Shown here: piece after piece, positions 1 to 64,000 of the stretch
Layout of the letters: each line of letters opens with the position of its first letter
Numbering within the stretch: the first letter of the stretch is position 1
Assembly: GCA_014871385.1 (NCBI GenBank)
Contig: CM026422.1
Span: 9,199,374 to 9,263,373, forward strand
Direction of reading: 5' to 3'
Source: Ceratodon purpureus
Lineage: Eukaryota; Streptophyta; Bryopsida; Pseudoditrichales; Ditrichaceae
Length of the DNA stretch: 64,000 nt
The notes under the pieces: model-generated
The model's database searches: none
What the model was told of the DNA's origin: nothing
Seen by the model: only the letters and a program-made list of their open reading frames with translations
Program-made: the position numbers and the translations under genes

Positions 1-2614
1 TATCTTTTCACCAATTTCAGCCCCTTCCGTAAACACTAGAGAAAGTGGGATCTATGTTATGTCGATGCAATATTAAGTTTGGGATAAGGAAAGTAGACTT
101 GATCTTCTTCAACTTCTCAAAGTTGCGGGAGAAGACATTGAGTTTACAATGGAAAACGGAGACGTCGAACTCGGGCAAAGTGAATGGTCTCATTTGGAAA
201 AGTGAACAAAACGGTTTAGGGTTTTGTCCGAAATCACTTTTAATTTTGCGGGGCCCTCCGTATGTTTAAGAGGTATTCTAAAATAGTCAATTCATATACT
301 CATTGATTGATTTAGGGTTCCAAAAGTATCGCAAGGATGCTTTTTAAGAGGGTCTTTTCCGTGATACTTTTTGTCACTTTTTTTTCACCGAACATTGTTT
401 TTTAAATTGAAAAAAACATCATCTAAAGACAATAGAGGGCCCCAAATGAAGAAATCAAGACTTTCGAAAAGTTCATTTTCATGATTTAGAAGTAGTGGTC
501 AAATTTAGTTTCAATTCAGGATGTTCCTTTTATGAAGGTGTGTGTAAGATACCTTGTGACACCTTAGAAAGTGACTAAAATGCTCAAAAACTACACCAAA
601 ATCCTCAAAATCAGCTTTGAGCCTTCAAAAACAGCACACTTCATATTCACTTGTTAGTGGTCACATTTTGCACTTTGTGGTCCACTTTATTGTGCTCTCC
701 CCTATAGGAAATTTAAAAATACCAAAAACTGTAAAGACCGTTTTTGTAATTTCTGGAGGTTACCCTCGTAAAATTGGTAAACTGCTTAACATAGGCCACT
801 TTGGATTACGAGTAATGAATTGGTTATGAACACGTTTCCAAAAAATAAATTTTAAAAAAACTTTATTTTAAACTGCCCGTTTTGGACTTAAAAGTTAAAC
901 CTAAAATTTCTAGATGAAGTTTCATAAAGTGAAATTTCGCTTTGCAAATTTTACCACATACACCTGTAAAATTCTCCGGCAAAAATATTAGTTCTAACCC
1001 CTTCATGTAGGCTGCCGGAAATAGTCAAGAGCCATTTTGAATTTCCAGCACCTTTAGGGATTAATATTGCAACTCAGGGTGATCTCATGGTCACTATAAC
1101 TCTTGCCCACTCACCTTTTGAATTGTACGCTTTTATGAATTGTATATTCTATTCAACTATTCCTGAATGGCATACAACAAATACGTCATTGAATATTGGA
1201 AAATGTGAACTCAAAATACAGCAGAGTTCACTTTCGTCAAATTCTGAGGGAGTTTCACATGTTCTTGATGGATGTAGTATATTACTCGGAATTGGACTGC
1301 ATAAACTATTTTTTTCTATTTTATGATCGGTATAGAAATTTGGATAATGTCTAGGAATATCCTTATTTCATTTGCTTTCCTCTCTCAACAAAGGAAAAAC
1401 ATAATTATAGTTTTTTTGGATAAGTGCCTTCTAATTGGGACTGTCTTATGTTTACGTAGAATGCATTATATTTTAAAAAATGATATACTATTTGATGAGG
1501 ACATAATATCATGTTCAAGGACACCAAAAACCTTGCACTGTCATTCATGTGAGCTAAAGTAATTCCCAATCCATCAAAAAGTTAAACAACACTCTTTTGT
1601 CAATGTTGTTACAGTAATTGTATGCAACGATGTGCCACACTTCTCTGATGTTTATGTCTTCATGTTTATGAGGGAATGACTATAACCTAGATATATGATG
1701 AATCCTTACCCAATGATAATGATTGATGCTCTTTTCATTGGAATTTATGCCGTGCATGTGCAAGTTCGTACATTGCTCTACAACATCCTCCTATGTTGTA
1801 GAGTCCCAGAGTCTTTTACATATAAGATTGGTATAATTATGAGTTACCCTTGCAATTCCATGGTAACATAAATTACATTGAAATCCGAGTTCACATGTCA
1901 AGCGTCGGGTGGTCTACATATAATCTATTACTCAAAGTTAGGTTTCATAGTCATATATGATTCACTGATATTGTGGTCTCTTCGTTTCATACTGATTGCT
2001 CTACATTCTGTTCATTTTGGAACATTCAATATTCGTGTTGTACACTTTTACTTTGCCCTTCAATATCTCTACTGTACTCCAATAGCATTGATCCATGTAC
2101 ACCCTACATAATCTTTCGAAGACCATTTCTTTCCTCGGCCTAACAGATTCTACACTACTTAGTTAAATAATTATTTAAGACTAGTACCTAGACTTTGTCA
2201 CCGAATGTGTCAATGTGTCATTGATTGACTGGGAATTCATTCATACGTAAACTATTTAAGAAGCATTTTATTACTACTTGCACCTCTTGTTGTCCTTAAT
2301 TCTTTAATTTTTTTAAGGCGATCAATTACTATTTAGTTTATTCCTACGAACTTTCAAAAAAACATCAGTACATGGAGTACACTGCACGATTTCACATAAT
2401 GAAAAGCTCATTTTGCTAGATTCGGACAACACTGCATTGAAGCGCATATTCCATCCAATGGACGACCTTTTGTTATATATGCTGTAATCATAATTAGAAG
2501 TTACACTTTTGTAGATATAGTATTCCTTTTCATGCACAATGACACACTACAAAAATTCATCAAATAATTTAGCCACTCATCTGTATTAACGTACCATTAT
2601 ATAAATCATAGTAA
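1..2614. other. gene-free repeat-rich intergenic DNA
   Basis: I see no convincing gene here. The open frames are all below 80 codons and show no recognisable domain. The stretch near 880-1064 resembles, in inverse orientation, the interior and end of the TTAA-flanked element at 41219-42113. The rest is AT-rich and unassigned. Confidence 0.5.
881..1064 (-). repeat. degenerate end of a TTAA-type MITE
   Basis: Read on the opposite strand, this segment matches about 41220-41440 piece by piece. It shares the stretch around AAATTTCTAGATGAAG, the stretch CTTTGCAAATTTTACCA, and the outer CCATTTT...CTTTAGGGATTAA end. The outer edge falls at a TTAA (1061-1064), as in the better preserved copy. The other end could not be placed. 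This looks like an old, diverged member of the family at 23820-24699 and 41219-42113. Confidence 0.4.
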
Positions 2615-5600
2615 CTACATGTCTATATCTTCAGTATCCTCCATGTCTTCTGAGATTCCTTCATCATAGTCTTCTCTCTGGGATGTGGTCTCCATGAAAC
2701 TCCGCGCTAAATTATCTAGGGCAAAAACTACTTGGTTTTTTGGGATACTAACTTTTGATGACGACGACTGTCTTCGAGACTTCCACGCTGTGAGGATACT
2801 ATCCGTTCCGAGCCATTGCTCTTCATATGTACTATCTGCTTCCCACTTGAATTGATCTTTAGTATCCATCTCTTGATAAGGATTTTCGTCGAATCCTCTT
2901 CGCTTACATGGTTTATACCACTGGACTAGAATTTCTTTGTATTGTGCATGGCCCAACTGTAGAACTGGATCTGACTTCGCTTCGCCAAGCCAAATTGGAG
3001 CTTCGCTATCGGATGCCGGACGTGCTAGTAGCATGTACCCGTTGAAGCAGTCCCTACTCACACGAAATGATGGTTGGGGACGTTGGCTCCTTGGACCGAT
3101 GAAGTGATCATCGACATCGAATTCCTCGCGAACGTTGCCAAGTCCTTCACAATTAGTTAGGACATCTGGTTCCTGGACAGTCTTGGGCCAAAAACCGAAT
3201 AATAACTTCCATGTGGACTCCATCTCGTCGTCATTAAGCGCTTCTAGAACTCCTGTCCAGTAGTGCACGTACTCTTTGTATTTATGTGCAGATGGTCCTC
3301 TGCGATCGGCGTCAATTAGGCTTTGCCAGTGGCTGACAAATCCAGAAAGTCCTTTCACAACATCGTCATGCCCTTTCAATGGCCTCGGTAAGACTGCATT
3401 CGGGACGCCTTGTGGTAGAAAAGGTTTTCCGTCTGTGCTCTCTTTCCACAACTTTATACCATCTTCGGGTAGCCACGTTCTATCTGTACATTTCAGTTTG
3501 TACTGCATTAGCGGCCATCCATTGTCTCCTTTGTAGAAAAGAAACTGCCTCCCTTGTGAATGCCCTACCAACTCATCGTTCGTACCATATGGTTCAATGA
3601 AAGTCTTGAAGTCCGGAACCTCTTCCACTAGAGCTGGAATCACCGGTTCTGAGTCCAATGTCATATATGATTCCATGAGCAAAGGAAGAGTTGGATAGTC
3701 TTCTTCATGTAGTTTCATGCTCCATCGCCCAAATGATGCATCAATATCATCATGAGTATGTCCTACAAGCATGAATGAAACATGTATTTCTTCAAATACC
3801 CCACGAGCTACAAGTAAAGACCAGAAGCATAGGACATATCTGCACTTGTTGTCCTTCCAACAATTGTCCATTTGTATGTGCAAAATCGGTGGTAAAGGCC
3901 GAAAATCAAGATGATCTGTAACTCTCCTACAAAGTGAGGATGCACATTTCTCTGAACCCACTAGCAAAGCCTTGTACAGATCTGTCCGGCCGCAATAGTC
4001 AAATAGAGAAGAAGGATTAGCAGACTTTGGGGGGGACTCGAGATCCCGGAGCAATTTCGCGATGGATCCGATGGTCTGATTGCTATCAGCTGGGTAGAGG
4101 TCCACCGTGAAGTGTGCAATTTTTTTATCTCCATGGCCATGTGCTAGAATGCCTGCTACTGATACAGGAAGTTTAGCTAAACCCTCTAGAGCCTTTGTTC
4201 TGCGAGCTAAAGTAGGAGACGCTGTCTTAGAATGGTCTATCTTGTCATGCATTACGCATAGCACTTGTGAAGGCCGGTGACAAGATAATGCCCTACTTGC
4301 ATAGTAGGCCGCACGGCATGCTTCTGATTCGCGAATATGAAGTTCATATATGGATTGGAAATGATTGTAACGATGCGATCCCGGGGGGTTCTGATTTCTT
4401 AATTTAAGAATTTTGTCACATCTCCCGCAACGAGCGAAGGCGTCCCCCCTGCGCTTAACCTGATATTCAGAAAAATATTTTTTCCGAATTTTGCTACACG
4501 ACGACTGCGAAATTGGCTTGACCCCAATGTCCTGCTGTACCTGTTCGGGCGTCAATATAGTTGATTAATAATTAATAGTCGTTTCTGACATATACAATTC
4601 ATTCCAGGTGATATACGACTAGAAATAAATCTCATTAACCCTAGCGTTAATTGATGCTAAGTCCATCTCGCAAGCACTTCAGGGGGTATTGTTGGCTACT
4701 GTGCAAACGTGTCGGCTAAGTATATGGGCATTGCAATTCATCGCAGACCAAAATATAATAAATTTGGAGGTTCAATATGTCTGGTCTTGTTATCGCATAT
4801 AGTTTAAGGCATGCATACCTCATTCACCTCCTTCAGAATATTCTTCCACTTTGAACCAGACGGTAAAATCTTCTGGACGACCTTCTCTCCTTCAGGATTT
4901 GTGTGCGATCTATGAGGCATACTTTCAGCCCTTCCTTCCAATAATGTCCTCATTGTAGCAGTCGCCTGTAACATAAAAGTACACCGTAGTTGTTTACTGG
5001 TATTCCCATGGCGCTGAGCTCTAATGCCAGCGTCTACCATTTTCTTAAACCTAGAAAAGTTCTCGGGAGATATATCATAAATAAAACGCCATGCTTTAAA
5101 GCATACACTCTTTCCTTCCACGACTGCCAACTTCTGACCACTCATTGGGCAATAATGAAAAGCCCTATGTACAGACAACTTAATAGCGTTTCTGGACTTC
5201 GTATCGGAATAATACATCTCCTCACGGAGAATTCGTAATTCGCGGGTCGTATATTGTTGCATGCATGCACGTTCACAACAGGATCGGGACAAGCTCTGTA
5301 AGATAGAGGCCGGAAGCAGAACCCGTTGTTTTTTAGGATGAGTTCCTCGCTCTCTCTTAGTTCTGCTCGATCTGTACTGCCGACAATTCTTACGTGTAGA
5401 CATCCCTCTCACACCGGAAATGACTTTTAATCTCATGAAGTCTTCATGCTCTGCTAATGAATGACCATCATATATCGCATGCTTTGTTGGCCACCTCTGT
5501 ATGGAATGTGCGAGGATGGAAGTATAGTCACTGACTACCTCGCAGACTACAACACCTACATGATCGTCGCCTAGAGCGTCTCCACCGGTCGGACGTGCGA

Positions 5601-5978
5601 ACAAGTCGACGAATTGTACAACTGCCACTCCAACAGTGCGCAATTCTTCATCGACCATGGTAATTTCCTTCATTAGCCAGTCTTCTCTTGGAAGACCTTC
5701 AGTTAGAGTAGAAGTCGAGGAATTGGCTTCAGTGTTTGTCTGCTCCTCGTCCATTCCATGTTCCTCGTCTACGGTCTGCACACTTCCCTACAAAATTGAA
5801 TAATACAATGTTTATCGGAGGTAGACCTACAGTGTTCAAACCCTTCGAAGTACTAGAATGAAGGAAAGTAAACATTTCAAACCAGGTCGAAAAGATAAAA
5901 TCTTAGTCTTGCCTTACTGATATCGACATTGAAAGAAAAACATACCAGGATTGACTCAAAGTCACTATCAATCTCCAT
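2615..5978 (-). CDS. DUF7869-type protein, probably transposase-derived (3 exons)
   Basis: The model joins three exons: 5946-5978 (ATG at 5978), 4819-5787 and 2615-4540. Both introns are GT-AG and phase 0, and the product is 975 residues. The C-terminal half has the hallmarks of the DUF7869 family, an RNase-H-like fold seen in many repeat-like genes. These are an Asp segment (MHDKIDHSKT, about 431-440), the signature HIQMDNCWKDNK (about 555-566) and VGHTHDDID (about 593-601). A CGRC pair lies near 372. Exon 2 supplies the usual preceding region with several Cys/His and an ISPENFSRFKK-like stretch. The tail is acidic. No premature stop is seen, so it may be intact. No terminal repeats were identified, so whether it is a mobile element or a domesticated host gene is open. 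The domain call is from memory of the family signature; the transposase origin is inference. Confidence 0.7.
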
Positions 5979-7740
5979 TATTGTTCAAAGGGATGTAACT
6001 CAAGTTAGTGGATGGTTGGATTCCCTACATGAAAATGAGAACAATGCAAAGGCATTAAAACTTATAGTCAATTGACTTCAGATATTAGGACAGAGTTACA
6101 ACATTCTCTTAAAACATTGTCTAATACAATCTCTCTCCCATACAAAAATGGTAGGACACATCTGTCATCAGTATCGCTCTTATACAACTTTGGCTGCCAG
6201 TGTTAAACATACCACGTCTTACAGTTAAACTCATGGATCCAATGCAATGACATAGATTGAATAACTTCACAGAAGGCTAGTGAATATACTAGTTGCACCA
6301 ACATGCAAATGTTCATTCCTAATCGATTTTTCTGCGCCACAGCAAGGGGATAGAGAACTACTCCTAATTTGAAACGCTCATGTACATCAAAAACCTCAAC
6401 AAATCTTTTGGTACAAAACATGGATAAGAGTAAGATGAGTACAACTGGAGCTATCACCAAATGTAAAGTTTTCAATAAAGACCATGGATAAAACTATCGG
6501 CAACATGGATGTCTTACAAAGTTTAGGCACACTCAATTCAAGTCATTGTACTCCAAACTACTAGTCAACTGACCACACTAACACAGCAGATTAGACATAT
6601 CGTTAATCCACTTAGCGAAGTACATACTACGGCGCAGTCATGTCAAATACAAATACATACGTTTATGGGCTGTGTATACATACGTTAAAGCAACAGAAAG
6701 GAAACTTAAAAACTACGTAGAGACTACGGTCCGCAACAGTCTACTCTGTGTTTTATTTAGAGAAATTCAATTAAACAACTGTGCGGTACGGTAGAAAATG
6801 ATTCTTCTTTACCAATGCACTTATACGACCATGCATTACTTGCAGTCATGCGTAGAAATGACACATAAGAAAAGAAGTAATCACTCACCGGAATGGAGAG
6901 ATATTGTCTCAGCGCCGAAAGGACCTATGCTTGATTACACCCGAAAAAATGTGGTACATGTCGTCGCCGTCGGAAACATGATGCCCAAGAACGCTGTGAA
7001 TTCGGAAAATAGTACGCATCACATACACCTCCCTAACAAACACGTCTTGCTGTAAGAAATGCCTGCAAAGGTCAGATAGAACTAGCTTCTGCACCGCGAC
7101 CTCTTCGGAATGGACAGCGAAGACATCCTTTTCAACCCTAAGCAGCGCGTGCAGAATAATCGCCGCCTCTTCGCGATAGAGCGACCTGCATCTGAGCGAC
7201 CTGCACGTGAGCGATCTGCGACAGAATTCTTCGGCGTTCCCTTGGATCTCCTCTCTATGAAACACCTGCGACAGAAATAACAGCATATGCGAGAGGGGGG
7301 TCAAGATGCCTTCTCTCGGCAAGAGAGAGAGCTCTCAGAGAAACGCTGACGACGGGATGCACATTGAACTATGGCTTGCAAGACGGCGGCATGGAGGAGG
7401 TCTTTTTGATTGGGAACAACCCCATGGGAACTTCGTTACCAACTGTATGATAGAGTGAGAACGTAAACATAGGGATCAAACTACTGTGATACACCGCCAA
7501 TGGAACAGGATATCGCTCTTATACTATCTTCAAATCCACTATGGACGAAGGACATGATGTGGATATGTAACTATCCATGTGGCTATTACACATTTGCGGA
7601 TGACAATATGGAAAGATAATTACCGGGGTAGAGGAAAGTGGAATGGATGCCTGGTTAGAATGACATACCTTCAATTCGATAGTAAAGGAGGTTATCAATA
7701 GGTACATGGTTTACAGGGTCCAATACTGTATCTAGATTAA
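5979..7740. other. 5' flank of the DUF7869 gene, no supported gene
   Basis: This is moderate-GC DNA upstream of the minus-strand DUF7869 gene. A 137-codon minus-strand frame (6909-7322) has no ATG at its start and no recognisable domain. Its CGCTC-rich part (about 7155-7220) is a short internal repeat giving an RSL-type peptide. It may be leader or promoter sequence. The region ends abruptly at the AT-rich block. Confidence 0.4.
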
Positions 7741-10700
7741 TGGTGATTAATTCACCTATTTCACTTCTTATTGACTATTCATATATATAGTTTCTTGTTT
7801 TACAGCAATAAAAAAACTATGATTAGTTAAAATTATACGTTTTAAATAATTGTGTTTTTTTGCTGTAATGGGTGTTTATTCGATTTTTGTTTTGTTTTGG
7901 TTTTAAAAACATAGCAAGTATTTAGAAATAATTCCATGTATTAATCCCTTTTTATTTTAATCTCCGTCTTCCAACTTAGTAATGGAATTTTTATGTTCTT
8001 TGGTTTTATTCTTTTCACCACAAACCGAAAATATCTTATTCTTTCTGTATTTATCATTTAATTTCTTCTTAGAACCATGTTTCATTCAATACTTAATTTA
8101 TAATATTTTTTATAATATTTACTATTTTTACCCTTCATTTTTAGTGTATCTTCTAACATCATCTTGATTTTATTTTGATATTACTTTATACTCTCCGATT
8201 CGTATTTTATTTATTAGTAAAGTTCTTCATATAATCAAATTTATGTATATTATTATTTTTATTTCTTTCAATTGATTCCGTTATTATTGACATTATATAA
8301 GCCAAATTCCCAAATTTGGAGTATTGTAAAATTCTTTAAAAATTACCACTTCTTCCCCAAAATTGGTTCATTTGTCAATTGGGTATTATTAAAAATACTT
8401 TATGTCTTGACAATTTCATTTTATTTCTTGACTATTTCATTTTATTTGTTGACTATTTCATTTTATTTGCTGACTATTTCATTCAATTTTTTTATTTTTT
8501 TATTTGGTTTTATATTCCTTTGATCATTACTATCCCCCCACCCACTAGTTTATTAATTTTTTTTTATTTTTCTTTTCATGTTTTCCTTACCATTCCCTTT
8601 GTTAAATTTCTTATAATTGACTTTTGTGTATTTTTAACATTCAAGATTCCTTCATAGCATCTTACGTATATATTCTTTTGTTAAACTCAAATATTCTTTT
8701 CTTTTTTTGATTCATTTTGATTATTTTTTGATATTATGCCTTTCTGTTTCTATTTTGTTACCTTATTATTTTATTTACTGACTACTTCATTTCGTTTTTA
8801 ATTCATTTTTGTGTTAATTTATTTGGGCTTTAATTATCAAGGTACTTATTACTTTCCCCTAAACTCTCCCCTCTTATAATTATATTTTATTGTCATTTTC
8901 ACAATTTGCTTTTATTTTGATTTCATTATTATTTGTTTTCAATATTTTCCCATTTGGTTATTATTTTGTTTGATTTGAGGCCCCTATCCAACAAATTCTA
9001 AATTATTATAAATGAACAACATGGCAGTCATATTAGATTCAGTACATTGTGAGTAATGTGACCAATGCCCAATAATGGCATTTATCACATCATACTAATT
9101 CATTTTTAACTCTCATATTTAAAGGGTTGTAATTCTCCGATTTTTTGTACACTTTTAATACCATATAAGACATGTTCTTCTAAAAAATTATGAGAGTTGG
9201 ACAATTTTACAACTCTCTACAGTTTTTGGATTATATTGGCTTTCAATTTTACTAGAAGATAAAAAAATGTCTGTGGTATTAATTAATTTATGTTAAAATA
9301 TCTATTCAACACTATTTAAGATTGTTAATGATTTAGAATTGAATGAGAATATGGATGAAACTGTGGAGGTATTTGGTAGTTAGATGAAACTCTTAATCTA
9401 ATGATAAATTGGGTATAGACAGCATATACTTTGATATACTTTTTATTGTTTTCAATGTGTTAAGAAACCAATTCGTTTTCAATTTTTTTTTAAAACTAAC
9501 ACTTTCAAATGAAAAATATATAAATTAGAGTATGTCTATTCAAATAAATTTTATTTGGAAGAGTAAAAATTTCAAAACTGAGGATTTTCCAATAAAAATA
9601 TAAATATCAATAATCAAATAATGAAGATTGATAATCAAAAAATGAAGATTATAAACCAGACTATGAATATTAAAGATGAGAATATGAAGATTAAAAATCA
9701 AAATATGAAGATTGGTTTTGTAAGCAGAATTTGATATATGATTTAGAATTGCATTTGAAATGTAAATTTGAAAATGAATTCACATTGTAATTTGTATATA
9801 AAATTTAAATTCCAAAACGCTCTTGGCAATAAAAAAATGATTTGTAATGGATTATCTACTTTGAAACAATTTTTTATTCTTTACTATAATGCTTATTACT
9901 TTCATTTATTATATTATATTGTAATATATGTCGTATAGGATTAAAATAAAATGATATATAAATATACACATAAACTAAGTTTGTATCATTTAAAGTGGTG
10001 TTTTAAGAGATATGATTCTTTTGGAAATTATAAAATCCAAAAAATAGGAAATAATAGCCAAATAAAGAGACAACGAACGGAATGACTGAAGGTAGATGAA
10101 AATGCAACTAGTAGAATAACATTAAAAAAATCAATTATTTTAAGAATTTTGAAAAGGAATATAAAATTTGAAGTTGGATGAAAGAAAACACGTACAAATT
10201 AAAAAATCTATAAACTTAAAAGGTTCAAATTAAAACATAGAATATGCCACTCAGAATTTTGGAAAAAATATATATATTTAAAAACGTATTAAAAATGTGT
10301 TCAAAAGGTTTATTGGTAGAAGAAAAAAAGAAATAGTACCCAAAAAAAAAAAAAACTAGCACAGTCAAAGAAACAGACAATTATGGGCATTTTTAAAAAT
10401 GAATATCTAAATATGTATTCCTCTAGCAAAAGTTTAGAAAGGAAATACAAAATCAGAAGTTGTAAAAAAGACAAATGATAAGAGGGAAAACAATTTGTAA
10501 AGGACTAATTTAAATTAGAAAGAAATCATTTTAATTCATTTTAAATTTCTCTAAATTGAAGTTTGAGAATCTTTAACATTTAGAGTACTTCATGACATCT
10601 CATGGTTATATTCTTTTGTTAATCGCAAATTTTCTTATCCTTATTTGTTCATTTTTATTAGTCATATATATTATGTATTTTTGTAATTATTATATGAGTT

Positions 10701-11340
10701 TATTATGATATTTACTGACTATTTCATTTTTTTTGATGTCATTTATGTGTTAATCTATTTGGGCTTTTATTTATTTGCTTAACACGTTACTTAAACCTGC
10801 CCCCTCTCATAATCATTTTTTGTTGTTATTTTCAGAATTGGCATTATTTTGTTTTATTTCTATTTGTTTTCAATATTTTACCATTCGGTTATTATTTTGT
10901 TACCTTATTAGTTCACTTGTTTACTAATTCGTTTTTTTTCCATTTGACGTCACTGTTACCTTCTTTGGGCTTTTATATATTTGCTTATTGATTTTCCCTC
11001 ACTCCCCCTCCTCCACCTGTTTTTTACTTTATATTTTTTTCTTTATTTTTTATTTTTTATTTTTTCACTAGCAAAGATTCCGTATATTCATTATGTTGAT
11101 ATTATTCTTCTTCAATCTTGTGTATCTCTAACATTAATAATGTTTTTTTTCCTCTTCCTATTATATTTTTGTATAAATCTCACAATTTATTTTGTTTATG
11201 TCTCATTGTCTATTATTTTATTAACTTATTCTTTCTCTCATTAGGCTATTATTTTATTAACTTACTGTTTCTCTTTTCCTTCGTCTTACAGAATTTAGGG
11301 TTAGATAACTTTTATTTCTCAGAAACCGTTAATTAGTGAA
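7741..11340. repeat. 3.6-kb very AT-rich block with tandem and long direct repeats
   Basis: Composition changes sharply at both edges. The top strand is T-rich at about 7940-8990 and again at 10560-11330, but A-rich at about 9480-10550. A diverged direct repeat spaced about 1.93 kb links about 8590-8990 with 10560-10900. Shared blocks include ATTCTTTTGTTAA, CTGACTA.TTCATT, TTTGGGCTTT and TTTCAATATTTT.CCATT. A 21-bp unit is repeated four times at 8407-8490, and an AATATGAAGATT-type motif recurs at about 9620-9715. The open frames here are low-complexity (Phe/Ile/Leu-rich) and not supported as genes. Confidence 0.65.
8407..8490 (+). repeat. 21-bp tandem repeat, four units
   Basis: Four consecutive 21-bp units of the form TTGACTATTTCATTTTATTTG differ at a few positions. 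The run sits in the T-rich left part of the AT-rich block and gives a spurious repeated peptide. The CTGACTA.TTCATTT core reappears singly at about 8775 and 10715. Confidence 0.8.
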
Positions 11341-11503
11341 GACATCGCCCGGTTGGTGACAACCATTAAATCTGCACCTACCACGTGTCCAAGCGACTCC
11401 TAGTATGGATTGGCATTCAATGCCAACACGGGCAGTAACGGCGGGCACACAAATCTCAAGACTGCCCTGCCCGCAGCCTTCGTCTCTCTCCACGTTGGAA
11501 AAG

Positions 11504-11513
11504 TTTAGGGTTT
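11504..11513 (+). promoter_or_regulatory. telobox (TTTAGGGTTT) upstream of the ParB-like locus
   Basis: TTTAGGGTTT is the plant telobox (reverse of AAACCCTAAA), common near plant transcription starts. It lies in the GC-richer 11340-12020 stretch, about 510 bp before the proposed ATG at 12022. This fits a promoter or leader here, though the motif is short. Confidence 0.35.
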
Positions 11514-12021
11514 ACTGCACACTTCCCAACTCGTCGATCAATGTGAGGACGGTACCGTTATGTCTTGGAGCGTGTGTGGAGAATGTTTCGGCTTGTGTGC
11601 CTTCTCAGGTTATTCAATGAGCGCCAGCGTGGTTTCGACGGAGAATTGCAGGGTCGAGGAAATCAAGTTGCATCAATCGGGCTCAAGAATCTAATAGGAG
11701 GAACTGGGGTGAACGTCACAAACTTCGGTGGATTCGGAGTATTGTTTGTGTAGGGTGACATTACGTGAGCGTGCCGTGGAAGGAGACCGTTGAGAGGCCA
11801 CGAGCTGTGTGAAGGTGGTTAGCTTGCACTACCGATTCAGGCCGATACATCAGCGGGAGCAACTTCGCTATGGGCTAGTAAGTCGTCAAAGCAGTCTATC
11901 TTTTGTTCGACACTGTATCTCTGTTTGTAGTAGTTCTTCAGATTGTTGTGAACATTGTTTCCGAGGTAGTTGGCTTGGGTTTTACTTTGTTTTGAGCTGA
12001 GCATAGATTTCGCTCAGTGAA

Positions 12022-15000
12022 ATGCCGCAGCGATGCAAGGTTTTAGTTGATGAGGACTTCGTGAGTGGACGTTGTGTTGGTCTTTCTATGTTAAATCTAG
12101 AACACGTAGACACCTTCCCTTCTGGATTTGATAGTTCAAAATTATGCTTCCTTCTCGTGAGTGCTGTTGTATTCATGTTTAGCCGTCAATTCATTTCGTT
12201 ATGTAAAACTAGGTCGAGATTCAGTAGTCAGGGAGTGGGCATACGAGCAACACTGGGATATTGGACAGAAGGGTTCCATATTGTCAATGAGGTAGAAAAT
12301 TGGTGATCGTAGATTTAGGCTCAATTTTTATTGTTATTTTTGCGATTATACTGTCCTGTGGTAATAGATACGGAGACCGTAGCCCTCGAGGATCGTATCC
12401 AATTTCCTGTATTCTTTACAACAAGTCTTCCAGATACGTCTTCAATTGGTGTTCCGCTCCTGATTCGCAATTCTGAAGTGCGTAGTTAGTTGACCACAAC
12501 ATTTGGTTGATTTCAGGTTATTTCCGAATGATAATTAAAAGGAGCTACTTTTTACGTATTTGGTTATTTGCGGCCTCGGTGACTTCCACTGGCAGGTAGT
12601 TACCACTAACCTATCCAGCTCATTATGTACTTGTACAGTCTTCAGTCTTGCTTAGAGACAAATGTGCTAGTCAGTTGCCCACGTTCAGTGTCACAAATTT
12701 GTAAGTGACAAGTTCCTAACCATAGTATCCCCACAGTTTGCAGAATTCAAAATGGGGGGTGGCGATCGTCGTGGACCGGTCTTCTCTCTGAGAGGATGCA
12801 TGAAGACGGTTATCCAGTACCACCCGGATCCAAAGGTCTCTTTCCCTTCCGATACTGTTCAGGAAGGGAAATATATCGTGCTTCATCCGAATCTACCAAA
12901 GCCTCGGAAGTGGTCTCTGGAACTATGCAGGGGTTCCCAACAGGAGGAGTTGTCGTTCTTCCTGACTGTCGCTGTTGACGGAGCTGGAACTATTGATGGA
13001 GAATCCGTTTGGGTGACGTTGCTTACCGTTGCAGTCGTGGACATAAGACTTCACGGTTCAACAATATACTTGTGGCTCCTTACGCACGAAGGTGCGCCGG
13101 TCAGTCTTATTTTGGAGGAAGCCTCTGATAAATTCCAGGCAGCGTATTTTGTCGATAGTATTCGTTCCGCACATGATCTGTGCCTGAAGCGTGGCGTCCC
13201 TGGAGCACTCATGCTGACTCCAACTGAGAGCGGCAACGTCCATGGTACCGCACGTATTTTATTTCACCTCATTAAGCGTTATCTAACTAAATTGGAGAGG
13301 ACTAATCAGATGCTGCACATGGAGCATAAAGCACACACAGCTCCCCAACCTCCTGGTAGGAGAGAGCGTGTTGCATCCGCTGACTCTACTGTCCCCAGGG
13401 CTGGTAGCCGGGATACTAGAAGTAGAGGCGAAACTAGCGGAGCGCCAAGAGTGTCCCAGAATCAAGACTCGGCCGAAGCAGGACTACGGACTGAGGGAAG
13501 AATACCGGTAGATTCCACACCTGCCCGTGAAGAGACACCGGCTATGTCCACTCAGTAGACGCCATCAGCTCCGTCACCATCTACCCAACAATGCGATCAA
13601 GAAGGGGTTGCGACTCCAGCGTCTCCGAGCCCAATACAACCCAATCCAGGAAAAGGAACTGGTTGTTCACCAGGGGCAAAGAGGAAGCTTACACCTCGAG
13701 GTAGCAGAATCACTAGGCGTGGGTCTGTGCGAGGGAATCTCATCACAGCCATTGAGGATACGAGCAATGTCATCACTAGGGGGGGTAGTCGTCTAAATAG
13801 TAGAAGAAATCCTGGCACAACACGCCGTAGTGGCAGGTCCACTGGCGGACGTCCACCGAAGACTCAAGTAATGAATGCAGTAGAGTCAATGGCTACAGCC
13901 AATTTGCGCGGCTCCAAAGGAGCTGGGCGGCGGAAAATTCGCAATCCTAAGAAGCCATTCCCAATTATTCCGGCAGAGGGAACAAGGATGGATGTGAAGG
14001 AGGCTAACGACGAGAGAGAAGAGTTCTCAAGCCTAATGAGCCCTCTGTTTATGTTTGGTGCGCACAACTATAGGGAGGTGCACATTGACAGCATGCGTGA
14101 GCCTCCAGATGAATACCAAATTCGTCCCTTCCACGATTCTCTGCGAGACATGCTACATGATTATTTCCTGACTGTTTTGATTCCACCTCAAAACATTCTA
14201 ACTCTCATGCCTGTATGCGACGAGAAACCAGGATCATGGGATGATGTGAAGGATGGCCAGTTTTACATTATCAATGGGCAGCACACTTGGGCAGCTGCTC
14301 AGAAATTAGTGCGCCATCCCCACATCTCAGAAGAACGGAAGAGTATGCTACAGAAGTGGAAGTGTAACTTCATTTGGAGCCGAGATGAAGTAGAAATAAT
14401 GAAGCTAGCGGAACGAATAAACCACACTAATAGCTTACAGTGGAGGTATCCAGACATTGTATTGTATCTACAACATGCTCGGAAGGTCTGGGACTTAGCA
14501 AAGCGCCCACGCCCCGTCGTTGTAGGGCAACGGGCGGTAAGGGAAGGAGATGAGAATGTTCTTGCATGGAAGGTTTGTGCTGCTTGCCTATCGTCAGCTG
14601 CCATATTTCCATGCTTATCCACATTACCTGGAATGTTGATCGAGGGGTATCATGGAGTCTTTATTTTCTGTAGTCAATTGCCCATAGAATGTGTCAACGG
14701 TACAGAGTACTGATTTTTATGCTGACAGTTGTGGCCCTGTCTAACTGCAGTCTGTGCGGGAGAAGGTCGTCTCTATTTTCAATCTATGTACGGAATGAAA
14801 AAAACAAAGAAATGGACAGCATTCCAGGGTGAAGTGATGATTAGTACGTCTCCTAATGAAGTTTGGGAGCCTGTTGTTCGAGCTCTCACCCTTTATAGTA
14901 CGGGCGGGTTAAAGGATCCAGATACACAAGAGCTACGCAAGGACGGTAAGAAGTGGAAAGGGAAGACCTACACCGTCCCAGCGCTTTCCGCGTACACTTT

Positions 15001-17938
15001 CAAAACCCTGCTTGGTTTTGGACCAGCGTCCTTACTGGAACTCAGTAGGAAAATCCTTGGAGGTGTGGATGACCAAGGAAACCTCATACAGGATGAAAAT
15101 CCAAAGGTCTTCCTAGGCAAAGGAAAGCCGAAAAAGTTTGACTCTGTAGTTAGTCTCCCCGAGTGGATGGAGCGCAAGCAATTTAAGAACACTGTTGTGC
15201 AGGAACTCCATAGGAGGGGTGGTGTAACGCAGGTGTGGACATCAAACGAAGACGTTGACACAGTGGCTTGGCAGAATTGGAAGAAGGAGTCAGGATTCCT
15301 TCGAGTGCACATGGACGAATTGATTCGACGCGGGAATGAAGGCTAATGGATGAAGTCTCGCACTGATCGTCGAGGCGATCCACCAAGCAAATTTGTCGCG
15401 GAAATCCTTCGGGCTGCAGCACACAAGTGGATCGGAAACGAAGCACTGCGGCCGGCTGTAGCACTTTTGAATATTTCTGATTCTTCCATTGGTCAGTTTC
15501 TATGCAAACCGCATGGGGAGGAAGGGTGTGTCACCACAATTGAATTTTCAGCTACGCAATTTGTTGGAGGGGTGATGGACCTTCGTTATTTGGTTCCAGT
15601 GGGGTTAGAAGCGCAGGGCTTTGCAGGGACGGCCATGTTTACACCGCTCTTTGAAACGCTTAACAATGATCCTTACGACCTCCTCCATGTTGTTCCTCGA
15701 TGGATGATAATTGGAGACTCTAGGAATAAGACGAACATAAAAAATTCTTTGTTGCGTTTTTTCCCTGGATATAATATAGAAACTTCTGATTATGTGTCCA
15801 CAGTAGCTGAGACTTCGTTTCATGGTCTCAAGGCTCGTAACAGAGGGGGTACACAGACCATCATTTTCATAGTCCACGATGATCATACCCTTGAATTTGA
15901 ACTAAGCTGGCCGAACGAGGTTACAACATCTGATCCCAGGTTTATGAAGAACCAAACATACTTTGGAGAGCAGAAGCTCAAGGCCCACGACGACAAACTA
16001 CGCATGGAAACGTACATTCGTTTTATCCATGAAGTGTTGCGAGTCACGGACGTAACGAATTTGGGTGGTCGTAACTTCGCTTGTGTTCTGGCGGGTCGGA
16101 AGCCGATGCTTGCTGCTCTGGTAAGATACTGATTCGAGTCATGTGTATTCACTTATGTAGTCAGTTGACCAAGAACTGTGCAATAATTTCTACTTCGTTT
16201 GTCATAGATGGAGGGCCTGCGTCCCGTCGCCATTACAAGCGCTTTGCGCTCTCACGACTTTTTTCTTAATACTTATGAACAAGGACTGAAGATGTCGCCC
16301 TATTTGTTTGATAGCCGGATTCAGACAAACGATGCCGTGCATCACATCCCGCCTCTTGCAATGATTAATCCAGTTGCTGACGAGGAACAAGATATCGACC
16401 AGGAATCAAACGCTTCTGATTCCGACGGCACAAAGAGCGACGAGGAACAAACTCAGGCTCCCAGAATGTCCCCATCAGTTGAAGGAGAAAGCGAAGATGA
16501 ATCCAGTGATGTTCTCCGCGAGAAGGAGAGATTGTTTAGGAAGGAATGTGGGATTGACGATGACGCTCCTGGAACATCCTTACGCCATTTTGTTGATGAG
16601 CATCATGATTCAGAAGAGGAACATCATGGAGAAGTGAATTCCCCCCAGACATTCAAAGGAGGAGTACCGGGTCCAGAATTCTGGAATGATGACCCTAATG
16701 GTACTCATACTCTCCATCGGCTGCGGAAGGAAAGTACGTCTCGGAAGTTGGTCTTGACCCAGGGTGCAGAGGAGTCAGCACCAGATGAAAGGATTCGATT
16801 GACCCCGGATGATCCCTCACTAAACGAATTGGGATCGGGCGATGGTCCCTCCAGTGGACCAGTCGGCAGCGACAACTGTGGGTCTGACTTGGTTTTGTCG
16901 CGGTATGACCTGGAACGGCATCGGGCGTTGGAATGTATTTCAACTGGAATTCGTAGTCCGGAAGCACCGCAACTTGGAGAACCAAGTCTGCAGGATACAG
17001 GTGCCCTCGTCGAAGGTATCCCGCAAGTGTGTCTAGACAATCTAATTAATCCCAATACGACAGAAAGAAGTACTGCGCTTACTGAGTGCATGGATGTTGT
17101 AGAGTCCCAGAGTGTGCAGCCAAATACAGAGGACTCACCGGACGTGGTAATGAGAGAGACCGAACATGGTGTTATTTCCATACCGGGGTGCACGCAGATG
17201 TTTAATTGCTTGTTTGGGAATGTGGTGCATGCTGCCCCGACTTCGACAGGAGAAGAACATGGTCGGAAACGGGTTGCAGTCGCTCCGCCTGCTGTTGTGC
17301 ACATTCCCAAGATAGTGAAAAGGGAACCTCAGGAGTCGACTTCCATCAACCCACCAGAAGCAAAGTACGTTGATTTATCTGAGGAGGATTCTCTGGACTC
17401 CTCCGACCCTCGACGGTCTGCATTTGACACCCCGGTAGAAGAAGAGGAGCAAGAGGATGGTGAGATCAGAGATCGGAAACCGACATTCCTTGACACTTGT
17501 GACAGTTATTTAAAGAAAAATAAGAAAGCCGGGAGTATCCAAAGAGAGAGACAACTGCGAAAGGAATTAGAGGCGGACATGAAGAAACGACAAGAGGCAC
17601 TCGAAAAAGAAGCTGAGATTGCGAGAGAGAGAGCTGTAGAGCAGGCTCGGATAAATGAAGAACAAGCGAAGAAACTAGCGAGGCTTGAAGCGCTCCTACA
17701 GGGACTTCAAAGTAATCCTGGAAGGGGATTGTATTCTGGTTGCAGTACCCCCAACACCCCACAATCGGCGCCGAGTTTTCAAGCAAGGGTGTTTGTTGCG
17801 TCTGGACCAGAGCCGTCTTCGAAAGGAAGCCCAAATCCGGAACTGAATCCGGGTAGAAGGGTGTTTTTGGAAGGAGAGCAATTGTCGCAAGCTCACTCAG
17901 ATGTTATAGCAGAAACTCCCGTGAGCCATCTTCCATAG
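12022..17938 (+). pseudogene. large unrecognised gene with a ParB-like segment and coiled coil; two in-frame stops
   Basis: Proposed exons are 12022-12156, 12737-14572, 14729-16120 and 16208-17920 or -17938. All junctions are GT-AG and phase 0, and one frame is open for about 1,690 codons except for a TAG at 13556-13558 and a TAA at 15344-15346. Around 14230-14320 the product has FYIINGQHTWAAAQ after an LIPPQNILTLMP stretch, which resembles the substrate loop of ParB/sulfiredoxin-fold domains. Exon 3 is a globular region I do not recognise. Exon 4 starts with a conserved-looking EGLRPVAITSALRSHDF segment, then is acidic, and has a Lys/Glu/Ala coiled coil at about 17500-17710. A basic low-complexity linker surrounds the first stop. 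The locus could be a recently broken gene, a readthrough gene, or one in which 51-nt GT-AG segments are spliced out. The name is tentative: no family is assigned beyond the ParB-like motif. Confidence 0.55.
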
Positions 17939-18034
17939 CCTTTTTTTAATTTAAAAAATAATATTTGTGAACAATGCCGTGTTGGATGTTAAGATTTTAT
18001 GTTCACCAATGTCTTCATTGTCTGATTGTGTTAG

Positions 18035-18094
18035 GAGGATATGTTCGCACGAGGGCAAGCCCATAGTGAGCAGCCTAATCCTCCGTTGTCGCAG
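18035..18094 (+). CDS. possible additional 60-nt exon of the ParB-like locus
   Basis: A 20-codon open segment is bounded by an acceptor (TTGTGTTAG) and a donor (CGCAG then GTACAA). It is phase 0 at both ends. It would join in frame to exon 4 if the GTGAGC at 17921 is used as a donor, replacing the stop at 17936. This would let the ParB-like gene run on toward the FCP1-like exons. It is supported only by splice signals and phase. Confidence 0.3.
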
Positions 18095-18650
18095 GTACAA
18101 TTTCTCAAAGTGGAAGTTTTAATTTTTTCCATATTCAGAAGATGTTGAATCTAAATATCGTTGTGAGAATATTGATCATTAATTTTACTGAACAGTGAAG
18201 TAAAAGAATAATTTGTATGTGGCTAAATTATCTAAGTATTCAGATTTCATGATAGAAGAACGAGTAATTTGCCGCAGACCTATTTTTTACAGCCTTTGCA
18301 TGCTTATTCCATGCCGGGATGTAAATTAAAAGGCCGTTGTCGTCTTCTACAGGGCACGAGATAAACTGGCTAAACCACGTCATGACAGTTAGCTGATTCG
18401 TTTGAAAGACTATGTTTCCGTAGAATTTTGAGGAGATAAAATTACGCAGTTCCATGGCGATGTCCACTACTTTACAAATTACAGGATGAAATGGTAGTTT
18501 TTGATAGATGATTTTGTATTGTGAACGCAACAAATCATGTACAATTCTCCACACGGAACACATCCATATGTGAGGAGTTTGTTATGTAAGGGAACATGAA
18601 AAGAGACTGAGTATGCGTATACTGTAATGTTTAGTAAAATATCCATGTGT

Positions 18651-19613
18651 ATGAATCAGGAATGTATGTCAAAACCTCCACCTCCCAGCGACATCATTAG
18701 CAGAAGGTACAGCGATCCAAATTTAAGGACTCAACGCATGCTCTACATACAAAGATCAAATATTAATCAGGTATTTGCTTTCAAGGCCATGACTTATTTC
18801 TGATTGAACTACAAACTCAGTGGAGGCAGCAGTACTCACTGTTTCTATTGTCAGACTGAACTGGTTGCAGATCAGTGCACGCATGATCGGTATAGAAGCG
18901 TCAAACAGCATGTCGTCGTCCTAGGCTTAGATGGGCTACTTTGCCGTTCAGTTCGCCCCCATCTCCGACACCCAGGAATCTTGCAAATGGGCTTAGGCAC
19001 GCCCATATTTGTGGCAGATCGATGTATTTTCCCACGCCCTGGGCTCACAGAATTTCTCATTCCTCTCTTCCACAACTTCCACGTGATCGTCTGGACGACC
19101 ATGGAAGAGCGTACTGGAAGTACTGTCACGAAGCGAATTCTGGGCCCGCACCTGAAGCCCGTACAGACTCTGTACAGAGAGCATTGCACATTTGTTTGTG
19201 GATTGCCCAAACAGAATGTTCTTGGACAACAATGGAACAAATTGGAAGTAGGATTCAAGCTACTAAGTCACGTCATATGGCAGTCCAGAGAGTTAATCGC
19301 TCTTCTAGGATTTAAACCTTCCCGCGCAAATACGGTTCTTATAGTTGACAACCCAATAATTGGCTTGCTAAATCCCATCCATAGCTGCATCTATTGTCCT
19401 CCATTCACTACGTTTAGAGAAGAACCAGTCTTTCTTAGCGAGATCTTGCTGCCATGGCTCCTTAAGTGGAAGTTAAGCGGCTTCCGTTTATCAAGATTCA
19501 TAAAAAAAAATCCTATAGGTCAAGCAAATATATCATCGACATCTAGCTTAGCGGATATAGTGTATCGCAATCTGCCATTGGAGCTTCGTCAGTATGTCCC
19601 TAGATTCATGTGA
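18651..19613 (+). CDS. FCP1/SCP-like HAD phosphatase-fold protein lacking the catalytic Asp
   Basis: The preferred model is exon 18651-18770 (ATG at 18651) and exon 18855-19613. The 84-nt intron ends in a good pyrimidine-rich acceptor (CTATTGTCAG), and the product is about 292 residues. The fold is FCP1-homology HAD. It has VVVLGLDGLL where the family has LDLDETL, then FPRPGLTEFLIPLFHNFHVI, VWTT, and TVLIVDNPIIGLLNP where the family has an acidic DDSP motif. The nucleophile position is Gly64 instead of Asp, while Asp66 is kept, so a pseudophosphatase is likely. A second possibility is that exon 18660-18770 is an internal phase-0 exon and the domain is the C-terminal part of the ParB-like gene just upstream. 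Fold assignment is by motif; loss of activity is inferred. Confidence 0.55.
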
Positions 19614-19751
19614 AATGTGCCACTGTTCAGAACTGTACATGGATTTATGAATTGTAACAGTTGGACGGAAAATGAATTGAACCTAATATTCAACGATATT
19701 TCTCACTGTATGTTGATCTAATACTTGTTTTTCTTGCAATTTAATTTACAG

Positions 19752-20163
19752 CGTGAATGTCTTCAAACTAGTACTAGAGCCACTAATAGGGAGTGTTGGA
19801 AGAAGTCAGTAAGGAGGACGACACATGCACCTACGGTTTCAGACGCTGAGTCATGTGTCGTAGACCACAGAGCGGAAGACACCGATGATGATGTAATATC
19901 ATTCGCAAAAATAGGAATTGTCAACGGAAATGGAACGCATGGTGGAAACGAGGTGGGTATAGGACTCTTCAAAGGTTTTATTATATATCCAATTCCTAGA
20001 ATTGTTGCTTACGAAGGGATACTCATTTTTATATAAGTAATTGTTGGCATTGATGCAGCGCTTCTGGACTCGTTCAGACATAGAATCTGTACTTTGCATG
20101 GGATCTTCGCAAAGACAACTACGACACTACTGTACGAAGAAGATTAAAATAGCAAAACGGTAA
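19752..20163 (+). CDS. two possible terminal exons after the FCP1-like ORF
   Basis: Segments 19752-19952 and 20059-20163 are open in phase 0, have clean acceptors (TTTACAG, GATGCAG) and a donor (GAG then GTGGGT), and end with TAA after a basic KKIKIAKR tail that could be a nuclear signal. The FCP1-like frame ends at 19613 and has no strong phase-0 donor before its stop; TAT then GTCCCT at 19596 is the only fit. The link to that gene is therefore weak. They may belong to the same transcript through alternative splicing or to a separate small gene. Confidence 0.3.
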
Positions 20164-21460
20164 GGCTTGTAGATCTACAGGCTAAAGTATATATTGTAAA
20201 AGTGCAAGGTTTTAGTAGAAGAAGAGGTGCATCTCCTAACATCTCGTCTATGCATTCAGAACTTATGACTCGTTTATGTATTTCATTATTGTATACAGTT
20301 GTTCAGCAGATAAAGCAGCACTTATATTTTTTACAGGATAATGTAAACTCACGTGGATGTAAACATAACAGAATTCACAGAAGAAGACATTGAACTTGTT
20401 TGAACTAGATAAATGAAGAAAATACTAGCGCATAGTTGACGCTATTGTCATGTCTATGCAAATGTAACCGGGAATAAAGCATTTTATATTTGACGTGGCA
20501 GGTTTGGGGATGAGATTTATAGTGAGCCAACATCAACATTTTTTTCGTGGCCAAGACTTCAATATACTCAGTCAATCTCAAGAGCAAAAATTCATCTGTA
20601 TACGACTTCAATACATACTTTAGTATGTAGGACTCATGAGCACTTGATCTCATAGAAATTATGAACTTCAATGTCTAGGGAGACAATTTATGATGTAAGC
20701 AATAAATAGTAAGCCTATGTTAACATGTGGAGAGAATTAAGTGATCTTTTCAAACAACTCGGTTATTATAAGCATGTGAAGCAGGAAATTAGTCCACTCA
20801 TACTATTGTCACTCACTCTATTTATGTTGAAACAAAAAATTGTACAATAAGAATTCCTAAATCTATGGCTATAGATTCCGCCATATTGTACATTTGCTCA
20901 ATAAAAAGGATTGTCAAGAAGTTGGCAATCACTCTTTTGGATGTAAATGGAATTAGGGTAATTGCATTTTTCAAAACACGTGCAGTCCTAAAATACCAGA
21001 ATATTCCTAAAATCCCGAATATCCCGTTTTTTTCAGACAGGAGTGGGGCTGGTTGTTGACAAATCCTGAAACCTTACATTAGCATGCCGAGAAGTGCCGA
21101 GACCACAATATGGTGTCAAAGGCCAATACAGGTGAACAAGCTCAAGCAATAAAAGTGATAATATTCAATAACCTCCCATTAAATAACTTTGAGCAAGTTA
21201 AAAGAGTGTTAAAAGGTATTCTTAATACTTCGCTCATCTCCTCCAATAATATTAAATCAGAAATGTTTTTCCAACTAGAGGTGTTTCTATTGAGGGTTAA
21301 AGACTATTATTTCTTCACGATGCAGTCAAATTCTACAGAGTTTTGATCAACCTTGGGCAAACTGGGGCAATTAAATTCTCCTCAGATGCAATCAACATGA
21401 ATAACTTAACAAATTTGTAAATGCAAAAAATGACCTACAAAACACATTGTTTTCAAAGAA
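20164..21460. other. intergenic DNA, nothing recognised
   Basis: This is AT-rich DNA with only short frames and no domain, RNA gene or long repeat that I can recognise. It ends at the outer junction of the inverted duplication. Confidence 0.5.
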
Positions 21461-21663
21461 GTTTTGCAAAAGCTTCGATCAAGGTCACGGGCGGAAGCAT
21501 GTCCGGCATCTCCATCGATCCAAAGGCTGTCTCTGTGTATCCTGCGGTGAAGACAGGTTGCGAGTTCTCATCACAAGTACTGTCCGGGGAATACATCTTC
21601 TGGAATTCTCTTGGAAGATATCCACAAGCGGTCCCCGCACTGACTAACGAAAGACAAGGGTAG
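21461..21663 (+). pseudogene. duplicated 3' fragment of AP5M
   Basis: The frame here encodes the last 66 residues of AP-5 mu (from the SFAKASIKVTGG region to the end), matching 31201-31403 on the other strand. The 5' part of the gene is missing: the duplication starts inside the coding sequence. It has no promoter of its own in the arm and is presumably not functional. Confidence 0.88.
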
Positions 21664-22377
21664 AAGGTCAGCTGCGGATCAAAATGTAAACTTGTACTAT
21701 CATCGATCTCTATTGTCAAAATTCAGCTGTCCATTGCCACCATTCATTTCGGTTTAGGGTGTCATAAAGTGCGAGTAAGCCTTGGTGTACGTGTTGCCGA
21801 TTTACTCCCGGTACTCCAGAGGTGTCTTTGGAGGCTGCTAATTACTTGAGACTCGAGTTCCAAGTTAGGTTTCGAGGCTCTCTCTCTCTCTCTCGTTCTC
21901 GTCAAACCCAATTTTCCGAATTTTCCCAATACTTGAAAGTCACAAAAATGCTGATTCTAGTTGTGCATTAGATGAGGTTTCCTGAAGCGAGCACACTGAT
22001 TCGAATGGACCTCGGTTCACTCCCCCCCAGAGAAGTCAGAGGATTGAGAACCGTTGACGGAGTAATTTTGAGCGGCAGGAATGGCAGAATCCTCTCAGTT
22101 GAAGCAGAGAGCCGGCATGATTGCAGACCTCCATGGTTTGAAGCTGAGATATCTAAACAATACTGTAAGCATTTGTGTGGCAACACCACCATGTAATATA
22201 CATTGTTTCTGGGATTTGTTGGATGTCTGGTTGTCTCAGGGTCCCAGCACTCTGCCTGAACCCTATTTGAATGTACAGTACATCATCGCAGCATGATCTT
22301 AGCATTTTTGGCCTTGTTACAGCGAGGTTTGATGAGGTTTGATGGCGAACTTGGGAACGGGTGGTGCTCCGTGCTTT

Positions 22378-22388
22378 GTCCCATACGG
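22378..22388 (+). promoter_or_regulatory. U6 upstream sequence element (USE), left copy
   Basis: GTCCCATACGG matches the plant snRNA USE (RTCCCACATCG) at most positions and lies 56-66 bp before the RNA start. With TATAA at 22415-22419 (-29 to -25), the USE-TATA spacing of about 26 bp is the short one typical of Pol III plant snRNA promoters. The right copy is at 30476-30486 with TATAA at 30445-30449 on the minus strand. Confidence 0.8.
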
Positions 22389-22443
22389 TTTGGTGTGTTG
22401 CGATGTGTGGGGGATATAAGCCTGAACCGCCCCCTCCTCCTTC

Positions 22444-22463
22444 GTCTCTTCGGAGACATCTGA

Positions 22464-22495
<32 letters not shown>

Positions 22496-22545
22496 GGCCC
22501 CTGCGCAAGGATGACACGCACAAATCGAGAAATGGTCCAAATTTT
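22444..22545 (+). ncRNA. U6: U6 spliceosomal snRNA, left copy
   Basis: This 102-nt RNA gene starts with a 5' hairpin (GTCTCTTCGGAGAC). It contains the universally conserved ACAGAGA box (TACAGAGAAGATTAGC) and the U4-pairing/ISL region (ATGGCCCCTGCGCAAGG). It ends in GGTCCAAATTTT, followed by a T run to 22548 that serves as the Pol III terminator. USE and TATA are correctly placed upstream. It is identical to the copy at 30319-30420 as far as I can read. Confidence 0.97.
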
Positions 22546-22604
22546 TTTCGCGTTTATTTTGGGCACGGCACACCCTATTTTAATCAAAGTGAATTACTGT
22601 CTAC

Positions 22605-22690
22605 TCTCTGGAAGGTGTTAACTTTTAAGGTATTATTTTACCAACTCTCTGAAAGGTGTTAACTTTTAAGGTGTTATTTTAACTCACGGC
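22605..22690 (+). repeat. 41-bp tandem duplication unique to the left arm
   Basis: The unit beginning near AAGGTGTTAACTTTTAAGG occurs twice here (second copy differs slightly) and once in the right arm (about 30223-30262). It lies just 3' of U6 and is the only net length difference between the two arms. Confidence 0.8.
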
Positions 22691-23089
22691 CTAGTGGGTT
22701 CCACACAACGGCGACTGTTCTAATACCTTTGTAGTTCAGCTCCCTTGCGAGATCATGAGAAATGTTGGAAGACACGCTCTTGTACTATGAATCCCACCAA
22801 AGAGAAATCTGCGTTGCTTCAGGAGCTCTCCTGGGAGGTTAGTTGTTAATCATTTGGTTAAGCTTCCTCCAGGCCATTGGATTATACCTTCGAGCCCTTA
22901 CATATGTCCAAAAATTTAATTAAGTTAGATCTTGTGGTCCACTTTCATCCTATTTGTTCAAGCCAAGGAGGTTTCCTCTCTAGACTCAACCAATAAGCAT
23001 GGCTTTTGTGCCAATTTATCTCTAAGCCATTAACATCTCTAAAAATGTCTAAATAGAGACGTGGCACTTGATAGAGACTAATTCATGGC

Positions 23090-23326
23090 ATGAAGACGTT
23101 GAACTGGCCTCCAAATTCACATGATCTAAATCTCATTGAAAACATGTGGAATAGACTTTTAAAGATATGCTTTGTTCTCACAAAACTCCTAATAAACAAG
23201 CAAGGATTGAAAGAAGGCATTCATAAATTATGTGATGAAGTCCCCTTGGAGCGATTGAAACACCTTATTTCAACTATGCCCAATTCTATTAAAGCATTGA
23301 TTCCAGCTAGGGGTTGGAAATACTAG
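23090..23326 (+). mobile_element. Tc1/mariner transposase remnant (C-terminal part)
   Basis: The frame contains NWPPNSHDLNLIENMW, the classic segment holding the last catalytic acidic residue of Tc1/mariner transposases (usually WPPNSPDLNPIENVW). It ends with a family-typical SMPNSIKALIPARGW.Y-like tail. Only the last ~78 residues are readable; the upstream part, with the first two Asp residues, is not seen in any frame. No terminal inverted repeats or TA duplication were identified. It is a broken DNA-transposon copy lying about 190 bp inside the inverted-duplication spacer. Confidence 0.75.
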
Positions 23327-23819
23327 GTGGTAGATAGTCTATAAGGAAAACACAAATGCTTATTTATTTTTCAGGTTTGTATGTATATATATTTTTTGAT
23401 ATTGATGTTAACCTCACTAGCATTCCAACGCAATTTGAAATTCCAAAATCCATCAATTTTTGAGCAAGTTCTTGCATTCCAAAGTTTTCTAGTTTTTTCC
23501 ACTGTGGCTATGACTTGCGACTAGAATTCGTAAGTGAAGTGTACCTGACTGTACAAGGCCTGAGTGTACAAGTCTTACTAACGTACTAGTGTAGTCTTCA
23601 CAAGAGTATCCCACATGCTATTGGCTTGGTGCCTTCTTGGTGATCATGTTGAAGATCCACTTTGCATATATCTCGCATGCAATGTTTGCATTTTCTGATG
23701 ACAATTTTATTTATTGATGTCAATTTATTTTATAGAGCCTAATTCTAGAAGGTATTATCTCTATGGGCAGTGGTATCGGACCTCACTTTAGAACTTAAGC
23801 TATTCAAAATGTTTTTTTC

Positions 23820-24699
23820 TTAACCCCTAAAGTTCTAAGGGTATTTTTCATCAAAACTGCCTCAAAACAGCCCCTCTTCAAAGCAAGGTGGATTTTGCAA
23901 AGTTGAGGTCTTAATTAGTACATCTAAACATAAGATCTTGTAGCTACCTTCTATGTCTACATGTCCACCAAATCTTACACACTCATTCCTCACCAATTGC
24001 AAGATCATAACGTTCAAAGTTGAAAAACAAGTTTTTTTTCTCTGCAGAAAAAGGGAACATCAGAGTTTTGAAGGCCCAAAAAACCATTTTTTTGCATTAT
24101 GGATTTTCGGGGTTTTGATGCACGTTAAAGAATACCAAGTTAGCTAATTGTATTAAAAAAATTTATATTCAAAAAAGTTGTGGAAGGTTGCCAAAAAAAT
24201 CATTTTCCGCTAGGGGTCACCTGAAATTCAGAAACAAAGGCCGTTTTTTGACAATAAAAATAGCATATGAAAAAAAATTGGATTAAAAATCCGAACGGTA
24301 GGAACATGCTTTACTATCTTTTCTATACATAGAAATTTTTATTTTAGAAAAATATCAAAATCTCAATTTTTGGTGGAATTTCAAAGTTTTGTCTTTGGGC
24401 AGATTTTGGCAGATTTTGGGAATTTTGGGCAGTTTTGGGCAGTTTTGGGCAGAATTTGCTGCATTCACAGTGGCTGTGAGCTTGCCCGAAGTTTGGCTGA
24501 ATGCAGCTTTTGACACTCAAAACCCCGTAACTTTTTTTCGGTATGTTAAAAAAAAAAAAAAAAAAAAATTCTGCACAAACCTCTTCAAAATGCCTACCTA
24601 CATTGATTTTTTCAAAGATTTAGGAATTAAATTGAAATTCTAGGAACCTGCCCAAATTTGAAAAACGCCCATTCCAGGACTATTGTCCTTTAGGGTTAA
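23820..24699. mobile_element. TTAA-flanked MITE (piggyBac-like ends), copy 1
   Basis: Ends are TTAACCCCTAAAGTTCTAAGG and, reading inward from the other side, TTAACCCTAAAGGACAATAGTCC-like. The element begins and ends at a TTAA, the target site of piggyBac transposases, and starts with CCC as that superfamily does. It is about 880 bp with no transposase frame. Homopolymer-rich interior and imperfect ends suggest age. Confidence 0.6.
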
Positions 24700-24979
24700 T
24701 ATTGGCGATTACTAATGTTGGTACATTCTTTTATTACCTCTATGATTTTTATAAAAATTCTTAATGTGATTGTCTATGAGATTGTCAAAATGAACTGAGT
24801 CCTAATAAAAAATTATTTATTCCAAAATGATCAATATTTGTAGATTATTATAATATACTACTAATAATAAAATATTGTTGAAAATATGATTGGATTTCCA
24901 TATATGATTGATAAAAAATGATGTAAAACTATTAGAACGTTTTATAAATAATGCTTATCAATACGCCTTACATTGCAAA

Positions 24980-25104
24980 CACTAGATAGTAGTAACTTCT
25001 AAATCTTTCAATATCCCACATTGATTGTGCGTTTTAAGAAGCCACACTAGATAGTTGTTCTAGCTCTTTCAATATCCCACATCGGTTGTGCGTTGTAAGA
25101 GGCC
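24980..25104 (-). repeat. ~62-bp tandem duplication at the 3' end of the ankyrin/PGG gene
   Basis: Two units share CACTAGATAGT, CTTTCAATATCCCACAT and TTGTGCGTT.TAAGA.GCC. One unit (about 25044-25104) lies inside the coding end of the PGG gene, and the other (about 24980-25043) lies mostly beyond its stop codon. So the 3' coding end has been duplicated in tandem. The TCCCACATCGG within the coding unit resembles a snRNA USE but no snRNA follows. Confidence 0.7.
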
Positions 25105-26856
25105 ACAATCCATCACTTGAAAGTAATTCTTCTTTTTGCAACTTGAATTGTAAGCTTGGAGAGCAGAACCAATCCCAGATCTTCCTCATAAATCCCATCA
25201 AAAGTGTGATGCAAATAGTTATTCCAATAGCAACAGTAGCATATGTAGGAGCCCTTTCTCTTTCAACTGGAGGTAGAACAATGATACCCGCTGAAGCAAA
25301 CGCACCAATGACGAAGAAAATTGCCAAAGCAAGAATAAAAGATGCCCTTACAACAGACTTCCGAAGTTGTACAACCTCCTCCCTCAAGGATGCACATTTC
25401 TTTGGAATGCCGGCGTCTGCTCCAACAATGAAAGTTGTCACTGAGAAAAAGAATGCCATGCTGTTGAAGACCCAAAACATGTGGATTTCCCAATGCTGTT
25501 CAACTCCAACATATGAGTCATATGTTCCTGGAGGTGCTGCAGGATTTGATGATGGGAAGTCATAATACTGGATCAAGCCGAGAGGAGGTTGCAGCCAGCC
25601 TGCATAGGTAACACTTGCAGCAAGAGCAGCACCTACAAGAAGACAATTAGCTGCATTTGCATACTTTTGTCTCTCCAACTGTAACCAATTTACATCAAAG
25701 CTCTCAAGCATATCCACAATACGTTGGTAAGTGTCCTTTTTTCCCTGTTTGCCTTCGTGTTTCTTGGCAATGTCCAGTGCCGTTATTCCTTCCCAAGTTA
25801 CAATGTTTACGTTCAGCCCTTCTCCTTCCATTAACAGAATCTCTACAACTTCCACATTTCCATTTGATACTGCAAGGTACAATGGAGTCTGTCTCAATAC
25901 ATCGCGATTGTTAACACAATAACCCATGCCACCGGTATTCAAAGCATCCAATAGACACCTTACAACTTTCCAATCTCTGTTTTCGGCTGCGTAGTGCAGA
26001 GCTGTCTTTCCTGATGAAGACTTGGCTATAATCGCAGAACACATGTTATCAGGGTCATATTCCAGAAACATTTTTACTATGCCTAAAGACCCATTTCTAG
26101 CTGCAATATGCAAAGGTGTAAGTCCGTTTGTTCTTCTCTTCCTCTCTCTCCGAGAATCGGCATGTTCTGAGCTGCAATGCAAATATCAACCTGATGGTCA
26201 CTGAGGACAAGCAATGCTTTGACAAAATCCTCGTGGTTTGCTTCGACTGCCAAGTGAAGTGGTGTGAAGCCATATTTGTCTTGAGCATTCAAACACTCCA
26301 GCCTAGCGTAGGGAGAAATAGTGTAGAACTTGGGTGTTTGATCACCAAATTCTAATATATTCCTATTTTCCTGCTCAACTGAAGGGTTGAGCATCCACTT
26401 GAGAATCTTCTTCTTCCCGTAATGTGCAACCCAGTGAATAAGTTTCCTCTGGAGTTTTTCACATGTAGAATTCCAAAGAACGTCCATATATATCCTCGGG
26501 ATTGGAAAACTTGTGTTACTTTCCAGCTGGAACTCCATGAGTCTTGTCACATCTATGAAATATCCTCGAGCAGCATTCGCCAAGAGAGTCTCTTCAGTGG
26601 CACCGTGAATGAAGACATCAGCCCTATTCCATGATTTAAATGAGTTGTCCTCTGGATCATCCACTGGATCGAATTCCGGATCGTCCTTTGTGCTGAAGTG
26701 TGAAAGATCCGAAGTGCTAAACCTGGGTTGTGCAATCTTTTCCAGCGTTGCTGCAATTTTTTCCATTGTTGCCGCAATCTGGTCCATTGTCGGTGTTGCG
26801 ATGTGTTCCCTTGTCAAAACGGTCGCATATGGGATTTGATCTGTGCGGGTCTCCAT
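25034..26856 (-). CDS. ankyrin-repeat PGG-domain membrane protein
   Basis: The protein starts at ATG 26856 with an amphipathic repeat (IAATMEKIAATLEKIAQ), then has several ankyrin repeats (GFTPLHLAVEANH, GLTPLHIAARNGS, GKTALHYAAENRD, QTPLYLAVSNGN, GITALDIAKKHEG). It ends with a PGG domain of four membrane helices: the ANCLLVGAALAASVTYAGWLQPP stretch, WVFNSMAFFFSVTTF, ASFILALAIFFVIGAF and VAIGITICITLLMGF. This is the ACD6/ITN1-like plant family, placed in membranes and often stress-linked. The frame shifts near 26140-26190 inside an ankyrin repeat. A 53-nt GT-AG intron (26138-26190, phase 0) would join the halves into 589 residues. The alternative is a real one-base frameshift. The family is secure, the junction is not. 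Confidence 0.8.
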
Positions 26857-29149
26857 TGCCACTAGAGGAAATACTTGAGGGGTCAAAAGTTATTATCTAG
26901 CTAAACCAACGCTTTCCAGGAGGTTTTAGTATACTTGTGATAGAAATGGTTTTCCCGGGACCTCTTGATGAAGCTTCACAGCGACAGCAACGAAGATGAT
27001 GTGTCCCTCTTCTATTCGACACCGTAAGATGATGCTGTAGAAAAACATGCATTTTGGCTGGCCAATATCAAAAATTCACCTAGCGACGTCTTAAGCTATT
27101 CAAGATGCATTAGAACCAACCTAAACCCAAATCTAATTATTGCTATGTAGTAATGAAACTCAAGTCTCCTTCCGCATCAACTTCATGCGACTCTGTGATG
27201 TGACTCAACATGTTGAGACTTATGACTTACCTTTAGGAATTAGTCGGTAGGACGTTCAGATTAGCATTCCACCGAGCCACATGTATACATGAGCTTGTGA
27301 CTTTCTGGACCTTCAAATTAGGTCAACAGCGCTTGCAATTTCAGATCAAAATGATATCTCAGGTCCTCAAGGTATTTCATTTCCATTAGAACAAAAAAAG
27401 CTCCTAGTAGAGAAGATACAGGTCAAGCACGAACTATTTTTTCATCAAGATGTGTTCAATGTGAAGTACCAAAAAAGAAAAAAAAAGAAAAAAAAAAAAA
27501 AAACACAAACAACGCCAGCTTGAGGTGGTACGTCTTTGAACAGAACGAATCAATAAGTAAAGCTGCAGCTGCGCTACCGCAGTACAACAGTCATTCCTGC
27601 CCACATGCATTCTCACCTGTGTAAGTATCCACCAGATCTCCCACCAGCTGGTTCTAATGAACGGGTCTACAACCACCAGCTTCCACCGTAAATCTACAAC
27701 GTCTCGCTGTGAAGAGTGAGCTAGAAACAAAGCTTCTGGGAGCAATCATGAAATTGTGAAGAGTTGGAATAAGAGGATTAAGTTGCCTCAGTCTTCACTT
27801 TGTTTATATAAGTATACGCGATGGCTCGGACTATGGTACTGGTGAAGCATTTTATGCATGAAATCATGCATGATTCTGAACCATCAGTTGACAAGTAATT
27901 TGTCTGCAAGATTTTTAGTGGTAGTAGTGGCACGTCTCCCTGAAGTCTGTACCAACAACGAGAAACATGGAAAATGGATGGTCCCTGCTGTTCTCAAGTT
28001 GCAGCCCAGTTACATTAAAGACAACGTCATACAGTAACATGATACTCTTCACCAAGACCTTCACCATGTGTGACCTGACGCAGTCGGAGGTCAAGGCATA
28101 ACCAAGGGTGAATGCATGAAAAAATAATAATAATCATTAACAAGTGGTTTGTACGAAGTAAGGGCTAGTTACCACATGCGCCAGGGGCTAAGCAAACTTC
28201 AGGAGCAAAAGTTGGTTCTCTATTTGCGGGGGACCGAACAAGTGGATTTTTAGCCATCATACACCACACTGATATCTACTGTGGTATCTAGGAAATGCAT
28301 GCGGGAGAAGCAGTCGAGGTAACACTTCACTTCGGTTTGAACCTCGAGACAGAACTTCGTCTTCGAAGACATGGAAACCTCAATTAAGCCCACCTCTCGC
28401 AAAGTATGCACTGCTCTGTAGCAGCTTGCTCGCCTTCACCCTGGCCAAAGTCGTACCATGTCCACGTGCTTAGACGAGTTAATTCTATTACAAATGCTGA
28501 TTCTCTGCTTCTTGTTGAGCTGGTGCTTCCAGCTGCTCGCTCTGTGCTCATCAGTTTCTGTGCTAAGAAGTAGACGGTGACCTCGACATCGGGGTTGGCC
28601 ATGACCTCGCTCTCCATCTCTCCATAATTTCTTCTCAACAGAAACACACCCTTGTGGACAACAAACCACAGAAGCGGAAATTACTGAAAATTGCCCTGAA
28701 GCCTAAATTGGTTGTGAATTAGTTGTTTTGATTCTTGACCGGTGTCGAGTCTTATCTTATCTTTACAGGAATTACCAAGATTTTGATTCATTGCAAAACG
28801 TCACCAAAGGACTCGTGTTAAACGCCAAGCATATATCCTTGACACAAATGTGGAAGTTAGTACTCGCACTGGCCCACAGGGATGAGCTAACTCTGCAATC
28901 TGCTGGACATGTTCACCTCAGCTAGCTCACGGGAGCATGTACTTGGATACTATTTAATGCACCCGGAAAGGGACTTTCAGCTCACAAGGGGCCATGCAGA
29001 GATGGAGGTGGAGTCAATGCCAGGCCCTTGCCAAACAATCAATAATTTAGATGAAGTTTGAGGGTGGTTTGTAGGAGTTGTTTGTCTAGTTGAGCTTCGG
29101 TACGTCAGGTGGAGATACGGCACGTCTGTTTGTTAACTTCAGCGTGGTT
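26857..29149. other. intergenic DNA without a supported gene
   Basis: Contains short frames only. One minus-strand frame at about 28384-28647 is gene-like in codon use (ends near a WYDFGQ motif, possible donor) but shows no domain I recognise. A purine tract (AAAGAAAAAAA...) lies at 27473-27503. Nothing else is assignable. Confidence 0.4.
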
Positions 29150-29497
29150 GCGAACTCAATCTTTTTTTTTTTTTTTTTTTTTGGAAGCAAATGGCAACTT
29201 TATTCCATCGCAAAATCAAACAAAGCACGGCCGCGCAACCTGACAGGACGGAACCTTGCCGGCAATACCAATTTAAAGTTTTAATTACCTGATAATACCT
29301 GTACCTAAGAATCTGTTACTACCCTGGCTAAACATATGCTAAGTCACAAATGGAGCCGCTGATAATTCCACCGAAGTCCTCGTTCATCGGAGGTAAAGAA
29401 GAGCCCGTCAAAATTCCAGGTCGCGAAGAAGGCCATGTATGTGCTCGCGATACCCTGGGGTTGGTGCTTGATACACCAGCCGCGAACTCAATCTTTT
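29150..29497 (-). mobile_element. retrocopied mRNA 3' end (poly-A, 16-bp target-site duplication)
   Basis: The 16-bp direct repeat GCGAACTCAATCTTTT occurs at 29150-29165 and 29482-29497. On the minus strand the insert between them reads as a transcript 3' end. It has a short coding tail ending in a GGIISGSICDLAYV-like peptide, a stop, a 3' UTR, an AATAAA signal, then a poly-A tract (T run 29162-29182 on the plus strand). That is the signature of LINE-machinery retroposition. It is 5'-truncated (about 316 bp). The source gene is not in this window and I do not recognise it. Confidence 0.8.
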
Positions 29498-30008
29498 GAG
29501 CCGCAAACATTCATACATTTCTCGCACTGAACAATACAATTTGGATAACTTAACATTTGAATAACTTACCATTTAGCCAAAGTGTTGTATTTGCATAGAA
29601 ATAATTTTTGAAAAAATGCATATGGATTTTATAGGAAGTTGGCATATTATGAGTAATTTCATATTGGTAGATTTTAGAATTTCCGAATGAATATATGGAT
29701 GAAAGTGCTTTTATAGGGTTAGTTGTGTAGTTGACATGAGATGCTCTAGACACACTGAAAATCTGAATTCACCAGCGCCCACTTAACACAACTACAAGTT
29801 CTCTTTCTTCTAAGCGAAACTTTAGAAGAAAGTTGAAGATTTTAATCAGACTTGCAGAAACAGCTGTTGTAGTATCCTTTCTGCTTGCTGATCATTGAAC
29901 TTACAAGTTCTCATGCGTGACAATTTGTGGCATTGTAACCCATGCAAGGGCGCTGTCTGGCCAGCCAATCCCTAGTGGGGACTTACGGTCTTTCACACTT
30001 CGAAGGCC

Positions 30009-30368
30009 GGCTCGAAGGTATAATCCAATGGCCTGGAGGAAGCTTAACCAAATGATTAACAACTAACCTCCCAGGAGAGCTCCTGAAGCAACGCAGATTT
30101 CTCTTTGGTGGGATTCATAGTACAAGAGCGTGTCTTCCAACATTTCTCATGATCTCGCAAGGGAGCTGAACTACAAAGGTATTAGAACAGTCGCCGTTGT
30201 GTGGAACCCACTAGGCCGTGAGTTAAAATAACACCTTAAAAGTTAACACCTTTCAGAGAGTAGACAGTAATTCACTTTGATTAAAATAGGGTGTGCCGTG
30301 CCCAAAATAAACGCGAAAAAAATTTGGACCATTTCTCGATTTGTGCGTGTCATCCTTGCGCAGGGGCC

Positions 30369-30400
<32 letters not shown>

Positions 30401-31403
30401 TCAGATGTCTCCGAAGAGACGAAGGAGGAGGGGGCGGTTCAGGCTTATATCCCCCACACATCGCAACACACCAAACCGTATGGGACAAAGCACGGAGCAC
30501 CACCCGTTCCCAAGTTCGCCATCAAACCTCATCAAACCTCGCTGTAACAAGGCCAAAAATGCTAAGATCATGCTGCGATGATGTACTGTACATTCAAATA
30601 GGGTTCAGGCAGAGTGCTGGGACCCTGAGACAACCAGACATCCAACAAATCCCAGAAACAATGTATATTACATGGTGGTGTTGCCACACAAATGCTTACA
30701 GTATTGTTTAGATATCTCAGCTTCAAACCATGGAGGTCTGCAATCATGCCGGCTCTCTGCTTCAACTGAGAGGATTCTGCCATTCCTGCCGCTCAAAATT
30801 ACTCCGTCAACGGTTCTCAATCCTCTGACTTCTCTGGGGGGGAGTGAACCGAGGTCCATTCGAATCAGTGTGCTCGCTTCAGGAAACCTCATCTAATGCA
30901 CAACTAGAATCAGCATTTTTGTGACTTTCAAGTATTGGGAAAATTCGGAAAATTGGGTTTGACGAGAACGAGAGAGAGAGAGAGAGCCTCGAAACCTAAC
31001 TTGGAACTCGAGTCTCAAGTAATTAGCAGCCTCCAAAGACACCTCTGGAGTACCGGGAGTAAATCGGCAACACGTACACCAAGGCTTACTCGCACTTTAT
31101 GACACCCTAAACCGAAATGAATGGTGGCAATGGACAGCTGAATTTTGACAATAGAGATCGATGATAGTACAAGTTTACATTTTGATCCGCAGCTGACCTT
31201 CTACCCTTGTCTTTCGTTAGTCAGTGCGGGGACCGCTTGTGGATATCTTCCAAGAGAATTCCAGAAGATGTATTCCCCGGACAGTACTTGTGATGAGAAC
31301 TCGCAACCTGTCTTCACCGCAGGATACACAGAGACAGCCTTTGGATCGATGGAGATGCCGGACATGCTTCCGCCCGTGACCTTGATCGAAGCTTTTGCAA
31401 AAC
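30009..31403 (-). repeat. right arm of the 1.4-kb inverted duplication
   Basis: This 1,395-bp segment is the reverse complement of 21461-22896, lacking only the 41-bp tandem unit. Here the AP5M end is continuous with the full gene, so this arm is probably the original. The inner boundary follows CTTCGAGCC; beyond it the two flanks share nothing obvious. Confidence 0.93.
30319..30420 (-). ncRNA. U6: U6 spliceosomal snRNA, right copy
   Basis: Reverse-complement twin of the U6 gene at 22444-22545, 102 nt, with the same 5' hairpin, ACAGAGA box and ISL. The minus-strand T run at about 30316-30322 forms the terminator. The USE (30476-30486) and TATAA (30445-30449) are present, so both copies look able to be transcribed. 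It lies about 780 bp downstream of the AP5M stop on the same strand. Confidence 0.97.
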
Positions 31404-33066
31404 TGTAAGCCTCCCAGCACAAAGGCTCCTCCATATCTGCTGGCACCGGAGTTGCATCTCCCTTCTCTCCTTTGAATGACTCGTTCTCTTGACTCGAATC
31501 AACTTCCGTATCACTATCGTCCAATCTAAACGCATCACCTTGAGATTCACTCTTCGTCTGCCGGCTCGCGCTGGGTGCAAATTTCACTGTACCAGGATAC
31601 GTGACCTCTGTCCCCTTGGGAAGGCTCCTTCCCAATACAATTTTCCACTCAATAGAGTGATCTGTCTGAGATACTGTCCCAACCGATGGTACACCTTCCA
31701 CCCCCACTATTCTTCGTCGAGGGAAAGGCACGGAGAGTGAGCACTGTTCCATAACCATGGGAGTATTTTTGTACCCTGCCATCACCCTCATTCTAATCAG
31801 AAACGCTCCTTCGGTCTCAGACACCATCGACAACTGATAGAATCCTTGAAGAGGTGGATTGATGGCTTTCGGTATGGCCGTGTACCGTGCGAGAACAAAG
31901 TTACCCAAGGGTGGAGTGAATGTGACGCCCTGCTTATTTGCCCCTTGCTCCGGAGCCTGAGCACAGAGGTGGAACGTGAGAGAATCGATGGTGGAGCTCG
32001 AAGGGGTGAGGAGCTGGAGAGAAACCTCCGGCAGGCCTTCAAGGTCCAGACGGCAAAGCACCTCACCAGAAAGAGAGATAGAGTCCTGGACATCGTCTCG
32101 GTCATACAAAGCCGCTGTCACCACTTCGTGCACAGCAAATGCCATTCGCTGCTTACCCCTGTAGAGATACGGCTTCCACATTGGTTGCCTCTGTTCCGCA
32201 ACTGGTACATCCAACGATGTGAACCCGTTACTCTTCACGGCGGCGAGATTCACCGAATTGACATCCAACGGAGTCCCGAAGGGCATTGCACTGGTGATGA
32301 AACTGCGCAGCGCATCCTTCTCCGAAGACTTCAACATTGCCCTACCTCCACCAGTAATAGCAGACGTGGCCGTGGCCGCTGCAGCTGCAACTGCATTCGC
32401 AGCAGCAGCAACCGGAACCGCCACAGGCTTCGCCCGAGCTGCGATCCCCGATATACCTACCCCCATCCCGCCCGTCAAGCTATCCAAAAAACTCCCCATA
32501 CTCGCCGTCGAAGTGGCGAAAAGCTCAGGCTCCACTAAATCCCCACTCAAAACATCCCCCAAAGCTTGCCCCACCGCCAATGCCCCCGTCACACAAGGCA
32601 TATCAAGCAGAAGCTTCGACAACCCCAAATCAGATGTGGCCCCTCCACATCCAGACCGCCTGCAAATATCCTCATACGCAGCCATCTGGTGCGGCTCCAC
32701 CATCGGCAACACCAAAATGAAGCACCCACTCCGCCGATGCTCCACCACCGGCCATAGCCTCCCCTCCTCCACCTTCAAACTCATCACATACCTCATGATC
32801 GGATCATCCACCACCGCCTCCCCGTCCCCCGACTCATCACGCCGGTCCTTGTCAACCTTACCAGCCACAAACGACTCCGCAACCTGACCATCAAACGGCA
32901 CCGAACAATATATCGACCCTTCCAAATTCGCCTCCTCGCACGCCTGCTTCCACAGCCTCTCCACTGTCACGAACCGCCGCGAAAACACCAAGCTGAACGA
33001 CTGGTTGAAGATCCACAACGCCCGAATGCTGCACCCTCGAATCGCCATCCCCACCATCCCCACCAT
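31201..33066 (-). CDS. AP5M: AP-5 complex subunit mu
   Basis: One uninterrupted frame of 621 codons. The N-terminus (GCSIRALWIFNQSFSLVFSRRF) matches the start of the plant AP-5 mu/MUDENG family, and the second half is a mu-homology domain ending PALTNERQG. Length is close to the ~610-630 usual in plants. The true start may be the Met at residue 7 (MAIRGCS). AP-5 is an endosomal adaptor complex in late-endosome/retrograde sorting. An Ala-rich linker (AAAANAVAAAAATATSAI) lies near residues 215-240. No intron is seen. The last 66 codons and the 3' flank are duplicated in inverse orientation at 21461-22896. A telobox sits just upstream. Confidence 0.92.
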   Translation of the reverse strand: MVGMVGMAIRGCSIRALWIFNQSFSLVFSRRFVTVERLWKQACEEANLEGSIYCSVPFDGQVAESFVAGKVDKDRRDESGDGEAVVDDPIMRYVMSLKVEEGRLWPVVEHRRSGCFILVLPMVEPHQMAAYEDICRRSGCGGATSDLGLSKLLLDMPCVTGALAVGQALGDVLSGDLVEPELFATSTASMGSFLDSLTGGMGVGISGIAARAKPVAVPVAAAANAVAAAAATATSAITGGGRAMLKSSEKDALRSFITSAMPFGTPLDVNSVNLAAVKSNGFTSLDVPVAEQRQPMWKPYLYRGKQRMAFAVHEVVTAALYDRDDVQDSISLSGEVLCRLDLEGLPEVSLQLLTPSSSTIDSLTFHLCAQAPEQGANKQGVTFTPPLGNFVLARYTAIPKAINPPLQGFYQLSMVSETEGAFLIRMRVMAGYKNTPMVMEQCSLSVPFPRRRIVGVEGVPSVGTVSQTDHSIEWKIVLGRSLPKGTEVTYPGTVKFAPSASRQTKSESQGDAFRLDDSDTEVDSSQENESFKGEKGDATPVPADMEEPLCWEAYSFAKASIKVTGGSMSGISIDPKAVSVYPAVKTGCEFSSQVLSGEYIFWNSLGRYPQAVPALTNERQG

Positions 33067-33089
33067 CTCCTCCTCCTCCTCTACATCCC

Positions 33090-33098
33090 AAACCCTAA
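33090..33098 (-). promoter_or_regulatory. telobox in the AP5M leader
   Basis: AAACCCTAA lies 24 bp upstream of the AP5M start codon. Teloboxes in this position are typical of plant housekeeping genes. Motif-only evidence. Confidence 0.35.
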
Positions 33099-36000
33099 AC
33101 CCCAGACTCCGAATAAACTTACTGTCTCCATGTCAGCAATCTACACTCTCTCCACCCAAACTCTCCCTGACTTAACTTACATCTTGTCATTGCGAAACAC
33201 ACTAGAAAGGAAAGGCAACATCAGCTGAATATATATCATTTATGACTAAGTTAGTTACCATCCTTTGAAGAGGAGGACGCACATGAAGCGAGATCAGCTG
33301 TTTGAGGATGCAGGCTTTGGGGCTCTTTGGTGTGGGACCTCACATGTTGACATGGTGTTTGGTTCTAAGGTAGGAGGACTAGATGGAGCTTCTTTGCTAG
33401 GTGAAAGGCAGAGTAAGGTGGAACCACTTAAGGTAGATGGTGCTTAAACCGTGCACTTAAGGGATTTGAATAGCTTGAATCAAGCATAAATAATTGCAAA
33501 AAATTCACATACTTGCAAGAAAAAGACGATTCTTTAGGCAGTGTTTACATGAGCATATGAAACCACCTCAATTAATGAAAAATGTTCAAAGTGAAACAAC
33601 AAAATCCCCCATAGACATGCCCTAACGCCACTATTGATAGTCAAGACTAAGGTTAGAACTGGCCATCATGGAATCCAAATCCACCCACTTTGTATCCAAA
33701 TCCACCCACTTTGTTTCCTACATGCAATTGCGAGTGTATCCAACTTGCAAACACTACTAGGTTGGTTCTGAGTCTTGCAGTGCATGGTTTTTCTGCTCAA
33801 ACCACATGCACGGATTAAGGAGACGCACGGATTTAGCAATGTCTACCTTATTTCTGAACGCTTAAAGGAAATATACTTGATGCAAAGCTGTGTTTTTTCG
33901 ACAAATTAGTAGATACTAGGATATGAGAATGGAAGTGAAATTATATTTTTCTCATTCTATATGAATAAGTTATGAATTTTTAGGGTTTTGTATGGCTAGA
34001 CACCTATTTGTGTACATAGACCCCTTCTAAAAGCGTGCACAAAGACAAGTCACCTTTTGGTGACTTGTGCCAATCAATGAGTGCTTTGTGTTGGAATTTT
34101 TTTAGAAATCGAATCTTGCTTGTACAGAAATAGGTGATGCATTACTTGTGAAAGTTGCCATTTTTAGGGTTCGATTATGGGATGTTGTTCGCCAATAGGT
34201 GGTTCGACCTTAGGTGTGAAAAAAGTACACAAAGGCTGGGTAAATTTAGAGAGAGGGAATGAAAAAGTTTTGGATTTTTTGGAGTTCTATTGGGTTTTTA
34301 AAGGTTGTTGAAAACTAAGGTTGTAGAAATGGATAGTAGGTGTCTATAAGAATCGTATAGTAGTAGGATACTAAAGCCAAAAATGGTGTCAACATGAACT
34401 ATTGATGTATTTTTAAAAATATATTGGTTATTGGTTTAGCAAAGTTATAATTGCAATGAATCTCTAAGCATGGATGACTCAACATTCAACATTGAGTTAT
34501 TGTAGTTTCTAATTGTCTTCGTTTTAATGTGAGAAGGTTAGAGATCTCTAATATGAACTCATAATTTTTTTTATTAAATAAAGTAAAAACTTTATTTTAT
34601 AATTTTGCCATAACATAATTTACATAGAAGTTATGAATACTTAAATTTAATGCTAAAAAGCCTTGATAGATGAGATGTTTGAGTTATTTTCCTTATATAA
34701 ATCTATACTGGTTTAGATCACAAAATTTTAAATTACAAATTTTATTTATATTAAATGATATAAAACTTAAAATTTTATAATTATATTTTAATTTAAATTA
34801 CTTGAAATACTTAACAACTTTGCCAATGCAAAACACCTTTATAGAATGGATGCATGAATTATTTACATAGTCTTTCTTTATAATGGCTAACATATATGAA
34901 TTTACATTGGTCCTATAGGCGCTAATGCTTTGCAAAAGCCAATATGCCAACGCATAGCCTATTTTTTTGTTAAAATCTCAAAAAAAAATTTAAAAAAAAA
35001 TAATCTAGTTTTTTAAACATTTTTAAAATGCAAATTTGATACTAAAATTATATATTGATGAAAAAATGTTTCAACACATTATGGTAGTTTTATGTAATTA
35101 CCTATATATTTTCAAAAGGTGGAAATTTTATGTATGCAGCTGTATGTTTTCAGAAAATGTACATTTAATCATGCATTATATATGTTTTTTGATCACATAA
35201 ATTTTTATATCAAACAAAATAGATCATAATTTATTTTATTTTTTATTTTATTTTTTTTTATTTTCATTTTTTTCTTCTTCCTTCCTTCCTTATATATTAA
35301 ATTATTTGAATCTATATCTTCTTTGACAATGCAAAAATACCTCAATGAATGGATGTACAAGTTTTTATTATAAATATTTTTATGATCGCTTATACAAATG
35401 AATTTGCATTTGCACCATAAGTGCTTATATTAGTCACTAAGAAATCTATTGTTTTGAAAGATACTTTGAAAATGATTGAAGGATTTCAAATGACATATCA
35501 ATAACCCTTCAAGTAATAAAAATGTTATACGTTTTAAAAAGACACATGAATCATGTTTTATAGAATTTCCTTAAAAAAACTTGGATATTGCATCGTTGAT
35601 AATACTGTAAAATTTATATTCAAAAGTGAAAAGGAATTCAACATGATTTCTAAAGAATGATTTATGATGTTGAAAACTTCCGATGACAATGTTCAGTTAT
35701 TGCTCCAGCAGGACATTTTTGAAGGTTTGGGAATTATTTTCTTTTGTGAAGACCACACTATGAAATACGATCTGAGAGTTTCATCAAATGCAATAAATCA
35801 TCCTGGAAAAAACAAAGATACTTGTCATTTGATAGAAGGTGCTTTCGCACACAATGTTTAGAAGAGACAAGCTTGGAAGACTGATATCTTGCTATATTCG
35901 AGAGGTAAAGCAATCGATCAATATTTTAGCAATCAGACATTCACCGTCCATTTGTATGATGGTAAAGTAGAAACGGATTGAAATTGTTGAAGCACAAATT

Positions 36001-37030
36001 TTGAATGTTTAAGAAACTTTTAGAAACAGTTGATAGTGGCTTCATAATTTGATCACTAGGTGAATTTATTTATTTTTTGTATTTTTTAAAAAATGTTTGT
36101 AAATTATGATTTTGCAAATCATGTGCATCCAAGGTCTAAATTGTTTTGACCAAGACCATATTACCATGATCATTAAAATGATGTGGTTAAAATTTTTTAA
36201 ATTGCTAAATTTTTGTGAATGTTTGCCACTATGTTTTCCAAAGTGCAATTGGTCCTTTAGGAATTAATCTCCCCAATCGGTCTTTTAGGAATGAATCTCA
36301 TACAAATATTTAAATAAAGGCAAGCACCATTTCTTCAATTATAAAGCTTTGATTGCAAGCATTGCACTTTGCTTTTCTTTGCTTCCATCCCTATAGTGAT
36401 TTTGGCTACTTTTTAAATATTAAGGCCCAAGGTACAAAGAGTGGCAATACTTCATTTACAGCTGCATCACTTTTCTTCATTGCACTATAGATTTCAAAGC
36501 AATACTCAAACTAAAATCCAAATTTAAAAGTAATCTCATGTCACAATTATCACTCTCCATATTTCTCCTCGTACGGCAACCACTTGCTTAGTTGAAGCAA
36601 TGCTATTCATTCAACGAAATAGGGTAATATTGCAATGTAACATCTACCTCTTAACAAAAACTCTTGTACTTTTGGTTAATTGTCCTATGGGCATAGATCC
36701 AAAATATTTGACATAGCGACACTCAATTCACACCAATTTTTCTAAAGAAGAAACCAGAGTTCATCTCTCTCATATGGCAACAACTCATCAACTCATTGCC
36801 CGTTCATGCAATCTTCCTCCAGCGTAACTACATTAAAACACCTTCATGGTCATGCATTTAGCATCACAGAACGCAGAGACCTCTTTTTACAAATACAGCT
36901 CTTAACCTAACCTCGTAAGAGCCAAAGTCTAAAATTAAAGCTTAAAGCCAGCCTGGATGCTTACATAGATTTCATACTGTAAAATGAGTTCTTCAAAATT
37001 GAACAATGTGCACCACATTTGCCTTCTCAG
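33099..37030. other. AT-rich intergenic DNA between AP5M and the kinase
   Basis: No gene recognised. A 22-bp direct repeat (TATCCAAATCCACCCACTTTG) lies at about 33670-33712. Sequence from about 35984 to 37031 is repeated, with an internal loss, at 44798-45321. A 65-codon frame at 35664-35861 has no domain I can name. Confidence 0.45.
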
Positions 37031-37031
37031 C
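35984..37031 (+). repeat. segmental direct repeat, copy 1 (3' flank of kinase gene)
   Basis: Its two ends match 44798-45321 closely. The left block has TTTAGAAACA.TTGATAGTGGC, and the right block (about 36725-37031) is nearly identical over 200 bp up to GCCTTCTCAGC. The middle (about 36180-36720) is absent from copy 2. The repeat stops 223 bp short of the kinase stop codon. Confidence 0.85.
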
Positions 37032-37253
37032 GAGATAGTTACAAAGCGCGTTGATGAACGTTGAGTATTAGGTAACCGGTAGCAGGCCGACCCTCGGATT
37101 CCGCTCGGGGCCCACAAGCAAAAGGATCCAACGGTTAAAAAAAAGATAATCATTGCATTTTTTACGTCATCATTACAGGATTCTGCTCGGGGCCCACAGC
37201 AGCAGGTTACCGCGTGTAGCAGGGCTGCTCTCAGCCACTCAAGTCCCGACACG

Positions 37254-39700
37254 TTAGCTCGAAAGGGCCTGCTGCCGGTTACGTTGCATCAAAGCTTCCA
37301 GTGTATGTGCGGAAAATCGGGGTCCTTGGACTGTCTCCATGACCGAAGTAGGAATTTGGGGTTCCTGGACTAATTCCCTCAGTTTTCTCAACTCGGCCTC
37401 CTGAGTACTACTGGTTTCCAGCAAGAATGCACTACTGGTTTCCAGCAAGAATGCACGCTCAGAGTCAGCATCCAATTGAAGCTTATTGAACTTCGCAAGA
37501 AGAGCAGCGTTTTCTTGTTCAGCTTTTGAAAGTCTTTCAGCCCAGTCACGTTCGAGCTGTGACTTAGCTTCAGCCTCCCTCTGAGCTCGGGCAAAAAGTT
37601 CGCGATGCTCTTGCTCTTGCTGACTTCTCGCAATATCGATCTCTTTCTGTAGCTGCTCAATCATAGCTTCTTTCTCGTGCACCACCTTGCTATTCGATTC
37701 TCGTAATTTTGTCAGTTGCAAGTTAAGGTTCTTGTTCGTCTCCTTCAACTCCTTGGTTATCTTCTGAGCCCCGTCTCCAGAGAAGCTGTGAACACGAAAA
37801 TCAAAATTACATTCGGCAGATTGAGACCTAGTTTTCCATGGAAACTGAACTTCAGAAAATCACCAAGCATTCTAACCGCATCAGTTCTACTTTCCCAGAA
37901 CCGTCACATCGTCAAAACAAACCCAAAAAAAGAATCGAACCTGCAATTTGCCTCTTGAAATTCCTCGATACGGCCTGTTTCAAGAAGCCTGATAATTCAT
38001 CAGACTGCAAATTATATTGTTCCAAAATCAAGTGTCAAACCGGAGGATGCTTATCAACAAGGACATACAACAAAGATTTAAAATCGAGACAAATAGATAT
38101 TCAAAATTACAGGTCTTATCACTAGAAAACATTGTGTACCTTCCATCATCAGTTGGCCTTTGAAGTATCTCAGTGTTGTCGAGATCTCTTTGAATGTTGG
38201 TCTCATCGTAGGGTCAGTCTGCCAACACTCACAAATCAATGTGGCCAAGCTCGCTGGGCAGTTTTGCGGAAGTTCTGGTCTCAATGGGTTCTTCGGATCT
38301 GTGATCAGCTTGTACAGGTCTCTTGGTTTGAACGAAATATTGTAGAACGGAACATTGCCAGTCAGAATCTCAGAGCAGACGATGCCAAAACTGTAGACAT
38401 CGGCTTTTCTAGGAAAGACTTTAAGAATGTGCTCTTCATCTTCAGGGTGTGCTCCGAACACCTCAGGCGCCATCCAGCGTCTCGTGCCTGTGTTTCGTGT
38501 CATACGACAAGTTACTTCGTGCTTCACCTTGGCCAGCCCAAAATCGGCCAGCTTCGCAATCACAAACCCGTCACAACAATCAGGATCACCCACTGGTTCA
38601 ACAAGAATGTTCGCTGCCTTCAGGTCCCGATGGACCATCCCTTCGGAATTCATGTAACTCATCGCCTCAGAAATTTGAAGCATCAAGTCAATCCCAGCCG
38701 AAATTGAGAACGGCAGATTGATCCCGAGTCGATTCCTTCTCCAGTTCATAAGCGTACGAAGATCGTAAGGCATCTTTTCCATGAGAAAGAAACATGGTGT
38801 GCAGGACTCGCTACTGGCTGTGAACACTTTCACAATGTGCGGATGATTGAGTTTCGCCAGAGCGTTGGCTTCATCCGCAAAGTCTGTACAATGCGTATCG
38901 AATTCCTTCTTCGCGTACGCGTCCCCCAACCACTTCGTCTCAAAGACAGTGCCGAACGAACCCTTCCCAATCTTCCTCACATCCAAGAGAGCTTCTTGAA
39001 TTGCGATCCACAGGGAAGAGTTGGGGACAGATTCAGCTTCACTGATCGAGGCCCTTCTGTTACGAATTTGAGCCGCAAGGCATAGATCATCAGACTGCCG
39101 CTGATGACGACCACATTCTTCGGCACTGCATTGTACATGCTTGTCAATCCAGACGTCGAGGGAAGCCAAAAGCACCTCCTTGTCCGCTAACGCTGCTTTC
39201 TGCAGCACATACTTCTCGCTTGCTCTTAACATGGCCTGGGGAAACTCGCCCATGCCCAAGACGGAGGGGTTTCCTGACAAACATCTTACCCTGCTGCAAA
39301 ACATCACTGAGATGCACCACAGAATCTCTGTCAACGTCTCCTCAAATGCCTTGGTCCTCTCCTCTAGTCGCAAGTAAGCTTTGTGAGCGCAGACCTCGTT
39401 CTGACACCCCTCTATTAAGGTCTTCCCTAACCTAAGCACTCGGACGTACTCTTTGTGAGCGCAGATCTTGTTCTGACACCCCTCTATTAAGTATTCCCCT
39501 AACCTAAGCACTCGGACGTGCTCTGGTAACGCAGACTCAGGACACAGAGCATGGTCAAAGAAAATAGTTTTAGATAAGTACAACTGAATTTCTTCAAGGA
39601 CTCTGCACTGATTTTGGAAGAAGTGGCGGCGCGATTCTTGATGATTAACATCTGGTAAGGTTTTTGCCCTCCAGTTGAAGTAATTGAAGAATGAACCCAT
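37254..39700 (-). CDS. TKL-type protein kinase with N-terminal helical region and C-terminal coiled coil
   Basis: Exons 38140-39700, 37941-37988 and 37254-37774, introns GT-AG and phase 1, product 709 residues. Kinase domain about 241-520: IGKGSFGTVFE loop (244-254), Lys at 264/265, HRDLKAANIL (357-366), DFG (386-388), RRWMAPE (407-413), with TKL/Raf-like features. Residues 1-235 are Cys-rich and helical, without a domain I can name; the arrangement recalls kinases expanded in mosses. The tail from about 530 is a charged coiled coil. Two internal duplications are visible: a 24-residue unit at 62-85 and 86-109, and AFLLETSS twice in the tail. The last acceptor (TCTGGAG) was chosen by phase, since the nearer CACAG would hit a stop. 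An acceptor just before the ATG suggests a leader intron. Confidence 0.85.
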
Positions 39701-41218
39701 TCAGGAATCTGAAACAATGCACTGTCAACATGTGGCAGATAGTCAATCTCTACAGGTAACGCTCTTGGGCACAAAGTGGTTGAATCATAATCCCATGCAG
39801 TGACAGCATACGAAATCCTCAGCAAAAGATTAACTGTGGTTTAGAGGTCGAGGTCTATGTGTACTGAAGATTCGAATTGAGATAGTGGGGCGTCACAATG
39901 CTGCCATGAGACCTAGCATCGCTCAACATTCTGCGACTTAGCACAATACAACTACGTAATGTTATCTATTGAAAGTGAAAGAAAAACATAACTAAAATTT
40001 GAAATGACCCAAGTCAAAGCATACCTGTGTGATCGACGTTCAACCCAGATCAACATGGAAGTCTCAGTTCGATATGTCCAATATTACTCTTGGTATCATG
40101 ATCGTCCAAGGCTCGACCACTTGTTCCAGGATATCGCCGTTGTGCTTTAATATGCGGAGAATCAACGATGCCGACTATGCTCCGGAGTCATAGAACATAC
40201 GATATCCCTCCAAGCAAACTGTATGAAACGCCAGCAAAGACGAATCCAGTACTGAATAGACAAACTTGAGTCCAGGCTGATAGTTAAGGATCTGACGCAA
40301 GAGTCCTACCCAACAAAATCATTCTTAACAAGCATACCACTGGAGTCTGTTCACCCTAATCCCAGCCCACCCTTTCCCAGTTAAAAACACCACCCAGCTG
40401 GCTCAAACTGGAACAACTATGAAGGCATGAAGAGTTCCGAGTAAACGCACACGCAAAGATGGTTCTGGCATAGACCACCGCAACCTTCCGCAACGTACCA
40501 CGGTCTGTGCAAACTAAGTCAGCGGCCTAAACAATCGGCGGTGGCTCGGCGAGTCTGCAAGTGGAGGATAACCTTCTCGGTTGAAACCTGAAGGCCTTGA
40601 ACCTCCGCGATCCGACGTAACTGTAGGAATGAGATCACTGTAGTTATGGAGACGAGATTAATTCCTGCAAGTCCTCATTCCATCTGATGGGAGAGAGAAC
40701 AACTCCGGACCCTTGGAATCGGACTTGCGAGAATTAAGTGTGTTTTTGGTAAGTCTATTTTATCAATGCCCAAGGAACTTTAGAGTACTGCTGCCCGTCG
40801 TAACACCATAGCAGGCTTGTTCTTAAATAATTCCCAAAAGAGGAAACAAAAAAATTTGAAATTTATGAAAATAAGAGAACAAAAATACATTTTTTAATCT
40901 TTTTTTGGTAATATTTTGTTATATCTAAGCCATAATTTGAGTTTATTTTTACTGATTTTTTAAAAAATAAAAAATAAAACTCTAGAGAATCAATTTTATC
41001 TCGGACGAACCTTATTTTTCCAGAAAAAAAAATATATGTTTTGCAATGAAGGAACCTGCTCTGGTGTTACCTTAGACAATATAGAATCATAGTGCACATT
41101 TGATGTTTCTAAACTATAACTTTGAGAGCATTATAACTTTTTGCAGGATTGAATGATTTATGTTGCAGATTCCCTCTATTGGAAAGGTTGTAGTTGATGA
41201 AGGTTTTGAGGAGTTATC
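39701..41218. other. 5' flank of the kinase gene
   Basis: Contains probable leader exon(s) and promoter of the minus-strand kinase gene: an acceptor (GTTTCAG) lies 9 bp before its ATG. Otherwise no gene or RNA recognised. Confidence 0.4.
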
Positions 41219-42113
41219 TTAACCCCTAAGTGCCCAGGAAAGCCAAAATGGCGTTTTGCTGTTTTGGTCAGTCTAGATAAAGGGGTTAAAATTAATATTT
41301 TTTCCTAAGATTTTTACTGGATGCTCCCTATACTGCAACTTGTGTATATGGTAAAATTTGCAAAGCCAAATTCCAATTTTAAGACCTTCATCTAGAAATT
41401 TTAGGTTTCAAGTCCACAACGGGCAGCTTAAAATTAGGCTTTCTTTAAAAAACAATTCTTGAAATATGTTCATAACCAAACCACCACTCAAATTCCAAAG
41501 AGACCCAAGTCAAAAAATATACCAATTTTACAAGGGCAGCCTCTAAAAATTATAAAGACAAGCTTCAATATTTTCAGTAATCTTTGAATTACTTCTTTCA
41601 AAATTCGTCAAAATTTGAGATTTTGGAATTTTTCAAAAATAATTTGCTCAAAAATCAAAAACTTATAAAGGCATCTAACCACCGTTTAGATTTTTCTAAA
41701 ACCAAATATACGTGACATCATGCATGTTTTACTATATCAACGTTTTTAGACCTGCTTCTAGAAAACAATTTTTATGAGAGCCAAAAAAAGGAATGAGTCT
41801 CTCAAATTTTCCATGGAGGTACTCAATTTGATTACCTACATGGAAAAAAATATGGGCAAAATGTTTGGGGTAACAATCTTCAACTCCCCTTTTGCACCAT
41901 TTTGACTATGTTATTTAACCAATGCCCAAAAACAATTTTGCTGCAACTTTGAATATTATAATCTCTAAGATGGTAAACACCGACTTGCTGAAAATTTTAT
42001 CAGTACTTGTAAAGAAGGTTTAGTACAAGATCTCACGGCTGCTACAAGGTGGTCAAAAATCACTGTCTTGGAAGTTTCAAGACCCAAAACATGCTTGGGC
42101 ACTTAGGGGTTAA
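41219..42113. mobile_element. TTAA-flanked MITE (piggyBac-like ends), copy 2
   Basis: Ends are perfect inverted repeats: TTAACCCCTAAGTGCCCA at 41219-41236 and its reverse complement at 42096-42113. The outer TTAA on each side is the expected piggyBac target duplication. The element is 895 bp without a coding frame, hence non-autonomous. A second internal AGGGGTTAAA occurs near 41280. Related sequence is at 881-1064, at 23820-24699 (same end type) and at 44251 (left end only). Confidence 0.78.
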
Positions 42114-43492
42114 AGTTCAATGGATATGGCCAAGTTCTTGAGGATGTAAAGGAGGCTAGAAGTTGAACGGCACTTTTAAGGAAGTGGCGGAGCTTTGCAA
42201 TTTTGCAACTTGACTAATTGCCATCTAAATTATGTTTACAATTTTACATCTACCGTACCTGGATAGCAAATTTCTTCACTTCAAATCATTACATCAGATT
42301 TGTCTAAAACAATTTAACTTATTAATCTTTTTTTTTCCAAAAAAAAGAATACTAAAAATAGTCTCACTTGTCACATATATCTCCAAAACTATTTGATATT
42401 TTATCCTTAAAATATTTGTTATTTTTGCCTTTCTAATTTTAGAACTATATATGAACAAAAATCTAACCTATATACATTAGTAGCAATAATAATGTGTTGT
42501 TCTAAAAGAAAAAAACATTTTCATTTTACAATCTTGTTTTTCAATTACTATACTTTGCTTTTAGTTGAACATCCTGATTGTGTAAGAGTTGTATAGATGC
42601 CTTTACCGTTACAAATTGCAATCCAATTTATACATGGAAAGTTTGTCTCTACTCCTAAAATTTCACCTAATTCATTATGACTCACATATTTGTACATAGT
42701 ATATTATTAAATATTATATAACATACGAGCTTCCGTAATTCAATTATTTCATATTCAAAATTCATGCATGTCATTGTTTTTTGCCTAAAATATGCACCCC
42801 TCTCTTACTAGCATTTCAAATATGAAAAACGTCCCCAAATATTGGTCATGAATTTGATCTCAAACCCTCCAAATTATCCTTATAATCCTTTCCAATGTAC
42901 GCCACATATATTGCCTTTCCATTTGTATGGTCATATCGGCATATTAAAGGACCTATTTTCCACTTCCATAAATTAAACAACACCCAGAAAAAACTACTCT
43001 TTTAAACCACTTAAGGCTCCAAAGGATTATCTGGAAAGAAATAGCTGATATCATGCATGCGCTTTGCTCAAAATTTAAAAAAGAAATTAAATCAAAAGTC
43101 TGCCTATAGAAATTGAAAATAGCCTTTCTTCATTTTTTATACTAATTCAGTGACTTCTCTCCACCTCTTTGGGAACTTTTTCTCCAATCACATGCTCAAT
43201 CAAGTTACTTTGGATCTATAAATGGAGTAACTTTTAAAGTAACTCATATCTGCACTCCTAACTTCCCTTTCAACCTTTTATACCGTAATCAGTGCGACCA
43301 CATTTTGATGGCTGGAGTGCTTCAAATGAAAATAACAAAAAATCTTTGATTTTAAATTTTGATGTGAAGAGTTGGAGAGTTATAACATACATATTCAAAA
43401 AAAGTAATATTTCAATTTGAAATGGTAAATTCTTTTTGTCTTTTCAAATAATTGCAATATTTGTACATTTATATATATATATATATATATAT

Positions 43493-43508
43493 ATAATTGC
43501 AATGTTTC

Positions 43509-43568
<60 letters not shown>

Positions 43569-43584
43569 GAAACATTGCAATTAT
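43493..43584. repeat. 92-bp perfect palindrome around an (AT)n core
   Basis: The 19-nt arm ATAATTGCAATGTTTCTGC and its reverse complement flank a TA run, which is itself self-complementary, so the whole segment can fold as one hairpin or cruciform. A partial third copy of the arm (AATTGCAATATTTGTACA) precedes another TA run at about 43449-43466. Confidence 0.85.
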
Positions 43585-43810
43585 GTGAAAAGAATAAAAA
43601 TACTTACATATAAACAACATGCATGATGTGGAATTTTCCAAAACGATCAAAATTTTACAGAATTGAATTGGTGTTAGCCCTTATATTGTAATTGCTTTTT
43701 GTTGGGAAGTTCTGATCAACTCAGAAGTCTGAGTAGGCCACCCGGCCTTCAGACAACATTCTTTCGGAATAAAGGGCCTTTTATTCACGCTGGTATTATC
43801 TATACTAGAG

Positions 43811-43817
<7 letters not shown>

Positions 43818-43896
<79 letters not shown>
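43818..43896. repeat. (AT)n microsatellite, about 79 bp
   Basis: Uninterrupted TA dinucleotide run of roughly 39 units between GAGTTAATTT and CACTATTAAT. Confidence 0.9.
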
Positions 43897-43899
<3 letters not shown>

Positions 43900-44250
43900 T
43901 ATTAATATCAGCTCACAAGGTCAATTTTTTTCACCTGTAGTTGAATGAATCATCCACAGTTTTAACATAGTGTAAATTAAAGAAATTTGTTTGAGATGTT
44001 GAAATTAAATTACTTCAATAACTTATTTAATTTGATAATCCTTCAATAAATTAATATTTAATTGTAAGAAAATATAATTTTTAAAAATTTGTTTAAAAAA
44101 TAAAAAAATAACATGGTATAGTTTTATTTTCATAATATGGAAAAGTAAAGTACATATACTTACTGTAATTTAACTTGGTTTTCAAAAGTAACATCATTAT
44201 TATATCTTAATCTCATGCAAATATGCAAGCAAATTAACCAATATTACATG

Positions 44251-44480
44251 TTAACCCCTCAAGGACCAAGGAGCCCAAAATGGGTCGTGGTCTTTTTTTG
44301 GGTAGATTTAAAATATATTTTTTAAAAATATTTTTTGAATTTCAAATTCTTGTAGAGTATTAAATTATGAATATTTTCATATTTTTGAAACTTTTCCTGA
44401 CTTTGTATGCATAAATTATGGCTCAAAAACTTCATAGAATGGAGTTTTTTGCTTTCCATGATAACCCGCATCCAATGAGG
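44251..44480 (+). repeat. left end of a TTAA-type MITE, truncated
   Basis: TTAACCCCTCAAGGACCAAGG followed by AGCCCAAAATGGG resembles the left end of the element at 41219 (TTAACCCC...CCAGGAAAGCCAAAATGG). No matching right end is found; it may be cut by the segmental repeat starting near 44798. The right limit given here is arbitrary. Confidence 0.4.
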
Positions 44481-44797
44481 TGTAAGTAAGATATCTAGAA
44501 TTTTTGGAAAATTCAGTCCACTTAAGTCTACCCCATCAAGGCCATAACTCTTGCAATAAATTGTATTCATCTTTGATTTCTTTTTCAAACTTTCAATTTA
44601 CACCATTCCAAGAATTTGACCATTCAATTTTAGCATATTTTGGTTTTTGGATTATACACTGATTTTCAAAAACTGCTCTTTTGATTGTCTGAAATGCAAA
44701 CCCCCACTTATTGATGATACATTTTCTCATGGTTCTTGAAACATTTTTGATATGTTCTTTTTAGAGATTATTCATAGCACAAAGAAATACACAAAAG

Positions 44798-45321
44798 TGT
44801 TGAAGGGAAATATTTTGAATGTATAAGAAACTTTTAGAAACAACTGATAGTGGCCTCACAATTGGTCACTAGGTGAAAAAAATTGATATATTTTTAAAAA
44901 AATGTTTGTAAGTTATGATTTTGCAAATCATATGCATCCAAAGTCTAAATTGTTTTAACCAAGACAATATGACAGACAAATCATGTGCATCCAAAGACAA
45001 TGTTTTGACAGAGAGACACTCAATTCACACCAATTTTTCTAAGAGGAAACCAGAGTTAATCTCTCTCATATAACTAATCAACTCATTGCCCGTTCATGCA
45101 ATCTTCCTCCAGCCTAACTACATTAGAACACCTTCATGGTCATGCATTTAGCATCACAGAACGCAGAGACCTCTTGTCACAAATACAGCTCTTAACCTAT
45201 CCTTGTAAGAGCCAAAATCTAAAATTAAAGCTTAAAGCCAGCCTGGATGCTTACATAGATTTCATACTGTAAAATGAGTTCTTCAAAATTGAACAATGTG
45301 CACCACATTTGCCTTCTCAGC
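44798..45321 (+). repeat. segmental direct repeat, copy 2 (3' flank of GDU-like gene)
   Basis: Shortened copy of 35984-37031, with about 500 bp missing in the middle and a small local duplication (CAAATCATGTGCATCCAAAG). It ends at the same GCCTTCTCAGC as copy 1, 173 bp beyond the stop of the minus-strand GDU-like gene. Confidence 0.85.
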
Positions 45322-45493
45322 AGACTAAAGACCTTCCAGAGTGTCTGAGCTGCCTACAGTTTATCAATACATGTTTACCAAGAATAAGCCAGATTCCTCA
45401 ATGATCTCACAATTTGCTTCAACTATGGACAGTCAAAAACTATGCCAGAATAAAGATCAACATACAAATTAGGAGTGTGGAGTTGCTTGGAAC

Positions 45494-46734
45494 TCATTTG
45501 GGAGCAAGTTTTGTGAGAGCCTGATCGGCATGTGTTGGCGTTGGTTGATTTGCAGCTTCAGCAGCAACTGAAGCGGGAATTCTTCGAGGAACAGCCCAGG
45601 CCACAGAACGGGTGAGGTCGTCTCCTAGCAATACTATCACTGATGGAGATGAGCCCTGCACTCATTAAAACAACCACACCATTCATTTCAGTTTTCCTGG
45701 TGTCCATGCCCCACTTCAAAAGTGAGAACCAGACAGAAGTTTTCAATCAGTGACACGGATTTCAATTCTAGCAGCTTAAATCCCTTCAATGACTCTGAAA
45801 TGCCATAAATCGTTTGTTTTTAAGAAGCTGTTTCTTGAGAGAGAATAATTTACCACCATAAGAGTAATTGCTTATTAATAGGACATATCTGTGTGCACAC
45901 TGAAGATGGTTGTTTCATCCTGGTTCACTCCAGAATGAGCAATGTCGGCGCTACTACTCCACTGTTACAGAAAAGTATTCCAACATAACAATCCAAAGGA
46001 AGACACTAAAGCATGAATTGATGACATCCCAAAAGTGTATGTGTCTTCATATCCTAACATTTTTCTGTTGAGATTTCACGAAAGAGCAGAGCATGATTCA
46101 ACTGCATGGTTACTAAGGTGACATTAGTTCTATGTGTATTAGTTGTAATGTGATATATTCTTGAGGGATTACCAATATGATGCATGCCTGAGCTGCGGAA
46201 GGAATTACAAGAGCAAGAATTACAAAGGGAAGTTCAGATGATGACGATCTATGCTGATGAATCCTGCATTTATTAAACAATACACCGTTCGTTTAAAAAT
46301 TTCAGTGTTCTCATCTTACCCCAACAATCACAACTACAGTCTGATTTTAAAATGATTGTTGAATGACATTCCAAAAAAATTCACCAAACCATGAATGATG
46401 ATGATAAGATGATGATGCTTACCATCTGTGGCCTGGAGCTGTGGTTGTCCCCCACAGGGTCTTGCAAAGAGTGAGTCGATGATCTGGCAGCCTCAATTCG
46501 GAGCCGCAGTTGGCGCTCCCACATGTAGCAGCAGCAGATGAGGGCTACAGTTGCCAACACCATGAGCACCACGATGACCGCCACCAGCGAGTGGTTGGGT
46601 CTTGGGTGCTTGGGCGACACTGGGCTGATAAGAGCAGGCTGCGTCACATTACTACTACTTTCCAATATTGCCCTGCCCATTGCACACGACGCCTCCCCAT
46701 TCAAAAGCAGCAGGAAGATCAAAAATTCTATCAT
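45494..46734 (-). CDS. GLUTAMINE DUMPER-like single-pass membrane protein
   Basis: Exon 1 is 46423-46734 (104 residues) and the proposed exon 2 is 45494-45655 (53 residues and stop), with a GT-AG phase-0 junction. Exon 1 has a hydrophobic start (MIEFLIFLLLLNGEA), an NVT/NHS-containing outer part, one membrane helix (SLVAVIVVLMVLATVALICC) and a basic inner segment. Exon 2 begins with SVIVLLGDD....VAWAVP, matching the pattern of the VIMAG motif of plant GLUTAMINE DUMPER proteins (four hydrophobics, G, acidic pair, then A.P). That family affects amino-acid export. A nearer acceptor at about 46265 would add only four codons and a stop, giving a possible alternative end. The hydrophobic start is longer than in typical GDUs; initiation at Met19 is possible. 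Confidence 0.5.
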
Positions 46735-49413
46735 GAGTGACTCAGTTCTATTGACCTGCTCTGGTTGTATTCTGAAGGTAGGAAGGAGGAATAGTCGGCT
46801 AAGTACTCATCAAGGACAACAATCTGCAGCCATTGTTTTCTACCAAGAGTGATACAGAAAGAAAGGAATCAGTTACACTGCGACAACCCAGGAGTTAGCC
46901 CAGATCATTAATACGTCGTGCTTGATCCTAATCAAACCCAAACTGATAATCTCTGAAAGGAGATGAGAAGGCCAAGCGCCTGAAACTAAGCTTCTGGAAA
47001 ACGTCAAGTCAGTATCCTATTGGTGCGAGTGAGAGCCAGATTCTAGAGTGCTACGTCCGAAAGTCTCCGCTCGGCAACTTCCAATTGAAGAAGGAGACCC
47101 CAAGGATCATTGCAAGGGGTTGAAGTGGTGAAGTGTACAACTACGAAAGTACTTCACCTAAACGCTACATCTGCAGCACTTGAAACTGCAGGGCTTCGAA
47201 ATCGCCTGGCAAAGTGAAGTGATGCCAATTCAAGACCAAGATATGGTGCCCACAACTAATATTCTAACCTACAATGAGGAATCCAGCTATGGTTAGCCTC
47301 TGAGGTCACCAGTGCACGCCACTCATACAACAAACGTGGCTAATAATACGTGATCATGGAAGCACACCTGTGCCAAAGCAAGATAAGAAGTGGGCTCTAA
47401 CCTGCAAAAATCTATAAACTCCGATCAATTGAATATAACAGAAAATTCACTCTAACCTGAAAGAATCTGCTCTACATAGCTAAGAGATTAAGCACAAAAC
47501 AATGTTATTGATAGGAAAAGCACTCTAGTGTACTAAATACGAGGTTTATAAGACTCAGTAGTTAAGAAGTAGGTCATTTGCAACTGCCAAAACACAATGT
47601 GTGTGAGGACAATCGCCCATGAGAAGAGTGCTGTCGGCGTAGTCAAACGCACTCAGAACTCAGCAGTTGAAAGAACTCACTCACTCGCCAGATTAATCAC
47701 ACTATACAGTTGTCGATGTTGTTGAGGCAAAAGGTAGACTTACAATTGGTGTTGACCAAAAATAAGTACATTCGGATTAATATTTTAATCTTCTGTCAAT
47801 GCCAAACTCACTAACTCACACTCGGCGGCAATGTGATCCAGAGCGTTGGGAGGTTCCGATTTCACAGAACTACGAACAATGCACCTCTCCTTCTACTCTC
47901 CCAAATGAGCCCACTAAAGACTAGTTTTCCTTCTGTGTACCCAGATGAAAATACTGGCATAATTCACGGAGATTCGTAATTCGGTAGTAACTTGTGAACT
48001 TGCAAGGATTGCTTCTCGGCTTTAGAGAAAATGTTTATTGAAAAATGGAGACGAGGAAGTGTCCAATACGAAAAGAGAGTACCTTGTGGAGTGCTGCAGT
48101 AGGGTGAGGTTAGCTGTCCAGGACACTTGCAAAGGGAGCTGCAGCTTCTTGAGGCCTTCCCGAAGTGGCTCCCTAGTTGCTTGGAAAGTATTCCACGCAT
48201 AGCAAACAAATCTTGAGGCTCATGGTTTAGTACTTGTTTGAAAGGACAACGGTCGTCATCACTGGGGTGAAGCGCTGTTCCAACTCCTTCAGGAACTGGT
48301 GCTGGCTGCTCTTGGAGTATGGCCCATGAAGCTTTTGTGGCATCATTCACACGTAGTCAAGACATAGGTGCTTCCAGGGACCACTTGAATCACGCCAAAC
48401 ATGCACATCCGAGGAATTATCCAATTGTTGGAGAGAAGGGGTTAGAGAAGTATTGAGGTTGAAATGAGTTCATGATCAGGTACCTTTCAAGGATTGTATT
48501 GCCCAAGTAGAATCCTCAGCTGAAAAGCTCTCCACGCAGGGCTCGAGCACATGGAAGCTCCTTGCTGGCGCTTAAAATAATCCATTTTACTGCAGAAAAC
48601 GCACGGCCTTTTTATATGTAACGTTGTTACCACCACGTACATATTGATTAGTAGAAGCTGCCTCCTACATATAAAGCCGGGCTTTATAGGGTTCTCGTCT
48701 AGTAGTAATTTCCTCTTCCGAAGAAGAATTCCCAAGAAGAGCTCACTCTCCTTCTCCGAGACTTGATAAGTGCCATGTCTCATAAGTTGACGCCTGGGCA
48801 TACTAAGTTAAGTCACCTGCATTGAGATTCCATGAGAAGGTAAAAGTGCAGTAAAGCGTAGTCAGCCCCATGGACCCTCATCGAAAGAGATGCCAAACAG
48901 GGAATAGAAGATCAGGACATTGTTCAGGTGCAACTAAGCGGGTGGGTTGGAAAGAGGAAATAATTCCCAATTTTGAAGGGGAGGTGTTTTAAAACTCTTT
49001 GATACCCATACGGGTTGATTGATTATACAGACCTCAGACACTTGTAGCAATCTAAAACCAAGTGCTGTCCTAAACTAAAATAAAATGCTCCCTCAAATGC
49101 AGAGACAAGGTCAACATAGTCCTATCAAACTTGAGCCGGCAGCCCATGTATTAATAGTAATTTATCCGCCCTTTCAAGATGCAACTTGTTGGGCTCTTTC
49201 TATGATAGGAGTACGCCCACCTTTCCTAAATGAAGTATCTTCAGTGGTTGCGAAGATACGGGTAACGACCTTCAAAAGTACGTCACTGTTCTACATCAGC
49301 AAAATTAAAGATACAAGTAACGTTTTTCACGCCACATCTTCTTCGAAGACTGGTTTCCTAACTCCATCAATCTCCACCACTCTGGGAAAATTCATAAATT
49401 CCAACTTTCTATT
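46735..49413. other. intergenic DNA, no secure gene
   Basis: Likely includes the GDU-like promoter. Two minus-strand frames (47964-48350, 128 codons; 48487-48801, 104 codons) have ordinary codon use. The first has a donor-like CAAG then GTACTC, but neither shows a domain, so I do not call them. Confidence 0.4.
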
Positions 49414-49963
49414 CTAGGCCTGTAGAGAGGGTCCCCAACGAGCACCGGTGTTAACTAGTTTCGTGTAAACAGTCGCAAAATCAGTGAAAAATCGGCCTTG
49501 GTCAGCTGCGTACACTTTCAGCCACCTGCACGAACCAGCCGTTGAACAATCAGAACCCTGCAAAAAGTTTAGCAGAATGCATGTGCTAATACTGAAGAAG
49601 AACATGCTGCCTAACCCTCCTAAGAAAATACACTAACTCCAGCCAAGATTTATCTTGCTATCAAAATTCCATAGAAGACGCTATAAATTCTTTCAGTGAT
49701 GACGAGGCAGATACAGAAGCGTTTGGAATGAAAATAGTGCATAAAAACTTACTTCAAGCACTCTTCGTCATCAGCAAGTGCGCGGTCTGTTGCTAGTCCT
49801 ATCATAGATGTCATCCCATCATCTGGCCCTGAGGACATGATCAATGCAAAGTTTGGTCAAAAGGAAGTCACTTAAACTAATGGCGCTCACCAAATGAGTC
49901 TAGAGTAATCATGAGATAGTACACTTCGAAAGTCCAAAATGCATATTCACTTAATTCAAAATA

Positions 49964-50001
<38 letters not shown>

Positions 50002-52900
50002 CAGAAAAGAGGCAATATCCATTTAAAAGATTGTGGAAAGCGTCCAATGTAACAGCTTGATTGGTTCAAAGGAGAATCTATAATTGCACACCTGAAATCT
50101 TCCAGGGCTTTTGTAAAAGTATTTGGAAATATGAATTGTCAAAAAGATTGGGGTTTCCAAATCCCTTATTTCCGATTGTGTGAGCTCCAGAAAGTACTAC
50201 AAGCTCCTGCGTTCTACAACCCAGAAGGCCATACTTAATAAACGTCTCTTTCATATATACCGAGTGAATCTTCAGACACATTGAGGTTATTAATATTGAC
50301 AAATGTACAGGGAAGGTTTCCAAGGTATGCAACCACACCTAGAAAGTACATGGTTATTGGAAAGGAATTGGCACATACGTGAAGCCCTTTGATTGAAAAG
50401 CTTGCTTAAGATCACTTGCACTAAGTGTCTCCTCAGGCATCTTGCCTTCTGGATCAGGGCCTCTACACAAATAAAGGAATATGTCATGAAAGTTCTTTGC
50501 ATAGGTCCACCGGTTTAGGCACCTTAAATCCAGTAAGCTCTGTTAGCAGCAATTACCACCTCCTCAGAGAAAACTCTAAAAGGACAGCAAGTCCACTCAT
50601 GAGCATCATTATTCTTGGATTCGAAATAAACACACAATTAACTATTAATGAATCTTTTGGGCAAACTAAGTGTGACAGTTGGGCAACAATAATCATCTAG
50701 CAGAATACTTACGAAGAATCGAGGCGGCCCAGTTTTACAGGAATGACAGGTCCATCACATTCAGCCACGGCCGCAGCTCCCGCCACAGCGATCAAATCAG
50801 CCCAGGACACTGCGAATATTTCAACATCCATGAACTCAATCAAGCAGGTGATATCCTTCTCCTGCACCACCTAAACCTATACCTATGTGAGAGCACTTCT
50901 ATTGCCATCACAGATTCAGAAGTTGGCATTACAATTGGATATTATGAACAGAACCGAAAACTGCAGGTATGGAGCAAACCTGGAAAAGCTAAATCAAGTT
51001 CTCTTTTCACTTTCTGCAACACCTGCACATATTGAAAAACAAAAATCATCATTTCATAAGGGAACAACAAACTCCTTGATGCCTTATAAACTCTGAATTA
51101 CCAAAGAGCTTGATTTATGAACTGAGAATTGATCACACTACCCTAACTAGCGCAGTTAACAAACCTCCCAAAAAGTACAACATTTTAGTAAGAAACCTTA
51201 ATTGGTCGCTGAAGACCTGCGCTCTCAGGTCTTTCAAGTTCAAACAGTATGGAGCCATTCATGCCTCCTGCACAAGAATACCACTGGATCTGATTAAAGC
51301 ACTACCTTAACAGGATATAGCTGCCATCATGACAGGAGGAGCAATATATAACATGATTGACACAAGAGAAGATCAACCATTCATGTACAGTCTCAAGTTC
51401 GGAAATAGATGTGACTGGATATTGTAATGCACATCAATGGAGAACACCACAAGGAAACTCAAGCTTACCAGAATTGTCTGAACTGTCAAAAGTTCCGGCA
51501 TCGTGAAAAGCCAAACGCAAAACTCCAGCTGATTTTCCCTTTGTAAGTACCTTTTTGAGTTCATACTGAATCAAGTCAATTTTCGTCTTCTCGTCACTGG
51601 AAAAAAAAAAAACACGGACCCCAGAAATGCATTTAATACTTGATCAAGACAAGTTCACAGTAAGCTGCACTTTCGTGAAATACTCTTCCGTAAATACAGA
51701 GCATAGACGAAAAGCAGTGCGTCAAAGGTGTGTAGACAAAGGTTAAGCTCACGTACTCAACAGCAAGAGCCTGAAAATCTCCTTTCCGCTGAAAAAAGTG
51801 AGAACTAGGGACAGTGAAAGCCAACGCTGCCAATAATGCTTGTCTTCTTGAAACATCTATTCTTTCTTCTGCAGAATATCATTTTCGCATGTGATAAACT
51901 CAAAATTTTCAGTGCAAAGGGCTCGCATATAGAGAGAGTAACCAACACTTGACCCGCACTTGAACTTCTTATTGACAGGCACAGTGAATGCACACAACAC
52001 ATTGAAGGCACTGATCCCTAGATGTTGAAGACATTCTCTCAGCAACAGGAACTGCACTAATTCCTTCACCACTCAGACGGCAAGAGAAGTGCAGAAGATA
52101 TACCAACCGCAATCAGCCATCTCAAACTCTTGGATAGATTAAAAAACTACTCAAGAAGTTTGTTCAAATAGCATCCTAGATTCAGCAATTTAGAAGGAAG
52201 ATAAAAATAAATGCCAGGATATGTAGCATTAGACACGCACAATTCCATATTTCAGAACCACATCAAACATGTCACGAAAAAAGTTGACTTATCACCTGGT
52301 CCTGGAGTTGGATTGCTTAATGATGCCCGGATGCCAGAACCATGGCAATGAGACGACACCTTCCTATTTCTGCAACCTGATGGCCCCCATGTCCATGAAT
52401 TCAGCATTCAGGCATATCATTTCAAGTGCAAGAAATTCAGATAAACCCTTCAATTTCCAACACTCTAAACAAACAGACCCGCAATCTATGTCCACAATCC
52501 TACAACACCAAAACATACAAAACTCCAACCACGTGGACACCCAGATATAAAAATCTAACCAGAAGCTCAAATTGGCTACTCACAAACCCAACTGAACCCA
52601 TGAAACCCAAAAACCCAGCAATAACAGAACTGAATTCCGACAAACACCAATTCAACAAACGAAATCCACTGCACACGCTTCCACCTCGAAGAAGAAAAAG
52701 CTGATTCTGAAGAAAGAAGAGCTGAATATGAAGAACGAACAATGACTAGGAGGTCGTGTCCCGATCGAATTACCAAACGGAGACGGGCAGAAGAAGAGCA
52801 AAGCAGGAGCTGGATTGAGGAGGGATGGCAATGCAGGTGGGCGAGGAGCAGGGCAGCAGAGCGAGGCGCAGGTGGACGTGGAGGTGACGGCCATAGCCAT
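49414..52900 (-). CDS. APX6: ascorbate peroxidase-related protein (APX-R/APX6), 10 exons
   Basis: Exons (high to low): 52774-52900, 51757-51868, 51469-51596, 51197-51267, 50980-51022, 50713-50809, 50379-50462, 50092-50213, 49753-49828 and 49414-49525. All splice sites are GT-AG and phases agree throughout, giving 323 residues, close to Arabidopsis APX6. It has the distal site RLAFHDAG (107-114; Phe where classic APX has Trp), VSWADLIAVAGA, GRLDSS, then proximal VVLSGAHTIG (His232), FDNSYFQILL and a W...ADQGRFFTDFATVYTKLVN tail. The last segments match APX6/APX-R better than cytosolic APX. Residues 1-42 are Ser/Pro/Ala-rich like a transit peptide, and SRRQALLAALAF (49-60) resembles a twin-Arg thylakoid signal. 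It is a class I heme peroxidase of peroxide detoxification. Plastid location is inferred. Confidence 0.92.
49965..49999. repeat. 35-nt A tract in an APX-R intron
   Basis: An uninterrupted A run on the plus strand (T run in the transcript) lies in the intron between exons 8 and 9 of APX-R. It may act as an extended pyrimidine tract or be an assembly-length artefact. Confidence 0.9.
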
Positions 52901-53781
52901 ATCTGAACCCAGAGAGCGACGAGCCTGAACGAAGACCACCGCTTGTTGGACACCACCAGCTGGTACTAACTCACCCGAGAAAGCGCAAAGTTAATCCCAA
53001 TGCCTTCCGGAATACCATCCCCAAACTCACAGCTTGAGCTTGAGCTTGGGCTTGGGCTTGGGCTTGAGCTTGAGATTAAGCTGGAGGTGGAGGCTTTGGT
53101 GTGAGTTGGGTGCCGGGAGTCGTGGTGATGTGCGAATTCCTTCCTTGGGGTGTCGTCGCGCAGGCTCATCATCGTGTCCGTGACTCTCATCGTCTCCTCA
53201 CCAGCTCGCATTTCGTCTCGTCTCGTCACCTTGTCGGAGGTGGGTTGATACCCGCCCGAGTGTCTGGACTAGGCGGGTATTGGGAATGAGGTTTGTTCCC
53301 TTGCGAAACGTTCCCCCTTGTTCCCATGGCTGATTTCTCATGGCGTTCCTCACTAATTTCTTACTAGTTTTTTAATTTTTTAAAATGTTTTTCCTTCCTA
53401 ATTTCTCATGGCATTTCTTACTAGTTTCTCATGAGATTCTTTGCTACTTTCCTATGGTGTTATGTTACTTAATTCAGTACGCTGCTACTGTTGAAGTTCT
53501 TGACATTTTTACAAGTAAAAGCGAACATGATACTTTTAGTAAGTGAAGAATGATTAACAGATGGATTTTCTTTTGTACTTTTTGAACACATTGGGCTTTT
53601 AATTTTTTGGAAAAATAATATTCATAGTGTATTGATGTATAACATGGTATTTCTATACATATTAAAACCTGAAAAATAATATATCAAAATATCAAAATAT
53701 TAGGAGTAGTTGAATTTTTACAATTTTTTAAAAAATAATTCTAAAAAACATAAAAATATAGCCTTGTAAATTGATTCTACA
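52901..53781. other. APX-R promoter/leader and intergenic DNA
   Basis: GC-richer sequence just upstream of APX-R includes a short GAGCTT/GGGCTT hexamer repeat at about 53033-53085. Beyond 53290 it becomes AT-rich with CTCATGG-type short repeats (TTTCTCATGGC, three times at 53332-53425). No separate gene seen. Confidence 0.45.
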
Positions 53782-54204
53782 TCAAGGTAATGGTGGCAAT
53801 CCACGAATTGAAGGTAGAGGAGGCCGTGGTGGAAATCCAGAAATTGGAGGTCGTGGAGGCCTTGGTGGTCTTGGTGGGCGTTCTGGAAATGGAGGAAACG
53901 GAGGTCTTGGAGGCCGCTCAGGAAAAGGAGGCCTTGGAGGTCTTGGTGGTCTTGGCGGTAACGGTGGCCACTCAGGAAATGGAGGAAATGGAGGTAAACC
54001 TGGAATTGGAGGAAATGATGCCTTTGATGATGATGGTTTTGCATTATTGATTGAGACATCATTACGATTTGTATGATTTGAATTTATTGAATTTGAGTCA
54101 TTGTTATAACTTGGATGTCGAATTTTCCGAGCATTAATAGATTTGACATCACATATAATAATTATGAGCAATAGAAAAACAAACGTTACTTTTATCGAAG
54201 TCAT
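53782..54204 (-). CDS. secreted proline-rich protein
   Basis: ATG at 54204 gives a 140-residue product. [20 protein letters not shown] is a clear signal peptide, followed by an Asn/Ser-rich stretch (about 30-60) and a Pro-rich half built of [17 protein letters not shown] and [13 protein letters not shown] repeats. This composition fits a small cell-wall or apoplastic PRP. Because the GGTGG/TCC repeats read well on both strands, the opposite strand shows a long Gly-rich frame that I treat as a shadow. It is a single exon, sits in AT-rich DNA, and has no Cys-rich domain. The function beyond wall association is unknown. Confidence 0.65.
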
Positions 54205-56737
54205 GGTGTTTGTTGAAATCAATCAAACTTAGATCCTACATGCTTTATAATATCACATAATAATAATTGCTTATATAATGATAAGAAATTTAAAGAAAAA
54301 AAATAATGGTTACATTCATTTATATTGAAAGTTCTAAGAGTATTTTTATCATAGGCATTGGATTTGAAGAAAACAGGTAGTTTGATGATATTTATAAATT
54401 TACTTCACTTCTACAACTGCTTATAAATTTTTTTTTTTTAATTTTTTTTTGGCATATATGTAGCTAAAAATACAAAATATTGCTTATATTGTAATGATCT
54501 TTGTAAAAACAACAAGATTTTCTATTTTTGTATAATAGTTTATTTTAATATTATCTTTTTATAAAAATAGATCTCTATAAATTCTGCTCAATTTTTTTAA
54601 TTTTGTATCTTCTTTTATAAATTAAAACTATAATTTGATGATAAGTATCACAGTAACTCAACAAAATCACCTTTTGATATTCTTAATTTAACTTTCACAA
54701 CAAGTGTGATTATATATATATATATATATAGATTCTGGTTAACTAATAGTTTGACAGTCATGATATATTAAATTTAAAAAAAGAAGTTGTTGATGAAGAT
54801 TTTTTTTAGCATAATTTTTTTATTTAGTTTAAAGACACATCTAAATTATTCATCCAAAATATATTTTACACTATATTTAACTGCAGCGTATTCAAGTGCA
54901 GAAAAATATCCCTTCCATTAAAAATTCAACGAGTTTAAAAATAAAACGAAAACACATACATTTGACCTCATATCTATTCAACCTGCAAATCCATATCACA
55001 CACAACCCAAAAACACCATATGCCACTTCCAAAAAAGCCATGTAAAACACATTAGAAAAACGAGAAAGAGCTAGGAGGAAAATTGGATGAGGCTAGGGAG
55101 GAGACCTAAGACTTGAAGAGGATAAAGATGGCGACAGCACAATTGGCCAGCAAGCAAGCCATCCATCCACCCAGAAACGCTCACCCAAAGCCGTCACAAC
55201 ACAATCAAATCCTCCGTTTTGTATCCCAGAGATCTACACCCTCCGTAGACTGTATCGGTTTTGGGATTAGCATGTTCATACCCTGACCGGATGAGACAGC
55301 AGTATCACACCAGTCTCAGGGGAGTATTTCCCGGGTTTCAAGTCGTCTCCCTCGTCGGGTGCATGTTTGCTTGTTCCTGTCCTTTGCCCAACTTTGGCTC
55401 CTTTTCCCCAGCCATGGACGTCGCCCTGCCTGTGCTCCATGACCTCCCTCCAACTGCCCCGACCTCGGCTGCGCTGTGCTGCATGCCACCCACCCTCGCC
55501 CCGGTAAAGGCACCTCAACCACCTCACTAGGGTTTCTAGTTTCTAGTCTCTTGTTCCCACTTCCGTTGAGTGGACTGCAACTGTGGTGCTAGTTGCTGCT
55601 TGCTGCTCTCAGGTGGAGTATTTCATCACCCAAGTGCGGACACAGTTCGTTTGCGGTCAGACGGTCAGGTTAGTAGGTGCTTCTTCTATCTGTCTCTCAT
55701 TACTGGCCTTAGACGGCATGTAGTTTTTCACTATCTGTGTATGTTCAGTGGGCATACACTATGGGGGTGTCGAATCAACAGACTCTACATGTACGTTGCT
55801 GGTCTCACATGAGATTGGTATTGGTATTCCTCCAGCTTTTTGTTAGTGGGTGGTTTGGGGAATGACTAGTGGATTTTACAAAGTAGGAGACAGAGCCTTA
55901 ATTTCTTATCCACATTCACGAACTAGATTTCTATTTTGGAGCAGGGTGATGGAATTCTTCAACAGGTATTAGTGTTAGTGGGACGGCGCGCTTTTTTTCT
56001 TAATTAGCTAGTGATCCATTAGCTTTGGTTTTCTCTTCTGCTTCAGGTTTCTCTTCACCACTTTCTGCTTGTTTTTTCCTGTTGCTTTGGAGTTTATGCT
56101 GTTTAGCTTAGTGCTAGCAGTTGTCACTTATCTGTGCGTATTGAGGGTGTTGGTACTTGGGGTAGAGGATAAGTTGAGCGAATGCATTGTGCAGGGGGGC
56201 TAGGATACTTCTAGTTTGGGTTGAAGTAATGGGTTTGCTGAAGAGGGTGCAATTGCACATGCTTTTCTTTCAGCTTGATGTTTCTGAAATTTGCGTTAGA
56301 AATGAGCAGAGTGGAAGCATTGAACAGGGGTACTAGGATACTAGTCGTTACTTGCATTAGCGAAGGGGCAGAGTCTTCGTAGGAGTTTTTTTTCAGTCGG
56401 AAAGTGAGAGAATAGGCGAAATGGCTTAGGTTCAGGTTTTGTGAAACTTCGTGTGGTGAAGTAGTGCCCCGTGTTTTTTTTCTCCTTGGAGGGGTGAGTG
56501 GTGTCCTAGTCTGTTGAGAATATCAAGTTTTTGCCCAGACGTCGCTTTAGGATTCATTTAGTAAAGGGTGATTACCACCCGAAGTGTGGGTTTAGTAGCG
56601 AAGGTCTTTCGCTGGTATGTTTTGCCATGTTGCTTTGTGGCTCTTTTAATAACACATTAATTAAACCTCGTGCAGATTCTTTTTTAAGATCGCTTGACAA
56701 TTTGGTCCACCAGCCAGATAGAGACCAGATTGCGACA
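54205..56737. other. intergenic DNA and 5' region of the DUF1997 gene
   Basis: AT-rich to about 55000, including a TA run at 54713-54730, then GC-richer. A TAGGGTTT telobox-like site is at about 55530. Frames at 55261-55530 have no domain. The region up to 56737 probably includes the promoter, leader and perhaps a leader intron of the DUF1997 gene. Confidence 0.4.
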
Positions 56738-57866
56738 ATGGCCTCTGTGCAGTGTACATCGTTGTCCACTTCTCGAGTGCTGACAGAGAGAACATCCAGT
56801 TCGGCGTGTTCCTCGACTTCATCATTCCAAAGAGTATCGGCACCGTTTTCTGCAAGAACTTGTCATTCTTCAGTTTCTCCTACTTCATCCGATTTGAAAT
56901 ATGGAGCAGTAGAGAGACAGTCTTCGGAGCATTTTCATAGCAGTTTTTTCCACAATAATACTCGAAGTCCATTTAAGACAAATATCTCACCTGCCAAGAA
57001 ACCAGTGGGGACACTCATTCGAGCTCAACACGTGAGTTTTAAAGCTACGAGGACGGTGACGATCCCTTTCAAAGAAGGGGCATTCCCGGCGAATGAATAT
57101 TTGAAGGAAACCGAGAGGATAGTTAAAGTCACGTTCCCTGATTCTACTAGAATTGAGTATCTGGGGGATCAAAAATGGCGATCCCGTCTGCGTCCCCTCA
57201 CATTCATCAATGTGACTGCTACACCTACTGTTGAAATGAGGTCAGCTCTCAGCATATGCTTCTGATTCTTGCTTATAGCCTTAGGATGTTTAAACAATGC
57301 TGTCTAATAAGAGTGCGAATAATTAAATGTTCAATGCTTGTTCTGTACGCAATTGCCATGTGCTTCGGATTGCTGACTGCTTCATGCAGTTTCGTAGTAC
57401 TTCAATGTTTTTATTTTTCTCAAACAACTACTGTATCTAAGATTAGTGGTCGCAATGCAGGGTGAGTTTTGAAAAGGGGTCCCTGCGTCTTTATTCAAAC
57501 AACCTCTTCCTCGACTTCACTGGAGTCCCTGAGAGTTTTGCAGTAGCAGACTTTTCGTTTTTATTGGACGGCAGCATGCGTGCAACTCTACGTTCCCCAG
57601 AGGCCGTTACTGTGCGGCATAATTCGGATTTCGCTGGTTCTGTTAGTTTGGGGCTTTCAACAGACCTTCCTGCTGCTTTTGCGTTGATACCCGAAGGCAT
57701 CGTTACGCGGGCAGGAGATGAGATTCTCGATCGCATCATTGGTGCCATGGAGGGAGCTTTACTGCAAGGCATCATTAGAGATTATAACATCTGGTGTCGG
57801 ATGAAGAGCAGAAAGGTTGCAAAACCGAGACAACCTGTAGTGCCTCTGAGGACGTCCACAAGTTAA
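56738..57866 (+). CDS. DUF1997 family protein, plastid-targeted
   Basis: Exons 56738-57240 and 57461-57866, GT-AG intron (AG then GTCAGC; GATGCAG acceptor), 302 residues. The ATG context GACAATGG is good and the next ~60 residues are Ser/Thr-rich with few acids, like a chloroplast transit peptide. The rest follows the DUF1997 (PF09366) pattern: FPANEYLKETERIVKVTFPD, a W.SRLRPLTF strand, VSFEKGSLRLYS, then SVDLP-like LSTDLPAAFALIPEG and the C-terminal helix AGDEILDRIIGAMEGALLQGIIRDYNIW. The family is plastid and cyanobacterial, of unknown biochemical role. Confidence 0.82.
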
Positions 57867-58712
57867 GTTCTTCAGAAATTTATCATCAACCTTTATACAT
57901 GTGTATAGTAGAGGATTTGTGATTTTTATAATATCATCCCTCGTTATAGTGTAGGTTCCCTGGTGACAATGAAACTTTAGCATAACTTAGAGCTTGCCCA
58001 GGATTAACCTTCGATACCATTTAAGATTTTTCTTTAAATTGTTGAGCCCTTTGGTCGTTGGATCATTTTTATCCTCTGGCCTGTATACCCTAGTTACATG
58101 TCAATTGATATGAGAAGCCAATTGATTATGCGAGGAAGTAGCAGACAGAGAACCAGTGTTGTGTCCTAGTGAAAACTTCCGAAACAGTAAATATGACTAT
58201 CAGATACGCTTATTGCAGGACATTCTTTGATTGTCGAAACCAGTTTATCATTATCTATATGTATTTTGTATTTCACTTCGGATCTTGTGTCCTAAACCTG
58301 CAAGCAGCGGCACATTCTTTTAAGAGAGTTGGCAGTTCATCACTTAGAAGTCAATATGCACACAATAGTTTACCAGTGGATTTTCTACTAGATGACTATC
58401 AAAGGATGTCTTGTCAAAGGAGTGTCCCTTTGATAAGTGTATGAGTAGAGCTTGAAAGACATTACATCATTTAATTGATTCTTCATATTTCTATTTTATA
58501 TACTCATAATTCCAGTTGGAGGATTTCCATTGCTCCAAAAGATTCAACTTATAAATTCTCAAAGCATAGTCCATATTTTAGCGAATACGTGACCCGCATT
58601 TAATGTACACCAATGATATATATAACAAATATGTTTTGTCAGCAACAACCGTGCGGGAATCTCTCGGAAATGACTGCTTCAATTTGGCGGTTAGCGAAAA
58701 TGTTTTCGTGGT
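57867..58712. other. 3' flank of the DUF1997 gene, intergenic
   Basis: No gene recognised. At 58696-58712 a 17-nt segment duplicates the 5' end of the tRNA-Val gene at 59309-59325. Confidence 0.45.
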
Positions 58713-59325
58713 AAGGTAATGCGCTCAGAAACCGTCCGAATTTCAGGTTTGCTCATTTGGAATAGTGGTGGAATTTTTTTATAATTTTTGGATGAAGTGC
58801 AAAGCTAGTGCAAAGCCATCCCAAAAAAAAAATCATTTTTTGAGTAAGTCTACAATTTCCTATGAATTTTTGAATGTTCAGCCCTAGGTGCTCCACTAAC
58901 CGTCCCTAGAGTCATGATTAATATGACCACTTGGATTCTGAGAATAGGACGTTTCTGCACCAATCACAAGCACTCAATTTCTGCAGCCATAGACGGAATT
59001 AGAATGATTTTGCACAGTTTCAGGAACAGCCTATGTCAAAGCCTATGGGACGGTTTTTGGGCCGGGACGGTTTTTGAGCGCATACAGTAGTTGGTTATCC
59101 AGGATGGAATCGGAAGTAATTGGCAGAGTTTGTGTCGGCCTTGACAACCGTCCCACCAACCTCGGCAGTTTGGCACGGTAGGTTTCGAAACCCTCCTGTA
59201 GCCAGAAATTATAACAAGAGTTATGCTCCCTCGTAGCATCCTCCTGGGACCCGGCTCGTGACCGCCGATCCGTTGGCACACCTGGTTCTGGGTGGGGGAC
59301 AGTGGAGTGAAAATGTTTTCGTGGT
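58696..59325. repeat. 17-nt direct repeat bracketing a ~596-bp segment at a tRNA gene
   Basis: GAAAATGTTTTCGTGGT occurs at 58696-58712 and 59309-59325; the second copy includes tRNA positions 1-11. The segment between carries GGGACGGTTTTTG.G twice (about 59047-59076) and further CCGTCC motifs. This looks like a target-site duplication around an insertion that left the tRNA gene whole, but I found no terminal repeats or poly-A that identify the inserted element. Confidence 0.6.
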
Positions 59326-59388
59326 GTAGTTGGTTATCACATCAGTCTAACACACTGAAGGTCTCCGGTTCGAACCCGGGCGAAAACA
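59315..59388 (+). tRNA. trnV-AAC: tRNA-Val (AAC)
   Basis: 74-nt cloverleaf. The acceptor stem is GTTTTCG with CGAAAAC, followed by the A box GTGTAGTTGG, the anticodon loop TCTAACACA (anticodon AAC), the B box GGTTCGAACCC and discriminator A. A T run beginning at 59395 is the Pol III terminator. The acceptor stem is AT-richer than the common plant GGTTTCG/CGAAGCC version but fully paired. Confidence 0.96.
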
Positions 59389-59932
59389 CACGAATTTTTT
59401 TTCTTTTTGGCTAAATTAATCTACTTTGCACCTGCGGAGATAGGCCGTAGAAAATCTGTCATTAAAAGCTAACCATAATGAGCTACCGGTATCACCCCCG
59501 TGCACGAGAGACAAGAGACCGATCCAACAAGTAACTCCGAACACCAAGAGTTTCCGCTGTGCAGACAGAAAAGCAAACGCGACATACTGAATTTGGGCTC
59601 AAGCAGATTGCAATAGGAATGTCGAGCACGCCAACACAATGACAACCACAAATCAAAACAATCATTATTTATAAAGCTTTACAAAGGTACAAAGTCACTG
59701 ACCAAACATGCACATAATTCTGAGATAAAATCCACGGTGTGATGCATAATATAAACGCGAAAAGATGCTGCCAAAGAACAGCATAGATAAATGTATAGAA
59801 AAATGGGAGTAACAAAATAGTCCCAATAAGAATCTCTAATCAGAGAGATGAGAAAGTAATCACCGCTTACATTTGGGGGCTCCTGTTGATAAGAAGATGC
59901 TGCTAATGGAGTTGGAGAATTTCTCCCAAAAC

Positions 59933-61579
59933 TTAAAGTGCCACAGAACTCTCTTGCCCTTGAACGATCTGGTCCCATCCCCTGTTCTCTTGTGAACTAC
60001 TGGCTCCATCGTCCTCTTCATCTTCTTCTTCCTCATCATCCTCCTCATCGTCATCAGAATCGTCCTCGTCTTGAGCCTCGGTGCCATCAGCTGAGTCGTT
60101 GTAATAGTTGGGAGGTGGAACGCTCTCTTCGGTATATGCTTCTTTTTGGGACATGCACATATGGCGAATCACCCGCTCGTCCTTTTCGAACATGGTGTTC
60201 AGCTGATTGATAGCAGCTGGATTCATTTCTATGTTCATGAGTACATAATTAGCTTTCTCGTTTTTCTTAATTTTGTACGCTAGACGCCTCAGACCCCAGT
60301 CGTTCACCCTCCATACTTTCCCTTTCTGTTCTTCGACAAAAGCTGCATGCAGAGGAATCTCTCGAAGTTAGACAAGGATGTGCAAACCATAAAGTGTAAA
60401 CAAGTTCTTTCAACAAACTGTAGGATTCATGTATTTTTGCAATTCAGAGAAACTGGAGTTTGTTCAAAGTGAAATTCAACTTACCTTCAACTTTCTTGAT
60501 CACATCTGGGACCTTCTCAACTTGATCCTCAGGAACCAAGAACATAATCTCATAATGCCGAGCTGTATCCACCAAAGGAATGTATATTAAAATTCTGGAC
60601 ATGTTACGAAGCGGAAATAAAACTGTTTCGAACAATAGCCTAGACGCACAAAGAAAATTCTGAACACCCAAAAGTGACAAAAACCTGATAACTTAAACCC
60701 TAAACCCCGAATTACATGATTTAAAACCTGATGCAGTAAGAACAACATTTCATGCACATTAAGGCTTCAACACGGTTCTAGGAGTGGCAAGGCTGAGCAG
60801 TAGCATACCATCGTCGAGATCATAATTGGTTTGAAGTTCAAGATCCAGAAAGGCTTGAAGTGCCTCTGCAAGCAAGTAATACAAAAACGACGTAAGCAAA
60901 CAGAAAGTGGTGATCACCATCACCCAAATCCAGCACACACGTAGCTGATAAAAACTCTTCAGGAGGAGCCCTAAACGATAAAAATTTAATATCCCACTCA
61001 ACAATTAAGAAGCCACGAACAAAGATACAACAACCTGCCAGCCTCACAAAATTCCGTTACCTCTGTCAATCTCTTCAGCCTCAGGGAAGAACATATCCTC
61101 ATCCTCATCCTCTTTCTGACGTTTAGGCTTGGCACACACCTGTAGAGCAGAATTCAACACATACATAATTATCACCAAAACTTCCATCTCCTCAACCAAA
61201 ACACAAACTATCACAAACCCAACCACAGGTTTTTAATTCCCACCTGCCATGTCCTTCTGGCCTGAGAAACGCACAGCAGACGATGCTCCCTAACCTCAGT
61301 CCGCCATGAGGCCCCTCGCGTAGACACTGCCCCAAATGCAAAACCCACATTCAGTCCATATCCAAACCACCCAAAAACTCCATCAAAAATCATCAGAAAT
61401 CATCAAAAATCATAAAAAATCCCAAATACATGCAAAGAACTGACTCTTATCCTCTTCCTCCCACCTGAGCAAGTTCGTCCGGAGCTGGAACCAGCAGCAC
61501 TAGAGCACCCAGCTGTGAGGCTACCCTGGTCTGCAAACAAGCTGCCACCGACTGTGGACGCTTGTACTAGCACCGACAT
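59933..61579 (-). CDS. RPS6: plastid 30S ribosomal protein bS6
   Basis: Six exons: 61465-61579, 61244-61326, 61061-61139, 60809-60865, 60485-60562 and 59933-60342. GT-AG throughout with consistent phases; 273 residues. Residues 1-110 are a transit peptide plus a plant-type acidic spacer (KPKRQKEDEDEDMFFPE). The S6 fold starts at RHYEIMFLVPED (113-124), continues with VWRVNDWGLRRLAYKIKK and NYVLMNIEMNPAAINQL, and ends with DERVIRHM. A long run of Asp/Glu (about 222-248) follows, and the tail ends QGQESSVAL. bS6 binds 16S rRNA with bS18 in the small-subunit platform. The acidic C-terminal tail is unusually strong. The ATG at 61579 is the only one that fits the first exon. Confidence 0.92.
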
Positions 61580-62531
61580 GGCGTCTCACAGTGACAAAAC
61601 CAGTCTTCCGAGAGAGAATTCGAAGAGTACCCAAGTGAAGTGAGGCGCAACAAGATGTGAGGAGTTTGAGAGAATGGCAAAGGATTGCTGTAAGAGCTTT
61701 CCAGAGCAATTTTGGTGTGAAGGGTTTAAGAAAAACCTCAGTGTTGGTGACGACCCTATCCAGAGCCCGGTCTTGGGTGACAGAGCCCTTTAACCGGGTA
61801 CCTTATGACCGTGTTTCTCTGCAATGGTAAATGTTCAAACAATCACAACTCCGAGCATCTGATTCAAAGAGCAGTGGTCTTCTGGAGAAGAAACTGCACA
61901 GAATTTTTGGGACTGACATGCCTTGTGCTCGCAGCTCAAGGAAATCACTGCTTGAAAATCTTCTACACAGTGGGAGTTGGTGTGATTTTTGATGCTTTAT
62001 TCAGAGAGTTTTATTACAAGATTGCTTCATGTGAAATGTAATATATGACAAACTTTGTAACTCTATCAGAAGACATATGTACTTTGTCTAAAAGTTGTGA
62101 TGAGTTCAGGATCACTTCCATCATAATCTCAGTGGAGCGAATGAAGGATTGTGGAGTTCCCTGCCTATGGAAGTCAGAGGTTTATTCTATTAATCTATAT
62201 GGACATGGTGAGACACAAGGCAGGAAACTATAGTGCTGTGTTCGGTATACTATCGGTTGAGGCTTTCAACGTTTTAACACACAAGGTAGACTAAGCCCAT
62301 ATACTATTGGTTTTTTTGTTCATGTGACCTTGAACAGAGCCATAAACTACTCAAGCAAGCAACTACATCAACACACAACTTATTCTCCAAGTGGGCTAAT
62401 GAGGAGGTGCTCCATTGGATGGAGGTCCCTCATTGCTTGGAGGCTATTCAGACATCTATTTTTTGGGGAAAAAATGAAAATTTTACTCCACTACAAGAGT
62501 CACCAACAACAGTCAAGAAGCCCGAGCAGGG
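61580..62531. other. intergenic DNA
   Basis: bS6 promoter side and 3' flank of the next minus-strand gene. Only short frames; nothing recognised. Confidence 0.45.
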
Positions 62532-62951
62532 CTATTGGTCAAAGAATCTTTTCAGAGGCATCCACTTTGAGAGTGCGTCGAAGAGCCATCGTCCCAACGA
62601 CCTGGTACCTGTAGCCTGATCATCACTAGTACTGCCTTCATCATCTTGTTTCTTCGTCGGATCTTTTCTAGGAGTTCCTTCCCAAGAGTACACTCCTGGT
62701 GTCACCTCCATTATACTGATAATCCTGTTGTCTAAGAGATTGTCGGAGGACACAACGATGTCCGCACTGGACGAAGATATCACATCGAACAAATGGTACT
62801 CTCTGTAGGTAGCATTTGTGTCCAAATCCATTACAAAACAAGACCTGCGGTGCCCCTTCTTTTCAAGCCTGAACACGAACGTATGTATCCCACTGTTCGC
62901 TTCCTTAAGAATGATGACGCTGCTGGTGCCATTCACAAACTTCGTCTTCAT
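62532..62951 (-). CDS. small ORF directly after the membrane-protein stop
   Basis: A 139-codon ATG frame starts 11 nt downstream of the stop of the preceding ORF on the same strand, in another frame. The first 85 residues look like a beta-rich domain (SSVIILKEANSGIHTFVFRL, then SCFVMDLDTNATYREYHLFD), followed by a charged linker and an RWLFDALSKW helix. No family recognised. It could be a second cistron, a retained part of a longer C-terminus reached by alternative splicing, or part of the 3' UTR. A 32-nt GT-AG segment would fuse the two frames, but it is shorter than known plant introns. Confidence 0.45.
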   Translation of the reverse strand: MKTKFVNGTSSVIILKEANSGIHTFVFRLEKKGHRRSCFVMDLDTNATYREYHLFDVISSSSADIVVSSDNLLDNRIISIMEVTPGVYSWEGTPRKDPTKKQDDEGSTSDDQATGTRSLGRWLFDALSKWMPLKRFFDQ

Positions 62952-62962
62952 CTCTAATTAGT

Positions 62963-64000
62963 TTAGAATCCACTCTGTGAGGGACCTGGACGGCACAGTA
63001 TCAACCAGTGTGCCAAAACAAACACCACTGAGAACCCGAAAACTGCCAATGGCACGATGCACCAGCTCCTCAACCCGCAAATTTGGAACTTGGGGTGAAA
63101 AGTGCAGCTTGTTTTTTGATTCTCTAGGAAGTCGGAGAATCGAAACGCCTCACCTCTCTCTTTCAATTGCAGTACTCTTTTCTTAGCTTCCTGGGCACCC
63201 ATGTCCATATATATCATCCACAACTTAGAATATAAAACCGCAATGTTCCAAGGACGTCATTGCTTTTACAAAGAAAGTTAATGAATATGTTGAACTCAAT
63301 ATTGATGGAAGGGAAATTTTATCCTTTTAGAATCATGCTACTAGATGTGATAGAAAAGTTAAGGTACCTTGTAAGAAACCTCTTCAGAGCAAATGGTCTT
63401 CTCAAGACCGCTGATGACGTTAAACTTTCGGACAAGGCCCACAAGAGTACACAACGAAGCAAACGCAGATAAGACAATCGGAAGCCCGACGTTGGCACAA
63501 TGCAAGTAGTTAGATTGTGAGGTGGCAGTCAAGAGCACGCCCTGGAAGACGCTATAGAAACCAATCATGTTATAGATTTCATTCTTTCTGTCTTCACTCC
63601 GCTTCGTCTTGCGTTCAACCCTTGATGCGATCACAGTCAGCCTCTCCTTCCACTCGGCCAACGCTGTCCTGTACAAGGGATGGTGCTCAATCCACAGCAA
63701 GTTCCGGATGATCTTGTACGAGTGAGGCAGGGAGGATTGCGGTACTGATTCGGTGGCCCCCGATGTGTGGGTGATGGTGATGTATTCTGGTTTCACGCGC
63801 TCAGCGAACTCGGTTGCTTCAATTCTTCGTTCAATTTCGGTCACTTCTGTGCTGGTAAGCGGGCGGCCGTTCACTTCGTGTTCTTTGGCCTTGAGTGCAA
63901 GTTGACGCTCTTTGCATCGGCGTGTGTAGGACTCCAGCTCTTGTTTCTCTACTGCTGCGATGTGTGAGTCGATTGTGATGGCACAAGAGTTGACCGGGTC
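62963..64000 (-). CDS. multi-pass membrane protein, partial (runs off window)
   Basis: Exon 63368-64000 (open at the window edge) and last exon 62963-63190; GT-AG, phase 0 (TACAAG then GTACCT; GTGCCCAG acceptor). The visible part begins with a charged helix (EKQELESYTRRCKERQLALK) and a middle region with LWIEHHPLYRTALAEWKERL. It then has two membrane segments (MIGFYSVFQGVLLTA; LPIVLSAFASLCTLVGLV), a charged linker, and a third (WCIVPLAVFGFSVVFVLAHW) before the stop. I have seen this layout in uncharacterised plant membrane proteins but can give no function. The N-terminus lies beyond 64000. Confidence 0.65.

What the first reader, a model, noticed from the sequence alone, without database searches (positions are those of the whole stretch)
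21461..31403. Near-identical inverted duplication carrying two complete U6 genes around a 7.1-kb spacer
Two 1.4-kb arms in inverse orientation differ in length by exactly one 41-bp tandem unit, and the frames I compared are identical. Each has USE, TATA, U6 and terminator. The right arm is continuous with intact AP5M; the left begins inside AP5M coding sequence, so the direction of copying can be read. Such arms can exchange by gene conversion, invert the spacer and form hairpin transcripts. The layout may be a recent duplication or a conversion-maintained U6 pair.
Basis: seen in the sequence. Interest (0 to 1): 0.8.

Follow-up and report, generated by a model that had tools for sequence, protein, structure and literature searches.

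The report
Recent inverted duplication of U6 gene
A 1.4-kb piece of what is probably a moss chromosome, holding a gene for the splicing RNA U6, was copied backwards about 7 kb away, giving two identical U6 genes; this genome holds several other such mirror-image gene pairs, so it is a good example of a known kind of event rather than something new.

Summary
Window 21460-22896 and the reverse complement of 30009-31404 match over 1396 aligned bases with no substitution and one 41-bp gap. Each arm holds a full U6 gene (113.4 bits) with identical upstream elements. The left arm starts inside the last 67 codons of AP5M, intact only at the right, so copying went right to left. The 41-bp difference is best read as a unit lost later from the right arm.

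It is not unique here. Of successive genes within 30 kb, 3 of 3 opposite-strand U6 pairs and 6 of 6 U1 pairs are inverted repeats (arms 0.26 to 7.5 kb). Five light-harvesting pairs have equal scores (arms not fetched). In these three families local copies split 14 opposite to 16 same-strand, so the window pair is probably one young product of orientation-blind local duplication in a moss, probably Ceratodon purpureus (inferred).

Conversion is not shown for this pair: no substitutions, sharp edges. It is suggested in two others (C13, C4). No background sample of the genome could be taken. New member of a kind known from nematodes; modest interest.

The parts
21460..22896 (+). left arm (the copy, by position; has two 41-bp units)
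30009..31404 (-). right arm (continuous with AP5M; has one 41-bp unit)
22444..22546 (+). U6 snRNA gene, left
   Evidence: RF00026 113.4 bits
30318..30420 (-). U6 snRNA gene, right
   Evidence: RF00026 113.4 bits
22378..22386 (+). USE-like element GTCCCATAC at -66, left
   Evidence: that it is a USE rests on a recalled consensus
30478..30486 (-). USE-like element, right
22415..22418 (+). TATA at -29, left (same offset in right arm)
22603..22684 (+). two 41-bp units that differ at 4 of 41 bases
30221..30261 (-). the single 41-bp unit of the right arm
31201..33066 (-). AP-5 complex subunit mu gene (AP5M), open throughout
   Evidence: PF00928; 87% to Physcomitrium
21460..21663 (+). copied 3' end of AP5M (last 67 codons and stop)
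   Evidence: follows from the arm alignment and the ORF end
22897..30008 (.). 7112-bp spacer; ankyrin/PGG ORFs at 25034-26886 (-)

Best explanation
A young local inverted duplication. A 1.4-kb stretch running from inside the AP5M coding sequence through the U6 gene to about 450 bp past the U6 start was copied from the right locus, in inverse orientation, to a point 7.1 kb further left (shown by the anatomy), probably during break repair or template switching (inferred). The copy carries its own upstream elements and T run, so it should make the same U6 RNA (inferred, no expression data). After copying, the right arm lost one of two older 41-bp units, probably by recombination at the eight bases with which both units begin (inferred). 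The same process seems to act often in this genome, in either orientation, and leaves inverted pairs of U6, U1 and probably light-harvesting genes.
For: 0 substitutions in 1396 bp, so divergence is below about 0.2% (rule of three). Edges sharp: no residual homology in 300 bp outside either end. Left arm starts inside AP5M coding sequence. The two 41-bp units differ at 4 of 41 bases while the arms have no substitution, so the doubling should predate the copy. Recurrence: among successive genes within 30 kb, 3 of 3 U6 and 6 of 6 U1 opposite-strand pairs are inverted repeats. Three related U1 loci have different arm limits relative to U1 (-1005..+2770, -487..+381, -72..+2206), and their right-hand outer flanks, as far as fetched, do not match each other except for one 72% stretch that also occurs at a fourth locus. 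The window and C13 U6 loci share about 0.4 kb round U6, not the rest of the arms. Both favour separate events.
Against: Complete identity is also what whole-arm conversion would give. The C13 pair (6 of 7 differences in the outer 119 bp, 1673 bp clean) and the inner C4 piece (1814 of 3101 bp clean) are not what even ageing predicts, so conversion may act at some pairs. C13 has one unit-like stretch, so a one-unit state could be the older one. A weak U2-like pair in a perfect palindrome shows that such repeats need not hold working genes.
Confidence: 0.68

Rival explanations
1. An older inverted U6 pair whose arms are kept identical by gene conversion between arms, as proposed for Y-chromosome palindromes and nematode inverted gene pairs.
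For: Differences crowded outside long clean stretches in the C13 U6 pair and the inner C4 piece, P <= 5e-5 each against even spacing; a passage of PMC3045890 speaks of a high frequency of homologous recombination in Physcomitrella.
Against: The window arms have sharp edges and no substitution, so no tract can be seen; conversion tracts should seldom reach both very ends (inference).
Confidence: 0.22
2. Assembly artefact: one U6 locus placed twice.
For: Identity of the arms apart from one repeat unit; one weakly U2-like pair on C9 is a perfect palindrome, a form assemblers can also create (inference).
Against: Moss plants are haploid (recalled), so there is no second haplotype to misplace; the arms differ by a 41-bp unit and their flanks are unrelated; nine such snRNA pairs with different arm lengths and identities.
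Confidence: 0.07
3. Copy carried by a transposable element that picked up the AP5M end and U6.
For: The stretch is cut inside a coding sequence, as captured gene pieces are.
Against: By eye the junctions of the left arm show no target-site duplication or terminal repeats; the arm has no ORF of 90 aa or more other than the AP5M end and one across U6.
Confidence: 0.03

Closest known systems
Long near-perfect inverted repeats with convergent or divergent paralogous gene pairs in Caenorhabditis (PMC1803023; abstract and passages seen)
   Same: Inverted near-identical arms carrying a gene each, convergent or divergent; recent copy or conversion is the same question
   Different: The examples seen are protein genes with spacers of 126 and 414 bp, and other species show their age; here snRNA genes, a 7.1-kb spacer and no relative to compare
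Newborn gene duplicates in C. elegans, often adjacent and inverted (one passage of PMC2728529)
   Same: Local, inverted, with one end cutting a neighbouring gene
   Different: Here 14 opposite to 16 same-strand neighbours among U6, U1 and light-harvesting genes, so no excess of inverted ones in these families
Highly similar tandemly arrayed genes in Physcomitrella, ascribed to conversion (passage in PMC3045890, citing Lang et al. 2008, not seen)
   Same: Moss, near-identical neighbouring copies
   Different: The passage does not speak of inverted pairs or snRNA genes

Membership tests
plant U6 snRNA gene | full-length U6 covariance-model match | tested here: met
   RF00026, 1-105/105, 113.4 bits, both arms
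plant U6 snRNA gene | TATA near -30 and T-run end | tested here: met
   TATA at -29, seven T, both arms
plant U6 snRNA gene | upstream sequence element (USE) | tested here: inconclusive
   GTCCCATAC at -66 in both arms resembles but does not equal the recalled consensus RTCCCACATCG; a CCCATA core stands at a like place in 16 of the 19 U6 genes printed (window pair included)
plant U6 snRNA gene | transcription | not testable with these tools
   no RNA data
young local inverted duplication | near-zero divergence with sharp ends and one end cutting a gene | tested here: met
young local inverted duplication | empty site in a relative | not testable with these tools
   the tool holds no relatives of this genome
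conversion-maintained inverted repeat | arms more alike within a species than their age allows | not testable with these tools
   no orthologous locus available
conversion-maintained inverted repeat | mosaic of clean tract and diverged edge | tested here: inconclusive
   window pair has no substitutions and sharp edges, so nothing to test; seen in the C13 pair and inner C4 piece
transposon-carried copy | target-site duplication and terminal repeats | tested here: not met
   junctions printed, judged by eye

The most novel reading that the evidence does not exclude
In this moss, multicopy essential genes (U6, U1, light-harvesting proteins) are held as inverted pairs with up to kilobases of near-identical arms and 3-27 kb between the genes, formed again and again and then homogenised by conversion between arms, a genome-wide copy-keeping arrangement in a haploid plant.
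Probability: 0.2. Interest if true: 0.65.

Novelty: new member of a known kind. Interest (0 to 1): 0.38.

Why it matters
By itself it is an ordinary young gene copy. As one of nine inverted snRNA pairs found in one moss genome it belongs to a ready set of paired loci, some clean and some mosaic, in which recent copying could be told from conversion by sequencing a few accessions. It also means that short reads cannot tell the two U6 genes and their promoters apart (inference from the identity of the arms).

Tried and rejected
Ancestral inverted pair shared by the window and C13 U6 loci: they share only about 0.4 kb around U6, and the translated search of the window against the 9.5-kb C13 locus found almost nothing else; not supported. 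U2 as a further case: none of the 22 matches of 100 bits or more has such a neighbour within 30 kb (the other 23 of 45 matches were left out of that count); of three weak equal-score opposite-strand U2-like pairs one was fetched and lies in a perfect palindrome. A global alignment profile of the arms was set aside because it forced unrelated ends together; one search uses local alignments.

Evenness test, all results: C13 P 5e-5; inner C4 piece 5e-5; outer 4.3-kb C4 piece 0.30; a 252-bp C4 cross-match 0.018; C11 0.24; C3 15.04 Mb pair 0.05 (27 of 37 differences in the last 163 bp); C8 0.022 and 0.001 for two pieces; C7 0.001 on 258 bp; C3 14.5 Mb 5e-5; C2 second comparison (with the third, same-family copy) 5e-5; C2 pair itself no differences. 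I do not count C3 14.5 Mb, C8 and the C2 second comparison as mosaics, because their differences lie wholly or largely within a few dozen bases of an alignment end and may be over-extension; C7 is short. Hairpin transcripts: not testable; Pol III transcripts should stop at the T run (recalled). The ten answered paper searches (open-licence papers only, capped listings) listed no title on inverted snRNA pairs in plants.

Full report
What is there. The window lies at C2:9199374-9263373 of a 362.5-Mb genome in 151 contigs. Two arms, 21460-22896 and the reverse complement of 30009-31404, align over 1396 bases with no substitution and one 41-bp gap. Each holds a complete U6 gene; the genes face each other across a 7112-bp spacer with ankyrin/PGG ORFs. 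Upstream elements are identical: GTCCCATAC at -66 and TATA at -29. A CCCATA core stands at a like place in 16 of the 19 U6 genes that one search printed, the window pair included.

Direction of copying. The right arm runs without a break into AP5M (ORF 31201-33066, minus strand), 87% identical to the Physcomitrium protein up to residue 613 of 621. The left arm holds only the last 67 codons and the stop. So the right locus is the source. The one difference, a 41-bp unit, points to a later change: the left arm has two units that differ from each other at 4 of 41 positions, the right has one. Since the arms have no other difference, the two-unit state should be older than the copy, and the right arm has probably lost a unit by recombination at the eight bases with which both units begin. 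Against this, the related C13 locus has a single unit-like stretch.

The wider pattern. The U6 search of the whole genome gave 24 matches (48 of 30530 first-look candidates were scored, so this is a lower bound). Successive genes within 30 kb form 3 opposite-strand and 3 same-strand pairs. All 3 opposite-strand pairs are inverted repeats: the window; C11, 1439 bp with 3 differences; C13, about 1908 bp with 7 differences. U1 gave 42 matches (42 of 6515 candidates scored, so again a lower bound), with 6 opposite-strand and 7 same-strand pairs; all 6 opposite-strand pairs are inverted repeats: 3776 bp 99.9%, 870 bp 94.8%, 1806 plus 398 bp 99.8 and 99.5%, 1733 bp 100%, 4350 plus 3101 bp 95.5 and 99.4%, and 258 bp 96.1%. 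Light-harvesting genes (PF00504; the 32 of 85 matches above 130 bits were used) gave 5 opposite and 6 same-strand pairs, the 5 opposite ones with equal scores; their arms were not fetched. Together 14 opposite and 16 same-strand pairs: orientation looks random in these three families. Equal scores are commoner in opposite-strand pairs (11 of 14) than in same-strand pairs (6 of 16), but scores are a poor measure of identity. U2 genes of 100 bits or more (22 of 45 matches) form no such pairs.

Young or converted. If an inverted pair only ages, differences should be spread evenly. In the C13 pair 6 of 7 differences lie in the outer 119 bp and 1673 bp are clean; in the inner C4 piece 1814 of 3101 bp are clean; in 20,000 even placings none reached either value. 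These two look partly homogenised. The C11 pair is not uneven (P 0.24), nor is the outer C4 piece (P 0.30); all results are listed under Tried and rejected. The window pair has no substitution to test. Its edges stop sharply: 300 bp outside each end are no more alike than shuffles. With 0 of 1396 the upper 95% bound on divergence is about 0.2%. I read it as a young copy.

Separate events. Three related U1 loci (C3 14.5 Mb, C3 15.04 Mb, C8 14.88 Mb) have arms ending at different distances from U1, and the right-hand copies sit in unrelated outer surroundings, as far as fetched, except for a 72% stretch also present at another locus. The window and C13 U6 loci share about 0.3-0.4 kb at 84-91% identity, not the rest of the arms. 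This favours repeated inverted copying over one ancient pair.

Not specific to working snRNA genes. One pair of weak U2-like matches on C9 (60.4 bits) lies in a perfect palindrome with arms of at least 1.9 kb and a 122-bp centre, so such repeats also hold sequence that need not be a working gene.

Organism. AP5M is 93% identical to a JGI protein without organism name and 87% to Physcomitrium patens; contig C6 reaches beyond 89.9 Mb while the eleven other large contigs seen are 16-29 Mb. A review gives Ceratodon purpureus 358 Mb and sex chromosomes of about 30% of the genome (PMC13120521, passages). So a moss, probably C. purpureus; this is inferred.

Compared with the literature. Nematode inverted gene pairs (PMC1803023, abstract and passages) and inverted newborn duplicates (PMC2728529, passages) are the same kind. 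That multicopy snRNA genes evolve in concert is stated in PMC4291461 (passages).

Limits. No random sample of the genome, no relatives, no reads, no RNA data; U4, U5 and the arm itself could not be searched.

Noticed in passing
L036:1861-9341 and L037:1202-8671 (C4 6.06-6.08 Mb): A block of about 7.5 kb with two U1 genes and, on the left only in the U2 list, a U2 gene is mirrored at 95.5 and 99.4%, the innermost part nearly clean.
   Followed up: partly
L047 (C9 8.504-8.508 Mb): Perfect palindrome, arms at least 1.9 kb and a centre of about 0.12 kb, with weak U2-like matches in both arms; real or an assembly effect.
   Followed up: partly
G000 C4:2597460-2630518: Two light-harvesting genes 2826 bp apart are mirrored by two more with the same spacing 27 kb away, equal scores.
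   Followed up: no
L045:2418-8990 and L046:2429-9001: Small contigs C125 and C15 share 6573 identical bases in inverse orientation, each with a U1 gene; possible redundant contigs.
   Followed up: no
window 36707-37031 and 45004-45321: Direct repeat, 94% identical over 325 bp.
   Followed up: no
window 59315-59389: tRNA-Val (AAC) gene.
   Followed up: no
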